A DNA stretch of 64,000 nucleotides, taken from NCBI RefSeq assembly GCF_035621495.1, contig NZ_CP141821.1, positions 1,020,760-1,084,759 on the forward strand, written 5' to 3'. The notes beneath the pieces were generated by a model, which worked only from the letters and a program-made list of their open reading frames with translations, was not told where the DNA came from and ran no database searches. Positions within the stretch are counted from its first letter, which is position 1. Each line of letters starts with the position of its first letter. Positions 1 through 64,000 of the stretch are shown one piece after another. Origin of the DNA: Thermococcus sp. SY098. GTDB taxonomy: Archaea; Methanobacteriota_B; Thermococci; Thermococcales; Thermococcaceae. Both the position numbers and the translations under genes were made by a program.

Positions 1-2
1 AA

Positions 3-80
3 AAATTTGTATGTGCATATTGTGAAGTTAGATACTGTCCAAAAAAAGTTGCTTTGGAAAATATAAGTGCAAAAACTTAA
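3..80 (+). CDS. C-terminal end of a Cys-rich protein (partial)
   Basis: An open frame enters from the left edge and ends at TAA 78-80. Its last 25 residues include CAYC followed five residues later by another Cys (VRYC), which looks like a zinc-binding tail. The stop overlaps the stop of the convergent acylphosphatase gene by three bases, the same tight 3'-to-3' packing seen elsewhere in the window. The family cannot be named from so short a tail, and a chance open frame is possible. Confidence 0.45.
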
Positions 81-352
81 CCAACAACCCTAAACCCTTT
101 CTCTCCCTTTGGTTCTTCCCACTTCACCTCAACTCTCGTAACCCTTGCAAATATTGGACCTTGATGTGCCCAGCCAATTAAAGCTTCAACTCTCTCCCTT
201 TCTCCCTCTATCACCGCTTCAACGCTGCCATCTGGCAGATTTCTGACCCATCCACTTACTCCAAGCTTTCTCGCTTCACGCTGCATGCTCCATCTAAAGC
301 CAACCCCTTGAACTCTTCCATAGATTCTTAGATGTGCTCTTACGATCTCCAT
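77..352 (-). CDS. acyP: Acylphosphatase
   Basis: This 91-residue protein has the normal length for acylphosphatase, a small ferredoxin-like-fold enzyme that hydrolyses acyl phosphates such as 1,3-bisphosphoglycerate or carbamoyl phosphate. The sequence shows the phosphate-binding loop GRVQGVGFR near residues 13-21, with the catalytic Arg, and the catalytic Asn in GWVRNLPDG. It is transcribed leftward, divergently from cutA. The 75-base gap to cutA should contain both promoters. It is probably a monocistronic housekeeping enzyme. Confidence 0.93.
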
Positions 353-426
353 CCCGATCCCCGATAAAAATAACCCAACGTAAGATTTAAGTTTATCCTT
401 GGGAGGTTATAAACGGAGGTGTGAAA

Positions 427-741
427 ATGAGTGAGATGATACTCGTGTATACGACATTTCCGGATTGGGAGAGTGCAGAAAGGATAGTCAAGGAGCTGCT
501 TGAAAAAAAGCTTGTAGCGTGTGTCAATTTAAGAGAGCATAAGGCGTTTTACTGGTGGGAAGGCAAAATAGAGGAGGATACCGAAGTAGGTGCAATCCTT
601 AAGACAAAAGTGGAGCTTTGGGATGAGCTTAAAAAGGAACTCAAAGAAAAGCACCCTTACACAGTTCCAGCAATAATTAGAATTGATGTCGACACCGTAA
701 ATAAAGAATATCTCAAGTGGCTGTTAGAGGTCACAAAATGA
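427..741 (+). CDS. cutA: CutA1 divalent cation tolerance protein
   Basis: The 104-residue product has the CutA1 pattern: an N-terminal beta strand with [13 protein letters not shown], the segment LVACVNL, the aromatic [11 protein letters not shown] and a C-terminal [11 protein letters not shown]. CutA1 forms very stable trimers. Its molecular function is debated (copper tolerance or metal binding). An in-frame GTG lies at 421, but GGAGGT at 415-420 is correctly spaced only for ATG 427. The stop overlaps the next start in an ATGA at 738-741, so the two genes are probably translationally coupled. Confidence 0.92.
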
Positions 742-1325
742 TCAGAAAGGTAAAGCCCCAGATCAGGGTCATTGGTTTTGATGACGGTACTTTTTCTTTT
801 AAATCCAAGGTGGGAAGAGACAGGACCATCCTTATTGGAGTTGTTATGAAAGGTTCTCAGGATGTTGTTGGAATTCTATGCAGATGGATTGAAGTTGACG
901 GGAGAGATGCAACAGAAAAGATGATTGACGCTATTGTGAATTCCCGCTTTAAAGATTTGAGAGTAATAATGCTGAAGGGCATAACATATGCCGGCTTTAA
1001 TATCGTTGACATCGAGAAGCTCGGCAAGGAGACAGGTTTACCTGTTATTGTTGTTATCAGAAAAAGACCAGAGTTAAAAGCCATGGAGAACGCCTTGAAA
1101 AAGCATTTTCCAGATGCTGAAGAAAGAATTAGGCTGCTAAGAAAGGGTGGAGAGATAAGAGAGCTAATCCCCGGGAAGTTGTTCTACCAAGCTTATGGAA
1201 TTGAACCAAAAACGGCAGAGGAAATAATCAAAATAACTCAAAAAAGCTCTCTAATTCCGGAGCCTCTAAGATTGGCTCACATGATAGCTTCAGCAGTTAT
1301 GACTGGGGAGTCGAAGAAGGAGTAG
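738..1325 (+). CDS. DUF99 (UPF0215) family protein
   Basis: The 195-residue protein starts [23 protein letters not shown] near the N-terminus and the later [14 protein letters not shown] stretch are typical of the archaeal DUF99/UPF0215 family. From family knowledge, it is distantly related to endonuclease V-like folds, but no activity is established. The ATG overlaps the cutA stop by four bases, and this decides the start over an upstream GTG frame. The 3' end overlaps the convergent small membrane protein gene by 29 bases. Confidence 0.85.
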
Positions 1326-1659
1326 ATTTTTCTTTCCGCATTGGCTGAACTTTTGTTCTGAAAAGTCCTTCGATGAAGTCGGTCCCAGAGTAACCAATTG
1401 CAATCAATCCCAGAGCCATTTCCCTGGTTATCTCCTGCTCACCCCAATAGAGGCTAACAATCCCTAAAACTCCAGCGGTTGCGCCAATTAACATGCTGAT
1501 AACAAGCCTCTTCATGTCGAAAGCTTCTTTGAATTCTCTTCCCTCTGAAACAGCTTTCTCTTGAACTTTCTTGACCCCAATAATCACCCTTATCATCTGT
1601 CCAGTCATTCCCAAGAACATACCCAGCAATATATAATACAAAGCCTCAGGTGGTGTCAT
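1297..1659 (-). CDS. Small integral membrane protein, unknown
   Basis: The 120-residue protein has a hydrophobic N-terminal helix (about residues 7-27), a charged linker ([23 protein letters not shown]), two further hydrophobic segments (about 52-70 and 82-100) and a polar Ser/Pro/Lys-rich tail. I do not recognise a family. It ends inside the 3' end of the DUF99 gene. Its 5' end lies about 70 bases from the promoter of the divergent SRP RNA gene. Confidence 0.7.
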
Positions 1660-1728
1660 TTTTAAGCCCTCGTAAATATATGGGTTCCTTCCTAATAAGA
1701 TTGTTGAATTTTTGGATTATACCAAACC

Positions 1729-1737
1729 TTTATATAA
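1729..1737 (+). promoter_or_regulatory. TATA box of the SRP RNA gene
   Basis: TTTATATAA, with an AACC-type BRE on its left flank, is centred about 26 bases upstream of the predicted 5' end of the 7S RNA at 1759. This is the standard archaeal TBP/TFB spacing. Confidence 0.75.
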
Positions 1738-1758
1738 CCATCATCTCTACTTTTAAAT

Positions 1759-2075
1759 GGCGGCGGACTAGGCTGGGGGGTTCGGCGTCCCCTGTAACCC
1801 GAAACCGTCGATATGCGGGGGCCGAAGCCCGAGGGGCGGTTCCTGAATCCAGCGGCGGAAGCCGGGGTAAACGATGAGCCCTCGTCCCACGGGGCCGGCG
1901 GTGGGCGGGGCGGAGCTGAAGGGCTCCGCTAACGCCCTTTGCCCGCCGAACCCCGCAAGGCCCGGAAGGGAGCAGCGGTAGGCGGGACGTTCGGCGCTCG
2001 TGGGGTAGCGGGGGCGAGGGAGTCCCGGTGGAAGCCGCTGGAGGAGGGTTCCCACCCTCGGGCGCGTCCGCCGCC
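1759..2075 (+). ncRNA. ffs: Archaeal 7S signal recognition particle RNA
   Basis: A GC-rich block of about 317 bases stands out from the AT-rich surroundings. Its ends pair perfectly over ten bases (GGCGGCGGAC at 1759-1768 with GTCCGCCGCC at 2066-2075). The conserved helix 8 loop for SRP54 is visible as GCCCGGAAGGGAGCAGC near 1960-1976. The length matches archaeal SRP RNA. A TATA box sits 26 bases upstream, and a T-rich run at 2083-2087 is a probable terminator. Reading frames across it are spurious. Confidence 0.96.
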
Positions 2076-2155
2076 GTAAGAATTTTTGTGTTTTACAATT
2101 AGTGAGGCAAAACTTATTAAACAATAGCCCCTCCTTTAGCACTTAGGTGTAAAAA

Positions 2156-3055
2156 ATGCTGAGCATTGAAGTTGCCAAACTTAAACTTGAGAATCCCCTC
2201 ATCTTAGCTTCTGGTATCGCAGATATGACTCCAGACTTACTTAGGCGAGCACACAAGGAAGGGGCTGGAGCTGTTGTGACAAAGTCAATTGGGATTGAAC
2301 CGAGAAAAGGCTACGAAAATCCAACGATAGTTGAGCTTCCTTACGGTCTGATTAACGCTATGGGACTTCCAAATCCTGGATGGGAAGCGTTTTATGAAGA
2401 ATTCAAAAATGAGAAATTTGATTTCCCTGTAATAGTCTCAATCTTCGGAAAAGATGAGAGAGAGTTTGCTTTTCTTGCTGAAAAGCTGGACGAAGTTGCA
2501 GATGCTTTTGAGCTCAACTTAAGTTGCCCTCATGCTAAGGGCTATGGCATGGAAATTGGACAGAACCCAGAGATGGTGTACAAGGTCGTTAAAGCCGTCA
2601 AAGACACCACGGATAAGCCAGTAATAGCGAAGTTAACCCCAAATATTGATGATATAACAAAAATCGGGCTGGCAGCAGAAAGAGCAGAAGCTGATGCCGT
2701 TTCAGCCATTAACACAGTCAAAGCTGTTGCAATTGATATCTACGCAAGAAGACCAATTTTGAGCAACAAAGTGGGTGGCTACTCTGGGCCAGGAATCAAG
2801 CCAATTGCCCTGAGAGCTGTGTATGATTTGGCAAAATCTCTTGATATCGATATCATTGGAGTTGGAGGAATAACGACATGGCAGGATGCCGTTGAGTTCT
2901 TAATGGCGGGTGCAAAGGCTCTGCAGATTGGAACTGCAGTCTCATTGAGAGGATTTAAAGTTTTTAAAGAAATTAATGAAGGAATAGGGAGATTTTTAAA
3001 TGAGGAAGGGTTTAATAGCATAGAGGAGATAGTAGGGATAGCCCTGGAGGGATAA
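2156..3055 (+). CDS. pyrD: Dihydroorotate dehydrogenase (class 1)
   Basis: The 299-residue TIM-barrel flavoprotein oxidises dihydroorotate to orotate in pyrimidine synthesis. Visible signatures are [10 protein letters not shown], the active-site loop [11 protein letters not shown] with its Cys, KLTPN, and the FMN phosphate-binding [19 protein letters not shown] near the C-terminus. An AGGTG site six bases upstream supports ATG 2156. The 1B form usually works with the iron-sulfur subunit PyrK, which is not adjacent here. queC follows after two bases, suggesting one transcript. Confidence 0.93.
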
Positions 3056-3057
3056 AA

Positions 3058-3786
3058 ATGAGGAGAGCAGTTGTCTTATTCAGCGGCGGTTTAGATTCAA
3101 CAGCTTGCCTGTACTGGGCAAAGAAAAATTATGATGAAGTTATCATGCTCACGATAAATTATGGCAGCAACGAGGAGAAAGCAACAAACAAGGTAGCAGA
3201 GTTTTTCTCAAAAGAGCTGAACATCCCACTCAAAATTATTAAACTCGACTTCTTAGAGGAGTTCTCTAAGCTTAGGGGGACTACATTAGTTGGAGGAGAA
3301 ACGCCAAGAGTTACAGCAAGAGACTTAGAAAACATGGAGAGAGCTCAAGAAACTGCTAAAAGTGTTTGGGTTCCAGCGAGAAATGTAGTGTTGATCTCTG
3401 TGGCGGCATCACTTTTGGATGCCCTTGGAGGAGGGGACATTATAGTAGGATTCAACGCAGAAGAAGGTGCAACTTTTCCAGATAACACACCGGAATTCGT
3501 TGAAAGGATGAACGAGATGCTGAGATATGGGGCGTTGAGTGAAGTCAAAGTCGTTGCACCGCTGATAAACCTTGATAAAAAAGGCATTGCAAAGCTTTTG
3601 AAGGAGCTGAATGCAAAATACGAATATTCAAACTCATGCTATATGCCAAAAGGCTTCACAGAGGATGGAAAGCCAATCCACTGCGGAGAATGTGAAAGCT
3701 GTGTAAGAAGACACCGTGGTTTAATGGAAGGCATAGGGGAAGACAAAACAGTATATGCAGTCAAACCCAAAATTGAAATTGCTTAA
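3058..3786 (+). CDS. queC: 7-cyano-7-deazaguanine synthase
   Basis: The 242-residue enzyme converts 7-carboxy-7-deazaguanine to preQ0 using ATP and ammonia. In archaea preQ0 feeds archaeosine at tRNA position 15. The N-terminal PP-loop [12 protein letters not shown] is clear. The C-terminal zinc site is present as NSCY followed by CGECESC. The gene begins two bases after the pyrD stop. Its TAA overlaps the stop of the convergent THUMP gene. Confidence 0.95.
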
Positions 3787-4277
3787 AGCTCAACTTCTTT
3801 TTTAATTATCTCATCTGGCTTAATGACACTAATCGCAGTTCTGTTCCCCAAAACCTCGATCCACACATACCAGTCAGGATTGTCCAAGTTTACCACAGCA
3901 TTCAAGTTTTCCTTGATCTTTGCACCAAGCTCAGTCTCTATTTCCTTGCTTGAGCGTATCCAGTTTCCTCTCCTTTTACAACGAACGGCAAAGCTTTCCC
4001 CTTCCTTAATCCTGGCCTTTGCAAGTTTGAAGCCTTCCTCAATTATATCCTCCTTCCTGCTCCTGACAAACTTCTCAAGGGGGATAATCTTGAAAATCGC
4101 AGTTGTTTCAAAGCCCTTTAAAATTTCCAAAGCTTCCTCCTTTTTAAGGTTAGTTTTAACGATTAAAACCCCTCTCCATCTTGTTCTCCTTATCTTGACA
4201 TCACCCAATGCCCATTCGAGTTCTAAACTTGCATCTCCCTCCCTGCCCGAAGGCACAGTGACGAGTAACGTTGTCAT
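3783..4277 (-). CDS. THUMP-domain RNA-binding protein
   Basis: The 164-residue protein consists largely of a THUMP-type module. It starts [25 protein letters not shown], has [12 protein letters not shown], and contains [13 protein letters not shown] in the segment where THUMP domains place their conserved basic RNA-binding residues. No catalytic domain is attached, so it is probably a stand-alone tRNA-binding partner. GGGAGGTGAA immediately upstream fixes the start at 4277; longer in-frame extensions lack a ribosome site. It is divergent from the AAA+ gene. Confidence 0.82.
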
Positions 4278-4342
4278 TTTTTCACCTCCCATGAACAAGC
4301 TTTTATATTTATACGTTCCAAAATTTAAACTTGGTGGGTAAA

Positions 4343-5551
4343 ATGGAAAAGCCAAGCACACTTAAAGTTTATCCCTCTCCTTCCTATGAGGTATACGGCT
4401 TGTCAAGAAATCCATTTGGAGAACTTGCAAGTGAGGGAATCGAGGACATAGAGAGCATTCATGTTTACCAAGAGGTCGATATGAAGCTGTCGATGATAAT
4501 ATCCGAGGTAATCGGCAATAAAAGCTCAATCGCATTTTCCATCGTTGGGCCCTTGGGAATGGGAAAAACCCAGAGGCTGAAAAGTATTGCCAAGGCAATA
4601 AGCGAACGGGGAGGGAAAGCAATCTACGTCAAGGTGGACACCAATGATATTTTAAAAATTACACGAGATCTTTTTAATTCAATGAAGCCGCCAAAGAGCA
4701 GAACAAACATATTCTTGGAAAATTTGAGCAGAAAGCTTGGTTTTATTGACCGCTTAGAGAAGATGTTATCCTCAACTCAGGAGTATAAATCAAGGGATAT
4801 AGCAGAAATGCTGACAAAGGAGCTCAGCAAATATCCATATTCTGCCCTCCTCCTCGATGAGCTTGAGAACATGCAGAGTGCAAGGGAGCAGGAAAAAATC
4901 CAGTTTTTTGAAATGCTGAGGCACTTCATAAGCAACATGCCTCCCGGATGCATAGTGGCTTTCGCGTGCATTCCGGAGGCTTACGAGGAGTACACAAAAA
5001 TTTTTCCTGCATTCTTTATGCGTCTACACTATGAATTCAAGCTCAGACCTATGAGTCTTGAGGAGACATTTGAGCTTGTCAAGAAGAGGTTAAATAAAGT
5101 CAGAATCAGGGACACAGACGATCCCATTTATCCCTTTACTGAAGAGGCAATAAAACTCATTCACGAACTTGGAAAAGGTAATCCCAGACAGATTTTAAGG
5201 CTGTTGCATTACGTGCTGAGCGAAGCCAGCAAACACAAATTTGACCCCATTGATGATTACGTTGTTACAACAATTCTTGAAGAGCCAAAGAACTTAGAGG
5301 AGTACCTAACAAGGATTCCAAAAGACTACAGAGATTTGGTTGAAGCGATAGTCTACAAGTTTAACGGAGGACCAGTAAGCTATATTCAGGTTGCAAAAGA
5401 GGTTAAAAAGCCAGGCATTCAGGTTTATGAACATCTTGAAGAACTGATAAGGTTGGGATTCCTCATTGGAGATCCAAAAGGCAACTATAAAGTCCCAGAC
5501 TATGTTAGAAGATTCCTTGAGCAGGAAAAGAAAGAGGAGGAAAGTGGATGA
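4343..5551 (+). CDS. AAA+ ATPase with C-terminal winged helix (Orc/Cdc6-like)
   Basis: The 402-residue protein has a P-loop GPLGMGKT at about residues 69-76, Walker B ALLLDELENM, a sensor-like region, and GNPRQILRLLHYVL typical of the Orc1/Cdc6-like AAA lid. A winged-helix segment (VSYIQVAKEVKK through HLEELIRLGFL) ends it. The start ATG 4343 follows GGTGGG; an in-frame TTG at 4331 is less likely. It overlaps the next gene by four bases. Its function is not established. It is not the canonical replication initiator as far as I can tell. Confidence 0.78.
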   Translation: MEKPSTLKVYPSPSYEVYGLSRNPFGELASEGIEDIESIHVYQEVDMKLSMIISEVIGNKSSIAFSIVGPLGMGKTQRLKSIAKAISERGGKAIYVKVDTNDILKITRDLFNSMKPPKSRTNIFLENLSRKLGFIDRLEKMLSSTQEYKSRDIAEMLTKELSKYPYSALLLDELENMQSAREQEKIQFFEMLRHFISNMPPGCIVAFACIPEAYEEYTKIFPAFFMRLHYEFKLRPMSLEETFELVKKRLNKVRIRDTDDPIYPFTEEAIKLIHELGKGNPRQILRLLHYVLSEASKHKFDPIDDYVVTTILEEPKNLEEYLTRIPKDYRDLVEAIVYKFNGGPVSYIQVAKEVKKPGIQVYEHLEELIRLGFLIGDPKGNYKVPDYVRRFLEQEKKEEESG

Positions 5552-6078
5552 ACTATGATGAGCATGTGCTTGGGGGGATTATTACATACCCCCTTGCTGT
5601 TTTGACTGCATCTCTCCTCAGAACATACCTAAATGTGCCCTTCCAGCTTAGTTTCATGGCAATGGCACTTGGTTATGCATTCTACGTCTTAGGAAGCGAC
5701 TTACCGGACATGGATCATCCAGATGCCCTTATTCACAGAGGAACAAAACCAATCGTGGCGGTTGCAATTGGAATTTCAGCTTTTCTGAAGTTCAGCGAAA
5801 TTTCAATAACGAAATATGAATGGGCAAATTTAACGATAGCCTGGGGAATTGCTGTGCTTTTTGCATTCGCCTCCTGGTACATTTTCTCCACAATAATGCC
5901 CAAACACCGGGGCATAGTCCATTCAGTGGGCTTTGCCTGTGTATACGGTCTGCTTGGATTTGCATTGCCAGTTTATGGTCTTAGACTGCATTGGGAAGAG
6001 GGATTGTTTGTAGGATTTGCGGCATTTATGGGATACCTACTTCACTTGATTTTAGATAAGCAGGTTAAGTTGCTTTGA
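5548..6078 (+). CDS. Membrane-bound metal-dependent hydrolase (YdjM/DUF457 type)
   Basis: The 176-residue multi-span membrane protein carries the metal-ligand pattern of the YdjM/DUF457 family: an N-terminal His (DEHVLGG), GSDLPDMDHPDA, KHRGIVHS and LHLILDK near the end. About four hydrophobic segments separate these motifs. Family members are predicted hydrolases acting at the membrane; the substrate is unknown. ATGA overlap with the ATPase gene implies translational coupling, so the ATPase and this protein probably belong to one process. Confidence 0.85.
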   Translation: MNYDEHVLGGIITYPLAVLTASLLRTYLNVPFQLSFMAMALGYAFYVLGSDLPDMDHPDALIHRGTKPIVAVAIGISAFLKFSEISITKYEWANLTIAWGIAVLFAFASWYIFSTIMPKHRGIVHSVGFACVYGLLGFALPVYGLRLHWEEGLFVGFAAFMGYLLHLILDKQVKLL

Positions 6079-6150
6079 AATTATTACACAAGTTTGCCCA
6101 ATAATGCTTTTAAATTGTTCAATCGGATGTAGGGTTGGGGGTGAGTCAAG

Positions 6151-7140
6151 ATGTTCAGTTTAACAGGCTTTTCAAAAGGAAAGGAAGAAAAAACAACTTG
6201 GGATGTTGTAATCATTGGTGCTGGACCAGCTGGATATACAGCAGCAATCTACACAGCGAGATTTGGACTTGAGACCATAATCATAAGCAAAGACCTCGGA
6301 GGGAACATGGCATTAACAGACCTCATTGAAAACTATCCAGGATTCCCGGAGGGAATCAGTGGTTCAGAGCTCAACAGAAGGATGTACGACCAGGTAAGGA
6401 AGTACAACGTTGATGTGATATTCGATGAAGTGGAGAAGATTGAAAAAGGAGAATGCCCGTACTATGAAGGAAAATGCTACTGGATGATTTATACAAAGAA
6501 TGGTAGAGTTTACAAGGCAAAAACCGTTATTATAGCCGTTGGAGCAGAACCAAGGAAGCTCAACATCCCAGGAGAAAAGGAGCTTACTGGCAGGGGAGTG
6601 AGCTACTGTGCAACATGTGATGGTCCCCTTTTTGTCGGGAAAGAAGTGATAGTTGTTGGCGGTGGGAACACTGCACTGCAGGAAGCATTATATCTCCACA
6701 GCATTGGCGTTAAAGTTACACTTGTTCACAGGAGGGACAAGTTCAGAGCTGACAAGATTCTCCAAGATAGATTCAAAGAAGCTGGCATTCCAGCAATTTT
6801 AAACACTGTCGTAATTGAAATAAAGGGAAAGGAGAAAGTTGAATCTGTTGTGCTTAAGAACGTAAAGACTGGAGAGGTTTTCGAGAAGAAAGTTGATGGT
6901 GTGTTCATATTCATCGGCTACGAGCCAAAGACGGACTTCGTTAAACATCTTGGCATTACAGATGAATGGGGTTACATACCCGTTGACATGTACATGAGGA
7001 CAAAAGCTCCCGGTATATTCGCCGCGGGAGATATAACAAATGTTTTCAAGCAGATTGCCGTAGCAGTAGGTCAAGGTGCAATTGCAGCGAACTCTGCAAA
7101 GGAATTCATTGAGAGCTGGATGGAAAAGAATGGTGCCTAA
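6151..7140 (+). CDS. trxB: Thioredoxin reductase
   Basis: The 329-residue flavoprotein shows the FAD motif IIGAGPAGYTAA, the redox-active CATC in SYCATCDGPLF, the nucleotide motif VVGGGNTALQEA and GIFAAGDITN near the C-terminus. It passes electrons from NAD(P)H to thioredoxin or glutaredoxin-like partners, central to thiol redox control in Thermococcales. GGGGGTGA upstream supports ATG 6151. No partner thioredoxin is adjacent. A TATA-like TTTTAAAT near 6110 is a likely promoter. Confidence 0.95.
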   Translation: MFSLTGFSKGKEEKTTWDVVIIGAGPAGYTAAIYTARFGLETIIISKDLGGNMALTDLIENYPGFPEGISGSELNRRMYDQVRKYNVDVIFDEVEKIEKGECPYYEGKCYWMIYTKNGRVYKAKTVIIAVGAEPRKLNIPGEKELTGRGVSYCATCDGPLFVGKEVIVVGGGNTALQEALYLHSIGVKVTLVHRRDKFRADKILQDRFKEAGIPAILNTVVIEIKGKEKVESVVLKNVKTGEVFEKKVDGVFIFIGYEPKTDFVKHLGITDEWGYIPVDMYMRTKAPGIFAAGDITNVFKQIAVAVGQGAIAANSAKEFIESWMEKNGA

Positions 7141-7244
7141 TTTCAACTTTTTCTGCTTTTTCTCGAAACTTTTTCGAACAAAGCTGTCCACTAATGAGCA
7201 TAGAATTATATAGCATAACTGCAACTCTTCTTTGGTGAGCTAAA

Positions 7245-8582
7245 ATGGTGAAGAGACCTGTTGTTAAAGAACTTCCCGGGCCGAAGGCAAAAGAGGTTAT
7301 TGAGAGGAACTTTGAGCTTTTAGCAGTTACGACCCAAGATCCGGATGCCTTGCCAATTGTTATCGAGAGAGGAGAAGGAATTATGGTCTACGACGTTGAT
7401 GGCAATGCTTTCTATGACTTTGGAAGCGGTGTTGGTGTTCTTAATGTTGGACATGTACACCCACGGGTCATTGAGGCTATAAAAAGACAAGCCGAGAAGT
7501 TCACGCACTTTGCCTTAAACGATTTCTTCTATGAAAACGCTGTAATCCTGGCTCAAAAGCTTGCTGAGCTTTCTCCAGGAGACTTTCCAAAGAAGGTAGT
7601 CTATCAGAACAGCGGTGCTGAAGCTAACGAAGTTATGATGAAGCTTGTCAAGTACGGAACAGGAAGGAAGAGATTCATAGCATTCTACCATGCATTCCAC
7701 GGAAGAACACAGGCTGTTCTCAGCTTAACGGCAAGCAAGTGGGTTCAGCAGGAGAGATTCTTCCCAACAATGCCCGGCGTTGAGCACGTTCCATACCCAA
7801 ACCCATACAGAAACCCGTGGCACATTGACGGTTATGCCGATCCTAAGGAACTTGTAAACAGGGTCATAGAGTTCATTGAGGAGTATGTCTTCAGGCACGT
7901 TCCACCAGAGGAAGTTGGAGCAATTGTCTTTGAGCCGATACAGGGTGAAGGAGGCTACGTAGTTCCACCAAGGGAGTTCTTCAAGGAGCTTAAGAAGCTT
8001 GCAGACAAGTACGGCATTCTTTTGGCAGACGACGAAGTTCAGATGGGCGTTGGAAGGACTGGGAAGTTCTGGGCAATTGAGCACTTTGGAATTGCACCGG
8101 ACACAATTCAGTTCGGTAAAGCTATTGGTGGAGGAATTCCATTAGCTGGTGTCGTGCACAGAGCTGACATAGCTTTTGACAAGCCGGGAAGGCATGCATC
8201 AACATTCGGTGGGAACCCAGTGGCTATTGCTGCTGCTCTTGAAGTCGTCGAAATTGTCAAAGAGCTGTTGCCTCACGTTCAGGAAGTTGGCGATTACCTC
8301 CACAAGAGGCTCAAGGAGTTTGAGGAGAAATACGAAGTTATCGGCGATGCAAGAGGTCTCGGATTAGCTCAAGCGGTGGAGTTTGTTAAGAACAAGGATA
8401 CAAAGGAGAAGAACCCAGAGGTCAGGAACAAGGTTGTCAAAGAAGCCGCTAAGAGAGGTTTAATCCTCCTCGGCTGTGGTGACAACTCACTGAGATTCAT
8501 TCCACCATTGATCGTTACCAAAGAAGAGATTGATATCGCCATGGAGATTTTTGAAGAAGCCCTCAAAGCAGCCCTTAAGTGA
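7245..8582 (+). CDS. Class III aminotransferase, probable ornithine aminotransferase
   Basis: The 445-residue PLP enzyme has the class III core: NSGAEANE, the cofactor loop [41 protein letters not shown] and the Schiff-base Lys in QFGKAIGGG. From memory its N-terminus ([21 protein letters not shown]) and overall sequence resemble the Pyrococcus ornithine aminotransferase described from P. horikoshii rather than the related amino acid racemases, but the two groups are close. GGTGA ahead of ATG 7245 supports the start. Confidence 0.85.
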
Positions 8583-8642
8583 CCCCCATTTCTTATTTTT
8601 TAATTTCTAAACCGCTTGGATGCAAAATCTTTATAAATATCA

Positions 8643-8664
8643 ATTTCAAGTTTTAACTTGAAAT
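8643..8664. promoter_or_regulatory. 22-bp perfect palindrome at the ECF S-component promoter
   Basis: ATTTCAAGTT, two bases, then AACTTGAAAT form a perfect dyad with ten-base arms. A TATA-like CTTTATAAATAT lies at 8630-8641 and the ribosome site at 8676-8682, so the dyad covers the expected transcription start. This is where an archaeal repressor would act. The regulator is unknown; a ligand-responsive repressor of vitamin uptake is an inference. Confidence 0.65.
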
Positions 8665-8689
8665 CACTAATAAAGCGGAGGTGTGAAAT

Positions 8690-9292
8690 ATGGAGTTTGA
8701 GGCTATTGGAACATACGCTAAGCCAATTCTTGCACTCGCCGTTTTGGCATATTTTGCGTACATCTTTGTAATTAAAAAAGAAGAGTTCAAAAAAGCCCAA
8801 GTTGTTGCAATTTCAGCTGTTATGACAGCTTTAGTCACAGTTGCGACAATTGTAATTCAAGTTCCAACACCTCCAACAAGAGGATACATAAACCTTGGAG
8901 ACACAATGGTCATGCTGAGCGGTGTGCTGTTTGGTCCCCTTATAGGAGCATTTGCAGGCGGCTTTGGTTCAGCTCTGGCAGATGCGATTACAGGTTATGC
9001 CCACTGGGCACCTTTCACACTGATTATAAAAGGACTCGAAGGGCTGGTTGTAGGATACATATCATACAGAAGAGAAGATTTCACTGGGATACTCATAGGG
9101 ACTATAATCGGCGGATTCATAATGGTCTCCGGATACTTCCTTGTTGAAGTGTTCTTCTACGGTTATCCAAGTGCACTCGTTGAAGTTCCAGGAAATACAC
9201 TTCAAGCAGTCAGTGGCATAATTGTGGGTGGAGGAATTGGATATATAATAAAGAGAGGATATCCAGACATAATGAACCTCATCCAAACTTAA
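8690..9292 (+). CDS. ECF transporter S component
   Basis: The 200-residue membrane protein has about six hydrophobic segments. It has the S-component features RGYINLGDTMVMLSG and FGPLIGAFAGGFGSALADAITGY. These proteins bind a vitamin or similar small molecule and dock on a shared EcfA-EcfA'-EcfT module. No ATPase or T component is adjacent, so it must use an energising module encoded elsewhere. The substrate cannot be assigned. GGAGGTG precedes ATG 8690. The stop overlaps the stop of the convergent gene by four bases. Confidence 0.85.
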   Translation: MEFEAIGTYAKPILALAVLAYFAYIFVIKKEEFKKAQVVAISAVMTALVTVATIVIQVPTPPTRGYINLGDTMVMLSGVLFGPLIGAFAGGFGSALADAITGYAHWAPFTLIIKGLEGLVVGYISYRREDFTGILIGTIIGGFIMVSGYFLVEVFFYGYPSALVEVPGNTLQAVSGIIVGGGIGYIIKRGYPDIMNLIQT

Positions 9293-9570
9293 ACCTTCTG
9301 TATCTCCTCCCACATATCCTTTTCTTTAAAAAGAAGCCCGATTGATATCCTCCTTGATGCCCTTTTCAGCTGTCCCAGATATTGGGAATCAGCTATCACA
9401 GCATCAGAGTTGAGCTCTTTTATCTCATAAACGGCAAGATGACAATCTTTAAGCACTTCGGATGCATGCTTTAGGAACTCTGGACCTGCGAGCATTATAT
9501 CCGGATTTAAGCCTTCTTCCCTGAGCTCATTGATAGTTGTTTTCACAAGCTCGTAGATTTCTTCCTTCAC
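9289..9570 (-). CDS. Candidate A-domain (family 4) encapsulin-like protein
   Basis: The 93-residue protein has a helical N-terminus, then [38 protein letters not shown] and RRISIGLLF. This order of a GP-aromatic helix, a short strand and an exposed ADxxYLGQLK strand resembles the HK97 A-domain fragments called family 4 encapsulins, known from hyperthermophiles and recalled as occurring next to cargo genes including deoC. The GTG start overlaps the deoC TGA (GTGA), so the two are translationally coupled. The assignment is by remembered pattern, not by search. Confidence 0.6.
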
Positions 9571-10229
9571 CTCTTAGCACCCTCCACTATCTTCACTCCG
9601 CTCGATGTGCCGATTCTGTTTGCACCCGCCTTTATCATTTCTAAAGCCTGCTCGTATGTTCTGATGCCACCTGCTGCCTTAACTCCAAGTTTATCGCCTA
9701 CAACTCTTCTCATAAGCTTAACATCCTCTACTGTAGCTCCCCCAGTACCAAAACCCGTTGAGGTCTTTACAAAATCTGCTCCAGCTTCCATTGCCAGCTT
9801 ACATGCTATTTCCTTCTCTTCATCGGTTAGATAACAGGTCTCAATGATCACCTTGACTATAGCCCCTTTTTCGTGAGCAACTTTGACAACTTCTTCTATG
9901 TCTTTCCTAACATAATCGTAATCCCCGTCCTTCAGTGCCCCGATGTTTATGACCATATCAAGCTCATCTGCTCCATCTTCAAGGGCTTTCTTTGCCTCAA
10001 ATACTTTGACCTCCGTTGGTGTTGCCCCCAATGGGAATCCAATAACAGATGCCACTTTTATGTCCGTGCCTTTTAATGTCTCCTTTGCAAGCTTTACACG
10101 GTAGGGGTTAACGCAGACAGCATAAAAGCCGTACTTTTTGGCTTCCTCGCACAGTCTGATTATATCCTCCTTTGTTGCATAAGGCTTCAAATTGGTGTGA
10201 TCAATGTACTTGGCAATATCAATTTCCAT
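9567..10229 (-). CDS. deoC: Deoxyribose-phosphate aldolase
   Basis: The 220-residue class I aldolase cleaves 2-deoxyribose 5-phosphate to glyceraldehyde 3-phosphate and acetaldehyde. Visible motifs are [10 protein letters not shown], the Asp in [22 protein letters not shown], the Schiff-base Lys in [15 protein letters not shown] and [13 protein letters not shown] with a second active-site Lys. The length is normal for hyperthermophilic DERA. It is the promoter-proximal gene of a two-gene operon with the encapsulin-like protein downstream. Confidence 0.95.
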
Positions 10230-10339
10230 TCACATCACCAAAAACTAAGTATTCTTATCATATATTTAGAACTTTTTCCTCAAAAATGGGTAGGTTAACC
10301 AGGAATTTGGAGAATACTAAAAACAAAAAGAAGAGCTCT

Positions 10340-11272
10340 TTACTTCTCCCCAACATCTTCTGAAGCTCTGATTCCATACTTTTTGTACAGCTTTCTTCCA
10401 ACCAGATAAAGCACTGCAAATGGAGATATTATTATCAGCAGGGCAAGAATACCCCTAATTATCATGATCAGTATTGTCACGGCTTGGTATATGGTCTTTC
10501 TAAAGTCTAAATCAATTTCGAACACAGGCTTTTCTTTGCTCTCTATTGTAATGTGATACGTTATATAATCCGTGACTTTCTCATAGTAATCCTTCTGGAG
10601 GTAGAGGTAATTCAGACGGGAGTTTATTTCGGAAATCCTGTATTCAATTCTTAAGAGATCATCGACATCTTTTGAAAGGTTGTAAAATTCCAAAAGCTTC
10701 TTTTTCTCAGCCTCAAGGCTCTCAATTTCAGCAAGAATCTGGTTGTATTTGCTTGTCACATCTTGAGTGTCCAAGCGCAGGCTTTTAATTTCATATTTCC
10801 TCAGAATCATTCCCACTTTATTCTCATTTTCTGCAGTATTTGGAATCCTGAATTCAAGATAATAGACAGTTCTGTCCTGCCCTCTTGTAAGACGTTCGGA
10901 AATTACGTATCCCCCCAGCGAGTAAATCTCAGCTTTTACTTCACTGGCAACCCTTTCCGGATTCTCATCTTGGATAACGACATAATAGTCCTTCTTCAGT
11001 CTTTGAATTCCTCCTCCAGTATTTTCATTATTTGTAATTCCCACTGAAGTTTGGGTAGCGGTTGGTCTTGTATAAGTTGGGGCATATGCCATCGTTTGTG
11101 TGGATGTAACCCTTTTAGCTTCAATATCCCAACTTTTTTCCTCGTAAAGCGGAGGCTGATACTCACTTCCAACCTTAAAAGAAGCCCCGCTATGAAAAAC
11201 CTTTGAGACAACAAACCCAGCGACGATTATCACAACAACCAAGAGAACTATCCCAATATTTCTTTTATCCAT
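10340..11272 (-). CDS. DUF4349-type membrane protein with coiled coil
   Basis: The 310-residue protein starts MDKRNIGIVLL after GGTGAGAG. It has an N-terminal membrane anchor (about residues 5-24), a Ser/Thr/Pro-rich linker, a folded extracytoplasmic domain (YYVVIQDENPERVASEV, YYLEFRIPNTAEN), a coiled coil (about 165-225), a second transmembrane segment near 265-290 and a short basic cytoplasmic tail. This order matches DUF4349 proteins of unknown function. An upstream palindrome is shared with the neighbouring cysteine-cluster gene. Confidence 0.78.
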   Translation of the reverse strand: MDKRNIGIVLLVVVIIVAGFVVSKVFHSGASFKVGSEYQPPLYEEKSWDIEAKRVTSTQTMAYAPTYTRPTATQTSVGITNNENTGGGIQRLKKDYYVVIQDENPERVASEVKAEIYSLGGYVISERLTRGQDRTVYYLEFRIPNTAENENKVGMILRKYEIKSLRLDTQDVTSKYNQILAEIESLEAEKKKLLEFYNLSKDVDDLLRIEYRISEINSRLNYLYLQKDYYEKVTDYITYHITIESKEKPVFEIDLDFRKTIYQAVTILIMIIRGILALLIIISPFAVLYLVGRKLYKKYGIRASEDVGEK

Positions 11273-11321
11273 AGCTCTCACCAAAAATATTACTCATGAT
11301 TACATTTAAGGGTTGTTAAAG

Positions 11322-11339
11322 CTTCAAAATGATTTGAAG
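11322..11339. promoter_or_regulatory. CTTCAAA-N4-TTTGAAG palindrome upstream of the DUF4349 gene
   Basis: Perfect seven-base arms flank ATGA. On the minus strand the site lies about ten bases upstream of a TATA-like CCTTAAATG near 11303-11311. The same dyad with the same flanks (AG before, TG after) occurs at 12623-12640 at a similar distance from the other gene's TATA element. The position upstream of TATA fits an activator site. Confidence 0.6.
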
Positions 11340-11351
11340 TGAAGGAAAAAG

Positions 11352-12569
11352 CTAATCCTTTCTCCTGAGAGGCAGAGGCAGTAAAATTCCCAACATTACA
11401 ATGCCGGTACCACAAATTTCACTGCCGGCATGACCTTCTGAAGTTGAGGGGACTTGAGTCGTTTCACTTTGTTGAGGTTTCCCAAGTTCAACTGTACCTT
11501 TTGGCAATTGGTATGTCATTGGCTTCCCAAGGCATTTTACAAGCTTAGCGTCTTTGCTTTCATAATAGGGAATCCATGCATATTTGCCATCTTTGGTTTC
11601 ATACCACCCTATATGGGAGTTGTAGCCGGCATAACCCCTCTTTGCAACTTTTACGATTTCTTCAATGTCTTCATCGCTTATCTTTAAAATTCCACCCTCT
11701 TTGAGCCATTCAATTTCAACTCTCAGCGCTTCTTTAAAGTTGAATGTGTATGGATTAACAACCCCCTCCGGCATGCTGGTAACCCTCTTTTCAAACTTTA
11801 TGTTCTCTAAAACACAGCTTATTCCCAAAACTGAAAACAGTTCCTTTATCTCAGCTCTTTTTTCCTTACTTAATTCTTTCTGCCCGTAAACTGCAATATA
11901 AACATCCGCTTGTGGCATCTTTATAACTCTACTCGGATCAATCCCATGCTCCTTAAGGCATTGTTCAAAAGCATCATTAGGCTTCCAACTGCACACACCA
12001 CTCACACAGCCGCAACTTGTAAGCTTCAAACAGTCATACCAGTCTCTATAAACACAAATTGAGACTACTTTTGTTGCGTTTTCTCTATTTGTGCATATTT
12101 CCCCAGAGCAACCTCCAGTGGAACAGTCAGAATCTTTTGAGCACTCTCTTCCTTTTTGAGGAGTTATTTGAACCAGAATGTTATCTTTCCTAAAGGCATA
12201 TTTTCCTTCAACCTCCCATCCAAGCTCCTTAGCTTTCTCGATGCTGTTTTCTGGGAACATTATCGGAGTTGTGAACTTCGCAGAGAGAACAGTTGAGTTC
12301 CAGCTTTTTACTGGGATTTCAATTCTTAAATGAAGTCCTTTGTCTTCCCAAAGCATAACAGCAACCCTTTCGTCGTAATGAGAACGGTAAATTAGTCTTC
12401 CATCTTCAATTAAGACATTTTTGGCATTCTTAAGCGGCTCAAGATTGTAGGTAATTCCAGGCTTGTTGAAATAAACCTCTACAGCCAAGTTATCAGTTGG
12501 GCTAAAGCATGCCTGAGCAAAGGGGAGCAATGCTAAGATTAAAATAAAAGCCACGGCATATCTTTTCAC
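11352..12569 (-). CDS. Exported eight-cysteine-cluster protein with CGP-CTERM-like tail
   Basis: The 405-residue protein has a signal peptide ending near FAQACF, an extracellular domain, a cysteine cluster at about residues 140-205 (ECSKDSDCSTGGCSGEICT and CVYRDWYDCLKLTSCGC), a Ser/Thr-rich linker, and a tail of ICGTG, a hydrophobic stretch and LRRKD. The tail follows the CGP-CTERM sorting and anchoring signal of Thermococcaceae, but with CGTG in place of CGPG. AGGTG fits GTG 12569 better than GTG 12578. Its function is unknown; it is likely membrane-tethered outside the cell. Confidence 0.78.
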   Translation of the reverse strand: MKRYAVAFILILALLPFAQACFSPTDNLAVEVYFNKPGITYNLEPLKNAKNVLIEDGRLIYRSHYDERVAVMLWEDKGLHLRIEIPVKSWNSTVLSAKFTTPIMFPENSIEKAKELGWEVEGKYAFRKDNILVQITPQKGRECSKDSDCSTGGCSGEICTNRENATKVVSICVYRDWYDCLKLTSCGCVSGVCSWKPNDAFEQCLKEHGIDPSRVIKMPQADVYIAVYGQKELSKEKRAEIKELFSVLGISCVLENIKFEKRVTSMPEGVVNPYTFNFKEALRVEIEWLKEGGILKISDEDIEEIVKVAKRGYAGYNSHIGWYETKDGKYAWIPYYESKDAKLVKCLGKPMTYQLPKGTVELGKPQQSETTQVPSTSEGHAGSEICGTGIVMLGILLPLPLRRKD

Positions 12570-12622
12570 AATGCTCACCTATTTTTAACCATCGCTCTCA
12601 AAGTATTTATCTTTGCTCATAG

Positions 12623-12640
12623 CTTCAAACCAGTTTGAAG
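12623..12640. promoter_or_regulatory. CTTCAAA-N4-TTTGAAG palindrome between the divergent cysteine-cluster and enolase promoters
   Basis: CTTCAAAC, CA, GTTTGAAG form an 18-base perfect dyad. Minus-strand TATA-like ATAAATACTT lies near 12601-12610 and a plus-strand TTTAAG element near 12650, so the site sits just upstream of both. It is the second copy of the dyad at 11322-11339. Confidence 0.6.
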
Positions 12641-12669
12641 TGCAAAAGCTTTAAGTCTTAAAGATCAAC

Positions 12670-12684
12670 ATCACTCGAGGTGAT
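12670..12684. promoter_or_regulatory. Possible Thermococcales glycolytic motif (Tgr/TrmBL1 site)
   Basis: ATCAC, TCGAG, GTGAT matches the core of the TGM consensus TATCAC-N5-GTGATA at ten of twelve informative positions including the outer bases C and T. It lies just upstream of the enolase ATG, close to the expected transcription start, where Tgr represses glycolytic genes. The right half coincides with the ribosome-binding site GAGGTGAT, so part of the match may be forced by translation signals. Confidence 0.4.
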
Positions 12685-12688
12685 TGAG

Positions 12689-13981
12689 ATGGAGAACCCG
12701 TTTGAAATTACTGCAATTGTAGCAAGGGAGATCTTGGACTCAAGAGGGAACCCAACAGTAGAAGTAGATGTCTACACCCCAGTTGCCATGGGGAGGGCTG
12801 CTGTACCAAGTGGGGCATCAACAGGAACTCATGAAGCCTTAGAGCTTAGAGACGGTGGAAAGAGATTCCACGGAAAAGGAGTTAGGAGAGCTGTTGAGAA
12901 CATCAACAAGATCATTGCCCCAGAGCTCATAGGCATGGATGTAACACTGCAGAGAGACATAGACATGCTTATGATTGAGCTTGATGGAACCGAGAATAAG
13001 TCAAACCTTGGAGCAAACGCTATTTTGGGAGTTTCGTTAGCAGTTGCCAAGGCAGCAGCAAACACCTTAGGTTTGCCGCTTTACCAGTACATCGGTGGAA
13101 CTAACGCTTATGTGCTCCCAGTTCCAATGAGCAACGTCATCAACGGTGGAGTTCATGCCGGAAACGACCTTGACTTCCAGGAGTTCATGATAATGCCCGT
13201 CGGTGCTAAGAGCTTTAAAGAAGGCATTCAGATGATCAGCGAAACATACCACACGCTCAAAAAGATTCTCGTGGAGAAATACGGAAAGTTGGCAGTTAAC
13301 GTTGGTGACGAAGGCGGATTTGCGCCGCCAATGAAGGAAGTTACAGAGCCACTGGAAGCTCTCGTCAGGGCAATTGAAGAGACCGGATACAAAGTTGGAG
13401 ATGAAATCGCATTTGCATTAGATGCTGCATCAAGCGAGTTCTACAACGCTGAAAAGGATAGATACATCGTTGGAGGCAAAGAATACACAAGGGAGGAGCT
13501 CATTGACCTTTACAAAGAATTAGTCAGCACTTATCCAATAGTCTCAATTGAGGACCCAATGCATGAGGAAGACTTTGAGGGTTTTGCAATGGTAACAAGA
13601 GAGCTTGGAAAGAAGATACAGATCGTTGGCGACGACATCTTTGTTACAAACGTGAAGAGGCTAAAGAAGGGCATTGAAATGGGAGCAGCTAATGCTCTGC
13701 TCTTAAAAGTCAACCAGATTGGAACCTTAAGTGAAGCAATCGATGCAGCTTACTTAGCTTTCAGAGCTGGTTACGGAGTTGTTGTTTCACACCGTTCCGG
13801 AGAAACCGAAGATGCAACAATTGCAGACTTAGCGGTAGCAATAAACGCTGGGCAGATTAAGACGGGTGCCCCAGCAAGGAGCGACAGAAACGCAAAGTAC
13901 AACCAGCTCATCAGGATTGAGGAAGAGCTTGAAGGCATTGCATTCTATCCCGGAAAGAAGTTCCGGAACCCTCTCCTATGA
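12689..13981 (+). CDS. eno: Enolase
   Basis: The 430-residue enzyme interconverts 2-phosphoglycerate and phosphoenolpyruvate. Motifs include [44 protein letters not shown], the metal ligands in [10 protein letters not shown] and VGDDIFVTN, the catalytic Lys in [11 protein letters not shown] and [18 protein letters not shown] places the start at ATG 12689; an in-frame GTG at 12680 lies inside the ribosome site. It is monocistronic, with the CRISPR leader directly downstream. Confidence 0.97.
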
Positions 13982-14484
13982 GTTCTCTTTCTTAATTTTG
14001 TCGAAGAGTTTTCGGTTCCTATTTATTTTGCTCTTTCTGTAATTTTCAGCTGTAAAAAAATGTTAATTGTAAAACAGCAGCTTATGAGTTCTTTGGGTGC
14101 TTTTAGTTATTGTTTGTTAGAAAATTACGTCATGTTGCAAATTTTATCGAGATTGTAACGTTTTGGATGTGTGCATTTGGATTTGAGGTTTTCGAGAGGT
14201 TCTTTGGTATGTCTTCCCGATGGAAAGTTGACCATTTTTAGTTTAGAAGAGTTTAAGGTCAAATTTTTAAAATTGGGAGTTTAATTGAGTGTTGGAAGTC
14301 CTTTGAACATTCTTGTACTCTGGTAAATCAGGGCAAATTGTGGAATAATTTTGCCATGAAAAAGCGATAATAACATTCAAATCTAAGGCTTATCTTGGCT
14401 TTGTTATTGTCCCTTTGGAGAAGAGCTTTTATAATTCAAGCGTTTTTATAGTCTTATTGGGGAAATAAGGCAAAATTGCGCCCT
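13982..14484 (+). promoter_or_regulatory. CRISPR leader
   Basis: This 503-base AT-rich stretch without a convincing gene separates enolase from the first repeat. GCTTTTATAATT at 14425-14436 is a TATA-like element that would start a transcript about 30 bases before the first repeat. Long homopolymeric runs and the lack of conserved reading frames are typical of Thermococcales leaders. The degenerate repeat at the far end of the array agrees with the leader lying on this side. Confidence 0.75.
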
Positions 14485-17037
14485 GTTCCAATAAGACTTT
14501 AGAAGAATTGAAAGGTACATACGAGCCTCTACCCTTTTGCCGCTGTCATGCAGTTCCAATAAGACTTTAGAAGAATTGAAAGATACACAAGACCAGTAGC
14601 AACCTGCTTGGGCCTCTCAACCTGGGGTTCCAATAAGACTTTAGAAGAATTGAAAGTGCAGTGATTGAGGTTGCTTGCATGGGAAAGATGTGTTCCAATA
14701 AGACTTTAGAAGAATTGAAAGCAAACTCTGAAATGCCATTCCTTGAACGCTTCACTTTTCCAGTTCCAATAAGACTTTAGAAGAATTGAAAGGCACTAAG
14801 CACTTGTTGAATAATTTGTATATTGTAAGTTCCAATAAGACTTTAGAAGAATTGAAAGCAAGCAATGGCTGGAACACTTCATGTCTATAGCAATAAGTTC
14901 CAATAAGACTTTAGAAGAATTGAAAGATCAATTTCTTGTTCTTGGATTCCTGCAAAGATGGCTGTTCCAATAAGACTTTAGAAGAATTGAAAGTGATTCT
15001 CGGGTGAAATTATTGTTTTACAGAATTGTGTTCCAATAAGACTTTAGAAGAATTGAAAGCAAAACTGAGTTGGTACATTACCGAGGCTTATATTGGGGGT
15101 TCCAATAAGACTTTAGAAGAATTGAAAGGCAAGTGCCTTGCACTGATGAAACACTCAAAAACTTGGTTCCAATAAGACTTTAGAAGAATTGAAAGTGCTT
15201 TTGTGAGAGTGCTTTGTTTACTTCATATCTCAGTTCCAATAAGACTTTAGAAGAATTGAAAGTTTGCATCTATCCCAATGTTGTCCGAAATCGTTATGCT
15301 TGTTCCAATAAGACTTTAGAAGAATTGAAAGTTTAAGATTAATGTGAACCAAGCGGACATAGTGCTACCCGGTTCCAATAAGACTTTAGAAGAATTGAAA
15401 GTCTGCTGTTATGGCGTAGAACAAGACAATGTGATCAATGTTCCAATAAGACTTTAGAAGAATTGAAAGAAATATCTCAAATTAACCGGGAACGCTCCGC
15501 TTGAATGTTCCAATAAGACTTTAGAAGAATTGAAAGATGCTAAGAGCATGGATCAAAGGACACTACGGCATAGTGTTCCAATAAGACTTTAGAAGAATTG
15601 AAAGGTATAGACAATCCATTAGTTAATACAGATTTACCAGGTTCCAATAAGACTTTAGAAGAATTGAAAGTTTACTATAACTCCAAAATCACTTATATTT
15701 ACTGAGTTCCAATAAGACTTTAGAAGAATTGAAAGACTTGAACAACTCCCTCTCATCAACAACCCTCATACCCGTTCCAATAAGACTTTAGAAGAATTGA
15801 AAGAAGCCAACCTTGACTTAGCAACGCCAGGATCACCAGGTTCCAATAAGACTTTAGAAGAATTGAAAGAGTGAATAGAGCAATTCAGAATGCAAAATTC
15901 AGTTATTCTCGTTCCAATAAGACTTTAGAAGAATTGAAAGAGGTGTTAGGAATATTCATATCCTCAAGGATTGGACGTGTTCCAATAAGACTTTAGAAGA
16001 ATTGAAAGTATTCAAGAGCATGAAGCTCAACTAAGGGTCATAGCAAGTTCCAATAAGACTTTAGAAGAATTGAAAGTCTCCCGACTTATTGTCAAAGACT
16101 CTAAGCTTTATTTTCTGTCTGAGTTCCAATAAGACTTTAGAAGAATTGAAAGGTTGCAAGCTTTGCAGGACTTGTCATTGGGATTCTCTAGTTCCAATAA
16201 GACTTTAGAAGAATTGAAAGTCGTATTTGAAGTTAAGAGGTGATCAAAATGGAGGAGTTCCAATAAGACTTTAGAAGAATTGAAAGTTTTTTTCACACCC
16301 CCACGCTAACTTTTCCCAAAATGCTTAGGTTCCAATAAGACTTTAGAAGAATTGAAAGAACAAAAATTGCGTTAAAGTAAGCCGTGTCTAATGAGCGTTC
16401 CAATAAGACTTTAGAAGAATTGAAAGCGGACTTGATTACTCTTTCTTTTTATCTTATTATACATGTTCCAATAAGACTTTAGAAGAATTGAAAGATTTCA
16501 GATGCCTGTATGGTTACAGACGTGGTTAAAGGTTCCAATAAGACTTTAGAAGAATTGAAAGGTTTTTGAGCTAAGCAGATATGAGCAGTTTTTCAGTGAG
16601 TTCCAATAAGACTTTAGAAGAATTGAAAGGATTTCCTTTCCATCTTCCGTTATAGCGTAGATTTCAAGGTTCCAATAAGACTTTAGAAGAATTGAAAGTC
16701 AGCTCGTCTAATATTTCTTTAACTCTATTTTCAATGGTTCCAATAAGACTTTAGAAGAATTGAAAGTTGCAACTTGTATATTCAAATAACACAGATGCAG
16801 ACCAGTTCCAATAAGACTTTAGAAGAATTGAAAGAATTCTTGTTTCGTTTCTTTCTTCAAAAACTCTGTCTGTTCCAATAAGACTTTAGAAGAATTGAAA
16901 GCAAGCTCTGAGGATGAGGCTTTAGTCCTCCTTCCAGCAGTTCCAATAAGACTTTAGAAGAATTGAAAGTCATGTATTTTGAGATATTTTTACAATTTGA
17001 AAGATCAGTTCCAATAAGACTCTAAGAGAATTGAAAG
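14485..17037 (+). CRISPR. CRISPR array, 38 repeats and 37 spacers
   Basis: The 30-base repeat begins GTTCCAATAAGACTTTAG and ends AATTGAAAG. I counted 38 copies, the first at 14485 and the last at 17008, with spacers of 35-46 bases (mostly 36-39). The first 37 copies read identical by eye; the last has three substitutions (positions 15, 18 and 19), marking the leader-distal end. The repeat belongs to the family used by type I and III systems in Thermococcales. No cas gene lies in this window, so the array depends on Cas proteins encoded elsewhere. Confidence 0.99.
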
Positions 17038-17175
17038 CATGTTGAAGATCTTTAAGAGAACTTTTGTGCCCAGTAGAAAAGACTAAACTGTTCTCAGGTA
17101 TTAACAGAAAATGGAGAAAACCTTAAAGCTTTTTAGTGTGCAACATATGAAATAAAACCCACCGGAGGGATGGCA

Positions 17176-18054
17176 ATGTTTGACGTAGTTGCAATAGGAA
17201 ACCTCAACTACGACATAATAATGCTCGTTGACCGCTTTCCAGAATTCCATGAAAAGATTCCAGCTAAAGACGCCCACTTTGGACTTGGGGGAGCGGCAGG
17301 AAACACAGCAACGTGGTTAGCCAATATGGGCCTTAGAGTGGGATTCATAGGGGCTGTAGGAAAAGACGAAATTGGAGAAGCACACATAAACTTCTTCAAA
17401 AGGATTGGTATTGACACTAAGGGAATAAAAATTGTTGATGTTCCTTCAGGTGTCGCCGTGGCGATAATAAAGGGCGAAGATAAGAGGATCGTAAAATACT
17501 TAGGAGCCAACAAATACAGAGAGCTTGACTATGAATACCTATCCAAAACAAAACACATTCACCTTTCTTCAAATCCAGAAAAGCTCATAGTTGATGCAGT
17601 AAACTTCGCCCACAGACATGGAATTACAGTCTCACTCGACATTGGGGAGGCAAAAATCCCAGAAGAAATCGAGGAAAAAATAACGTATCTTCTCATGAAC
17701 GAGGACGAATTTAAGAGGAAATTCGGGAGCCTGGGTGAAATCAGTGAGGTCAAAGCCAAAAATGTGATTGTAACACTGAACGGAGGGGGGGCATTGGTAA
17801 GGGACGAAAAAGGAAACATATTTGAGGTCAAAGGGCTCAGCGCTGAAGTCGTTGATTCCACCGGAGCGGGAGACTCCTTTGATGCTGGGCTCATTTATGG
17901 AGTTCTCAAAGGCTGGAGTTTGAGAGATGCCGCAAAGCTTGGAATGCTCCTGGCTTATCTCACCGTTCAGAAAGTTGGTGCAAGAAGTGCAGTAATTCCC
18001 CTTGAAGAGATAAAAAAGAGAGCAGAGGAGCTAAATCTCAACCTGCCTTTTTAA
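17176..18054 (+). CDS. PfkB-family carbohydrate/nucleoside kinase
   Basis: The 292-residue kinase has the N-terminal ribokinase pattern [32 protein letters not shown], and the C-terminal signature [16 protein letters not shown] with the catalytic Asp. The substrate is uncertain. Related Thermococcus enzymes include an ADP-dependent ribose-1-phosphate kinase and a cytidine kinase, both of the pentose bisphosphate nucleoside pathway, and either is possible. GGAGGG at 17164-17169 is better spaced for ATG 17176 than for ATG 17170. It follows the array end by about 140 bases. Confidence 0.88.
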
Positions 18055-18872
18055 TAGCTTTTTAACCCAACTATTCTTGCCTGCTTTTCACTCCATTTAT
18101 ACACAAGATAGCCAAAAAGAGCATATATCGTTGAAATAAAAAGGAGATAACCAATCTCATTAATTGAATTTGAATATCCAAAAGCAACAACTTTTCTCAC
18201 AGCTTCACTCGTTGGAGCATATGGCATTGCCTTAGCCAAGAGCTGGAGGGGCTCGGGAAGAATTTTTATCGGATACATTGCTCCGCTTAGGGCAAAAACA
18301 AGCATTTCTAAGATGTTTATAAAAGGTCCAGGATCCCTTAAGTAGAGCACAATTCCAGCAGCCGTCATTCCGAAGCCAATCATCCCCACTGTCCCAAGGA
18401 GAAGAACCGGTATGCCCTTGAAAAAACCAGCAGAATTGATATGAACATCAAACACAATCACAAAGAGCGGAATGTAAACTGCCATATAAACGAACGATAA
18501 GAAAATTCTAACCAAAACATTGCCCAGAAAGAATGTTATTCTTCTCATTGGAGCCGCAAAGGAATATTCGAGAGTTCCGGCATAGAGCTCATCAACAACA
18601 CTCCACACAAAGCCGCTCATGAAGGTTAAGCCAAAGCCAAGAACCATGAAGCCCAAGACAGCAAAAGTCAAGTAGTCAGAATAACCCGTCATTCGCTGTA
18701 AAGCTGGTGAGTTTCTCTGTCCCGTTAGTCCAATTCCTATTAGCAACGCCTGTCCCACAAAGAAGAACCCAAGCATTATATCGCTGATCATCCACAGCTT
18801 ATAGCTCAAAAAGATTCGCCAGCTCTTAACTGCAACTCCGTAGAGCGCTCTAAGCTCTTCAGTAACCGCCAT
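18051..18872 (-). CDS. ABC-2 type transporter permease
   Basis: The 273-residue protein has six predicted membrane segments and the ABC-2 layout: a cytoplasmic N-terminus, [14 protein letters not shown] as coupling region, and the late signature [28 protein letters not shown]. It is the third gene of an exporter operon and overlaps the preceding permease by 14 bases. It probably forms a heterodimer with that permease. The exported substrate is unknown; DrrAB/NatAB-like systems export drugs, lipids or ions. Confidence 0.88.
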
Positions 18873-19662
18873 AACCCATCACCCTTGTTATTCCTTCAGC
18901 CCACTTAAAAAGAGCATAACCAATTAACCAGTACACAATGACCAAAAGAAGAAGCCACTCTACTGAGGGTGTTATCTCCGCATAGGTTTTCCCAATGAAA
19001 ATTGCCCTAATGGCATTTACTGAATGGGTTAGAGGGAGAATATTTGAAAACTCTATTACCGCTTTGGGCATTACCTTGAGCGGAAAGAACACTCCTGAGA
19101 AGAAAAGCATTGCAAATTCAAAGATCTGAGCAAGAGGCCCTATGTGTTTGAGCATCATTACCAATCCGGCGAAAACAAAGCCAAAGCCCAAGAAGGCTAA
19201 AAAAGAAAGTAATAAAACGGGTAAAGACTTCAGCAAAATTGAAAATGTTAAAGAAATATTGAATATCAAAACTCCAAATGCAAAGACTACCATCATCAAA
19301 ACCGAATCCATGAGAAGCCAGCTCAAAGCCAAGCCAAGCAAAAGCTCGATGATTCTTACTGGAGCAGCTATGTTGGTTTCAAAAGTTCCTCTCTGGAGCT
19401 CTCTTCTAATTCCCCAAACGTAAGCTTCCATTGGAGAAACAGAAAGCCACCACAGAACGTATCCCACCAGTGCATAAGTTGGGTAGTCTCCAATTCCAGT
19501 TGAAGATGCTAAAAGCTGAGAATACCTACCACCAAGAACAGCCTGCCCAAAGAAAACAAACTGAAGAAGAAAAACAATACCAACTAAGACTGCACTGAAA
19601 ACCCTTAATGGGTAGCGGAAGAACATTCTAAGCTCTTTCTCAATTATCGCAAGTAAAGGCAT
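18859..19662 (-). CDS. ABC-2 type transporter permease
   Basis: The 267-residue membrane protein is a paralogue of its downstream neighbour: the coupling region RGTFETNIAAPVRI and the late FFSGVFFPLKVMPKAVIEFSNILPLTH occur in the same places. It starts one base after the stop of the ATPase gene, which implies strict co-translation. With the ATPase and second permease it forms a complete exporter. Confidence 0.88.
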   Translation of the reverse strand: MPLLAIIEKELRMFFRYPLRVFSAVLVGIVFLLQFVFFGQAVLGGRYSQLLASSTGIGDYPTYALVGYVLWWLSVSPMEAYVWGIRRELQRGTFETNIAAPVRIIELLLGLALSWLLMDSVLMMVVFAFGVLIFNISLTFSILLKSLPVLLLSFLAFLGFGFVFAGLVMMLKHIGPLAQIFEFAMLFFSGVFFPLKVMPKAVIEFSNILPLTHSVNAIRAIFIGKTYAEITPSVEWLLLLVIVYWLIGYALFKWAEGITRVMGYGGY

Positions 19663-19663
19663 T

Positions 19664-20638
19664 TTAATCCCTCAGTGCTCTGCCAGTGAGCTTTATGAAT
19701 ACATCCTCCAATGTGGGCTCTTTCTGCTCAACACTCAAAATCCTCACACCTCTTTTCACTAAAAGCTCGACAACCTTTGGCAGATCCTCTTCATCAATTT
19801 GACCTCTGAGTGTCGTTATCCCCCTTTCGGCATCTTCTTTTACAACGACAAGCTTCCAAGGAAATCCTTCCATCTTCTGAACTGAAAATTCTCTGACCTT
19901 TATTTCTACAACATCCTCTCCCTTTACGAGCTTTTTCAAGCCTTCCGGAGTATCGAGGACAATTATTCTCCCCTGATCGATTATTGCAATTCTATCGCAG
20001 AGCTCTTCAGCCTCAGCCATATAGTGTGTTGTTAAAAGGACGGTCTTTTTCTGTTTATCAACGAGCTTTCTTATGAATTCCCGCACAAAAACCGCACTTT
20101 GGACATCGAGTCCTAAAGTAGGCTCGTCAAGGAAGAGAACCTCCGGATCATTTATCAGGGCTTTTGCAATGGCCAACCTCTGCTTCATCCCTCTGGAATA
20201 ATTCATTACAAGATCATCCTTCCTTTCCCACAGCCCAACGAGTTTCAAAAGACTTTCAATTCGCTCTTTCTCTTCGCTCTTAGGGACGTAATAAATCCTT
20301 GCAAAATATTTCAAGTTCTCATATGCCGATAATCGCCAATAGAGAGTTCTCTCCCCTTCAGCAACTAAATTAATCCTTTTCCTAATTTCTCTCGCGTCTT
20401 TCCTGATATCAAATCCAAGAATTTTTGCTGTTCCTCCGCTTGGTTCAAGAAGTGTTGTGAGCATCTTAATCGTGGTGGTTTTTCCTGCTCCATTAGGTCC
20501 TAAAAGTCCAAAAAGTTCCCCCTTCTTCACCTTAAAACTGATGCCTTTAACAGCCTCAATCCATTCAACTTTTCTAAAAGGAAGGGGGATTTTCTTGGGG
20601 TACTTTTTTCTGAGCTCACTGACTTCAATTGCATGCAT
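19664..20638 (-). CDS. ABC transporter ATP-binding protein (exporter type)
   Basis: The 324-residue ATPase has Walker A GPNGAGKTT, an unusual signature YSRGMKQRLAIAKAL, Walker B VLFLDEPTLGLD and the H-loop TTHYMAEAEELCDR, followed by the C-terminal regulatory extension ending EPTLEDVFIKLTGRAL found in DrrA/NatA exporters. ATG 20638 follows GGGAAG; the 18-residue upstream extension lacks support. AAATTTATAT near 20671-20680 is a likely minus-strand TATA element for the whole operon. Confidence 0.93.
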   Translation of the reverse strand: MHAIEVSELRKKYPKKIPLPFRKVEWIEAVKGISFKVKKGELFGLLGPNGAGKTTTIKMLTTLLEPSGGTAKILGFDIRKDAREIRKRINLVAEGERTLYWRLSAYENLKYFARIYYVPKSEEKERIESLLKLVGLWERKDDLVMNYSRGMKQRLAIAKALINDPEVLFLDEPTLGLDVQSAVFVREFIRKLVDKQKKTVLLTTHYMAEAEELCDRIAIIDQGRIIVLDTPEGLKKLVKGEDVVEIKVREFSVQKMEGFPWKLVVVKEDAERGITTLRGQIDEEDLPKVVELLVKRGVRILSVEQKEPTLEDVFIKLTGRALRD

Positions 20639-20795
20639 TTTACTTCCCTTAATTTTATAGCACTGGTCAGGAGATATAAATTTAGTGCTCACAAGTTTTA
20701 AAAGAGACCAAGAAGAAATACTTAAAAATCAAGAAGCTAAAAGATTTAGAATGACCAAAAACTTTTAAACTCTCAGCATTTCGGAGGTGACCTCA

Positions 20796-21077
20796 TTGGA
20801 AATCATAGTTGAAAAGTTCAAACCAAAAATAACAAGACCATTCAAGAGAAAAAATGAATACTGGGTTAAGCTCATTGATGAAAGCGGCGAGTATATTATG
20901 AAGTTTAAAAGTCCATTGGAAGCAGAAGATGCTGTTTACGGCTTGTTAGATCTTCAGGTTTATGGTGGCAAGGTGAGACTTAAACTCAGGGAAGGGAACG
21001 TCATTGAAGATATTGAAATTCTGGAGCTTTACAAGCCTTCAGCAAAGGAGCTTGTTGATGAGTACTTCACCGACTGA
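20796..21077 (+). CDS. Conserved hypothetical protein, 93 residues
   Basis: A small soluble protein rich in Lys and Glu with alternating strands (EIIVEKFKPKI, YWVKLIDESGEYIMKF, VYGGKVRLKL). I do not recognise the family. GGAGGTGA at 20783-20790 is well placed for TTG 20796; an in-frame GTG at 20787 lies within the ribosome site. It is alone between the ABC operon and tfe. Confidence 0.7.
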   Translation: MEIIVEKFKPKITRPFKRKNEYWVKLIDESGEYIMKFKSPLEAEDAVYGLLDLQVYGGKVRLKLREGNVIEDIEILELYKPSAKELVDEYFTD

Positions 21078-21141
21078 TTTTCTTAATTTTCGATACTCAC
21101 TAATGTACATTACTAAGCCATTTTTGACAAAAACATATATA

Positions 21142-21216
21142 TATTATGTTGGACATAATACCGTATTGAGGCACCATAATCAGCGTTATAAAAAGCAAAT
21201 TTTGCTAAAATACGCT
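21142..21216. promoter_or_regulatory. Inverted repeats around the tfe promoter
   Basis: TATTATGT-TGG-ACATAATA at 21142-21160 is a perfect dyad. About 35 bases on, AGCGT (21182-21186) and ACGCT (21212-21216) enclose a second perfect dyad AGCAAA-T-TTTGCT (21194-21206) directly after the TATA-like GTTATAAAA (21185-21193). The inner dyad covers the region just before the expected transcription start and the first lies upstream of TATA. The bound factors are unknown. Confidence 0.45.
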
Positions 21217-21233
21217 GTTGAGGAGGTCTTTTC

Positions 21234-21749
21234 ATGCCAAGACGAAAGAACAAAGAGCTCATAGAATTTGCAATGGACATTGGAGGGGAGGAAGCTGTTG
21301 AAATAATTAAGGCTCTTGAGAAAAAAGGCGAAGCCACAGATGAAGAGCTTGCCGAAATGACGGGAATAAGGGTGAACACAGTTCGCAAAATCCTCTACGC
21401 CCTCTACGATCATCAACTTGCAGAATTCAGAAGGACAAGGGATAAAGAAACCGGATGGTACTACTATTACTGGCATTTAGAAACAAGACGACTGCCTGAA
21501 ATAATTAGAGCAAGGAAGATGCAGGAGCTTAAAAAACTCAAACAGATGCTTGAAGAGGAAACCAGTGAAATCTACTATCACTGCGGAACCCCCGGACATC
21601 CAAAACTGACTTTCGATGAAGCCTTAGAGTATGAATTCCAGTGCCCAATTTGTGGCGCCATGCTGATGCAGTATGATAATACGAAGATTGTGGAAGAGCT
21701 CAAAAAGAGAATCGAACAGCTTGAAAAAGAACTGGGAATAAAGAAATGA
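21234..21749 (+). CDS. tfe: Transcription factor E, alpha subunit
   Basis: The 171-residue TFE helps open the promoter complex with TBP, TFB and RNA polymerase. The N-terminal winged helix ([28 protein letters not shown]... to LAEFRRTRD) is followed by a linker helix, a zinc ribbon ([31 protein letters not shown]) and a C-terminal coil. The first zinc knuckle reads CGTPGH rather than CxxC, so His may replace one Cys. GAGGAGGTC precedes ATG 21234. The DUF2110 gene downstream is a frequent partner. Confidence 0.95.
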
Positions 21750-21790
21750 GTCTCTTTTGATGAGACTTATGAACTTCGGGGATGGTATAT

Positions 21791-22522
21791 ATGAAGGAAT
21801 TGGTAATTTTAGAGAAGATTTATGGAGATAGAAGCGGTTTTGAAAAGCTTGATCGGAAATTAAAGTCTCTAATTGGAGATTTAGAAGTTACGTGGAAAAT
21901 AGGAATTACGCAAAAGCAGTGGGTCAAGATAAGGATTGAAGGAGAAGACGAAGAGATATCTGCAAACCTGATAAGGGAGGAATTTGGAGAAGTTCCCTAC
22001 AAGCTGAGCAACGTGAAAGAAGGACAAAGATACAGGGGAAGGTTTATTGATCTGGGAAAAGTTGGATATGGCGTTTATGTTGATATTGGAGTTTTCTCTC
22101 CAACACCAAAAGACGCCTTGGTGCCTTTGTACTATCTAAAAAGGGAATTTGGGGAAAAGCCCGTAAGGCAGATGATCAGAGAATTCGGATGGATTGACTA
22201 TTTACCGGTTGAAATACAGGTAGAGAGAGTAGAATTTGGAACAAGAGAAGTTGAGGCGTATTTCACAGATAGACAGCTGAAAAAAATGAAATCTTGGATA
22301 AGCGATGGATACGACAAGCTTTTCATTGTAGGAACAATCAGCGAAAGGATTGAAGAGGCACTAATAAAAACCGGCCACTCAAGAGATGTGAAAAAACTGG
22401 AAGAGCTTGGGCTCATGGAAACCCTCCTGATACTCAAAAGAGGTACACAAGCACCGGGAATAATAAAGGAAATTGGGCCATACATAAAGCCCGCAGTAAT
22501 CGGGGCTATTAAGTTTGGGTAA
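21791..22522 (+). CDS. DUF2110 family protein with S1-like segment
   Basis: The 243-residue protein begins MKELVILEKIYG. Its central segment GQRYRGRFIDLGKVGYGVYVDIG looks like an S1/OB-type RNA-binding strand pattern, and the C-terminal half is helical. From family knowledge DUF2110 is archaeal and often follows tfe; its function is not known. ATG 21791 is placed about seven bases after GGGGA; ATG 21782 is an alternative three codons upstream. The stop overlaps the convergent membrane protein gene. Confidence 0.82.
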   Translation: MKELVILEKIYGDRSGFEKLDRKLKSLIGDLEVTWKIGITQKQWVKIRIEGEDEEISANLIREEFGEVPYKLSNVKEGQRYRGRFIDLGKVGYGVYVDIGVFSPTPKDALVPLYYLKREFGEKPVRQMIREFGWIDYLPVEIQVERVEFGTREVEAYFTDRQLKKMKSWISDGYDKLFIVGTISERIEEALIKTGHSRDVKKLEELGLMETLLILKRGTQAPGIIKEIGPYIKPAVIGAIKFG

Positions 22523-23456
22523 CAACATACAGCTTCTGAGTCAACCTGATGGAGAGGGCGGACACAATAATAACAAGCGGGGCAAAGAGGGTCTGATCAA
22601 AAGTCAGCAACAGGAGGTAAAAGATACTTAAAATCAGCAGAAACAGTGTGTGCCCTCTCATTCTGATTGCAATTCTGAAATTAGTAGCAAAAAGGTAACC
22701 TATCAAAATCAAGGGGACAAAAGCCTCTTTTCCAAATGTCCCAATTGTATAAAGATGGAAATTATCGGGAGCTCTAAGGAATATGCGCTGTCCCATAATG
22801 TAGAAAAGGAGGACGACTCCGATGGATGATAAACCTATGTATGCATAATTCCTTTTGTGCCTTTTTGGAAAGGAGAGTATGAATGCGGGCAGGATAGCGG
22901 AGAAGTAAACATTAGACCCAATGCTCAGAACGGTAAATAGTGTGAGTAAAGAAGTCTCCAGAGCAGCTTTAAATGTTCGGGGTGTGAAAGAAAAGTTCAT
23001 GATAAAAGACAGGGTAATGACAAAGAAAAAGACTGCAAAAAATTCTCTATCAAGAGATTTAACAACTTCCCTAAAAGTAGGTGACGCAAAAACAAGACCA
23101 TATATAAGAAAGCCGAGCTCCCTGGACTGTCTCGGAGCCAAGTAAAAGATAAAGCCTGAGAGGAGAACGAGAAGCAGAAAGTGTATCAAGGATGAAAAGA
23201 AAGGATCAAAAAACAAAAACTTCCCCTTGAACTGGGTTGAGTTGAAAAACCACAGGAGGGAGAGAATGATAACCAGAAGATAAAGGACAAAAGCATGACG
23301 GCTTTCTTTAAAAAGTCCGTATGCTAATGCGGCAAGAACAACAAGGAGCAGACTAACTACAGCAAGTGGAGCTGTATCCGGGTAGCGGGAAATTAAATTG
23401 GCTATGCTTTGAGAAATGTAAGTGAGTGCAACGGCCGCTTGAATAATCACCACCAC
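22509..23456 (-). CDS. Polytopic membrane protein, unknown
   Basis: The 315-residue protein is almost entirely hydrophobic, with about nine or ten membrane segments. Short charged loops (KESRHAF, PRQSRELG, PKRHKRNYAY, RMRGH) follow a positive-inside pattern. I see no transporter or enzyme signature. It lies downstream of the candidate K-turn RNA and may share its transcript. Its 3' end overlaps the DUF2110 gene by 14 bases. Confidence 0.7.
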   Translation of the reverse strand: MVVIIQAAVALTYISQSIANLISRYPDTAPLAVVSLLLVVLAALAYGLFKESRHAFVLYLLVIILSLLWFFNSTQFKGKFLFFDPFFSSLIHFLLLVLLSGFIFYLAPRQSRELGFLIYGLVFASPTFREVVKSLDREFFAVFFFVITLSFIMNFSFTPRTFKAALETSLLTLFTVLSIGSNVYFSAILPAFILSFPKRHKRNYAYIGLSSIGVVLLFYIMGQRIFLRAPDNFHLYTIGTFGKEAFVPLILIGYLFATNFRIAIRMRGHTLFLLILSIFYLLLLTFDQTLFAPLVIIVSALSIRLTQKLYVVTQT

Positions 23457-23488
23457 TTAAGATTAACTTCCGATGGGATTAAAAAAGT

Positions 23489-23560
23489 TATGTAGCCCGG
23501 TCCAGCGCGGCATCACAGTTTCGGGTTTCCCCGACCTCAGCCGCGCATGCCAGTAGTATG
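23489..23560 (-). ncRNA. Candidate H/ACA-like K-turn guide RNA
   Basis: This GC-rich island in AT-rich DNA reads on the minus strand as an outer stem GCGCGG/CCGCGC enclosing CTGA and GTGATG (the two sides of a K-turn), an upper TCGGG/CCCGA stem and a GAAA loop. A lower CTGG/CCGG stem is followed three bases later by ACA (23491-23493 in complement). A TATA-like CTTAAATTTT lies about 25 bases before the 5' end. This is the layout of archaeal H/ACA guides. The pocket is small as drawn, so the class is tentative. Confidence 0.5.
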
Positions 23561-23582
23561 TAATATGTTGAAAATTTAAGCT

Positions 23583-24461
23583 TTACTGCTCTTTTTTCAT
23601 TTCTTCAAGCTTTTCAACTAACCTCTGGGTAATTTCCATAAAAGCCTTAGCTGCTGGAGTATCATCATATAGCACTATTGGGATTCCCAAATCACTTGCC
23701 TCTCTCGCCTTTGGGTCTATTGGAATCTTACCAAGAAAATCAACATTCTCTTTTTTAGCAAGCTTTTCTCCACCGCCCTCTCCAAACAGATCGATCTTAT
23801 TTCCACAGTGGGGGCAGATTAAGTAGCTCATGTTCTCAATGACCGCTATGTAGGGAACTTCCATCTGCTTCATCATGTTAACAGCTTTGCCCGTATCAAG
23901 CAAAGCTACTTCTTGAGGTGTTGTCACAACTATTGCGGCATCAAGTTTTAGAGTTTGGGTAACGGTTAGTATCTGATCGCCCGTTCCAGGGGGAAAGTCG
24001 ATTATCATGAAGTCAAGCTCTCCCCATTTCACATCCCCTAAGAGCTGCTTGAGTGCTTTTGTAACAAGAGCACCTCTCCAGATAATTGGCTGATCTTCGG
24101 GAACCATCATTCCCATGCTCATGACTTTGATTGGTGTTACTTGACCCATGAAGTCCACTACGGGTGGGATCATCTCAAAATGGTCATTGACCTTTTCAGC
24201 AAGGATTTCCGCTTTCTCAACACCAAACATCTTAGCAACATTTGGCCCGTGTACATCTGCATCCAAGACACCGACGAAGTAGCCAAGCTTGGCCAAGGCA
24301 GTTGCCAGGTTAACAGCTACCGTACTCTTTCCAACTCCTCCCTTTCCGCTGAGCACTGCAATCTTATATTTCCACTTTTTTTCCTTTTCCTTAATTCTTT
24401 GAGTTAACGGGTCAACTCCAAATCCCGGGATATTTAATGAAGGTGGGGTTTTTATGGTCAT
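23583..24461 (-). CDS. Mrp/NBP35-type iron-sulfur cluster carrier ATPase
   Basis: The 292-residue P-loop ATPase has the deviant Walker A GKGGVGKST, DADVHGPN, IIDFPPGTGD and the CPHC cluster-binding motif in MSYLICPHCGNK. It probably carries and transfers [4Fe-4S] clusters to apoproteins, which fits its location beside the ferredoxin-oxidoreductase operon. GAGGTGAT fixes ATG 24461; a 28-residue upstream extension has no ribosome site. Confidence 0.93.
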   Translation of the reverse strand: MTIKTPPSLNIPGFGVDPLTQRIKEKEKKWKYKIAVLSGKGGVGKSTVAVNLATALAKLGYFVGVLDADVHGPNVAKMFGVEKAEILAEKVNDHFEMIPPVVDFMGQVTPIKVMSMGMMVPEDQPIIWRGALVTKALKQLLGDVKWGELDFMIIDFPPGTGDQILTVTQTLKLDAAIVVTTPQEVALLDTGKAVNMMKQMEVPYIAVIENMSYLICPHCGNKIDLFGEGGGEKLAKKENVDFLGKIPIDPKAREASDLGIPIVLYDDTPAAKAFMEITQRLVEKLEEMKKEQ

Positions 24462-24597
24462 CGTAATCACCTCTTGAATAATGCTGAAGTTAGGTTTATC
24501 TAAAACTTTATAAGCTTTGTCATAAATAAATACATTTCGGGACAAAAATGTGTAATGAACTTCAAGAATAGGGAATAAAAATCAAGCAAAGAAAAGA

Positions 24598-25545
24598 TCA
24601 GGGAAGTTCAACTTCCTTTCCGAGGACCTTCCACATTGCTTTGATTTGCTCTTTGAGCTCTTGTATTGCCTCAGGTCTCTTGAATAGGTGCTTGAATCTT
24701 CCTTGGAGCTTAAGGTATTCTTCAATCGGCTTCTTGAACTTTCCATCCTTGGGGAATCTCTGGAACTTGATGTTTCTTATGTCACCATTTTCAATTTCAA
24801 AGAGTGGCCAAACGCCAGTCTCAATTGCTAATTTTGCAACTTCAACTGTCTTCTCTGGTGGGATTCTCCAGCCTGGGACACACGGACCGTGTATCTGCAG
24901 GAAGGCTGGACCGTCAATCTTTGCCGCCTTCTTGACTTTTCTATAGAGGTCATATGGGTCTGCAATGCTCGCTGTTGCAACGTATGGGATCTGATGAGCT
25001 GCAGCTATTAAGGCAACCCACTTCTTCGGCTTGTCCTCACCTATCGAGTACTTCCCTGGTGGTGAGGTTGTTGTCCATGCTCCGTATGGTGTTGAGCTCG
25101 AACGCTGAATACCAGTGTTCATATAAGCCTCATTATCATACATGATGTAAACGACGTTGTGCCTTCTCTCGAGCATTCCAGAGAGTGCTTGAAGGCCTAT
25201 ATCCGCAGTACCACCGTCTCCACCGAATGCAAGGATTTTTCCTTTGTAACCAAGCTTCTTCCAAGCTGCCTCAACACCACTTGCAACAGCTGCGGCATTT
25301 TCAAAAGCAACATGAATCCATGGGGCCTTCCAAGCAGTGTATGGGAAGACTGCGGAGACAACCTCCATACATCCAGTTGCATGGGCTATTGCAAAAGCAT
25401 CAGGATCGCCGTATTTCTCTTCCATGGCTTCGCTAAATGCTTTAGTGGCTAAACGCATAATTATTGCACATCCACATCCAGCACATGCAGCATGACCAGG
25501 TGCCCAGTACTCGCGAGTTGTGATGGGGGGCTTTCTTACGGCCAT
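24598..25545 (-). CDS. porB: Pyruvate:ferredoxin oxidoreductase, beta subunit
   Basis: The 315-residue thiamine-diphosphate-binding subunit catalyses the oxidative decarboxylation core of [15 protein letters not shown] and a later Cys bind the proximal [4Fe-4S] cluster. [38 protein letters not shown] carries the TPP-Mg motif (GDG...N). It is last in the operon, after porA. POR rather than VOR identity rests on gene order as in P. furiosus. GAGGTGA supports ATG 25545. A 71-base segment is almost identical to vorB. Confidence 0.92.
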
Positions 25546-25555
25546 TTCAATCACC

Positions 25556-26740
25556 TCACAAAATCTCCTTCCTCAATCCTATCCAGTAAACCTCCTCTTC
25601 AACACCTTCTTTCATGGCTTTTTCTGCAATGCTCAATGCTTCCTCAAGCTGTCCAAATGTTACATCCCTTCCACCAAGACCTATGATGAAGTCAAGGACT
25701 ATTGGCTTCTCCTTCTCGTTGATGAGTGATCTTGCGACATCTGCAAAGACTGCTCCACCTGAGCCAAAGCTGATATCCTTCTCAAGAATTGCCAAGACCT
25801 TTGCTTTCTTAGCCAATGCTCTAATCTCTTCAATTGGGAACGGTCTGTATACTGTAATCTTTGCCGCTCCAACTTTTACTCCTTCTTCTCTCTTCTTGTC
25901 AACGAACTCCTTGAGTGTTCCGGCAAGTGAGCCCATTGTTATCATGATGATCTCAGCATCATCCGTTTTGTATTCCTCAACCATCTGGTACTTTCTTCCA
26001 AACTTCTTCTCAAACTCCTCAAAGACCTCCTTGATGACTTCTCTCGCGTTCTCCATTGCCTCCCATACCTTATACCTTGCCTCCATGTAGTGAGCTGGGA
26101 ATCCGAGTGTTCCCTGAGTAATGGGTCTCTTTGGATCGAGGTAGGCGTGCTTTGGCTTGTATTCACCCAAGAACTCGTCAACAAGCTCCTGGTCTGGGAT
26201 TTCGACAGGCTCGACTGTGTGGGTTAGGATGAATGCATCGAATCCAGTCATTGCTGGCAACAAAACACGCTCGTCCTCAGCAACCTTGAATGCAATTAAG
26301 ATCAAGTCCAAAGCCTCTTGGTTGTTCTCAGCATAGAACTGAATCCATCCAGTGTCTCTCTCACTAATTGTGTCCTGCCAGTCATTCCAGATGTTAATTG
26401 GGGCTGAAAGTGCTCTGTTACCAATGGCCATGACGATCGGCAATCTCATACCAGCCGCAATGAATAGAATCTCGTGCATCAAAGCCAAACCTTGTGAAGC
26501 TGTTGCTGTGAATGTTCTCACTCCAGCGGCTGAAGCACCAACACACGCTGAAATTGCAGAGTGCTCGCTCTCAACTTTAATGAACTCAGCATCCAGTTCG
26601 CCGTTGGCAACAAATTCACTAATCTTCTCTGGAACAAGTGTTGACGGTGTAATTGGGAACGCAGCTATAACTTTTGGCTTAGCCAACTTTGCAGCCCAAG
26701 CAGCTGCCTCATTTCCCTTCATAACCTTCCTCATGGGCAT
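25556..26740 (-). CDS. porA: Pyruvate:ferredoxin oxidoreductase, alpha subunit
   Basis: The 394-residue subunit supplies the pyrimidine-binding and transketolase-C-like parts of POR. It begins [32 protein letters not shown] and has the conserved Glu in [35 protein letters not shown], which activates thiamine diphosphate. GAGGTGAT precedes ATG 26740, and porB begins ten bases after its stop. It is paralogous to vorA in the same operon. Confidence 0.93.
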
Positions 26741-26750
26741 CTAAATCACC

Positions 26751-27068
26751 TCACTTAACCTCTCTAACCATCGTGATTGCCTTAGTTGGGCACTCATTAG
26801 CACAGATACCACAACCCTTACAATAGTCATAGTCAAAAACTGGATAGTTTTCTTCGTCCAAGTAGATTGCCGGCTCTGGACAGTATGTGTAGCACAAGAA
26901 GCATCTTATACATTTGTCCTTGTTGAACTCGGGCTTAAATACTCTCCAAGAACCTGTTTTGTTTATTACACTGCTTCCTGGAATGTATGCTATAGCTCCC
27001 GGGGTCATTTTCTCAGTCAATTCTTTTTCTACCCTCTCTATATCCGCTTTAAATGGGCTTTCCGCCAT
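26751..27068 (-). CDS. porD: Pyruvate:ferredoxin oxidoreductase, delta (2x[4Fe-4S]) subunit
   Basis: The 105-residue ferredoxin-like subunit has two clusters: CIRCFLCYTYCPEP and CKGCGICANECPTKA. It relays electrons from the catalytic subunits to ferredoxin. GAGGTGAT supports ATG 27068. Its last 60-70 bases are close to those of vorD at the DNA level. Confidence 0.93.
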   Translation of the reverse strand: MAESPFKADIERVEKELTEKMTPGAIAYIPGSSVINKTGSWRVFKPEFNKDKCIRCFLCYTYCPEPAIYLDEENYPVFDYDYCKGCGICANECPTKAITMVREVK

Positions 27069-27144
27069 ATGTATCACCTCAGGTGAGTTCTACATTTGGA
27101 ACTTAAACTTTTTCGACATCAATCCGTCAAATAAGGAAAGTAAA

Positions 27145-28080
27145 TCAGCCGAAAACTTCGGCTTTCTTCTTGAGCTCCTCCCACTCTCTGAGCACCCACT
27201 CTTGGAGTATTTCAATGTCCTCTTTCGTCATGTACTTGAATCTTCCCTGAAGCTTGAGGAATTCTTCAATTGGCTTTGGCTCCTTCTTTGGATTTGGCAT
27301 GTTTATCTTGTACTTCCCGTTTTCATACTCGAAGAGCGGGAAGTATGCCGTCTGAACAGCCAGCCTTGCAAGCTCTATGCTCTTATCGGTTGGACTCCTC
27401 CAGCCTGTCGGACATGGGGCAAAGAGCTGTATGAAGCTCGGTCCTGGGATCTCTTGAGCCTTCTTGAGCTTTCTCATGAAGTCCTCTGGAAATGCAATGC
27501 TCGCTGTTGCCGCATAGGGTATCTTATGGGCTATAACAATGTCAATGACCTTCTTCTTGTGCCTCTTCTCAAGGAAGTGCTTCTTTCCTCCAGGTGTGTT
27601 CGTTGTCCACGCTCCGTATGGTGTTGAGCTCGAACGCTGAATACCAGTATTCATATAAGCCTCATTATCATACATGATGTACAACGCATCGTGTCCTCTC
27701 TCAAGGAATCCGCTTAAAGCCTGCAGACCAATATCGGCAGTTCCACCGTCTCCAGCCCATCCAACTACCATTATGCCGTCTTTTCCTTTAACTTTGTATC
27801 CCTTAGCCTTAAGAGCAGCCTCAATTCCGCTTATAACTGCCCCTGTGGTTTCAAAAGCTGTGTGGAACAGCGGAGCACCAAAAGCTGAGTATGGCCATGG
27901 GCCAGCTATAATCGTCGAACAGCATGCAGGGATTGTGAAGATCGCTTTCTTCCCATATGCCTTGAGCACATATCTTAACCCTAAGGCAGCCCCACACCCT
28001 TGGCACGCTGTGTGTCCCGCATAAAAGTTCTCCTCAAACGGAATTGACAATCTCTTCTTTATGTTTTCGGGAATCTCCAT
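27145..28080 (-). CDS. vorB: 2-ketoisovalerate:ferredoxin oxidoreductase, beta subunit
   Basis: The 311-residue TPP-binding subunit has GHTACQGCGAALGLRYVL for the cluster and [40 protein letters not shown] for TPP-Mg. It starts MEIPENIKKRL after GAGGTGAG; the nine-residue upstream extension would overlap vorA. VOR oxidises branched-chain 2-oxoacids to acyl-CoAs with ferredoxin reduction. Assignment as VOR follows the operon order seen in P. furiosus. Confidence 0.9.
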   Translation of the reverse strand: MEIPENIKKRLSIPFEENFYAGHTACQGCGAALGLRYVLKAYGKKAIFTIPACCSTIIAGPWPYSAFGAPLFHTAFETTGAVISGIEAALKAKGYKVKGKDGIMVVGWAGDGGTADIGLQALSGFLERGHDALYIMYDNEAYMNTGIQRSSSTPYGAWTTNTPGGKKHFLEKRHKKKVIDIVIAHKIPYAATASIAFPEDFMRKLKKAQEIPGPSFIQLFAPCPTGWRSPTDKSIELARLAVQTAYFPLFEYENGKYKINMPNPKKEPKPIEEFLKLQGRFKYMTKEDIEILQEWVLREWEELKKKAEVFG

Positions 28081-28085
28081 TCCTC

Positions 28086-29264
28086 TCACCTCTTCAAGTG
28101 GTACCACTCTATCTCCCTATCAAGCTTGCCCTTCTCGATGATCTCCTTCATGTTCTTAGCTATTGCCCTGATGTCATTGACAGTGAAGTCCCTTCCGCCA
28201 AGTCCAACGATGTAGTTTTTCATTATTGGCTTTGCATCAGTATTGTAAAGAACTCCCTTTGCCTCGTTGAAGAGTATCCCTTCCTGTCCAAAGGAGAAGT
28301 TTCTGTCAAGGACTGCTATGCCGTCCACGTTCTTGGCTAATTCATAGAGTTCCTCCTTCGGGAACGGTCTGAACCATCTGACTTTAGCTGCACCAACTTT
28401 GTATCCCTCTTTTCTGAGCAGATCAACGGCTTCCTTAACTGTTCCCATCAATGAACCCATTCCCATAAAGACGAATTCTGCATCTTCCGTCTTGTAAAGC
28501 TCAATCATCTGAGAGTAGTCCCTTCCGAATCTCTCGCCAAATTCTTTTCCTACCTCCTTGATGACCTTTCTTGCCTCTTCCATTGCTTTTTCAATCTTGT
28601 ATCTGAATTCATAGTAGTCAGCTGGAGTAGCCAGAGCACCAACGGCAATTGGGTTGTCAAAATCCGTCAGTGTGTACAACGGTTCCCTTGGCGGTAAAAA
28701 TTCGTCAATTTCCTCCTGTGGGGGCATGTCAACTATATCGTATGTATGGCTCAGTATGAATGCGCTCTCAATGATCATGACGGGAAGATTTACCTTCTTG
28801 TGCTCTGCAACTTTAAACGCCATCAAAACGCCGTCATACACCTCCTGGTTATTTTCGGCGTAGAACTGCATCCAGCCTGTATCTCTTTGAGCTAAGCTGT
28901 CAGTCTGATCATCCCAAACGCTCCAGGGTGGAGCCATTGCTCTGTTGACATCAACCATGACTATTGGCAGTCTCGCACCGCTTGCCCAGTGGAGCATTTC
29001 GTGCATCAAAGCCAAACCTTGGGCTGATGTGGCAGTGAAAGCTCTTGCACCAGCAGCTGAAGCGCCTATACATGCTGCCATGGCAGAATGTTCGCTCTCA
29101 ACAGGGACATACTGGATGTTTGCTTCTCCATTGGCTATGAACTCAGCTATCTTTTCAATTATGCTTGTTTGCGGTGTGATTGGATAAGCAGCAACAACCT
29201 CGACTCTTGCATGCTTCGCAGCATAAGCAGCTGCATAATTACCGCTCACGACTTTCTTCGGCAT
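28086..29264 (-). CDS. vorA: 2-ketoisovalerate:ferredoxin oxidoreductase, alpha subunit
   Basis: The 392-residue subunit begins MPKKVVSGNYAAAYAAKHARVEVVAAYPITPQT and has [35 protein letters not shown] with the TPP-activating Glu. GAGGTGAT precedes ATG 29264. It sits between vorD and vorB and is a paralogue of porA 2.5 kb downstream. Confidence 0.92.
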   Translation of the reverse strand: MPKKVVSGNYAAAYAAKHARVEVVAAYPITPQTSIIEKIAEFIANGEANIQYVPVESEHSAMAACIGASAAGARAFTATSAQGLALMHEMLHWASGARLPIVMVDVNRAMAPPWSVWDDQTDSLAQRDTGWMQFYAENNQEVYDGVLMAFKVAEHKKVNLPVMIIESAFILSHTYDIVDMPPQEEIDEFLPPREPLYTLTDFDNPIAVGALATPADYYEFRYKIEKAMEEARKVIKEVGKEFGERFGRDYSQMIELYKTEDAEFVFMGMGSLMGTVKEAVDLLRKEGYKVGAAKVRWFRPFPKEELYELAKNVDGIAVLDRNFSFGQEGILFNEAKGVLYNTDAKPIMKNYIVGLGGRDFTVNDIRAIAKNMKEIIEKGKLDREIEWYHLKR

Positions 29265-29273
29265 GTTATCACC

Positions 29274-29591
29274 TCACTTTTCTTCTCTAACCATTGTAAT
29301 TGCCTTTGTTGGGCACTCATTGGCACAGATACCACAGCCCTTACAATAGTCATAGTCCACCGCTACATATCCGTCTTCTTTGATGTATATCGATGGCTCT
29401 GGACAGAACTTCCAGCAGATGTAGCATTTGATGCACTTGCTCTCATCAATTACTGGGATGAAAGTCCTCCAGTCTCCAGTGAAGTTTACAAGAGTCGTGC
29501 CAAGGGTAAGTGGCACCTCTGGGTATTCATCAACAGATTTAAATACCAACCTCTCCGCTTTTGCCTTCTTCTCCCCAAATAAAGTGTTCAA
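29274..29591 (-). CDS. vorD: 2-ketoisovalerate:ferredoxin oxidoreductase, delta subunit
   Basis: The 105-residue protein has two [4Fe-4S] motifs, CIKCYICWKFCPEP and CKGCGICANECPTKA, preceded by LGTTLVNFTGDWRTFIP, which mirrors porD. GGGGTGA is better placed for TTG 29591 than for the in-frame GTG at 29600, which lies within it. It is the second gene of the operon, after the shared gamma subunit. Confidence 0.9.
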   Translation of the reverse strand: MNTLFGEKKAKAERLVFKSVDEYPEVPLTLGTTLVNFTGDWRTFIPVIDESKCIKCYICWKFCPEPSIYIKEDGYVAVDYDYCKGCGICANECPTKAITMVREEK

Positions 29592-29626
29592 ATTATTCAC
29601 CCCTAAAGGATTTTAAAGGAAAGAAA

Positions 29627-30187
29627 TTAAAGCTCATAAACAGCAGTCTTCTCAAATGCTTCCCTTGCGGCCCTTGCGTTCTTCTCTCCGAGCTCTCCGG
29701 AGAATGTCTCCTTAATTGCAGTTTCAACGCTCTCGATTTTAACTATCCCAGTTGCCTTTGCAACTGCACCGAGAATTGAGGTGTTCGTAATTGGCAATCC
29801 AAGCACCTCAAGGGCTATTGTGGTTGCATCAACTAAAGCCAGCTTTGCTGGCTTCTTCTTGAGCTTTGCAAGAACTTCGTCTTTGCTCTTTTCCGTGTTG
29901 ACAATGACAATTCCTCCTTCCTTAAGACCCGCTGTAACATCAACGGTCTCTAAGAGGGATGGATCCAGAACAACAACAATGTCGGGCTCATATATCTGGG
30001 TCTTTATTCTGATTGGCTTCTCATCGATTCTTGTAAATGCTGTAACTGGTGCTCCTCTTCTCTCGACACCGAAGAACGGAAATGCCTGCACATATTTGCC
30101 CTCTATAAAAGCTGCCTCAGCTAAAATGTTTGCAGCGGTAACTGCACCTTGTCCACCTCTACCATGAAAACGAACTTCTATCATCAT
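29627..30187 (-). CDS. porG: Shared gamma subunit of POR and VOR
   Basis: The 186-residue subunit starts [24 protein letters not shown] and has [20 protein letters not shown], both typical of the gamma chain. In Pyrococcus a single gamma gene serves both POR and VOR, and only one copy is present here at the head of the seven-gene operon. A minus-strand TATA-like TAAATAAATGC near 30230-30240 is the likely operon promoter. ATG 30187 or the next ATG at 30184 could be the start. Confidence 0.93.
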
Positions 30188-30480
30188 CTTTGCCCCCTAA
30201 AGTTTTTCGGTATTAGTTTTGAGAGAATGCATTTATTTAGTTTTCGGTATAGAAAGAAGAAGCTTTCGGCAAGTGTCTTTGGGTAAGAATGAACATGCTT
30301 TGTGGTTAGTGTCTATAAAAGAACACCAAACATCATTGGGAGAATACTTTATATTTGTAAAAACACAATGGGACGAATTCTTGGGACAGTCATTATCCTC
30401 ACTGATGAGAACAATATTTTTAAATGCGATCCTCCACTATATAGACTATATACTCTATAGATGCAGAGGGCGGTGAAATC
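30188..30480. other. Divergent intergenic region between porG and pit
   Basis: This 293-base stretch carries the porG-operon promoter on the minus strand (about 30230-30240) and the pit promoter on the plus strand (TTTTTAAAT at about 30415-30423). A plus-strand open frame of 85 codons across it has no ribosome site and no recognisable features. Nothing else stands out apart from the CTATA repeats listed separately. Confidence 0.6.
30437..30460 (+). promoter_or_regulatory. Three CTATA direct repeats at the pit transcription start
   Basis: CTATATAGA, CTATATACT and CTATAG begin at 30437, 30446 and 30455, an exact nine-base period. They lie about 20-40 bases downstream of the TATA-like TTTTTAAAT and just before the ribosome site GGGCGGTGA. 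This position would suit a repressor responding to phosphate. The factor is unknown, and simple AT-rich repetition is an alternative. Confidence 0.4.
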
Positions 30481-31443
30481 ATGGACGGAATAGTGATAGC
30501 AGCACTTGCCGTTGGCTTTTACATCGCTTGGAACATAGGAGCAAATGATTCAGCCAATGCTATGGGAACCGCAGTGGGGGCAGGGGTTCTAAGCTTCAGA
30601 CAAGCCACCTTTACGATTGCAGTATTTGTTCTCCTTGGAGCTTATCTAAAAGGCTACAAGGTCATGAAGACCGTTGGAAAGGGAATTGTGCCCGAAGGAT
30701 ACCTAACAATTGAGATGGCAATCATAGCCCTTTTAGCTGCTGGGGTTTGGGTAACAATTGCAACGATTAAGGGACTTCCGGTTTCCACAACTCAGGCTAT
30801 AGTGGGGGGAGTTGTAGGAGTTGGTCTGGCAATCCATGCCCCCATAAGATGGTTTACCCTCTCTAAAATTGCTGCAGCATGGGTAGTTTCACCCATCGTT
30901 GCTGGAATTCTTGCAATGATTTTGTACAAATTTTATGGATATCTAATCAATCAGATGAAAAGCCTCGGACGTATTGAGCTTTTGTACAAATGGCTGGCTG
31001 TCCTTGGTGGTTCATACATGGCTTTTAACTTTGGGGCAAACGAGGTGGCAAATGCCACTGGACCACTGGTCGGAGCAGGATTTTTGGAGCCAAGGGTTGC
31101 TGGGATTTTTGGAGCTTTGAGTTTAGCTCTGGGTTCTTTAACCTTCAGCTATGCTGTAATGTACACCGTTGGAAAGAAGATAACAGCTTTAGGACCGGCT
31201 TCAGCTTTTGCCGCCCAGTTTGGCTCAGCCATTGCCGTGAGTTTAGCTAATATATTAGGATTGCCTGTTAGTTCAAGTCAGGCAATTGTGGGTGGAGTCG
31301 TGGGAGTTGGTATAATAACGGGAGAGGGTATAGACAAGTCGACGATAAAGGACATTGTATTTGGCTGGGTTGCAACGCCTACGACGGCAATAATAATTGC
31401 CCTGATAATATTCCACATCTTTAGATTTGCGGGAATGATTTAA
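30481..31443 (+). CDS. Pit-family inorganic phosphate transporter
   Basis: The 320-residue membrane protein has the two inverted-repeat signatures of the PiT family: GANDSANAMGTAVGAGVLSFRQA at the N-terminus and GANEVANATGPLVGAGFLEPR in the second half, each followed by GLPVSTTQAIVGGVVGVG-type and GLPVSSSQAIVGGVVGVG-type segments. It imports phosphate or metal phosphate with H+ or Na+. Its usual DUF47/PhoU-like partner is not next to it but lies at 39884. The 3' end overlaps the convergent lipoprotein gene by 23 bases. Confidence 0.94.
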   Translation: MDGIVIAALAVGFYIAWNIGANDSANAMGTAVGAGVLSFRQATFTIAVFVLLGAYLKGYKVMKTVGKGIVPEGYLTIEMAIIALLAAGVWVTIATIKGLPVSTTQAIVGGVVGVGLAIHAPIRWFTLSKIAAAWVVSPIVAGILAMILYKFYGYLINQMKSLGRIELLYKWLAVLGGSYMAFNFGANEVANATGPLVGAGFLEPRVAGIFGALSLALGSLTFSYAVMYTVGKKITALGPASAFAAQFGSAIAVSLANILGLPVSSSQAIVGGVVGVGIITGEGIDKSTIKDIVFGWVATPTTAIIIALIIFHIFRFAGMI

Positions 31444-32623
31444 CTTTATAAACTTCGATTAATCCACTGTTATACTGAACAGCGAAGTATCTTTCCCATG
31501 CTCTGATTTTCTTAACTGGAATTTTAAACGTTGAACTTAGGTGACCGATACATTCAATTTCCTCATTATGTACAAAGTAGACTCCAAGTTCTGAAAAAGG
31601 ATGCCCACTCCACCAGAACCATCCCCATACTGCAAAAACTATAAATCCGTTTTCTCCAGAGCCGAGAGAACCAGCAACGTAGATATCCCCAGGTTTGTAC
31701 AAACATGGGATCTCAAGTTTTTTGGAAGTTCCATTTATGTAGAGATAATTTGAGTAAATTGTGTATGTTCTGTCATTATATGAAGTAAAAGCAGAACCTG
31801 CTTTCATACCCAAATATGAAGAGTTCTTTATGCTGAATTCATGCACTCCCGCAAAAGATATGTAATCATAATAAACTTTCTTATCTGGATTCGTCTGATC
31901 ATAAAAATAGTCCCTTTTTAATTTTATAGTGACAACATACAGCTTGTCATTAAAAATCTTCCAGTCCCAAAAAATTCCATCTAATGTATGTACCAATGTT
32001 TTATTACCTTCAAAGAGCAAGATTTTGGTTTCTTGAACATTTATATCCCATGCAATAACTGCATACTTATTCTTTAGAATCTTCAGGATTTTAAACTCAT
32101 TTCCGTGTAATGATGCAATTTTAGTTCCATTAAAGTTCACCAAAATATTAGTGCCATTTATCTTTATCTCAACACTATCAAAGTAGTATTTAAAGGGGAC
32201 TTGTTTTACCTTTAATGTATTGTAGAATAGGTTATATGAATGCCCACCTTTCTCAAAGTATGCAACATAATTTGAAAAGGATACATTTCTAACGTTACTA
32301 ATTCTAAGTATCTCATCACCATTTTTAAGATCAAATACTCGTAGAGTATCCTGAAAATCCCACACAATAATTTTGTTATCAAAAGGCTGGAAATCCCTTA
32401 TAATAAGAAACGTTGCATTATACAATGTTATTTGCTCTACATTTATTTTTACGCCTACACTTTCATTATTTTCATCTATTGTGGTCGCTGTGGTTGTTTC
32501 ATTTAGAATAAATTTAGATGAAAGACTTTCTGAGTCAGTAGGAGTATGGGAGTAAGGGGATAAACAACCCAAATGTAATATAAAAAGAGAAAGAAGAAAT
32601 ATAACAACCAATTGTGCTCTCAT
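31421..32623 (-). CDS. Putative lipoprotein, unknown
   Basis: The 400-residue protein has a lipoprotein-type signal with Cys20 in LHLGC, a Ser/Thr-rich stretch, then repeated beta-strand blocks (LYVVTIKLKRDYFYD, YTIYSNYLYINGTSKKLEIP) with many Asn-X-Ser/Thr sites, suggesting an extracellular beta-propeller-like domain. I do not recognise a family. GGTGATG precedes ATG 32623. It follows the 34044-32638 gene by 14 bases, so the two probably form an operon. Confidence 0.7.
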   Translation of the reverse strand: MRAQLVVIFLLSLFILHLGCLSPYSHTPTDSESLSSKFILNETTTATTIDENNESVGVKINVEQITLYNATFLIIRDFQPFDNKIIVWDFQDTLRVFDLKNGDEILRISNVRNVSFSNYVAYFEKGGHSYNLFYNTLKVKQVPFKYYFDSVEIKINGTNILVNFNGTKIASLHGNEFKILKILKNKYAVIAWDINVQETKILLFEGNKTLVHTLDGIFWDWKIFNDKLYVVTIKLKRDYFYDQTNPDKKVYYDYISFAGVHEFSIKNSSYLGMKAGSAFTSYNDRTYTIYSNYLYINGTSKKLEIPCLYKPGDIYVAGSLGSGENGFIVFAVWGWFWWSGHPFSELGVYFVHNEEIECIGHLSSTFKIPVKKIRAWERYFAVQYNSGLIEVYKVKSFPQI

Positions 32624-32637
32624 ATGACATCACCAAA

Positions 32638-34044
32638 CTATCCGATAGTAGCAAAGTTTTGTGAAGTCGATTCATCTGGAGCAAAACATCCATTACAATG
32701 TCCATTAGCCCATTTGGCATAGCTACATCCATATCCCCCACAGTCTCCATAACATTTACAAGCTAAATAGTATGGAAATACTGTCACTTCTGTTTTGATA
32801 ATCCCTGGATTAAGAGGATTTAGTGGTAACTTAGTACCTCCGTATCCAGGAGATGGCCAACATCCAACAGTTCCTGCCGAAGTATAATAGCACTCATACT
32901 GGTATATTAAGTTAGCCTCCTGGATATCACCACTATCTGGATTTTGGGCATATGCCTTATAAAAGAATTTAATTTGAATTGACCTTAATGGTTCTCCTAA
33001 ACTCCTAGCAAGTTCATATGCTGTATCCCAATATAATGTCTTTATAGTATTTTCATCATTATCTGATGGAAAAGTATAGGTACACCAATCTGCAAAGTGA
33101 AACGAAATGTCTGGATTTTGGGATGAGTACATTCCAATCCATACTACTGTTGGCTCGACATTTGTGAATGTTATCTCAACATTTTCTGGCAAAGGTTGTT
33201 TAATGCCATAATATGTCAGACAGCATTCTTCATCTTGTAAGTATCCCTCTCGAATTTCACTGCAAATCCATATTCTCCCATTGTAATAACAAAAATCCGG
33301 GACATCCAAGATTTTTGGTTCAATTTGGTAGTTTTGAGTATCCCACAACCTACTAAGTGTATATAGTTCATCTCTTTTTGTCAAATACTCGTATATTTTA
33401 TTCCACAGATATTTCCTCTTTTGAAGTAACTGCACTACTAAAGTCATATTATACATGTCGCTTTCGAATTCAGATGATATTTTCAAATCAATTAATGCTG
33501 TTTTATAGAATGTCAATTCACTTGCTTGCCTATAAAATGTTATTAATTCTTCAACACTTGAGGCATTAAACTTTGGATTTATCTTTTTGATTTCTTGAAC
33601 ATGAATAGCTATTACATGTTTCTTTGGAGGTAGTTTGTAGTATAATACCTTTAAGCCATAAAGGGTCTTCACAGTATATTTCTTAATCAGTTTTAAATCA
33701 TTTTTACGTCTCTTGTAAAATTCTCTTTGGCTCTTTAAAAGCTGAACTTCATCCTCAAGTTTAACAATTTTCTCAAGAATTTCAACGCTTTTAGTTCTGT
33801 TGAGTTCAGCATAAAGCTTCTGCAATTCTACTTCTTTTTGATTAATCACTTTAGTCAAGTTTTCAATCTTTGCATCGACTTCACTTAAAGCCTTATCAAC
33901 ATCAAAACCCTGATAAGGACAGGAATCACACTTCTCAGTCTTAACTTGCAAACCCTTGACTTCTTGAAACTGTTCAGCAAAAACAAAACCCAAATTCCCA
34001 AAAACCAACAACACAAGGATGCCCAAAACTACCCACTTCTGCAC
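32638..34044 (-). CDS. Exported coiled-coil, Cys-rich protein, unknown
   Basis: The 468-residue protein starts VQKWVVLGILVLLVFGNLGFVFA, a signal peptide. A coiled coil follows (about residues 45-120), then an alpha/beta region, and a Cys-rich C-terminus ending with CKCYGDCGGYGC and NGHCNGCFAPDE. A minus-strand TATA-like GTTATATACT at 34091-34100 supports GTG 34044; a frame extending 42 codons upstream would include the promoter. G8 on the coding strand lies just before the start. Family unknown. Confidence 0.65.
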   Translation of the reverse strand: MQKWVVLGILVLLVFGNLGFVFAEQFQEVKGLQVKTEKCDSCPYQGFDVDKALSEVDAKIENLTKVINQKEVELQKLYAELNRTKSVEILEKIVKLEDEVQLLKSQREFYKRRKNDLKLIKKYTVKTLYGLKVLYYKLPPKKHVIAIHVQEIKKINPKFNASSVEELITFYRQASELTFYKTALIDLKISSEFESDMYNMTLVVQLLQKRKYLWNKIYEYLTKRDELYTLSRLWDTQNYQIEPKILDVPDFCYYNGRIWICSEIREGYLQDEECCLTYYGIKQPLPENVEITFTNVEPTVVWIGMYSSQNPDISFHFADWCTYTFPSDNDENTIKTLYWDTAYELARSLGEPLRSIQIKFFYKAYAQNPDSGDIQEANLIYQYECYYTSAGTVGCWPSPGYGGTKLPLNPLNPGIIKTEVTVFPYYLACKCYGDCGGYGCSYAKWANGHCNGCFAPDESTSQNFATIG

Positions 34045-34190
34045 TCCGCCCCCCCCAAACAAGATGATCATTAATACTATAGGCGAAAGTAGTATATAAC
34101 TGTTTCCATTGTCATACATTAACACTAAAAACATAACACAAATGAACACAATTATCATAAAATAAACCAAATAGACAGAGTAAAAACAAA

Positions 34191-35477
34191 TTACTCAACT
34201 TCAACTGGTGAATACTTTATCTCAACCCCCAGCTTTGTCAGGCTCTTAATCATTCCAACCTGGATGTAGGCTAAAATCTTTGTAGCTTCCCCATATTCGA
34301 TATCAAGAATCTCCCCAATTGAATTTATTAAGGCAATGACCTGTGAGACCTTCTCCTTCTCTTTAACGACTATCTCAAAGGACTTGTACTTCGGCAAGGT
34401 TAAAATTGCCCTTTCCAAGGCTCTGTAAAGTTCTTCCAGCCGATTAAGCTTTGCTGATATGCTGACAACATCAAAAATAACAACTCCCCTTTTATCTGCA
34501 AGCTCTTTAATTGCTCCTTTTTTATCTTCAACATCAACATTTGTCGTTAAGTCCTGCTTATTTAAAACAACAATTATCGGCTTGTCTAACGCTTTAAGCT
34601 CTCTCAGAATTTTAAGAGAAGCCAAAAACTTCCTTTTAATTTCACTCCATGGTTCGCTCACGTCCAAAACAAGAAGAATTATATCAGCTTTCGTTATCTC
34701 TTCAAGTGTTGAGTGGAATGCCTCAACAATAAAAGGCGGCAGATCATCTATAAATCCAACTGTATCCGTTACCAAGACTCTCTTCTGATTAACTTTAAAT
34801 CTCCTTGTTGTGGTGTCAAGGGTTGTAAACATTTGATCTTTAGCTGGAATTTCTTCTCTCGCCAAAGCATTCAAGAGCGTGGATTTTCCAGCATTGGTGT
34901 ATCCGGCTAAAGCAATTAGGATGAATCCAACTTCTTCTCTTCGTTTTCTTTTGACTTCCCTGTCCTCTCTGATTCTCTCAAGTTCCTTTCTTATTTTACC
35001 CATTCTGTAGCGAATGTGCTTCAGATACTGGTGAATCTGATACTCACCCATACCTTTAAAACCCGGCTGTTCGCCCATCTTTGCCCTTCTAATTGCCTCT
35101 CTAACGAGAGGCAACTCATATCTCAAATTAGCAAGCTCAACTTGTAGCTTTGCCTCTTTAGAATGTGCTCTCTTTTCGAAAATTTCAAGGACAAGCTGCC
35201 ACTTGTCTATAATATCCACCCTGAGTTCCTTTGCAATATTAAAAGCCTGAGAGGGTGTGAGCTGATTTGCAAAAATCACTTTGTCTGGTTTAAGCTCTTC
35301 TGCCAGCTTTTTGATCTCTTGAAGCTTTCCAGGACCAATATTGTACTTTGGGTGTTCCTCCCTAACCTGCTCAACTATCGCAAGAACTTCATAACCCGCA
35401 CTACGCAGAAGCTCTTCAAATTCCGCTTTGTTTATCCTTCTTCTTGGTGAATGTCTAATAACACCAATTGCCTTCAT
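34191..35477 (-). CDS. hflX: GTPase HflX
   Basis: The 428-residue ribosome-associated GTPase has the N-terminal HflX domain (NIGPGKLQEIKKLAEE, FANQLTPSQAFNI), a basic helical linker (RKELERIREDREVKRKRR), and the G domain with G1 GYTNAGKST, G3 DTVGFIDDLP and G4 NKQD. The family binds the 50S subunit and splits or rescues ribosomes. A minus-strand TATA-like AATATAAACC near 35503-35512 lies about 30 bases before ATG, and no Shine-Dalgarno is seen, so the mRNA may be leaderless. Confidence 0.94.
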   Translation of the reverse strand: MKAIGVIRHSPRRRINKAEFEELLRSAGYEVLAIVEQVREEHPKYNIGPGKLQEIKKLAEELKPDKVIFANQLTPSQAFNIAKELRVDIIDKWQLVLEIFEKRAHSKEAKLQVELANLRYELPLVREAIRRAKMGEQPGFKGMGEYQIHQYLKHIRYRMGKIRKELERIREDREVKRKRREEVGFILIALAGYTNAGKSTLLNALAREEIPAKDQMFTTLDTTTRRFKVNQKRVLVTDTVGFIDDLPPFIVEAFHSTLEEITKADIILLVLDVSEPWSEIKRKFLASLKILRELKALDKPIIVVLNKQDLTTNVDVEDKKGAIKELADKRGVVIFDVVSISAKLNRLEELYRALERAILTLPKYKSFEIVVKEKEKVSQVIALINSIGEILDIEYGEATKILAYIQVGMIKSLTKLGVEIKYSPVEVE

Positions 35478-35542
35478 CGAGTTGAGCTAATATATGGAGG
35501 TTTATATTCTTTTGGAATAAAACATGATATTAAAAAGAGCAT

Positions 35543-35884
35543 CTAAGTCTCTTGAAGCTTTAGAATGGCCTCTGCCAAATCTCCCTTTGTTTCCTCTAAA
35601 GCTTTTTTAGCGGTTTCGTAATCAACACCAGTTTGCTCCATGACAAGCTTAATGTCCTCTTCTGGAATATTAACGACTTCTCTAACCTCTTCCTTGCCCA
35701 CTATCTGGTAACTTTTCTCCCCCATTGCAACAATCGCAGTAACAACTGGCTCCCTGATTATAATTTCCTTATTTTCAAACCGTATCACGACTTCTCTAAC
35801 CCCTTCAAGCTCCTCCATCTTTATACCAAGCTGCTTCATCATCCTCTTCATCTGCTTTGGGTTCATGCCTTTCATTGGAAACAT
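35543..35884 (-). CDS. nac: Nascent polypeptide-associated complex protein
   Basis: The 113-residue protein has the archaeal NAC beta-barrel core ([37 protein letters not shown]) and a C-terminal UBA helix bundle ([36 protein letters not shown]). It forms homodimers at the ribosome exit and shields nascent chains. The Met-rich N-terminus [20 protein letters not shown] is typical. Confidence 0.96.
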
Positions 35885-35962
35885 TCACACCACCTACAAA
35901 GGCTCATAGATAGATGTATTTATAGTTAGCGTGAAAAAGTTACTGAAAAGGAGCAACTTTTT

Positions 35963-36979
35963 TCATTCCGGAAACTTCGATGTCTCTTCATTAGCTTTCA
36001 TTATCTTTTTTCTGTATTCCTCATATTTCTTCCTTGCCTCTTCTGCCTTATCTTTCTCACCAAGATACTCATAAGCCTCTGCCACATGCTTCCACCACAT
36101 TGGATCTTCCTCTGCCTCTTTCAAGCAGTATTCGAGGAACTTTTGATAAGCTTCTTTCGCAAGTTCTTCTTTTCCAAGCTTTCTTGCTATGTTTCCAACA
36201 TCTTCCCAAAACACTCCCTCTTCTTGAGCTTCCTTCATGTAATAGTCCAAAGCCCTCTGCCATGCTTCCTTAGCCTTTTCCTCGTTTCCAAGTTCCTCAT
36301 AGAGCTTTGCAACATCCTCCCAGAACCAGGGCTCCTCCTCAGCATAGCGCTCCAGTGCTTTAGCCGCTCTCTCCATGTTTCCAGCTTTCTTCCAGTACTC
36401 ATGAGCCTCTTTTAGATAGTATGTGTCCTTTTCCTTCTCATAGAGCTGCTCATAAATCTCAGCAGCTTTCTCGTATTTCTCAGCTTTCTCGTATGCCCAC
36501 GCTGCGCTCTCCATCCAACCGAGCTTTTCATACATTTCAGCAGCCTTTAAGTAATTGCCCTTCTTCTCGTACTTTCTGGCAGCTGCCTTATATTTGCCCA
36601 TCTTTTCAAGCTTCTCTGCAGAGCGGAATCTGTCTGCCAAACTCAAGTCAGGCTCGCTTATGTACCATATCCCAAAAGCCAATCCCAAAATGAAGAGGAG
36701 GATTATTCCTCCAACAACCTTAAGCTTCTGCCAGGTTATGCTCAAATAAGTTGCATAAGCACTGAGAGCTGTTGGTACCAGCAGATAAACTGCGTACTTC
36801 CAGCTTTCTGCATAAAGAGTCAGCACAAGGAAGAAACCAAGCATCAAAGTCAGTCCCAAAAATCCTAAGCTGAGAACAATCCTGACAAGCATCCAGAAAC
36901 CCCATTTGTAAACTATCCCTCCAGCTATTGCGATTATCAGTGCCAAAAATCCTATTATGTAAAGCTTTAGCTTGTCCAT
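35963..36979 (-). CDS. Membrane-anchored TPR protein
   Basis: The 338-residue protein has an N-terminal membrane region (about four segments, residues 5-108) followed by at least six TPR-like helical repeats beginning KLEKMGKYKAAARKYEKKG and repeating through AWAYEKAEKYEKAAEIYEQL. It is likely a membrane-tethered protein-protein scaffold. GGGGTGAAAGG supports ATG 36979. Its start overlaps the ogt 3' end by 13 bases, so it is probably co-transcribed with ogt and trmJ. Confidence 0.82.
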   Translation of the reverse strand: MDKLKLYIIGFLALIIAIAGGIVYKWGFWMLVRIVLSLGFLGLTLMLGFFLVLTLYAESWKYAVYLLVPTALSAYATYLSITWQKLKVVGGIILLFILGLAFGIWYISEPDLSLADRFRSAEKLEKMGKYKAAARKYEKKGNYLKAAEMYEKLGWMESAAWAYEKAEKYEKAAEIYEQLYEKEKDTYYLKEAHEYWKKAGNMERAAKALERYAEEEPWFWEDVAKLYEELGNEEKAKEAWQRALDYYMKEAQEEGVFWEDVGNIARKLGKEELAKEAYQKFLEYCLKEAEEDPMWWKHVAEAYEYLGEKDKAEEARKKYEEYRKKIMKANEETSKFPE

Positions 36980-37494
36980 CCTTTCACCCCCTCTATCTCA
37001 AGTAAAAACTGCTTATACTCCTTTTTTGGTGTATAATTACCTAATCCTGATTTTAAAACAACCCTGTGACATGGAACGATTATTGGATATGGATTTCTTT
37101 TCATAACATTCCCTACAGCCCTTGGAGATGTTGACAGCATTTTAGCGAGTTCTCCATAGGTTATGACGCTTCCTCTTTTAACTTTTTTTGTCAAGACTTC
37201 ATAAACTTTCTTTTCAAAGGATGTAACCCCTCTGAAGCTCAGGAATCTCAGAGCATCCTGGTTTTCAATATCACCAACCAGCACATTATAAACAATCTTT
37301 GGATAATCACTTTTTTCTTCAGTTAAATCTACCGAAACATTTCTACGCTCAAGAAGGGCTTTTAATGAGTTTATTCGCTCCATAAGATAGTCATAACCAT
37401 CCAAAGAAAAAGTTATTCCATCAATTTTCTCCTCCAAGACTACAGCGATCCAGATTTCTCGCCCAAAGATTTCAAACTTCTCAATGCTTATCAT
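36967..37494 (-). CDS. ogt: Methylated-DNA--protein-cysteine methyltransferase
   Basis: The 175-residue suicide enzyme removes O6-alkyl groups from guanine. The active site IVPCHRVV is present, preceded by the helix-turn-helix VITYGELAKMLSTSPRAVGNVMKRNPYP that binds DNA and includes the Arg finger. The length matches the P. furiosus/T. kodakarensis AGT. GAGGTG supports ATG 37494 over GTG 37500. It overlaps trmJ by 14 bases. Confidence 0.95.
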   Translation of the reverse strand: MISIEKFEIFGREIWIAVVLEEKIDGITFSLDGYDYLMERINSLKALLERRNVSVDLTEEKSDYPKIVYNVLVGDIENQDALRFLSFRGVTSFEKKVYEVLTKKVKRGSVITYGELAKMLSTSPRAVGNVMKRNPYPIIVPCHRVVLKSGLGNYTPKKEYKQFLLEIEGVKGWTS

Positions 37495-38218
37495 TTTCAC
37501 ACCTCTTGATTTTTTCGATTGCCAGCCTTAAAGGTCCATATAGGGAGTAGATCTCCCTTGCATATATGAACGACCTGCCAATGACGCGGCGGAACATTAT
37601 AGTAAAGTATTTCCGCCTTATTGGGTCTTTTGGATAGTTTAGAGTCTCCAAAAGCTCGCTCCAGTATTTAACCAAAATGTCCTTCTCTTCTCTGGTAGCT
37701 TTTCTTAAATGCCTGTTCTCTTCTGTGGGGGTTTCCGCTTTTATCCGCTGCTTGTAAATCTCGTAGAGAACAACGGCAACAGCGTGGCTTAGATTCATCA
37801 CAGGATATTCTTCACTTGTTGGGACTGTCACTGTGAAGTCCATTTTTTCAAGTTCTTCATTGCTTAAGCCTTTACTTTCCCTGCCAAAGAAAATCCCAAT
37901 TTTGCCACCATATAAAAAGGCTCTCTTTGCAAACTCCTCAGGACTTATAGGCGTCCTCTCGGGAAGATAAACCTTACCACTTATCCCTGTTGTTCCCACA
38001 GCCACATCAACGATTTTCAATGCTTCATCTACGGTTTTGACTATTTTTGCATTTTCTAAGACATCTTTAGCATGCATAGCAAATTTGTACGCCTCTCCTT
38101 TCAATTCTGGTGGATTAACCAATATAAGCTCCTTAACTCCAAAATTCTTCATTGTCCTTGCAACAAAACCAATGTTCATCTGATACTCCGGCTCCACTAA
38201 AATCACTGCGACTTTCAT
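37481..38218 (-). CDS. trmJ: TrmJ-like SPOUT RNA methyltransferase
   Basis: The 245-residue protein has the SpoU/SPOUT order: NIGFVARTMKNFGVKELILVNPP (motif 1), IGIFFGRESKGLSNEEL (motif 2) and FTVTVPTSEEYPVMNLSHAVAVVLYEI (motif 3), with a C-terminal helical extension. The closest family is TrmJ, which methylates the 2'-O of tRNA position 32. It heads an operon with ogt and the TPR gene. Confidence 0.88.
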   Translation of the reverse strand: MKVAVILVEPEYQMNIGFVARTMKNFGVKELILVNPPELKGEAYKFAMHAKDVLENAKIVKTVDEALKIVDVAVGTTGISGKVYLPERTPISPEEFAKRAFLYGGKIGIFFGRESKGLSNEELEKMDFTVTVPTSEEYPVMNLSHAVAVVLYEIYKQRIKAETPTEENRHLRKATREEKDILVKYWSELLETLNYPKDPIRRKYFTIMFRRVIGRSFIYAREIYSLYGPLRLAIEKIKRCENDKH

Positions 38219-38270
38219 TTTTATCGGAAAGGATTTAAGGGAAGGGATTAAAAATGCTTGCGGTGGGAGA

Positions 38271-38939
38271 ATGAAAAGAGAAAATCTTGCATTATTGATT
38301 TACCTTTTAGCTTTTATAATATCGCTTTACATGTTACTCGGTATTGGGATGATAATTTTAGCAAATGAAGCAATAGTTTTGGGAAAAAGTGTAGAAGGAA
38401 ATACCCTGCTCATGATGGAGATACCAATTATTGCATTAATTCTCTTATCCCTATCATACCTCAAGAGAAAAGCGAGGTTTTTTGCCGGCATCTCTCTATT
38501 TTCAGCCTTTGTTCTGATGATTGTTCAAAGAGCGGAGATTACCATCTATGTAATTCCACTTGCTGGGCTCATGCTCTCAATGCTTGCACTCATGGTCGGT
38601 TTTCCAAAAGACAAGCAGCAGGTCAGCTTAAGTGAGAGGATAATAAATGGAGTTATAGGGATAGCATCCATATTTGCACTTGTAAGGGCATGGAACTTTG
38701 TCTGGCCCAATGAGGTAAAGCCATTAATATTCCTACTTGGAGCAAGCGGGACATTGTTGATGCTTTTCAAGAACAGGGTAATATCAAGCGGGGGAATTCC
38801 CCTCTTGGTAACTTTTTACTGCTCAGCCACATATGCTCTATATGCACTCAACTACAATTTGTACAGGCAGATTTTTTGGACAGCCTCAATTGTTCTGATT
38901 GCATATTCCCTAATTCCCTTAAGAAAGCTTTTGAGGTGA
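38271..38939 (+). CDS. Polytopic membrane protein, unknown
   Basis: The 222-residue protein has about seven hydrophobic segments with short loops and no recognisable active-site motif. GGTGGGAGA precedes ATG 38271. The panE gene follows after four bases, and the stop TGA overlaps its ribosome site GAGGTGA, so the two are likely co-translated. No function can be assigned. Confidence 0.7.
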
Positions 38940-38943
38940 GAAA

Positions 38944-39849
38944 ATGAAAATTTGCATACTTGGGGCAGGTTCAATCGGTTCTCTTTTCGGTGCTCTATTA
39001 GCAAGAGCTGGAAATGATGTAACACTTATAGGACGGGAAGAACACGTGAGAGCAATAAATGAGAAGGGGCTAAAAATCGTTGGTGTTGAAGAGTTTACAG
39101 TCCATCCAAAAGCTGTAACTTATGCTCCTGAATATGAACCGGATTTGATAATACTGGCAACAAAATCATACTCCACAGCCTATGCCTTGAGCTGTGCCAA
39201 GCACTGCATCGGAAAGAAAACATGGATTTTGAGCATACAGAATGGGCTCGGCAATGAAGACTTGGCATTAAAATACACAAAAAACGTTCTTGGAGGGATA
39301 ACGACAAACGGGGCAATGCTTGAGGAATGGGGAGTTATTAGGTGGACAGGCAGGGGGATAACAAAAATCGGGGTTTACCCTAAAGGAAAGAACGAATTTG
39401 TCGAAAAAGTTGCCAAAGTGTTTAATGAGGCTGGCATTGACACTCAAGTGAGTGAAAATATAATGGGATGGAAGTGGATTAAAGCATTGGTGAATTCTGC
39501 AATTAATCCCGTTGGTGCTCTGCTTGAAGTTAAAAACGGATTTCTGCTTGAGAACGAGCATCTGCTGGCAATTTTAATGGAAATTGTAAAAGAGGGTTGC
39601 AGAGTTGCAATGCAGTGGGGAGTTGAGTTTGAGGAGCATCCTCTTGAAGTTCTTATAGACACACTTGAGAGAACCCGCGAGAACTACAATTCAATGCTCC
39701 AAGATTTAAAGAGAGGCAAAAGAACAGAAATTGATTATATAAACGGCAAAATAATCGAATACGCAGAAAACATTGGGCTTTCAGCCCCAATGAACAATTT
39801 GTTATGGAGTTTAATAAAAGCAAAGGAGCTGTTAACGCAAAGTAAATAA
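38944..39849 (+). CDS. panE: 2-dehydropantoate 2-reductase
   Basis: The 301-residue NAD(P)H enzyme reduces ketopantoate to pantoate for coenzyme A synthesis. It has [25 protein letters not shown] for the dinucleotide, the catalytic Lys region in [18 protein letters not shown], and the C-terminal [21 protein letters not shown] signature. In Thermococcales KPR is known to be feedback-inhibited by CoA. It is the second gene after the membrane protein. Confidence 0.94.
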
Positions 39850-39883
39850 AGTAACCCATAAATATTAATGTGGGGGATGAAGA

Positions 39884-40531
39884 ATGCCAATATTTGGAGG
39901 AAAAGAGAGCAATGTATTTGAGGCAATAAACAGGCATTTAGAAATGGTAGGGCTCACACTGGAAAAATTTAAAGAGATGATAACGGTTTATCTTGAAGGA
40001 AACTTTGAAAAAGCGGAGGAGCTAATGAGAGAAGTTGAGAGGTATGAAAGAGAAGCAGACACTCTCCGTAGAGAGATAGAAACGATGCTTTATCAAGGAG
40101 CATTTCTGCCCGCAAACAGAGGAGACTATGTTAGACTTTCTGAGCTGATAGACAATACTGCTGACGCTGCTGAGAGTGCAGCCCATGTCCTAATCTTGGC
40201 AAAGCCAAAAATTCCAAAAGAGCTTAAGGAGGAGATTATGCAACTTGTAGAGGCATCATTAAAAACATACGACTATGTTAGAAAAGCTGTTGAAATGCTG
40301 AATGAGGATGTTAACGAGGCACTCGAATATGCAAAGAAGACAGAAGAGCAGGAAGAAAATGCTGACAAGCTTGAATATGACATCCTTAAAAAGATGTTTG
40401 AAAGCGAAAAGATCACCACCTACGCAAAGCTGATATGGAATCAGGTCATAACTAAAATCGGAGACATTGCAGATAGGGCTGAAGACGCTTCAGACCAGGT
40501 TATGCTGATGGCAATAAAAAGGAGGGGTTGA
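39884..40531 (+). CDS. DUF47/PhoU-like phosphate transport accessory protein
   Basis: The 215-residue all-helical protein shows the TIGR00153/DUF47 pattern: ExxRYEREADTLRREIE near residues 50-64, QGAFLPANRGDYVRLSELIDNTADAAE and IGDIADRAEDASDQVMLM. Such proteins bind metals and regulate Pit transporters. The Pit gene here lies 8.4 kb upstream rather than adjacent. A TATA-like CATAAATATTAA precedes it, and serA starts one base after its stop. Confidence 0.92.
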   Translation: MPIFGGKESNVFEAINRHLEMVGLTLEKFKEMITVYLEGNFEKAEELMREVERYEREADTLRREIETMLYQGAFLPANRGDYVRLSELIDNTADAAESAAHVLILAKPKIPKELKEEIMQLVEASLKTYDYVRKAVEMLNEDVNEALEYAKKTEEQEENADKLEYDILKKMFESEKITTYAKLIWNQVITKIGDIADRAEDASDQVMLMAIKRRG

Positions 40532-40532
40532 G

Positions 40533-41456
40533 ATGAAGGTTTTGGTTGCTGCTCCATTACATCCAAAGGCTATTGAGCTTTTGAAGAATGAAGGGTTTGA
40601 AGTTGTCTATGAAGAGTACCCAGATGAAGAGAGACTCATCGAACTTGCGAAGGATGTTGATGCTATAATCGTTAGGAGCAAGCCAAAAGTTACAAGAAAT
40701 GTCATTGAGGCAGCGGAAAAGCTTAAAGTGATCGGAAGGGCTGGAGTTGGTCTTGACAACATTGACCTTGAAGCTGCCAAAGAAAAAGGAATTGAAGTTG
40801 TAAATTCACCAGCGGCATCAAGCAGAAGTGTTGCAGAGCTGACTTGGGCTCTAATTCTGGCAGTTGCAAGAAAAGTTGCCTTTGCTGACAGAAAGATGAG
40901 GGAAGGCACCTGGGCAAAGAAGCAGTGTATGGGAATTGAGCTTGAAGGCAAGACTATTGGAATCATAGGATTCGGAAGAATTGGCTACAACGTTGCAAAA
41001 ATAGCAAAGGGCTTTGGAATGAAGATTCTCCTCTATGATGTCATTAAGAATTACGAGAGAGCTGAAGAAGTGGGAGGAAAGTTCGTTGAGCTTGAGGAGC
41101 TTTTAAGAGAGAGCGATGTCGTGACAATCCACGTTCCACTATTGGACAGCACGTACCATTTAATCGATGAGGAAAAGCTCAAGCTCATGAAAAAGAACGC
41201 AATCCTGATTAACCCAGCGAGAGGGCCAATAGTTGATACAGAAGCATTAGTTAAGGCGCTCAAGGAAGGTTGGATTTATGGGGCTGGATTGGATGTCTTC
41301 GAAGAAGAACCACTTCCAAAAGATCATCCGCTCACAAAGCTTGATAATGTTGTCTTAACACCGCACATCGGAGCAAGCACTTGGGAAGCTCAAGAAAGAG
41401 CTGGCGTCCAAGTTGTAGAAAAGGTCATAGAGATTCTCAAGCAGAAAGAAGAGTAA
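40533..41456 (+). CDS. serA: D-3-phosphoglycerate dehydrogenase-like 2-hydroxyacid dehydrogenase
   Basis: The 307-residue protein lacks a C-terminal ACT domain, as usual for archaeal short forms. It has IGFGRIGYNVAKIAKGFGMKILLYD for NAD, the catalytic Arg in NPARGPIVDTEAL, Glu in DVFEEEPLPKDHPL and His in TPHIGASTWEAQ. Phosphoglycerate oxidation for serine synthesis is the likely role, though glyoxylate or hydroxypyruvate reductase activity cannot be excluded. GGAGGGG precedes ATG 40533. Confidence 0.87.
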   Translation: MKVLVAAPLHPKAIELLKNEGFEVVYEEYPDEERLIELAKDVDAIIVRSKPKVTRNVIEAAEKLKVIGRAGVGLDNIDLEAAKEKGIEVVNSPAASSRSVAELTWALILAVARKVAFADRKMREGTWAKKQCMGIELEGKTIGIIGFGRIGYNVAKIAKGFGMKILLYDVIKNYERAEEVGGKFVELEELLRESDVVTIHVPLLDSTYHLIDEEKLKLMKKNAILINPARGPIVDTEALVKALKEGWIYGAGLDVFEEEPLPKDHPLTKLDNVVLTPHIGASTWEAQERAGVQVVEKVIEILKQKEE

Positions 41457-41536
41457 TGTTCTATGAGACTCTCTTTTTATATCTTTGCTTTGGCGAAATC
41501 TTTAAATAGACAGCTTTGTTTCTCATCAATGGGTGT

Positions 41537-41613
41537 GGGCCGGTAGCTCAGCCTGGGAGAGCGCTGCCCTCGCAAGGCAGAGGCCGCGGGTTCAAATCCC
41601 GCCCGGTCCACCA
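41537..41613 (+). tRNA. tRNA-Ala (anticodon CGC)
   Basis: A complete cloverleaf with acceptor GGGCCGG/CCGGTCC contains the G3-U70 wobble that identifies tRNA-Ala. The anticodon loop is CTCGCAA with CGC at 34-36, the T arm is GCGGG-TTCAAAT-CCCGC, and an encoded CCA ends it at 41613. No intron is seen. A TATA-like TTTAAATA near 41501-41508 is correctly placed upstream. Confidence 0.96.
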
Positions 41614-41745
41614 ATACCTGCTTCTCAGCGTACTTCCCAGTTATATTCTTTATCACAACAAAATATATCAAGGATCAACCTTCCTCATGAATATCGTACA
41701 CAAACATTAATAAACTTAGTAACACAATAACACATGGTGATATTT

Positions 41746-42849
41746 GTGGAAATTGAGTTGTTGAAAAAGCTTGTTTCTATGCCATCACATTTTGGTGAAG
41801 AGAAAGAAATTTCTGAATTTATAACATCGTTTCTTGAGTCGTATGCTAAGGTTGAAACTCAAGAAGTTGAGGGATTTGGAAGCAATGTAATTGCATATTT
41901 GAAAGGTGTTAAGAATACGGTCGTGCTTAATGGTCATATGGATACCGTTGGATTAAGCGCTGGGTGGACGAAAAACCCGTGGGGTCAAATCGAAGGGGAT
42001 AAATTTTATGGCATTGGAAGTGCGGACATGAAAGGTGGACTGGCAGCATTAATGAGCGTTTTTGCTGAAATCGCTGAGCTTTCTCGGAGAGAGAGACCTA
42101 ACATAATATTCACCGCCGTTGTTGATGAAGAGGGATACTCTCGAGGTGCTTGGGAGCTGATTAAGAGCAAAAAGCTTGAAAAGGCTGATGTGGTTCTTGT
42201 GGGTGAACCCACAAATGAAAAGCTTATGCTTGGTGCAAGGGGAAGGTTTGTAATCCAAGTTAAGGCTTTCGGCAAAAAAGCCCACGCTGCAAGACCCGAG
42301 AATGGTATCAATGCGATAGAGGAGCTCTCAAAGCTTCTTGCAAATTTAAATAAGGCAAAGCTGAAGAAACATCGGAAGTTGGGAATGGGAAGTTTCTGCA
42401 CTCTTGAAATAAAGGGAAAAGCAGATGGATTAAGCGTTCCGGAATACGCAGAGGCAATAGTCGACAGACATACTGTAGTTGGAGAAGACTGGGAATTTGT
42501 TAGAGAAACACTTGAAAAGCTTTCCCAAAAACTTGAAGTAAAAGCCAAGCTGAAAATTGAAAAATTCAAAAGACCCACCCCAGAGATGCTCCCCTATTAC
42601 GTCAAAGAAAATCTCAAAGTGGTGAAGACATTTAAGCGAGTATTCAAACAGAAAACAGGCAAAGAGGTTGAAGTAACTTATGGGAAGAGCGTTGGAGATT
42701 TCAACTACTTTGGCACTTACTTGGGAAAACCGACTCTGGTTTTTGGTCCAATCGGAGGCAACTGGCATTCTGCCGATGAGTGGGTCAGTATAAGCTCAGT
42801 AAAGAGGGTTAAGGAGATATACAGAAACTTTTTGAAAGCTCTGGTTTAG
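41746..42849 (+). CDS. M20-family metallohydrolase (ArgE/DapE/ACY1 type)
   Basis: The 367-residue zinc hydrolase has the metal-site motifs GHMDTVGLSAGW, GIGSADMKGGLAAL and VVDEEGYSRGAW (catalytic Glu), GEPTNEKLMLGARGRF opening the dimerisation domain, and FGPIGGNWHSADEWV with the last His ligand. It removes an acyl or carboxyl group from an amino acid or peptide; the substrate is unknown. GGTGAT favours GTG 41746 over ATG 41734. It lies just downstream of tRNA-Ala with its own TATA-like ATTAATAAAC. Confidence 0.88.
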   Translation: MEIELLKKLVSMPSHFGEEKEISEFITSFLESYAKVETQEVEGFGSNVIAYLKGVKNTVVLNGHMDTVGLSAGWTKNPWGQIEGDKFYGIGSADMKGGLAALMSVFAEIAELSRRERPNIIFTAVVDEEGYSRGAWELIKSKKLEKADVVLVGEPTNEKLMLGARGRFVIQVKAFGKKAHAARPENGINAIEELSKLLANLNKAKLKKHRKLGMGSFCTLEIKGKADGLSVPEYAEAIVDRHTVVGEDWEFVRETLEKLSQKLEVKAKLKIEKFKRPTPEMLPYYVKENLKVVKTFKRVFKQKTGKEVEVTYGKSVGDFNYFGTYLGKPTLVFGPIGGNWHSADEWVSISSVKRVKEIYRNFLKALV

Positions 42850-42917
42850 TGTCCTGTCTTTCTTTTTTGAATGAACTTATTAACCACACAGCTGAAGGTT
42901 GATATAAGGTGGTGTCA

Positions 42918-43781
42918 TTGGAGGAAAAGCTTACTGAGGCAGTTATTGAGGCAATTCGATTAGCCGTTACAAACCTTCCTGAAGATGTCATCAACGCAAT
43001 TAAGCTGGCATATGAAAGAGAAGAAAGCAGAATTGCAAAATTTAATCTTGAGAACATTCTTAAATCAATTGAAATCGGCAAAAATGAGAGAATTCCTATC
43101 TGCCAAGATACTGGAACAATAACTTTTTTCGTTGAAGCCGGGATTGGAAATCCATATCTTGGTAAAATTAGGGGAATTTTAGTGAAAGCGACAAGAAGAG
43201 CTACACAAGAAGTCCCCCTAAGACCCAACGCTGTTGATGTTCTCACGAACAAAAATTCCGGAGATAACACTGGCAGGTTCGTGCCAGTAATACATTGGGA
43301 GCTTGTTGATGGGGACAAGATAAGAATAGCAGTCCTGCCCAAAGGTGGAGGGAGTGAGAACTGCTCAGCTTTGGCAATGCTCAACCCAATCGAAGGCTTT
43401 GAAGGCGTCAAGCGTTTTGTTGTGAAAAGGGTGAGAGAATGCGGAGGTAAGCCCTGTCCGCCAGTGATTCTTGGTGTGGGAATTGGAGGAAGTGCTGATT
43501 TAGCTTTAAAACTTGCCAAAAAATCACTTTTAAGGCCTCTTGGAATAAGGCATGAAAATGAAAAAATTGCCCAATTGGAGAAGGACATCCTTGATAAAGT
43601 CAACTCACTTGGAATTGGACCAATGGGCATGGGAGGAAACACAACCGCTTTGGATGTTAAGGTAGAATACGCCCACAGACATCCAGCTTCTCTACCTGTA
43701 GGATTGATAGTTCAGTGCTGGGCCCACAGAAAAGCATTCATTGAGGTTGATGAAAAGGGGAGAGCTAAGATTTGGCAGTGA
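42918..43781 (+). CDS. fumA: Class I fumarate hydratase, alpha subunit
   Basis: The 287-residue subunit carries the [4Fe-4S] ligands and substrate site of the two-subunit fumarase: PICQDTGTITFFVEAG, GGGSENCSAL, CGGKPCPPVILGVGIGGSAD and GIGPMGMGGNTTALDV. AGGTGG favours TTG 42918 over the in-frame GTG codons at 42909 and 42912. The partner beta subunit would normally follow directly but lies at 54402. The 3' end overlaps the convergent STAND gene by 17 bases. Confidence 0.93.
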   Translation: MEEKLTEAVIEAIRLAVTNLPEDVINAIKLAYEREESRIAKFNLENILKSIEIGKNERIPICQDTGTITFFVEAGIGNPYLGKIRGILVKATRRATQEVPLRPNAVDVLTNKNSGDNTGRFVPVIHWELVDGDKIRIAVLPKGGGSENCSALAMLNPIEGFEGVKRFVVKRVRECGGKPCPPVILGVGIGGSADLALKLAKKSLLRPLGIRHENEKIAQLEKDILDKVNSLGIGPMGMGGNTTALDVKVEYAHRHPASLPVGLIVQCWAHRKAFIEVDEKGRAKIWQ

Positions 43782-46041
43782 TCTTTGAGACATTGAATAC
43801 CTTCCCAAGTTCCTCCAAAACAGCATCATAAAGCCAGGAATAATCTTTCAGCTTTTCTTTTCCAAGCTCAAAATACTCTTTTCCGCTCTCTCCTTTAAGC
43901 TCTTTAATTGCCCCCAAAAAGATATATCCTGCCCAGCCAAGAGGATAGTTAGTGCTTTGAGCAATTCTTATCATTTCCTCAGCATCTTTTTCGGCTTCGT
44001 CAAGGTCTTTCAACCCAATGTAGGATACGCATCTATATGCAAGAGTGTCAATTGCCCTACGGTAGTTTCTGACTTTTAAAAAATATTCCACAGCTTTGCC
44101 TGAATATTCAACCGCTGTTTTATAATCTCCCAGGGAATAGTATGCCTTCATGAGTTCCATATAAGAGATGTGCCCCATAAACGTCAAGTTGTAGGCTTTT
44201 GCAATTTCTAAAGCTTGGAGATAGTACTGAACGGCATTTTCAAGTTTCTTCATAGCAATGTAGATATCTCCAACATGAAGAAGAGCAAGACTTTCAAGCT
44301 CTGGGTAAGGCTCCATTTTCCTTATTACCTCAAGTTCTTTAAAAGCACTCCTGAGGGCATCGTCAGACCTCTCTGTATAGAAATAGAACTTTGTAAGCTC
44401 AACATAATACCAGAACTTGATCTCTAAGTCATCGCTGTTTTTTGCAATGCTTTCGAGCTCTTTCAGGTATTTTTCCGCTTCCTTGAAGTCATTGAGCTCC
44501 ATGCAAACATCTGCTAAGGAACTTATTACATCTGCTCTGTGAATCCCATCAAGGTCATCTTTAACTTCAAGCCAAAGCTTTAGAGCTTTTTCAAAGAAGC
44601 CTCTCTGAAAGTATATATGACCCAATTCCTTCTTAGCGTAGGGATTTCCTTTGATCTGAATTAGAATCCTCATGTATGCATCTGGGAAGTCCTGAACGAC
44701 TCTCTTAAATTTTCTTAGTCTTAACTCAGTCAGATCTTTGATTATCTTTTCATCACCAAGCTTAGTTGCATATCTGAATGCTGTTAGAAAGTTTTTGGCG
44801 GTTTTCTTTTTCAACAGATAATTCAAATATCTCAAATAGTATTCCCTCTCATCTATCTCCCTCACTTCCTTTGCAAATCCTTTGAGCAAATCATGGAGGA
44901 AGTAAATTTCTCCCCTCTTTTCGATTATTCCTTTGTTCAATAGAGAGTATAGAACAACAAAGGAATTTTTCCTTCCGTACAGTGTCTTAATTGCATCGTA
45001 TTCAAGAGGATCATCAAACAGAGAGATTACCTGAACCATCAGCTTTTCATCCGGACTTAACTGCTGATACACCTCACTGAAAAGAAAATCAAAAAAGTTG
45101 TCCGTTCTTACCTTTTGGTTTTCCTTATATGCCCCCGCAAAAAGAGTTAAAGCCAATGGATGCCCCTTTGTTAGGTTGTAAATCTCAACGAAATCCGATA
45201 TATCGAGATTCAAGCCTTTTGCCCTTAAGAGGGTATATGCATCTTTGAGACTCAGGCCCCTTAGGTGGAAATACAGAATGTTTTCATCAGCGCCAAGACG
45301 CAACTTTTCTCTGGATATCAAAACAAGCTTTCCATCTCTTATTCTCAGCGCTAAAAATGAAAGCAATCTAAGTATCCTTTCATCGGAGCATTTATGAACA
45401 TCATCAATAACAATTTTAGCTTTTGTGTTTTCTATTCCCTCCAGTATCAGCTCGAATAAGTCTCTCTCCTCCCTACCCCCACTCCTCAGGTACTCCAAAA
45501 GCAACGAATAGTCAAAGGTGTTTAAAAACAGCCCAATCTGCCAGACAAAATAATCGAAGCTGTCAACTTCGCTCATCTGGTACCAGAAAGCATCTTCAAA
45601 AACTTTTGCTGCCAAAGCAGTTTTTCCAATCCCAGCTATCCCATAAATCACTATCACAGGCTTTTTTGATGAGGATAGAGTGCTTATCTCAGCTTTTCTT
45701 CCAAAGAATGCCTCAACTTTTGGCATTTTGCTTTCAAGAAGGGAAATCTCATAACTTCTATCCTTGGAGGTTTTTATTATAATTCCTCCAGGTTCAAAGC
45801 TGATCTTAACTTCTCCTACCTTTAAAGAATAAATCCTGATGTTCTTATTCCTAACCCTCATCCATTTTCCTTCAACCAGACCTACTCTCTCCAACATCTT
45901 CAAACGTCTTGAAACATCGGTCTCATCCCTTTGGAGAATCCTCGCAAGCTCTCTTGGATTAAACGAGCCAGACTTAAGAATGGACAAAATCTGAAGGTTC
46001 ACCTCATTAGAGAGAACTTTCATTAGTTGCGGAACGTCCAT
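43765..46041 (-). CDS. STAND-type ATPase regulator with HTH and TPR domains
   Basis: The 758-residue protein starts with an ArsR/Mar-like winged helix (residues 5-75: ILSILKSGSFNPRELARILQRDETDVSRRLKML). An NB-ARC/STAND ATPase follows with P-loop GIAGIGKT (134-141), Walker B IVIDDVHK and LKGFAKEVREID. The long C-terminal half is TPR-like (HIYFQRGFFEKALKLWLEV, ADVCMELNDFKEAEKYLKELE). This is the MalT-like signal-sensing plan. It is the only regulator between fumA and fumB and may control the surface operon upstream of it. Confidence 0.85.
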   Translation of the reverse strand: MDVPQLMKVLSNEVNLQILSILKSGSFNPRELARILQRDETDVSRRLKMLERVGLVEGKWMRVRNKNIRIYSLKVGEVKISFEPGGIIIKTSKDRSYEISLLESKMPKVEAFFGRKAEISTLSSSKKPVIVIYGIAGIGKTALAAKVFEDAFWYQMSEVDSFDYFVWQIGLFLNTFDYSLLLEYLRSGGREERDLFELILEGIENTKAKIVIDDVHKCSDERILRLLSFLALRIRDGKLVLISREKLRLGADENILYFHLRGLSLKDAYTLLRAKGLNLDISDFVEIYNLTKGHPLALTLFAGAYKENQKVRTDNFFDFLFSEVYQQLSPDEKLMVQVISLFDDPLEYDAIKTLYGRKNSFVVLYSLLNKGIIEKRGEIYFLHDLLKGFAKEVREIDEREYYLRYLNYLLKKKTAKNFLTAFRYATKLGDEKIIKDLTELRLRKFKRVVQDFPDAYMRILIQIKGNPYAKKELGHIYFQRGFFEKALKLWLEVKDDLDGIHRADVISSLADVCMELNDFKEAEKYLKELESIAKNSDDLEIKFWYYVELTKFYFYTERSDDALRSAFKELEVIRKMEPYPELESLALLHVGDIYIAMKKLENAVQYYLQALEIAKAYNLTFMGHISYMELMKAYYSLGDYKTAVEYSGKAVEYFLKVRNYRRAIDTLAYRCVSYIGLKDLDEAEKDAEEMIRIAQSTNYPLGWAGYIFLGAIKELKGESGKEYFELGKEKLKDYSWLYDAVLEELGKVFNVSKITAKS

Positions 46042-46210
46042 CTGGTGACACCTTCTTTATCTAATCTATGCATTCTACATTTTTATATTCATCGCTGTAC
46101 AATTTTGAAAAATTGTTAGAAGTTTGGAATCCAAGCACATGTTGAAGATTTTATTTTACAATTAACAAAGTGTGATGAATGTTTAAAAGTAGAAAGGGAG
46201 GATGGAACCC

Positions 46211-49200
46211 CTAAGTGTTTTGTAGTAGTTCTACGGCTTGTTTTATGTAGAGGTATGCTTTTCTCATGTGCACTAAAGCCCTGATGTCCGCCTGCAAGAG
46301 TGATTGGTAATGTTCTTCAACCCAAGTGTATTCATTCCTTGCCTGGTCAAAAAGGCTTTGAACAGTGTTTAGAGTCTCGTTATCAATGAAGTCAAGCGAT
46401 TGATTGTAAAGTTTGTTGAACTTCTCCAAAGTTTTATGATACCAGAGGTAGTACAAGTACGTTAGGAGTGTAATGGATGGTTGGCTGGATGTAGTGCTCT
46501 CATTCAATTCTTGAAGAACAATGGTAAACTCAACGGCATCACTTGCAGAATTTCCGGCAATATCGTAAGCATAAACCCTTATTACGTGATGTCCTTTGCC
46601 AAGATTCACTTTGCCCACATAGTACTCCCCGTCAAACTCCAGGGTAACCCATGTTGAATCATCCACTAATGCTTTGACCTCTCCAATCATATGGTCATCA
46701 CTTGCTTTCACCTTAATTTCAGTGACATTTTGATAATAGGTTGTGTTCTCCGGATATAAGATCGCTACCTCCGGCGGCGTCGTGTCAAATGATATTGTCA
46801 GTGGAAGGTAGTCAATGTTGTTCTCGTCTATTATGTAGGGAACATCACAGAATCCATCTAAGTTATTATCTTCACAATCCCCCAAATCGCTCCAGTAGTT
46901 TCCTCCAAGATAATTTCCTCCAAGAATGTTTCTACCCAGAGTTTTAGTAACATTCCAGTAGTTAACCCCACCCAAGACTTTTGCGTTTCTCTCGTTGGAG
47001 AGATAGTTGTTGTAGATTAGATTGCCGCTTGAACCAGCTATGTACACTCCAAGGAGATTGTCCACAAGATAGTTGCCCCTTATTGTATTGTTTCCACTTC
47101 CGGGCCTCAAGTAGAAGCCTACTCCTCCCTTCTCAATCCTGTTGCCCTCAATTGTGTTCTCAGCTGAGTTTGAATCAAGCTCAACTCCCGAGCCCTTTGC
47201 ATTCTCTATTACGTTTCCTCTGATGATACTTAGCCTTGTTCCCTTAAGGTAAATTCCGTCCCCCTCTATTGAATAAATGTGGTTTAATGAAATCTCAGCA
47301 TTCACTGAATTCCTCACATCAATCCCTTCAGCAGTCTTCCCAGAAACTGAAATTCCTCCAATTGCCAAGTTCTTTGTGTCTTCAGCATAAACCCCGGCAA
47401 GAAGCCAGTTGCTCAGATTAAAGCTGACAATGGTAATGTTTTCCACGTTGATGGCTTTTATTCCGTAGAGTGCCCAATCACCTCCGCTGAGAACACTTCC
47501 GGATCCATCGAGGAGGACGTTGCTTGAGTTGATGAGTATTGCATACTGGCTTGTAATGCCGCTTGCGTTGATATTGAGCCTGTAATAGCCGGGTTCATTG
47601 AGTATTATTGGAAACGTTTTGTTTTCAATTACCTTTACCCTGTCCTCGAAGAAAACGAGGGGCTGGTAGTCCATGAACCCCTCAGCCACTTGATAGGGAT
47701 CATCGGCTATGCCATCCATGTTTTTGTCCTCAGCATCTGTGTATTTCGCCCAATAGTTACCTGCTATGAACGGCCCTCCAACGATGTTTTTTCCTATTCT
47801 CTTGGTTGTGTTGAAGGCTACCCCATCTTCAGTAACGTAATATGGGATGTAAACATCAACATCATTATCAAAGTAGTTGTTGTAAACGAGGTTTCCTTTA
47901 ATTGTCCTGCCCAAGAAGGATAAGCCACGGGAATTGTTTATCAGTATGTTGCCTGTCACAACGTTGCCCTCAACGCTCTTAAATCCCTTATACATCGTCT
48001 CTGTCCTTACCCATCCTATTCCGACAATGGAAGCATTTATCACCGTGTTGTTGGCTATTATGTTATCCCTTGAGCTCTGGGCATAATAGAAGTATCCGCC
48101 GCTGAAAACTATTCCTCCTCCCACATTGGCAATGAAGTTTCCGGCAATGGTATTGTTGAACATTTGGAATTTTGCTATCATGGTTATTCCATGGGTACCG
48201 TTGATGAGTGTATTGTTGGCTACAATTATTCCATCCAAAGTACTTCCGCCAATCGTTATTCCCTTCCCTGCATTCTCAAGCACGTTGTTTGAAATTGTTA
48301 TGTTCCCAAGCCTTTCGATCATATAAGCCTGTACTCCCCAGGATGTGTTCACTATCACGTTGCCTTCTATAAGAACATCCTTAATGTGAAAGCCCCCTGA
48401 AATGGAGCTTATCCCTATTCCGCTAAAGGAATTCAGTATTTTGTTGTCAACAATCTTACATTCGTCGCACTCTGGCAAGAATATGGCGTAACCAGAGCAG
48501 TTCACGAATGTAGTTCTTATGATGTTCACTTCCGATGGTTCTCTCACTAAGGCTCCAGCCGCTCCACTAACTCCATCGAACTGGTGCTCAATCTTTGAAT
48601 CAACTACAGTTAGGATGGGGTAATTATTTCCGCCAAAAGAAACGTAAATTCCAACACTGACATCTTTATAAGTGAGGTTCCTCCCAACTATTTCGGTTCT
48701 TATCAGGGCTGAATTCCCTCCAACTGCCACAAAACCTCTGGAATTTGAGATCGTGTAAGTTTCATTAGTTATCATCCACCTTCCATTGACTTTCTTCTCA
48801 TACCTCTCACTTAAAACCCCACCGTATCCATGGATTATCCTGGTGTTTACTATTGTTGTGTTTGAGTAAAGGACAACAATTCCGCTTTTGCCTTCAACGC
48901 TTGAATCCTTAACCGTGAGGTTCGAATTGAAAGCAAAAACCGGTAAATCAGTGTCTTTAATCTCTGCATTCCTAATCACCAAAGAGCTGTTTACTGCTAT
49001 TACCTGACCTGCTTCATAAATCACCTTATTCCTTGCATTTTCAAGGTAAAGGAGTGGCTTATCATTTACCGTGTTGTCCCTTATCTCAATGTTTGTAGCA
49101 TACAGCTCTACAGGAGGACTCAAAAGCCTACATTCGCCGGTGAAGCATATTCCATTGTTTTCGAAGGTATTATTAATTACCGTTAGTCCTTCAATCTTGT

Positions 49201-51916
49201 GAGGTTCTTGTTCAACCGTGGCATAATATCCAAATCCGAATCCGCCTCTTGTATTGTTTGATATGAGGTTTCCTTCGAGTGTAACGGCTTTTCCGTAGGA
49301 TATGAAAATGCCGAGGAGATTGTTGTTTCTTATTGTATTGCCTTTTATTGTCAAATTCTCGCCGTAAGCACAGATTCCGGTTCCAGCTCTACAGAAGGAT
49401 TCACCTTCTGGCATGTAATAAACTGTATAGTAACCTGTGGGGTCAGTATATAGCCTGGGGATTACTACCTTCTTGCCCCAAACCTCATAATACCTCAAGT
49501 ACGCAATTGACGACCTCACTGAGCTGTTCTCTATGATGTTGCTTGAAACATCCATATTTGTGACGTTCCGTCCCTCTATCCCAATGTAGCTTTCTTTTAT
49601 TACGTTGTTCGCTATTCTAATATCTTTGTTTTTTAAGAAAAGCATAGCCCTTCCAAAGCTGTGGATGAACTTGCTGCTTTCAATTGTTATGTCATTGGAG
49701 TATATGGAGAGCAGAACACTCGCTGGAAAATCAATGAACTCGCTGTTTCTTATGGATATCTGGGATGAATTCCTTATGTAAATTCCGCTCGCTGCTTTAG
49801 GCTCTTCGGCTTTTACATCGTTAACTTCCACATCTTTGGAATTCATTATTACAACCGGGGAATCGAACGACTTTCTAACGCTCAGTCCGCTGATCTTCAC
49901 ACTGCTGGAATTCACAACTATTACCTGATAAGAAACGGTGTCCACGGTGATACCAGAGGAATTAACTACGAAAACCTGAGAGGCATCGTTTATCACAACG
50001 TTCTTTTCGTTTTTCACCATAACAACGGGCTTACCGTTTATGGTGGTGTCCTTCACAGTGAAGTCAAACCAGTAGTTTAAAGGCTTTGAATAGTATCCTA
50101 CTACAACAAAACCTCCCCAAGAAATTGGATATATTATGGGCTTAGGAGGCAGATCTATGTTCGAGATGTAGTCATTGACGAGAATGTTGTCCTCTATACT
50201 GCTCTTTGAGTGGATCCATATCCCTATCCCGGCATTATCATGTATGTAGTTGCCTTTGATCACGTTATTGTTACCGTAAACATCTATTATTCCGCCGCTT
50301 GCATTGGCCACAAAGTAGTAAGGGTAATAGTATGGGAAAAGCTCCTGGCGCGTATCTATTTTCTCAAAGTATGAATTTGTTACATCCGTAGCAACTGGAC
50401 CGATTCCGTTTCCTGCCACTTCGTTGTTAACTATAGATGAATCGGAAACGTTGTAGAATACTATTCCCGCTCCCCAGTCCCTGTAACTGAACTCATATCC
50501 GATTCTATCGTCATCCAAATAGTGAGTTACATAGTAGTCCGTGTTGTCCTTTATGAGGTTGTCTGAAACTGTTATGTTGTCAGAACTGAGAACTTTTATG
50601 CCAATGCGGTTTTTGGATATCCTGTTGTTAGCTATCCTGGCATGGGAGACGTTGTAAAACATCACTCCAACTCCCCAATCGGGGAAATTTATGAATTCAG
50701 TGGCTCTATTGTTGCTATTTATAACGTTGTTCGCTATTGTCACGTTCTTAGAATGAGGTACGATGACTCCCATGAGATTTTTGGATATGGTATTGCTCTC
50801 AATGGTAAGATTCCAAACGTTAGGTGCAATTATCCCCTCAAGGTTTTCAGAGATTACATTGTTTCTAATTGTTATATTCCATGAAAGATTCTGGAACACT
50901 GTGATGGCATATCCCAAATTCGACACTGAAACTTGAGGGTCAGTAGGTGGATTTATTGCAATTCCAATTGAATTATTGGTTATGTTATTTCTTTCGGCGT
51001 TTAGTTTCCCTGAGCCTGTAATTAAAATTCCAACAGCATTGTTTTTTATAACATTTTCCTTGGCTGGTAGGGATATTTCATCTGGTGCTGGAGAACCACT
51101 GGCATAGTAGTTTATCCCAAGGGTGTTATTTTTTATAACGTTTCCAACTATCTGGGGGCAGCCCAAGTATCTGTCGCAAATTACTTTCCCATAATGGATG
51201 TATATTCCACTGCCACCATTCATATAAAGGCTGGAGTTACCATTGTTCTCGAAAGTGTTGTTGGCTATTACAAAGGGGAATAGCTCATTGTGGTAGATGT
51301 CGAATAAAAAGTTGCTGATGTAACCTCCTACTACTATCCCGTATCCATTGTTCCGAAACGTGATATTGTAAATCGCAATACCACTTACAACAACATTTGC
51401 ACTAGCATATATTCCTTTTTTTGTAGTGTTTGTTATAGTGTCCCGCCGTTCAATAAAATATGAAGTGGCTAAGTCGATTCCTATGTCCCATCCTTCTATT
51501 TCCATATTGCGTATAATCACCCCCGGTGTAGAATGTACAGCAATATCGTGGTCAAGGTACACTGCACTGAAACTTAGATTGTAAGAAAACTTAGATTTGT
51601 CCAGCTTAAGGACTATTTTGTGCCCACTCCCATCTATAGTGCCCAAACCAACTCCACGTGGCATATAAAAGCAAGTATATCCCACAAGCTTCTTCACTTT
51701 GGATCCGTTTATTGTTACATAGTCATATACAGGAATTAGCTGATCTGGATCAGTTATCACTATGTCCTTTGTCAGAACTACGAGTCCGGGTGTGCCAAGA
51801 ATAGCACACGAGCTTACAAACGTAGGAGGAAAATCCAATCCAGATATGAACTTGAAATTCCCAAAAAAGCTTGAAACCAAAAGGAAGGAGAGAAGGAACA
51901 CCAAACCCTTTCTCAT
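46211..51916 (-). CDS. Giant secreted beta-helix (NosD/CASH-type) surface protein
   Basis: The 1901-residue protein has a signal peptide (1-26), then about 1500 residues of parallel beta-helix rungs with recurring INNNxIxxNxxGI-like steps. Two NosD-type endings are visible (GNYWAKYTDAEDKNMDGIAD near residue 1386 and GNYWSDLGDCEDNNLDGFCD near 1674). An Ig-like domain after TTPPEVAILYPE and a helical C-terminal segment of about 90 residues follow. No C-terminal membrane anchor is seen. It probably binds or cleaves polysaccharide, or forms a surface fibre. Its ATG overlaps the stop of the 50-residue gene. Confidence 0.88.
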   Translation of the reverse strand: MRKGLVFLLSFLLVSSFFGNFKFISGLDFPPTFVSSCAILGTPGLVVLTKDIVITDPDQLIPVYDYVTINGSKVKKLVGYTCFYMPRGVGLGTIDGSGHKIVLKLDKSKFSYNLSFSAVYLDHDIAVHSTPGVIIRNMEIEGWDIGIDLATSYFIERRDTITNTTKKGIYASANVVVSGIAIYNITFRNNGYGIVVGGYISNFLFDIYHNELFPFVIANNTFENNGNSSLYMNGGSGIYIHYGKVICDRYLGCPQIVGNVIKNNTLGINYYASGSPAPDEISLPAKENVIKNNAVGILITGSGKLNAERNNITNNSIGIAINPPTDPQVSVSNLGYAITVFQNLSWNITIRNNVISENLEGIIAPNVWNLTIESNTISKNLMGVIVPHSKNVTIANNVINSNNRATEFINFPDWGVGVMFYNVSHARIANNRISKNRIGIKVLSSDNITVSDNLIKDNTDYYVTHYLDDDRIGYEFSYRDWGAGIVFYNVSDSSIVNNEVAGNGIGPVATDVTNSYFEKIDTRQELFPYYYPYYFVANASGGIIDVYGNNNVIKGNYIHDNAGIGIWIHSKSSIEDNILVNDYISNIDLPPKPIIYPISWGGFVVVGYYSKPLNYWFDFTVKDTTINGKPVVMVKNEKNVVINDASQVFVVNSSGITVDTVSYQVIVVNSSSVKISGLSVRKSFDSPVVIMNSKDVEVNDVKAEEPKAASGIYIRNSSQISIRNSEFIDFPASVLLSIYSNDITIESSKFIHSFGRAMLFLKNKDIRIANNVIKESYIGIEGRNVTNMDVSSNIIENSSVRSSIAYLRYYEVWGKKVVIPRLYTDPTGYYTVYYMPEGESFCRAGTGICAYGENLTIKGNTIRNNNLLGIFISYGKAVTLEGNLISNNTRGGFGFGYYATVEQEPHKIEGLTVINNTFENNGICFTGECRLLSPPVELYATNIEIRDNTVNDKPLLYLENARNKVIYEAGQVIAVNSSLVIRNAEIKDTDLPVFAFNSNLTVKDSSVEGKSGIVVLYSNTTIVNTRIIHGYGGVLSERYEKKVNGRWMITNETYTISNSRGFVAVGGNSALIRTEIVGRNLTYKDVSVGIYVSFGGNNYPILTVVDSKIEHQFDGVSGAAGALVREPSEVNIIRTTFVNCSGYAIFLPECDECKIVDNKILNSFSGIGISSISGGFHIKDVLIEGNVIVNTSWGVQAYMIERLGNITISNNVLENAGKGITIGGSTLDGIIVANNTLINGTHGITMIAKFQMFNNTIAGNFIANVGGGIVFSGGYFYYAQSSRDNIIANNTVINASIVGIGWVRTETMYKGFKSVEGNVVTGNILINNSRGLSFLGRTIKGNLVYNNYFDNDVDVYIPYYVTEDGVAFNTTKRIGKNIVGGPFIAGNYWAKYTDAEDKNMDGIADDPYQVAEGFMDYQPLVFFEDRVKVIENKTFPIILNEPGYYRLNINASGITSQYAILINSSNVLLDGSGSVLSGGDWALYGIKAINVENITIVSFNLSNWLLAGVYAEDTKNLAIGGISVSGKTAEGIDVRNSVNAEISLNHIYSIEGDGIYLKGTRLSIIRGNVIENAKGSGVELDSNSAENTIEGNRIEKGGVGFYLRPGSGNNTIRGNYLVDNLLGVYIAGSSGNLIYNNYLSNERNAKVLGGVNYWNVTKTLGRNILGGNYLGGNYWSDLGDCEDNNLDGFCDVPYIIDENNIDYLPLTISFDTTPPEVAILYPENTTYYQNVTEIKVKASDDHMIGEVKALVDDSTWVTLEFDGEYYVGKVNLGKGHHVIRVYAYDIAGNSASDAVEFTIVLQELNESTTSSQPSITLLTYLYYLWYHKTLEKFNKLYNQSLDFIDNETLNTVQSLFDQARNEYTWVEEHYQSLLQADIRALVHMRKAYLYIKQAVELLQNT

Positions 51917-52065
51917 AACTTTACCCCCTCCTTCTCAAGGGCTTTTTTAATCTGCATCATAAAAAAAGCTTCTTCAGCCCTCAACACCTCAACAACGGTT
52001 TTCTTATCTATTCCAGTGCTCCTGCTTATGTATTCCACAAGCTCCTTCCTTATCTCCCTGATCAT
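51913..52065 (-). CDS. Small 50-residue helical protein
   Basis: The frame translates as MIREIRKELVEYISRSTG, then IDKKTVVEVLRAEEAFFMMQ, then IKKALEKEGVKL. It starts in an ATGA overlap with the upstream gene and stops in an ATGA overlap with the giant gene. A GAGGGA site precedes the start. Two amphipathic helices joined at STGIDKKTV resemble a minimal helix-turn-helix, but the family is not recognised. Unbroken coupling on both sides is the main reason to call it real. Confidence 0.75.
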   Translation of the reverse strand: MIREIRKELVEYISRSTGIDKKTVVEVLRAEEAFFMMQIKKALEKEGVKL

Positions 52066-52682
52066 TTCTTTTCCCTCTTCAGAGGGACGTTAAGAGCAAC
52101 AAGACCCACTATCGAAATCCCGGCAAGGGCTAAGAAAACAGGATTTTTGCCGCTCTCTTTGTATGGGAGCTCGTACCTAATCACATTATTTTCAAATCTG
52201 ATGTTCTTTGCCTTCTCTGGGAGAACAACGGTTATCGTCTCAACCAACCTGCCCTGTCCCCCGAAGAGTGGCTGAACCGCCGTTAAAACAACCGTATTTC
52301 CTGTCTGGGTTGAGAGAGTCAGGTCTCCCTCCCCCAGTTTCAGTTCCCAATAGGAGCCTTTATTCACTGCCGCTCCAAGCATTACATATGTAGCTTTAAT
52401 CTGGTTGTTGGAGTCATCCCACTCAATCTTCATGTTCCTGTACTCCGTATCGCTCCTCTTGTTCTCAAACTCCCTCTTCAGCATGTATGTAGTGGGATAA
52501 GCCTGCTTCATCTGGAGATAGAGGTTTGGGGTAAACTTCCACACCTCGGTAACCTTAGCATTTCCAACTTCATCAACCGTGATCTTCATTGTGCCGTCTA
52601 TCTTGTACTCAACTATCTTTATCTCCTGCGCAACTGCCAGCGGAAGGAGTAAAAGGACGAGTAAAACCACAGCCCTCCTCAT
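52062..52682 (-). CDS. Membrane-anchored secreted protein, unknown
   Basis: The 206-residue protein starts MRRAVVLLVLLLLPLAVAQ, a clear signal peptide. A beta-rich extracellular domain follows (YKIDGTMKITVDEVGNAKVTEVWKF, YWELKLGEGDLTLSTQTGNTV), and the protein ends with a membrane span (about 184-201) and KREKK. Upstream in-frame GTG and ATG codons at 52691 and 52688 would overlap the preceding stop, so the start is not certain. Type I topology with the bulk outside suits a surface receptor or anchor for the neighbouring secreted proteins. Confidence 0.75.
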   Translation of the reverse strand: MRRAVVLLVLLLLPLAVAQEIKIVEYKIDGTMKITVDEVGNAKVTEVWKFTPNLYLQMKQAYPTTYMLKREFENKRSDTEYRNMKIEWDDSNNQIKATYVMLGAAVNKGSYWELKLGEGDLTLSTQTGNTVVLTAVQPLFGGQGRLVETITVVLPEKAKNIRFENNVIRYELPYKESGKNPVFLALAGISIVGLVALNVPLKREKK

Positions 52683-52687
52683 CTCCA

Positions 52688-54289
52688 TCACCCCAGCCTG
52701 AAGGTGCTTACCATATATTCACCCAACTGGTTGTATTCGCTCATCCCGGCTGGAAAGTCATAAACAACCGCAAATCCAATGCCGTTCGCTGTGAAATACC
52801 TCGCAACTGCGGAGTACTCTCCATAGCCTGTGTCAAGAGTGTAAAGAATTGTGTAAACTGTCTGACCGGCTATGCTTGCCTGGGTTTCCTGCCTGTCTTT
52901 TATCGTTGCTCCCATGTCAGTTAAGCTCTGCTCGAAGGCATAAACCATGTCCTGAACGCTCGCACCCGGCAGATAAATTACTAGAAACTCAAATTCTCCG
53001 TCAGGGCTCAGCAAGTAGACGTAGCCACCGTAGTCCTCCGGCGCACCCCACTCGGCAGGGTAGTCAAAGGAGAAGTAAGTCCCATGGTAGGTGTCCCACT
53101 GGGTTTGAGTCCCACCGTTCTCTCCGTTGTCACCCCAATTGTTGTCTCCACCGTTGTTGGTGTTCCCTCCATTGTTGTCCATATTTCCTCCCTGTAGCTT
53201 TATCCCCCACTTTGCGAGAATATCAGCGGGCAGAGTTGGAAGTTCAGGAGGCACAATGCCTTTTGCATGCTCCCCTGCAATATCCACTATGATGTAAGGC
53301 CCCTGCATGGCTTTCTGCCAAGTTTCCACACCGACCTGAACCGCCTGCTGGAACGAAACGCCCGCATTTATTGCGGTTGCCTCAACTGGAATTATTGCAC
53401 CGCTGGGTAGCTCTATTAGGGGGAAAGCATGACCAGGCATCAGAACTATATAAGCTTTGAGACCCTGAGACATTGCCAGAGAAGCAAACCACAACGCCAA
53501 ATCAACACAGGTTCCGCTCTTATCCCTAATTACGTCACGTGGAAACATTATATGCTCGGAGAACTTGCCAGTCCAGTAGCCTTCAGCCTCCGTCTTGTAT
53601 GAGAAGCCGTTCATCACAGCCAAAGTCCACATGCCACTTAGGCTTTTAATGGCTTCATCGTCGCTTAAGCTTGCTCCCGCTCCACCCGCTAACTTGTTTC
53701 CCATGTCAGCAAATTCTCTAACAACTGGATCGCTTGGGGTAACCCAAGCAGCTAAAAGCGGAGCATTGCTGAAGGTGTCATAAAAGCTACCGGTGCTTTC
53801 CTCAGGGCTGAGCGATGAAAAGACGAAGTCGTTGACGCCGAGAATGTTCAGAGGTTTTGTCATGCTCTCTTCTTTAGTCTCTCCGTTCACTTCATAGGTT
53901 ATGGTTATTCTGAGGTTTGAAGGCGTTGAAGCCGAAAGCTTGGTGACTTCACTTGAGAGAATCGGGTAGTAGAGATCAACTATCGTCCCGTTGGGCACGA
54001 GAATTGGGTAGCTTTTCTCGGTCTCAGAGGCATAGTTGTCAATTGAGTATCTTATCTTTATGTTCCTTATCGCCCCATTCCCTGAGTTATGGAGAACAAC
54101 TTTTGCGACCCAGAAGCCAAGCTTTGGATTGCCGTAAACTTTGTATGCTCCAGACATTATCTGCTCCTTTGCATAAACTTTATACTCAAGCTTTCCCTCT
54201 CCTCCGCCTCCAAACGCTCCGACATATCCTACTATGGAAAACACAAGCAGTGCAACAAGAATCCCCGAACCAATAATCTTGGTGTTCAT
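52688..54289 (-). CDS. Secreted transglutaminase-like protein
   Basis: The 533-residue protein has a signal peptide (1-25), an N-terminal Ig-like domain, and a transglutaminase-like core with the Cys-His-acid set C261 (DKSGTCVDLALWFASL), H287 (MPGHAF) and E303 (IPVEAT). An Asn/Gly-rich linker lies at about 376-408. A C-terminal domain starting YHGTYFSFDYPAEWG has a PsbP/Mog1-like look. It could cleave or crosslink peptides at the cell surface. It is first in the operon, and GGTGATGG precedes ATG 54289. Confidence 0.82.
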   Translation of the reverse strand: MNTKIIGSGILVALLVFSIVGYVGAFGGGGEGKLEYKVYAKEQIMSGAYKVYGNPKLGFWVAKVVLHNSGNGAIRNIKIRYSIDNYASETEKSYPILVPNGTIVDLYYPILSSEVTKLSASTPSNLRITITYEVNGETKEESMTKPLNILGVNDFVFSSLSPEESTGSFYDTFSNAPLLAAWVTPSDPVVREFADMGNKLAGGAGASLSDDEAIKSLSGMWTLAVMNGFSYKTEAEGYWTGKFSEHIMFPRDVIRDKSGTCVDLALWFASLAMSQGLKAYIVLMPGHAFPLIELPSGAIIPVEATAINAGVSFQQAVQVGVETWQKAMQGPYIIVDIAGEHAKGIVPPELPTLPADILAKWGIKLQGGNMDNNGGNTNNGGDNNWGDNGENGGTQTQWDTYHGTYFSFDYPAEWGAPEDYGGYVYLLSPDGEFEFLVIYLPGASVQDMVYAFEQSLTDMGATIKDRQETQASIAGQTVYTILYTLDTGYGEYSAVARYFTANGIGFAVVYDFPAGMSEYNQLGEYMVSTFRLG

Positions 54290-54401
54290 ACCATCACCGA
54301 AGTTAAATTGGCAAAACAGATACTTACAGGCTGGGTTTGAGAAAATTAATCAAACCCAAAAAAGCTTTAAAGAAAGAGATAAACCCCATCATGGTGATGT
54401 T

Positions 54402-54923
54402 ATGGAGCTAAAAGCGCCTTTGAGCAAGAAAGATGTCCTAAAACTTAAAACTGGCGACATTGTTCATCTTTCTGGAGTCATATACACGGCAAGGGATTTA
54501 GCCCACAGAAAGATTGTTGAGCTTGCAAGAAGGGGAAAGCTACCCTTCGATTTAGAGGGTGCTGTCATATACCACTGCGGACCCATTGTCCGAAAAAACG
54601 AAAGATTTGAAATAATATCAGCAGGCCCAACAACAAGTGCAAGGATGAATCGTTATCTCGATGAAGTTTTATCTTTAGGAGTTAAGGGGATTATCGGAAA
54701 GGGAGGAATGAATCCTGAACCCTTTAAAAGACACAAAGCTGTTTATTTCGCATTCACCGGCGGAGCAGGATCTTTAGCGGCTAAGAGCATTAAAAGAGTA
54801 AGAGATGTTTTCTGGCTCGATGAACTTGGCACTCCCGAGGCAGTTTGGGTGTTGGAGGTTGAAAAATTCCCGCTTTTGGTTGCTATTGATGCATATGGAA
54901 ATTCGATTTACAAAAAGAGTTAA
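54402..54923 (+). CDS. fumB: Class I fumarate hydratase, beta subunit
   Basis: The 173-residue subunit begins MELKAPLSKKDVLKLKTGDIVHLSGVIYTARDLAHRK and contains YHCGPIV, SAGPTTSARM, GKGGMN and FTGGAGSLAAKSIK, the diagnostic beta-subunit motifs. It completes the swivelling domain of fumarase with the alpha subunit at 42918. GGTGATG precedes ATG 54402. A TATA-like CTTTAAAG near 54364-54371 gives it a promoter of its own, as it must have after separation from the alpha gene. Confidence 0.93.
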   Translation: MELKAPLSKKDVLKLKTGDIVHLSGVIYTARDLAHRKIVELARRGKLPFDLEGAVIYHCGPIVRKNERFEIISAGPTTSARMNRYLDEVLSLGVKGIIGKGGMNPEPFKRHKAVYFAFTGGAGSLAAKSIKRVRDVFWLDELGTPEAVWVLEVEKFPLLVAIDAYGNSIYKKS

Positions 54924-54945
54924 AAGCTGAAGGAAGTTACTCACT

Positions 54946-55008
54946 ACAGCCGATGATGGCAACAGGGTAGCTGCCGATTGATGACGAAGCCGTTCCAGTC
55001 TGAGGCTA
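54946..55008 (+). ncRNA. Candidate box C/D guide sRNA
   Basis: The order is a terminal stem AGCC (54948-54951), box C ATGATGG (54953-54959), an 11-base guide, a weak D' CTGC (54971-54974), box C' TTGATGA (54978-54984), a 15-base guide, box D CTGA (55000-55003) and GGCT (55004-55007), which pairs with AGCC. Length and spacing match archaeal C/D sRNAs. A TTAAAAG element about 25 bases upstream could be its promoter. Boxes C and D' each deviate from consensus, so the call is not certain. Confidence 0.7.
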
Positions 55009-55848
55009 TTCACACGGCACCAAAAGCACAGGCAGCTTTGAATCCCTTATGACCCTTTCTGCCGTGCTTCCGAGGAGTAAATCTTTAATAACACTCCGCC
55101 CCTTCTTGCCCATTACAATAAGCGTTGCACCTTTTGCTATTGAGAGACCTATTATCCCCTGAGAGGCAACACCAGCCAGCACCTCCTTTTCAACTGGAAA
55201 CTTCACGATCTTTGCATACCTCTCAAGGTTCTGCTTAGCCTTTGCTATATTTTCTTCAAGCTCCTCAGCTTTGCCGTAGTCAACGACGTGAAGAAGGATC
55301 CCTTCCTTAGCGAGCTCTTCAAACCTCTTAACAGCCTCCATTATCCGTATTGAACACGGTGAAAAGTCTAAAGCTACCAGTGGTTTGTCAAAAATTCTTT
55401 CACAGTCATGTAGGCATTTTATCTTCTCTTCCTCTTCATCCCATTCATACCTAATCAACAGAACGGGTTTCTTGGTTGCTCTTACAAGGTTTGAAGCTGT
55501 GCTTCCCAAAAACATCTGGCGCAGAATGTTTTCTCCTTTTGAGGGGCTTATAATAAGGTCAACGTTCTTTTCTTTGGCAATTTCAGCTATTTCCAACGAA
55601 GGAATTCCAAGCTTTACAATTGGTTCAACATCTATTCCCCTTTCTCTAAGCTCATCCGCCAAGTTGTCTATCTGTTCCTCATCAATCTTCATGAGCTCAA
55701 GGGCTTCAATATCGGTTGCAGTGATATCAACTATGTGTACAAGGTAGAGCTTTTTAGCCCCAAGCTCAAAGAACTTCGGGACACAGTTCCTTAACGCATG
55801 CAAAGACACTTCAGAAAAATCCGTTGGAAAAAGTATCTTCTCAAACAT
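55006..55848 (-). CDS. Tandem universal stress protein
   Basis: The 280-residue protein has two Usp domains. Domain 1 starts MFEKILFPTDFSEVS and domain 2 starts near KPLVALDFSPCS; each ends with the ATP-type loop, MFLGSTASNLVRATKKPVLLI in the first and LLLGSTAERVIRDSKLPVLLVP in the second. GKKGRSVIKDL in the second domain agrees with an ATP-binding G-2X-G-9X-G(S/T) motif. GGTGA supports ATG 55848. Its TAG overlaps the 3' end of the C/D sRNA. Confidence 0.92.
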   Translation of the reverse strand: MFEKILFPTDFSEVSLHALRNCVPKFFELGAKKLYLVHIVDITATDIEALELMKIDEEQIDNLADELRERGIDVEPIVKLGIPSLEIAEIAKEKNVDLIISPSKGENILRQMFLGSTASNLVRATKKPVLLIRYEWDEEEEKIKCLHDCERIFDKPLVALDFSPCSIRIMEAVKRFEELAKEGILLHVVDYGKAEELEENIAKAKQNLERYAKIVKFPVEKEVLAGVASQGIIGLSIAKGATLIVMGKKGRSVIKDLLLGSTAERVIRDSKLPVLLVPCE

Positions 55849-55934
55849 CAGCTTCACCAATAATATTTTATGCGGTTGAAGTATTTAGGTATTGCCGAAG
55901 GGAATATAAACATCCACACATACTATACTTTGCA

Positions 55935-56630
55935 ATGGAGCGAAGGATTGTCTTAGAGACCGTTGATCTTGTCAAGAATTATTACATCGGCAGAAAGATA
56001 GTGGTTCCAGCTCTCAGAGGGGTTAGTCTGAAGATTTATGAAGGAGAGTTTGTTGCAATAATAGGACCAAGCGGAAGCGGAAAAACTACGCTTCTCAATA
56101 TGCTCGGTTTGTTAGACAGACCCACAAGCGGAAAAGTGTATATTGATGGAATTGATGTTAGCAATCTTAATGATAATCAGCTTTCTGAAATCAGATTGAG
56201 GAAAATTGGCTTTGTTTTTCAATATTACAACTTGGTTCCAATACTAACAGCGCTGGAAAACGTTGAGTTGCCGATGCTCTTAGCCGGTGTTCCAAGGAGG
56301 AAGAGGATAAAAAGAGCCAAGGAGCTCCTCAAATCCGTTGGGCTGGAAAAGTTCATGCATCACAAACCAAATGAAATGAGCGGAGGGCAGCAGCAGAGGG
56401 TTGCCATAGCAAGGGCTTTAGCCAACGATCCAAGCATAGTCTTGGCAGATGAACCGACCGGAAATCTTGACACCCAGACATCGAAAGAGATAATAGCTTT
56501 AATGAAGAGGATAAATCTTGAGAGAGGAACTACCTTTGTGATAGTGACTCACGATGTCGAGGTTGCAAAAGAGGCTGAGAGAATTCTTCAAATAAGAGAT
56601 GGGAAGATTAACGAGGTGAAAAAGTTATGA
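55935..56630 (+). CDS. ABC transporter ATP-binding protein (MacB/LolD type)
   Basis: The 231-residue ATPase has Walker [10 protein letters not shown], the Q-loop in [21 protein letters not shown], signature [15 protein letters not shown], Walker [13 protein letters not shown] and the H-loop [11 protein letters not shown], as in MacB and LolD. No Shine-Dalgarno precedes ATG 55935, and a TATA-like GAATATAAAC lies about 29 bases upstream, so the transcript is probably leaderless. It is the first gene of a three-gene operon. Confidence 0.92.
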
Positions 56631-58465
56631 AAAAGCTTGCCATAGTGTTAATTCTCATGCTGATAATCCCAAGCACAATAAAAGCCCAGCCTCAAAAAGA
56701 AGAGTATCTGCTGACATTTTCCGGCTATTTAGGAATTGGAGATGTCCTGACTTTTGGAAACTACACCTTAACGGTTGAGGATATACTCACAAGCCCAAGA
56801 ACTGGAATAGCCAATACTGTGCTCTTCAAACTCAGGGACAACATAGCGTTCAACGAGAGCGAGTTCTCCCTCCAAGAAGGTCAGGAATACCAGTACAAAG
56901 ACGTGAAGATCAAGCTTGTTGTTATAACCCTTGAAGACAATCCTCGGGCACTAATCAGAATTTATTCAAAAGCTGTTGATGTGTTCTATGGAGATGCCTA
57001 TGAGAGGTCAATCTTTAGATACGGGCCCATAAAATTCATAATTCTTGAGATAAAAAACGGTACATTTTTGGCGAGATATGAGAAGAAAGGAGAAGTTGAC
57101 TATCGTTATTTTGGAACTGGTTATTATCACTGGAATGAGCTTTCCATCTACGTGGAGAACATCACAAACAAGACAGTAAGACTGAAGATTAAAGCACCAA
57201 AATATGCCCAATATGCGATTATCAGGGGAGCGGAAATAACTATTGAGAAAGTTGATTTCGGAGAGGTTGAAATAGGCTCGCCCTTCAAGCTGACTATAAC
57301 ACTGAGAAACGTAGGAAACAAAAACGCGCGATTCATAAGCGTCTATCTATATTCCAAAGAGCAGATTCAAGAAGAGCAAACCCAAACTCTTCTTCCAACA
57401 ATTACGATTCCACAATTTGAATCTTCTTTGCCTTTCGCTGCATACAGGGAGAGCCCAATTAAGTACCTTGAGGTTTTGGCTCCAGGGGAAGAGAAGACAG
57501 TTGCATTCACACTGATATCTTCAAAAAACCTCAAAGAAAATGTTTATCCGCTCTACATTAGGATCGAATATCAGGACGAAGATGGTGCAAAGAAAAGCAA
57601 GGAAGTTCAGGTTGGAATTCCCGTCGAAGACAGGATAAGACCAAAAGTAATTATCGATGAATTTAAGATAATTCCTTCCATCGTTCAGCCTGATTCAAAC
57701 TTTACGGTTAGAATAAAGCTCAGGAACATTGGAAATTCAGTTGCCAAACATGTTAGGGTCAGGGTCACAGGAGAAAAACCTGAGGAAGAAAAACAAACCG
57801 CATATCCATACTTCCCCTCAGGAGGAGAAGCAGTGCAGCAGGAAGTTGACATATTCCCAATACGCAAACAGAGTCTTCTCTACTTCTCTGAAGTCAATAC
57901 AACAGCTGAAGGAGAGCTGTACTTTAAGATAAAGCAAGTTCAAAGAGGAATTTACCCACTCTATGTCACAATTACCTACGAAGACGAAAACGGTGTTGTT
58001 TACAAGGAGGAAACTATGTTTGGAGTTGAGGTGAGTGCTTATCCTCTCCTTGACCTATATATAGGGAACATCTGGGAGAGCGGAGGAAAATACAATTTTG
58101 AAGTGTATGTTGTTAACGAAGGCAAGGATGTCGCAAGGGGGGTAACCCTCGATGTGACTTCAAAGCAGCTTGAGCTGTTTCCAATCGGGCAGAGATACGT
58201 GGGAAGAATTGCCGGATTGGATTATGACAGTGTAAACTTCCAGATTCTAAATAAGACAATTCCAAAGGGAGAATACGTTATCCATGCCAAAGTGTACTAT
58301 AAAGATGAAAAAGGTCAGGAAAAAACTTTTGAGAAAGATTTGGTCATCAGAATTCCCGAAACTCTGAGCTATTCAGAGAGAAAGCCTTATGAGTACTACA
58401 TCAGTGGAGGAATTCTTCTGCTGTTTATAATAATTCTCCTGTGGAGGAGAAAAAGTGTGGAGTGA
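56627..58465 (+). CDS. Exported CARDB-type protein of an ABC operon
   Basis: The 612-residue protein has a signal peptide (to about AQPQ), a beta-sandwich N-terminal domain, two or three CARDB/Ig-like domains (VEIGSPFKLTITLRNVGNKNARF and PDSNFTVRIKLRNIGNSVAKHVRVRV) and a C-terminal anchor ISGGILLLFIIILLWRRK. ATGA overlap joins it to the ATPase gene, and the permease gene begins inside its 3' end. It is probably the extracytoplasmic partner of the transporter, in the role periplasmic adaptors play for MacB. Confidence 0.85.
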   Translation: MKKLAIVLILMLIIPSTIKAQPQKEEYLLTFSGYLGIGDVLTFGNYTLTVEDILTSPRTGIANTVLFKLRDNIAFNESEFSLQEGQEYQYKDVKIKLVVITLEDNPRALIRIYSKAVDVFYGDAYERSIFRYGPIKFIILEIKNGTFLARYEKKGEVDYRYFGTGYYHWNELSIYVENITNKTVRLKIKAPKYAQYAIIRGAEITIEKVDFGEVEIGSPFKLTITLRNVGNKNARFISVYLYSKEQIQEEQTQTLLPTITIPQFESSLPFAAYRESPIKYLEVLAPGEEKTVAFTLISSKNLKENVYPLYIRIEYQDEDGAKKSKEVQVGIPVEDRIRPKVIIDEFKIIPSIVQPDSNFTVRIKLRNIGNSVAKHVRVRVTGEKPEEEKQTAYPYFPSGGEAVQQEVDIFPIRKQSLLYFSEVNTTAEGELYFKIKQVQRGIYPLYVTITYEDENGVVYKEETMFGVEVSAYPLLDLYIGNIWESGGKYNFEVYVVNEGKDVARGVTLDVTSKQLELFPIGQRYVGRIAGLDYDSVNFQILNKTIPKGEYVIHAKVYYKDEKGQEKTFEKDLVIRIPETLSYSERKPYEYYISGGILLLFIIILLWRRKSVE

Positions 58466-59678
58466 GCTAATTAAAATTGCCATTAGGAATTTAACAAGGA
58501 GGAAGCTCAGGACACTTTTCACAATGCTGGGGATTATAATAGCCGTTGGCTCAGTTACCGCTTTAGTTTCCATAACCCAAGGTTCCCGGATGGCAATAGA
58601 GCAAGAGCTTGAAAGCACAAGCAATGTTCTCATGATAATGCCCGGAGTTAGCGTTTCCATAATCAGGGCAGCAACGAGCACGATGAGTGAAGACATAGTA
58701 AGGAAGATAGAGAAAATTGATCATGTTGAAGCTGTAAATCCAGCTCTGATAAAGTTTACAACCATCAAATACGATGACTGGATCCTCGAGCTGACAATAA
58801 TGGGTGTTGATCCAAAAAAGGCCCAGAAGTTCTTCTCATTGAGGGGGCTCCACTTGGAAAGAGGGGTATTCTTGAGGAAGAACGACAGATATAAGGCTAT
58901 TCTCGGCTATCTGTTAGCTCATGGGAAGTTCGCAACTTTTGAGGGCAAACCCCTAAACTGGGATATCACACCAGGGCAGAGGATAATAATCTACGATGAC
59001 CAGGGAAATCCCTACGAATTCAAGGTTGTTGGCAATTTGGAGGAAAGCGGACAATCCTTCTTGGCGGGTTTCTTAGATATGATGGTAGTAGTTCCGTTAG
59101 ATACTCTTCAAGAGATGTTCCACGAGGAAGGGAAGATAAGCATAGTGGATGTATGGGTTGATGATGTTGCATTCATTGACGAGGTTAAGAAGGAAATCGA
59201 GAAAGAGATTCCGGGGGTTACTGTCATCACAGCAAGACAGAGCGTTCAGATGGTGCTTATTATTCAAAAAATGATGCACAACCTTTTAATTGGAATTGGC
59301 AGCATTGCTCTCTTTGTAGGAGCCCTCGGAGTTATGAACACTCTTTTAACTTCAGTGATGGAGAGGACAAGGGAAATTGGAACCTACAGGGCGATTGGGG
59401 CAAAGAAGAGCTTTATTTTAAAGATGATCTTCATTGAGGGTATAATATTGACAAGCATCGGAGGAATTTTGGGCTTTTTCTTTGGAATAGGAGCTGCAAA
59501 GATGGTGGTGTTCATATTCAGACAGAGAGGTCAGCTGTTACCTGATCCTGTGGTGGATATGAACGTTGTTGCGATAGCATTCGTAATAACGCTATTAATT
59601 GGAATAATCTCAAGCTTATATCCGGCAAAGAAGGCATCTGACTTAAGCCCGGTTGAGGCCTTGAGATATGTTGAATAA
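58455..59678 (+). CDS. MacB/FtsX-type ABC transporter permease
   Basis: The 407-residue permease has an N-terminal membrane helix (RKLRTLFTMLGIIIAVGSVTAL), a large extracellular MacB-like domain, and three C-terminal membrane helices with MNTLLTSVMERTREIGTYRAIGAKKSFI and YPAKKASDLSPVEALRYV. It starts at GTG 58455 within the 3' end of the CARDB gene after GGAGG. MacB-like systems move substrates or transmit force rather than importing solutes; the substrate is unknown. Confidence 0.92.
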   Translation: MWSELIKIAIRNLTRRKLRTLFTMLGIIIAVGSVTALVSITQGSRMAIEQELESTSNVLMIMPGVSVSIIRAATSTMSEDIVRKIEKIDHVEAVNPALIKFTTIKYDDWILELTIMGVDPKKAQKFFSLRGLHLERGVFLRKNDRYKAILGYLLAHGKFATFEGKPLNWDITPGQRIIIYDDQGNPYEFKVVGNLEESGQSFLAGFLDMMVVVPLDTLQEMFHEEGKISIVDVWVDDVAFIDEVKKEIEKEIPGVTVITARQSVQMVLIIQKMMHNLLIGIGSIALFVGALGVMNTLLTSVMERTREIGTYRAIGAKKSFILKMIFIEGIILTSIGGILGFFFGIGAAKMVVFIFRQRGQLLPDPVVDMNVVAIAFVITLLIGIISSLYPAKKASDLSPVEALRYVE

Positions 59679-59686
59679 GCCCGGCA

Positions 59687-61045
59687 TTATTTTATTTTCT
59701 CAAAATCTCGCAAATCGAGTGCTAAAATATTTTCTCCCAATTTATCTTTTTTATTTAATCTTTTGGCAACTATGCCAAAGTAGTTTTCATAATCTTTCAG
59801 ACCTACAAGTTCAGCTTTCTTTCTTAAATCATTTAAAATACGCTTTGTTTCCCTCAGCGTCAAGTCTTTCCACTTAACCTCAACAAACAATACCTTCTTC
59901 TCATGTTCATTCAAAGCTATTAAATCAACTTCTTCTCCTCTATGCCACCATCTTCCAATCTTTGTAAAGTTGAAAGGTAGTAGATTCTTTTTGCTGAGCT
60001 CAATTAAAAGCTCTTGAGCCAATCTCTCAAAAGGTTTCCCCAAAAACTGATTGAAGTTTGCTCTGAAGTCTTCCAACGCTGCATTAATAAAGCCACTCTC
60101 AATTTCTTCATAGTACGGGTTAACAAACCGTGACCAGAACAAGAAATAGTTGTCAGCTATTTCATAGATTCCTCTTTTTCCGAAAAGAGGAACTATTCGC
60201 TTAACAATCCCCAACTCACTCAAAACTCTCAGATATGGTACCACTTGGTTTTCTTTAAGATAACAGAAATTCGCTATCTGCGTGACCTTTGTGTTTCCTT
60301 TTGCTATTGCTTCTAAGATAGCAAGATAAATAGATAACTCTCTAAGCTCTTCACTAAGCAGAGCTCTTGCCTCTCTAAATAGAAATGAGGATGAGTTAAA
60401 GAAGTTGTCAACGATTTCCTTTTCAATATTTTTGCCACTAAAGAATTCCAGATACTTGGGAACCCCATTAGTTACCCCATAAATTTTGAAAAGATCCTCA
60501 ATCTTTGAACCTTCAAACCACTCAAAAAGATGTTTAAATTTTAAAGGTGTCACTTTAATATTCGCATCTGTACGACCATAAATAGGACCCGAATACCTAA
60601 AGAACTCCTTTTCCATAAGAGACACATAGGAGCCAGAAACTACAATAAGTGCATTTAAATCTTTGTTTTCTTCAATAGCTCGTGATATTTCACTTAAAAT
60701 TCCTTCTTCTCTGCGGATTAAATAGGAAAGCTCATCGAGTATCAGAAGAAGCCTTTCTCTTTTGAGGGTCTTTAGTAGACTAAACAAAGATGGGAAATCT
60801 CTAATTTTAATGTTAACACCTAAAAGTTCTGAAATTTTCCTTGAGAGTAAATCAAAGTTGTATTCTCTCGGTTTATCCTCAAATATTACAAAAATTCTTT
60901 CCTTGTCTTTTGAAAACTCCTCCAAAAGTCTTGTCTTCCCAACTCTTCTTCTACCATAAACTAAAACAAACACCAAGCCTTCCTTTTTCCAAAGGTTTTC
61001 AAGCAAGTTCAACTCTTCTTTTCTATTTACAAATTTTCTAATCAT
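59687..61045 (-). CDS. Archaeal ATPase with DUF234 (nuclease-like) C-terminus
   Basis: The 452-residue protein has P-loop [14 protein letters not shown] (about 31-44), Walker [12 protein letters not shown], a winged-helix region ([29 protein letters not shown]) and a C-terminal domain with [14 protein letters not shown] and [10 protein letters not shown], an acidic-Lys pattern like PD-(D/E)XK nucleases. This is the widespread archaeal ATPase/DUF234 family, often linked to mobile DNA. The start is preceded by the AT-rich palindrome TAATCATGATTA (about 61053-61064) and no Shine-Dalgarno. Confidence 0.85.
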
Positions 61046-61135
61046 AATTATATAATCATGATTATAGTTTTTAAAAATTTCGGCACAATGAAAAGGGTTA
61101 TATTATCATCGAAGCAATTCAATTTGGGTGGTATC

Positions 61136-62329
61136 ATGAAGAGGGTTCACCTTTTTGACTGGCATAAAGCAAATGCTAAGAAGGTTGAGGAGTTTGCTGG
61201 CTGGGAGATGCCAATCTGGTATTCAAGCATAAAAGAAGAACATTTGGCTGTTAGAAATGGCGTTGGGATTTTTGACGTCTCACACATGGGAGAAATCATC
61301 TTTAAGGGTAAAGATGCCTTAAAGTTTCTCCAGTACGTTACAACAAACGATATCTCAAAACCCCCAGCTATAAGCGGAACTTATACACTCGTTCTGAATG
61401 AAAGAGGAGCTGTTAAGGACGAAACTTTGGTCTTTAATATGGGCAACGATACATATATGATGGTCTGTGACAGCGATGCCTTTGAAAAGCTCTATGCGTG
61501 GTTTATGAGCATTAAGAGGGCAATTGAGCAGTACACCGAACTGGATTTGGAAATAGAGAACAAAACCTACGACATGGCAATGTTCTCAATTCAAGGGCCC
61601 AAAGCAAAGGACATAGCCATGGAGCTCTTTGGAATTGACATAAACCAGCTCTGGTGGTTCCAAGCTAAAGAGGTTGAACTTGATGGGATAAGGATGATTC
61701 TCTCAAGGAGCGGCTACACAAGTGAGAACGGATTCGAAGTTTACTTTGAGGATGCAAATCCGTATCATCCCGATCCAGAGAAGAGAGGAAAGCCGGAGAA
61801 GGCTCTCTACGTTTGGGAGAAGATTCTTGAAGTTGGAGCTAAATACGGCATAAAGCCAGCTGGGCTCGGAGCGAGAGATACACTCAGATTGGAAGCTGGA
61901 TATACACTCTATGGAAACGAGACGAAGGAACTGCAGCTTTTGAGCACTGACATTGATGAAGTTACCCCACTTCAGGCAAACTTGGAGTTTGCGATCTTCT
62001 GGGACAAGGAGTTCATAGGAAAAGAGGCTTTACTCAAGCAGAAAGAGAGAGGACTGCCAAGCAAAATGGTGCACTTCAAGATGGTTGACAGAGGGATTCC
62101 AAGAGCCGGCTATAAGGTTTACAAAGACGGAAAGGAGATTGGAGAAGTTACAAGCGGTACAATGTCACCGCTCTTGGGCATAGGAATTGGAATTGCATTC
62201 GTCAAACCAGAATATGCCGTTCCTGGAGTTGAGATTGAGATAGAGATAAGAGGACAGAAGAAGAAAGCGGTAACTGTTTCACCTCCGTTCTATGACCCTA
62301 AGAAGTACGGAGCGTTTAGAGAGGAGTGA
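61136..62329 (+). CDS. gcvT: Aminomethyltransferase (glycine cleavage T protein)
   Basis: The 397-residue T protein transfers the aminomethyl carbon to tetrahydrofolate or tetrahydromethanopterin. Motifs include [67 protein letters not shown] and [27 protein letters not shown] supports ATG 61136; an in-frame extension of 26 codons is unlikely. No other glycine cleavage gene is in the window. Confidence 0.95.
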
Positions 62330-62390
62330 GGACGGAGGGGAAAGAATTCCCTTCCTTCTCTCTGACTTTCTCCCCTTCTTTTTATTACAG

Positions 62391-62453
62391 GGGAAACTAC
62401 GTTTCCCACACCCTTCCTTTTCTCTTAACCTACTGGGAGGACTACCCCCCTCA
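62391..62453 (-). ncRNA. Possible small RNA with two hairpins
   Basis: On the minus strand a TATA-like TATATAAGAT (62471-62480) would start a transcript near 62451. That transcript begins with a G-rich hairpin (GGGGGG, TAGT, CCTCCC) and ends with GGGAAAC-TAC-GTTTCCC (62391-62407, read in complement), followed by A/T-rich DNA. There is no reading frame of note. The second hairpin could equally be a terminator for the convergent genes. The call is speculative. Confidence 0.3.
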
Positions 62454-62486
62454 CCCCCGGTTCATACTTGATCTTATATAACCCCA

Positions 62487-63125
62487 TTATAGCTCCGATT
62501 CTACCATATTTCTCAAAAACTTCTCTTTAACCTCATAAAACAGCTCATCTTCTCCAAGTTCATCTTTCAGCTTTTCAAAGTTTTCTTTAAGCCTCGGAAG
62601 GCGGGATTTTGCCCTGATGAGCATTGAATTGCCTAACTCAACAGCAAACTTGAGATACTCATCATCAACCAGAACTCTACCGTCTTTCCCCAAAGGTGCC
62701 GTCAGATACTCGGTTCCGTTTATCTCTACAAGAATTCTCTCTTTCACAGCTTTGAATGTTGTATACTTGAAGCCAGAGGCTAAACCAAGCTCATGGAGCT
62801 TTTTACCTATCTCAAGGCTCTCCGCAACTATGTGGAATATCGGTGGTTGGGATTTTAGAAAGATGAAGCCCTTTTGGGCTTTCTTTAGACTCTCTTTTGC
62901 CTCTTCAAATGTTATTGGTCTGTGCTCCTTTATGAGCCACCTGCTTAGTGGTTTGGCCCCTAAATCAGGCTCCTCTATAATTCCAATTCTACCGGAGCAT
63001 GAGCTCGTGGTGTAAACGCCTTTGATTGAATTGATAAGCATGAGTAAATCAACAATATCTTCATCAACTTTTTTCTCTCTTATCGCTGTGAACAGGCTTT
63101 GGAGTGCTTCTCTCTTGGCTTTCAT
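62487..63125 (-). CDS. taw3: tRNA wybutosine-type methyltransferase Taw3 (TYW3-like)
   Basis: The 212-residue protein has the TYW3 signature SSCSGRIGIIEEPD near residues 40-55, FIFLKSQPPIFHIVAES, LGLASGFKYTTFKA and the C-terminal RLPRLKENFEKLK. Archaeal Taw3 N4-methylates the tricyclic base at position 37 of tRNA-Phe. GGGGTGAAATTGGG supports ATG 63125. It converges on gcvT. Confidence 0.93.
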   Translation of the reverse strand: MKAKREALQSLFTAIREKKVDEDIVDLLMLINSIKGVYTTSSCSGRIGIIEEPDLGAKPLSRWLIKEHRPITFEEAKESLKKAQKGFIFLKSQPPIFHIVAESLEIGKKLHELGLASGFKYTTFKAVKERILVEINGTEYLTAPLGKDGRVLVDDEYLKFAVELGNSMLIRAKSRLPRLKENFEKLKDELGEDELFYEVKEKFLRNMVESEL

Positions 63126-63267
63126 CCCAATTTCACCCCTCATAACTCAACTGAGTTAAAACTCCATAAATTCCCGGTTAAATTAGATTAAATGCCCTGA
63201 GATTTGTTCTTTGATGTATTTTGGCGAAAACTTTATAAAGATATCCCAAAAAGCTAAGTTGGAAGTG

Positions 63268-63344
63268 GCCGGGGTGGTGTAGCCTGGTTAGCACAGGGGA
63301 CTGTGGATCCCCTAGCCCGGGTTCAAATCCCGGCCCCGGCCCCA
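63268..63344 (+). tRNA. tRNA-His (anticodon GTG)
   Basis: The acceptor GCCGGGG/CCCCGGC is preceded by G at 63267, which can pair with discriminator C 63341 as the G-1 typical of tRNA-His. The anticodon loop CTGTGGA gives GTG, the T arm is CCGGG-TTCAAAT-CCCGG, and CCA 63342-63344 is encoded. A TATA-like CTTTATAAAG at 63231-63240 lies correctly upstream and a T run (63352-63356) follows. Confidence 0.96.
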
Positions 63345-63590
63345 TAACGATTTTTACCTGAAGTATAGTTGCCTTTTCTCTCAAGAGAATTTATTCAAGA
63401 TTAACGATGATGTAACGTATCGTTTGCTTTTAGCAAATCCTTGCACTATGGAGAGAACATGATAAATCATTAAATCCCTTTTCAGAGTCTTGTTATTTTT
63501 TAGAAGCCTTACAATTGTTGCAAGTTTTTGAAAAAATCAGATAAATAAATTTTTATGTGATAAATTACAATAGTAACAATAGGTGACTTA
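63345..63590. other. Intergenic region upstream of the last gene
   Basis: This 246-base AT-rich stretch follows tRNA-His. It contains a probable T-rich terminator near 63352 and AT-rich promoter-like DNA (ATAAATAAATTTTTATG) around 63541-63557 before the last gene. I see no reading frame or RNA motif in it. Confidence 0.5.
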
Positions 63591-64000
63591 ATGATGAAAA
63601 AGGTAATTAAGACAGGATTGCCCGAGATAGATGCCGTCTTGGGAGGAGGGTTAATTAACAGAGGAAATCTGCTGATTTCCTATGACAGGAGATCCTTGGG
63701 ATGGGTGCTTGCATTAAAGATATTCAAGAATTTGTTAAATCAGATTGGGGTTGGAGTGATATTCAATACAACATTACCACTCTCTAAGCTTAAATTAAGA
63801 GCAGGGTACCTTGGCATTGATTTTGATGAGGAAGGAAGTAAAGGGAATCTCTACATAATTGACATACTCGGATCAAAATATGACATCCCACAAAATGAAT
63901 CATATGTTTATCAGATAAAAGACTGGAGCGACGAAACGGCTCTTCCAAAGTTAATACGGCTTTATCAGGAACTTGCAACCAAAATTCCGAAAGATAAAAT
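63591..64000 (+). CDS. RecA/KaiC-like protein with degenerate P-loop (partial)
   Basis: The frame opens at ATG 63591 (or 63594) after AGGTGA and runs off the right edge, giving 136 residues. KTGLPEIDAVLGGGLINRGNLLISYDRRSLGW follows the KaiC/RadA-like opening (LDxxLGGGL...G), but the position of the Walker A GKT is occupied by DRRSLG. It therefore looks like a RecA-fold protein that has lost nucleotide binding. Such KaiC-like paralogues are common in Thermococcales and mostly uncharacterised. Confidence 0.7.
   Translation, partial: MMKKVIKTGLPEIDAVLGGGLINRGNLLISYDRRSLGWVLALKIFKNLLNQIGVGVIFNTTLPLSKLKLRAGYLGIDFDEEGSKGNLYIIDILGSKYDIPQNESYVYQIKDWSDETALPKLIRLYQELATKIPKDK

Follow-up and report, generated by a model that had tools for sequence, protein, structure and literature searches.

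A conserved palindrome at the promoter of a solo ECF S component is probably the operator of a vitamin-B6 regulon in the Thermococcales

Introduction

The closest described systems are the bacterial regulons of PdxR, a regulator of the MocR family. In the passages of Suvorova and Rodionov (2016, PMC5320631) that deal with them, these regulons comprise pdxST, pdxK and pdxU, such that PLP synthesis and a B6 ECF S component are joined in one regulon, and ArgD-family aminotransferases are included as members. According to the same passages, Archaea have no MocR factors. For the Thermococcales, regulons of vitamin genes have been predicted, and the part of PMC10746257 that concerns P. furiosus describes RbkR and ThiR regulons and none for B6. 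Prokaryotic B6 transporters are counted as three in the pertinent part of PMC9997740, with substrates verified for two. Among the papers listed by our searches of the open literature, we recognised no archaeal B6 regulon or regulator; subscription papers and RegPrecise lay outside this scope, so a prediction may exist there.

Here, we analyze a palindrome at the promoter of an ECF transporter S component in Thermococcus sp. SY098. The window, by which we mean the whole 64-kb stretch of DNA that was analyzed (G000:C1:1020760-1084759), comes from a genome of 2.03 Mb. As in the PdxR regulons, the site appears to join PLP synthesis and a B6 ECF S component. Unlike them, it should be read by a regulator of another kind: given that MocR-type PdxR is reported absent from Archaea in the passages cited above, another, undescribed archaeal B6 regulator is implied. 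The RbkR and ThiR regulons resemble it as vitamin-gene regulons of the same order, but they have other target genes, and the thi promoters that we examined bear another palindrome. We conclude, with reasonable though not full confidence, that the palindrome serves as operator for a Thermococcales regulon of vitamin-B6 (PLP) homeostasis, which includes a B6 importer.

Results

The promoter region and its surroundings contain the following features.

7245..8582, + strand: class-III (ArgD-like) PLP-dependent aminotransferase gene, an upstream neighbour, not downstream of the operator
8630..8638, + strand: TATA-like box of the S-gene promoter, TTTATAAAT, assigned from sequence
8643..8664, no strand: operator-like palindrome, arms 8643-8652 and 8655-8664 with a TT centre
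8645-8662: conserved core of the palindrome, TTCAAGTTNNAACTTGAA, defined by comparison of relatives
8677..8683, + strand: ribosome-binding-site-like GGAGGTG, assigned from sequence and similar in relatives
8690..9292, + strand: gene for an ECF transporter S component of 200 aa, a predicted vitamin-B6 importer (PdxU-like)

Read directly, nucleotides 8643-8664 are ATTTCAAGTT-TT-AACTTGAAAT. A preliminary description had called this a perfect 22-bp palindrome covering the predicted transcription start of the S gene. Both 10-bp arms are indeed perfect, but the centre bases are not self-complementary, leaving 20 of the 22 positions symmetric. Four bases separate the palindrome from the TATA-like box and 25 separate it from the ATG (8690); a TTTTAA-type box is seen at a similar distance in the S-gene promoters of relatives. 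With transcription placed to begin ∼26 bp from the TATA centre, the start of the S gene is predicted near 8660, within the right arm, which agrees with the earlier placement.

Inverted repeats of this kind (arms of at least 10, gap of at most 6) number two in the 64-kb window, compared to 0.67 expected from 30 first-order Markov resamplings of the window (maximum of 2). As an isolated repeat, the palindrome is mildly unusual, near chance in the window alone. The sole other such repeat, TTCCTCTTTTTCCGAAAAGAGGAA, lies at 60169-60192. The preliminary description had proposed a search of the genome and its relatives for the same motif, and the two parts of this search came out differently. The rest of the window's genome contains no match within three mismatches of the palindrome's 20 specified bases. 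Looser searches of the same genome returned 16 matches when up to two mismatches were allowed in 14 specified bases of the core, equal to the reversed control (16), and 24 matches when up to three were allowed in 16 bases, compared to 49 for the reversed control. Hence no second copy was found at home; among relatives, conservation upstream of the orthologues is strong.

An orthologue of the S gene was found in 79 of 94 genomes of the family (78 with E values of 4.3e-50 or better, and one cut by a contig end); of the other genomes, eight contain distant matches only and seven contain none. We examined the DNA upstream of 70 of the 79 orthologues, using a score matrix trained on 22 S-gene sites (from genera g1, g2, g5 and g6) and 13 pdxS sites, which include four from g3 and one from g4. 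In shuffled upstreams, the 99% quantile of the best score is 0, i.e. ∼1% exceed 0. All S upstreams of g1 (7/7), g6 (1/1), g2 (3/3) and g5 (12/12) score above 10, making 23 of 23. The same is true of 24 of 39 upstreams in g4, which represent the fairer test, because no S site of g4 was used in training. In the Pyrococcus-like genus g3, the S-gene sites are degenerate, with 0/8 scoring above 10 and 7/8 scoring above 0, and at pdxS in this genus six of eight score above 10, four of the six being training sites. Across 14 representative upstreams from four genera, themselves training sites and aligned on the site, per-column conservation is 96% in the 18-bp site, compared to 64% before and 68% after it. 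Because the same place in the promoter is conserved across genera, we conclude from these alignments that the palindrome is a real operator, despite its near-chance frequency in the window.

The 94 genomes contain 41 exact copies of the core, CAAGTTNNAACTTG, compared to 18 of its reversed control. By our own count, the S gene accounts for 22 of the 41 and pdxS, the gene for the lyase subunit of PLP synthase, for 10; one of these ten (G083) sits at a contig end and was assigned by similarity, making it probable only. Six of the other nine were inspected: five fall inside coding genes or at their ends, and one lies downstream of a gene resembling serine hydroxymethyltransferase. The remaining three belong to G043, G072 and G089. 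Among 68 pdxS upstreams, taken from 72 genomes that carry the gene, 45 score above 10 and 49 score above 0. By eye, the palindrome in pdxS promoters directly follows a TATA-like box, and a second, weaker copy is commonly present ∼24 bp further. A PLP-synthase gene and a predicted B6 S component share an operator, as expected of a B6 regulon, and the palindrome is probably the operator of such a regulon, common to pdxS and the S gene. The preliminary description had envisaged a dedicated repressor that senses the transported compound. The operator-like character of the palindrome is borne out by the conservation across genera, but the site is not dedicated to the transporter, being common to pdxS in relatives. 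The preliminary description had also suggested that a biosynthetic gene carrying the motif could reveal the substrate, and this proved fruitful: since pdxS carries the same site, ligand and substrate are read as vitamin B6.

Two further observations concern the distribution of such sites. A different palindrome, near TTCAAATCnnnATCTGAA, is found at pdxS in G019, G020, G021, G030, G033, G042, G051, G056, G066 and G068. These genomes, several of them from g4, mostly have no S component, and the operator has perhaps been re-tuned. Secondly, the ecfA/bioY intergenic region of G013 contains a site of similar geometry with a matrix score of 16.1 (L467 2995-3012), which is absent from that region in the window's genome and in G022. 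It is perhaps a third target and perhaps a chance match; in some species, the regulon may extend to the energising module.

The two sites tend to be kept or lost together. In 50 genomes with both upstreams, and at a threshold score of 0, 39 have both sites, nine have neither, two have the pdxS site only (G012 and G060) and none has the S site only (Fisher 2e-8, with genomes taken as independent despite their relatedness). The nine double losses may represent few events. In those nine genomes, the S gene lies within ∼50 bp of a stop codon, apparently that of the aminotransferase gene (by eye). As for the genes themselves, pdxS (PF01680) is missing from the window's genome and from four of its six congeners (G087, G088, G089 and G092, of which G089 is 75% complete and G092 80% complete), and is present in G090 and G091. 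Loss of this partner gene accounts for the single site in the window's genome. The 75 genomes that are at least 90% complete include 11 without pdxS, 11 without an S orthologue and none without both, a complementarity that does not reach significance (Fisher p 0.15). Neither gene is present in G010 and G046, which are incomplete genomes.

These data bear on an alternative reading, namely that hydroxymethylpyrimidine or thiamin is the substrate of the S component and that the palindrome is a site for the thiamin regulator (ThiR). Several things speak for it: pdxS is often a neighbour of thi4 or thiC, a ThiL-like gene is transcribed divergently from the Pyrococcus-like S gene (by eye), and HmpT, the closest solved relative of the S component (see below), was initially taken for an HMP carrier, as recounted in part of PMC4860826. 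However, of 11 thi4 or thiC upstreams (representing nine intergenic regions), eight have B6-site scores of –7 or below, and the three that score high share their intergenic region with a divergent pdxS. The thi promoters that were captured bear another palindrome, of the CCAAAACTnAGTTTT type, roughly CAAAACTnAGTTTT (L163, L175, L177, L182, L186 and L204), which is likely the ThiR operator; in L161 and L172 the thi promoter was not captured, probably because the called start is too far upstream. Moreover, pdxS has its own copy of the B6 site even when it is downstream of thi4, and thiC and the S gene are both lacking in 4/75 near-complete genomes, compared to 0/75 for pdxS and the S gene. We therefore consider the thiamin reading unlikely.

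Slightly less likely still is that the palindrome acts as a general promoter element or RNA element (hairpin, terminator), with no specific regulator. Its overlap with the core promoter and its near-chance frequency in the window would fit this idea. But with transcription starting near 8660, as predicted, most of the palindrome would be untranscribed; a scan of 8400-9400 against Rfam gave no family at threshold, the sole match being a sub-threshold miRNA family; and 32 of the 41 exact cores lie at two functionally linked genes. An operator of pdxS and the S gene remains our preferred reading.

The preliminary description had recognised the S component as vitamin-type, and its match to PF07155 (E 3.2e-39; 135.1 bits versus a cut-off of 26.7) agrees with this. 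Among solved structures, the closest by sequence is 4hzu_S (HmpT), with E values of 3.8e-22 for the single sequence and 7.5e-28 for the profile; RibU comes next by profile (E 0.0012). The AlphaFold model (pLDDT 87) has EcfS proteins as all of its top structural matches, suggesting an EcfS membrane fold, and in this predicted structure 4hzu_S (Z 19.4, rmsd 2.6, 160 aligned) is well ahead of the next-best structure (Z 15.8). We take 4hzu to be the HmpT complex, an assignment with which the residue numbers agree.

HmpT/PdxU2, then, is the best match in both sequence and modelled fold. For the Lactobacillus brevis protein, the relevant part of PMC4860826 gives pyridoxamine as substrate, by mass spectrometry and simulation, and six conserved pocket residues (Glu41, His84, Gln87, Tyr120, Asn140 and Gln143). 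The window protein differs in being archaeal and, in the model, in having an extra N-terminal helix. At the six pocket positions, it has three identical residues (Tyr120=Tyr149, Asn140=Asn169, Gln143=Gln172), one conservative change (Glu41 to Asp71) and two replacements (His84 to Lys114, Gln87 to Glu117); a seventh residue, Trp76, is kept as Trp106. Across 70 orthologues from the Thermococcales, only Asn169 varies among the seven positions (62 Asn, 8 Asp). With His84 and Gln87 replaced and Glu41 changed to Asp, the exact vitamer may differ from that of HmpT. From this kinship, the S component is most likely a vitamin-B6 importer.

The Pfam name of PF07155 (ECF-type riboflavin transporter S component) might instead suggest a riboflavin transporter under RbkR, the predicted regulator of riboflavin genes in P. 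furiosus (PMC10746257, in the part cited above). This is highly improbable: PF07155 also contains PdxU and PdxU2/HmpT, as noted in part of PMC9997740; solved RibU is a weaker match than HmpT by sequence and by model; and the gene that shares the operator is pdxS.

As the preliminary description stated, no energising module adjoins the S gene. Its wider point, that the S component lacks such a module, needs qualification, since one elsewhere in the genome could in principle serve it. An EcfA-/EcfT-like pair lies beside a bioY-like gene ∼242 kb from the S gene, with PF02361 above cut-off there, and a CbiMNQO-like locus lies elsewhere in the genome; EcfT was named by Pfam, and the EcfA, bioY and CbiMNQO genes by eye. 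Given the EcfA-EcfT locus, the S component can plausibly draw on a shared module, perhaps the one beside bioY.

Gene neighbours were largely named by eye. The class-III aminotransferase gene lies directly upstream of the S gene in many of the Thermococcus-like loci examined, and a Bathyarchaeota locus (L013) has the S gene and then a class-III aminotransferase gene, as in Thermococcus. This association might be taken to mean that the operator, though real, senses a metabolite of the aminotransferase and not vitamin B6 itself, a notion we hold to be no less improbable than the riboflavin one, as the operator is downstream of the aminotransferase gene and is found again at pdxS, and no exact core among those inspected lies upstream of an aminotransferase gene. 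In seven Thermoproteota-type loci (L010, L012, L015, L016, L017, L021 and L027), the S gene is followed by an AIR-synthase/ThiL-like gene (by eye). Bacterial S-gene neighbours, also inspected by eye, include no B6 genes and give no hint of substrate. On the other side of the S gene in the window, and convergent to it, is a gene for a family 4B encapsulin shell protein (9289-9570, – strand; PF08967, NF041191), the start of which overlaps the end of a deoC-like gene (9567-10229, – strand; named by eye). In Pyrococcus-like loci, the S gene still has an encapsulin-like neighbour, but it is accompanied by a glyceraldehyde-3-phosphate-dehydrogenase-like gene (by eye).

To find candidates for the regulator, we set genomes without the site against genomes with it. 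HTH_3 matches in six genomes showed little difference in number or length between those that have the site and those that do not, as judged from the table only. Among the HTH_20 and HTH_24 matches listed for genomes that keep the site (G035, G013) or have lost it (G022, G024), no regulator was found; the HTH matches listed reached weak E values, with the extra loci read on the + strand only and the columns for other genomes incomplete. MarR_2 in two genomes gave no usable candidate, several loci being on the reverse strand with no protein recovered. An Lrp/AsnC protein encoded near EcfT (G013:C1:1056010) is 85% identical between two site-bearing genomes and 48-58% identical to the other two, compared to ∼67-89% for most other factors in that comparison. 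By eye, its HTH half looks conserved and its ligand-binding half diverged; with a conserved HTH half, it is expected to keep its operator. We regard this protein as a weak lead, not a claim.

Discussion

In the mechanism that we propose, a putative dimeric regulator would bind TTCAAGTTNNAACTTGAA between the TATA box and the transcription start. A factor covering TATA-proximal DNA and the start would block recruitment of polymerase, making repression the likeliest sign of control, and we infer that the regulator is most likely a repressor, with PLP or a related vitamer as its co-repressor. When the cofactor is plentiful, B6 supply would be shut at two points, synthesis (pdxS, where present) and uptake (the solo S component). 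The latter would act as a PdxU/HmpT-like binder of B6 vitamers, energised by the EcfA-EcfT module near bioY. In the window's genome, which is without pdxS, the uptake branch and one operator would remain. Whether the agent is an undescribed PLP-responsive factor, distinct from MocR/PdxR, that controls pdxS and the B6 ECF importer through TTCAAGTTNNAACTTGAA, and the importer alone in species without pdxS, seems to us evenly balanced.

For the organism, the predicted consequence is a need for external vitamin B6. More broadly, an archaeal S component gains a testable substrate, and the operator could be used as DNA bait for fishing out an archaeal PLP-sensing regulator.

Follow-up and report, generated by a model that had tools for sequence, protein, structure and literature searches.

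The cassette described here, found in the hyperthermophilic archaeal order Thermococcales, is probably a mobile, single-operon regulon for surface proteins that is activated by a STAND regulator. It was recognised in a 64,000-nucleotide stretch of the Thermococcus sp. SY098 genome (the window) and followed through whole-genome searches of 94 Thermococcaceae genomes. Comparison of these genomes reveals a recurrent gene set with a core made of a small protein and the STAND regulator, exchange of the cargo genes around this core, a single conserved promoter site, insertion into a fumarase locus, loss, and the scars of former copies.

In the window the cassette lies on the minus strand. The first gene, TG (52688-54289, 533 aa), encodes a protein that comprises, from N- to C-terminus, a membrane or signal segment, an Ig-like domain, a transglutaminase-like domain (C261, H287, E303), a Gly/Asn-rich linker and a PsbP-like domain. 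It is followed by TM (52062-52691, 209 aa), with a secreted beta domain and a C-terminal transmembrane anchor, by the gene for the small protein (51913-52065, 50 aa), a two-helix protein, and by the giant (46211-51916, 1901 aa), a secreted right-handed beta-helix with NosD-like repeats, a Big_7 domain and a helical tail. The small gene overlaps both neighbours by 4 nt, in each case as ATGA, and the TG/TM junction is a 4-nt overlap from the GTG start of TM or, if the following ATG is taken as the start, of 1 nt (TGATG). The next gene after the giant encodes the STAND regulator (43765-46041, 758 aa), with an ArsR-like HTH, an NB-ARC/NOD module and a TPR sensor, a homologue of Pyrococcus horikoshii PH0952 (PDB 6mfv). 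Upstream of TG, a palindrome, GGGTTTGA-N9-TCAAACCC (54333-54357, minus strand), is the predicted operator and proposed STAND site, and 6 nt downstream of it lies a weak TATA-like element, TAAGTA (54321-54326, minus strand). The STAND gene has a TATA-like element of a separate promoter, ATATAAAA (46081-46088, minus strand), where the palindrome is absent. The insertion is flanked by the genes for the fumarase alpha subunit (42909-43781) and beta subunit (54402-54923), both on the plus strand. The initial annotation had described a unit of four genes with tight junctions, and all four open reading frames and the three junctions are real. The unit is nevertheless larger than described and is centred elsewhere: the stated span of 51913-54289 contains TG, TM and small but omits the giant, and the gene list overlooked the STAND gene, the operator and the fumarase genes on either side.

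TG, TM and small occur in identical order, mostly with 4-nt overlaps, at 20 loci in 19 of the 94 genomes, a conservation of gene order beyond chance. TM is present in these 19 genomes, and the rest of the phylum yielded no match to it at E<=0.001; full-length TG is found in the same 19, and one further genome (G113) contributes a 199-aa fragment. The small gene is more widespread (28/94), as is STAND (31/94), and every small-positive genome is also STAND-positive (Fisher p 7e-21, on genome counts that ignore relatedness); the cassettes occupy several different loci, which bears on the shared-ancestry caveat of such statistics. In three STAND genomes with fragmented assemblies (G088, G094, G102) neither the small gene nor the operator was detected. 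STAND adjoins 16 of the 20 TG loci, divergently in two of them (L016, L045), and lies elsewhere in the same genome for L041-L043; L012 is a broken contig. The giant is intact at only three TG loci (the window, L014 and L040), absent from 15 and reduced to a 203-aa remnant at L011, with L012 left out of these counts. Small, giant and STAND also occur together without TG and TM, for example in P. horikoshii, where the regulator is PH0952. The giants in this arrangement have 4436 aa in P. horikoshii and 4498, 4544 and 4645 aa in three others, and small sits directly upstream of these unrelated proteins with a 4-nt overlap in seven of the eight giant-only loci and a distance of 14 nt in P. horikoshii. 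Judged by gene content, the shared core consists of small plus STAND, and both TG-TM and the giant are cargo that can be exchanged.

The tight junctions had been taken as the sign of a stoichiometric assembly, in which the products of all four genes build one surface machine and TG crosslinks or cleaves the giant fibre. The four genes do follow one another with 4-nt overlaps in the window and stand together at two other loci (L014, L040), so that the originally proposed refutation by a lack of co-occurrence does not apply; the catalytic triad is invariant, and the proteins appear secreted or anchored and produced in translational coupling, as originally proposed; no described system with this set was found in the literature searched either. 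The stoichiometric reading is nonetheless not supported, because small is coupled equally to unrelated giants of 4400-4650 aa in the absence of TG and TM, and because the history of TG-TM-small differs from that of giant-STAND. With the giant missing from 15 of 20 TG loci, many giant loci devoid of TG-TM, and the tail of the giant not specific to the system, such a machine is very unlikely.

The different histories are seen in pairwise identities. Between the window and L014, from the same genus, TG, TM and small are 85, 83 and 84% identical, and STAND and the giant only 62 and 44%. Between L014 and L040, from another genus, the corresponding values are 78, 80 and 80% for TG, TM and small, and 86 and 92% for STAND and the giant. 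These opposite patterns indicate that giant-STAND moves separately from TG-TM-small. The cassette as a whole is also mobile: in the window, about 10 kb in opposite orientation separate the fumarase alpha and beta genes, which are adjacent or about 0.2 kb apart in genomes without a cassette there, and other copies have an MBL-fold or a flavodiiron gene nearby (identified by eye). The fumarase-splitting arrangement is seen at seven further loci. An IS200/605-like transposase gene, also identified by eye, lies between small and STAND at L015:7755-9065. Several cassettes also have, a few kb away, genes for very large secreted proteins of a second family, with the N-terminus ..IYLLLASYLNVGFVG.. (L045:9631-19901, L046:1-7406, L107:1-8361, L110:14077-19001).

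The regulator is identified by its alignment with PH0952 (structure 6mfv_A, E 5.5e-267, profile positions 103-753), which supports full-length homology, and from its matches to HTH_20, NB-ARC (above cut-off) and TPR profiles together with a P-loop motif, GIAGIGKT. PMC6468293, which reports the solved structure, terms PH0952 a putative transcription regulator and a relative of MalT, and presents it as the first solved structure of a STAND ATPase that carries a TPR sensor. No inducer or target of PH0952 was found in the literature searched, including the passages of PMC6468293 consulted, nor any report on the neighbours of PH0952 or on a TERMP locus. In three MAGs (L100, L101, L102) two tandem STAND genes stand behind a giant surface protein, the second copy being about 50% identical to the STAND of the window.

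Comparison of upstream regions yields a 25-bp palindrome, GGGTTTGA-N9-TCAAACCC, followed by 6 nt and by TAAGTA or a close variant. It precedes the first gene of every cassette whose start is readable, 32 in number, four times in degenerate form: it is found at 20/20 TG loci (degenerate at L042 and L043), at the eight giant-only loci L201-L208 (AGG- at L206, one mismatch at L208), at L114 and L210, where TG-TM is deleted, and, degenerate, at L105 and L106. The PH0952 locus (L201, L212, L113) has small, giant and STAND together with the same palindrome. The 6-nt spacing to TAAGTA is fixed at every readable operator, and at TG loci the operator ends 43-47 nt ahead of the start codon. A scan for the exact pattern GGTTTGR-N9-TCAAACC found it in 27 of the 94 genomes, compared with four for a reversed control. 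Twenty-five of the 27 are STAND-positive, and the remaining two (G020, G113) hold cassette scars: an isolated operator with a C-terminal STAND remnant in G020 (L217:1052-1195, minus strand), and an operator with the 199-aa TG remnant in G113 (C5:631597-632268). There is about one operator per genome, nearly confined to cassettes, with only two extra sites (G075, G002).

The palindrome could instead form a hairpin in the 5' UTR, or be an element general to Thermococcales, with STAND a linked neighbour and no more, since its perfect 8-bp inverted repeat and 9-nt loop are able to fold. This is improbable given the near-confinement to cassettes at roughly one site per genome, the fixed spacing to TAAGTA, and the arrangement at L041, where the 3' end of a tRNA lies 4 nt upstream of the operator and leaves no space for an upstream TATA box. 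The promoter must therefore lie downstream of the operator, which would place the latter in the position of an archaeal activator site. In two genomes (G092, G097) the TG locus and a separate small-giant-STAND locus carry an identical altered right arm, CAAAGCC, as expected if one regulator reads both loci. The palindrome is absent upstream of STAND, except at two divergent loci where the site is shared, and several loci show a separate ATATAAAA-type element for STAND that lacks a palindrome. We infer that the palindrome is the binding site of STAND, and that STAND activates rather than represses the operon, although the predicted site could belong to another HTH protein.

The regulon would most likely work as follows. 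The STAND sensor would be produced constitutively from its own promoter. A cytoplasmic inducer would bind the TPR sensor (the inducer of MalT is maltotriose), upon which STAND would bind the palindrome just upstream of the weak TATA-like element and activate one operon from this weak promoter. The operon would deliver a small cytoplasmic helical protein together with exchangeable surface cargo: the TG-like thiol enzyme with its membrane-anchored partner, a giant of the beta-helix or CARDB/PKD type, or both. The small protein, made along with the cargo, would probably feed back on STAND or assist the coupling, and the cargo would be exported to the cell surface, where it presumably serves in attachment or surface remodelling. 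This cassette logic of a fixed sensor and a coupled small protein with swappable surface cargo may help to find related archaeal systems and may account for very large proteins that lack annotation, among them the one of 4436 aa in P. horikoshii.

The TG protein contains the Cys-His-Asp/Glu triad of transglutaminase-like enzymes in a GxC...PGHA...E context. As first noted from the window, the triad looks intact, and none of C261, H287 and E303 varies among 19 orthologues or in two homologues of about 29% identity (L018/L019), which are lipoprotein-like and come from another archaeal family. The window protein stays below the curated cut-off of Transglut_core2 (16.6 vs 23.5 bits); weak matches occur in 18 of 19 members, with DUF553 and Transglut_core in five each. 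In the AlphaFold model most of the domain has a pLDDT <50, probably owing to a shallow alignment, so the fold assignment rests on the motifs and the weak HMM matches. The PsbP-like tail was also borne out, by a Foldseek match to 1v2b (E 6e-6) and by PsbP_2 matches in six of 19 members. TG may act as an enzyme, and TM may anchor it or present its substrate.

The transglutaminase-like domain of TG aligns with the N-terminus of the NCBIfam model antiphage_ProA (NF058533; E 4e-13, 47.6 bits, profile positions 12-311). Membership of that family was rejected, as the cut-off of the model (~1900 aa) is 1500 bits and the N-terminal TG-like stretch alone aligns; no relative exceeds this cut-off, and no description of ProA was found in the literature searched. 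The remote kinship speaks for the idea of an anti-virus or competition island, in which STAND would sense an invader protein in the manner of Avs/NLR proteins and the surface cargo would block entry or contact. STAND proteins are common immune sensors, and a patchy, mobile cassette with exchangeable, fast-evolving cargo would suit such a role. The regulator, however, carries an ArsR-like DNA-binding domain with a promoter site in place of a toxic effector, the score against ProA is far off, PADLOC returned zero matches for TG, TM, small or giant, and no cassette copies were found in viral or plasmid collections. A defensive function is therefore unlikely, and a regulon for surface proteins is the preferred reading.

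TM is an anchored protein, as expected from the window: a signal-like helix lies at its N-terminus, and a transmembrane helix with a basic end at its C-terminus. The four best Foldseek matches of its AlphaFold model (pLDDT 80) are chains of ribophorin I (RPN1), a subunit of OST, with a best E of 1e-4 and a probability of 1.0, yet the superposition is poor (TM-score 0.28, rmsd 14.6). Pfam Ribophorin_I gave no match at E<=1 in 10 genomes and none in the 19 TM members, so that ribophorin I was dropped as an identity by sequence and kept as a structural lead only. The TM fold had no match at E<=0.001 among viral structures. It would be a long shot to combine these leads into an undescribed archaeal transamidase complex, in which the NLR/Apaf-related STAND senses a specific intracellular signal, a molecule of an invader or partner, and turns on the one operon, and membrane-tethered TG with its ribophorin-like partner covalently modifies or attaches surface proteins as part of a mobile, surface-remodelling system. 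The small protein lacks a signal peptide, goes together with the cytoplasmic STAND and not with the surface proteins, and may modulate STAND or couple translation; its weak matches to the HU-type profile Bac_DNA_binding, in 10 of 18 members, stay below the cut-off (16.8 vs 22.4 bits).

The giant of the window matches NosD and Beta_helix profiles strongly, in agreement with its initial description as a beta-helix, and falls far under the cut-off of the NosD copper-maturation model TIGR04247 (101.6 vs 300 bits). The giants without TG-TM are of the CARDB/PKD/Ig type, and the two classes have in common only the Big_7 domain and the helical tail. This tail domain (window 46214-46513, minus strand), which ends in ..YMRKAYL..K.A..LL and to which Pfam assigns no name, occurs in 80 of the 94 genomes on many unrelated surface ORFs, which rules it out as a substrate tag for TG. 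No TG domain was found within the giants. Processing or crosslinking of the giant by TG, as had been suggested, is unlikely as a general rule because the giant is often missing, the coupling is non-specific and the gene histories differ.

Several known systems resemble parts of the cassette. With the NosD family the giant shares the repeat architecture only, and the nitrous-oxide reductase context is absent. In LapG/LapA-type adhesin processing, a transglutaminase-like thiol enzyme is encoded beside a giant surface protein. The cassette resembles this pairing in the window, but most TG loci have no giant, no Lap-type receptor was recognised and the partners are different; a release system of this type was set aside, as the obligatory pairing of TG with a giant does not hold in 15 of 20 TG loci. 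The adhesin-like proteins of Methanobrevibacter contain right-handed beta-helix, Ig-like and transglutaminase-like domains (PMC11532034), the same domain types, secreted or anchored, as the cassette cargo. In the cassette, by contrast, TG stands alone as an enzyme; it has a membrane partner of its own, and its mobile operon comes with a dedicated STAND regulator. In regulation the likeness is to the PH0952/MalT type, which the STAND of the window resembles over its full length, with the ArsR-like HTH, NOD, arm and TPR sensor. The passages of PMC6468293 consulted name no inducer or target for PH0952, whereas the cassettes allow an operon and a site to be proposed, so that an operator and one target operon can now be predicted for PH0952.
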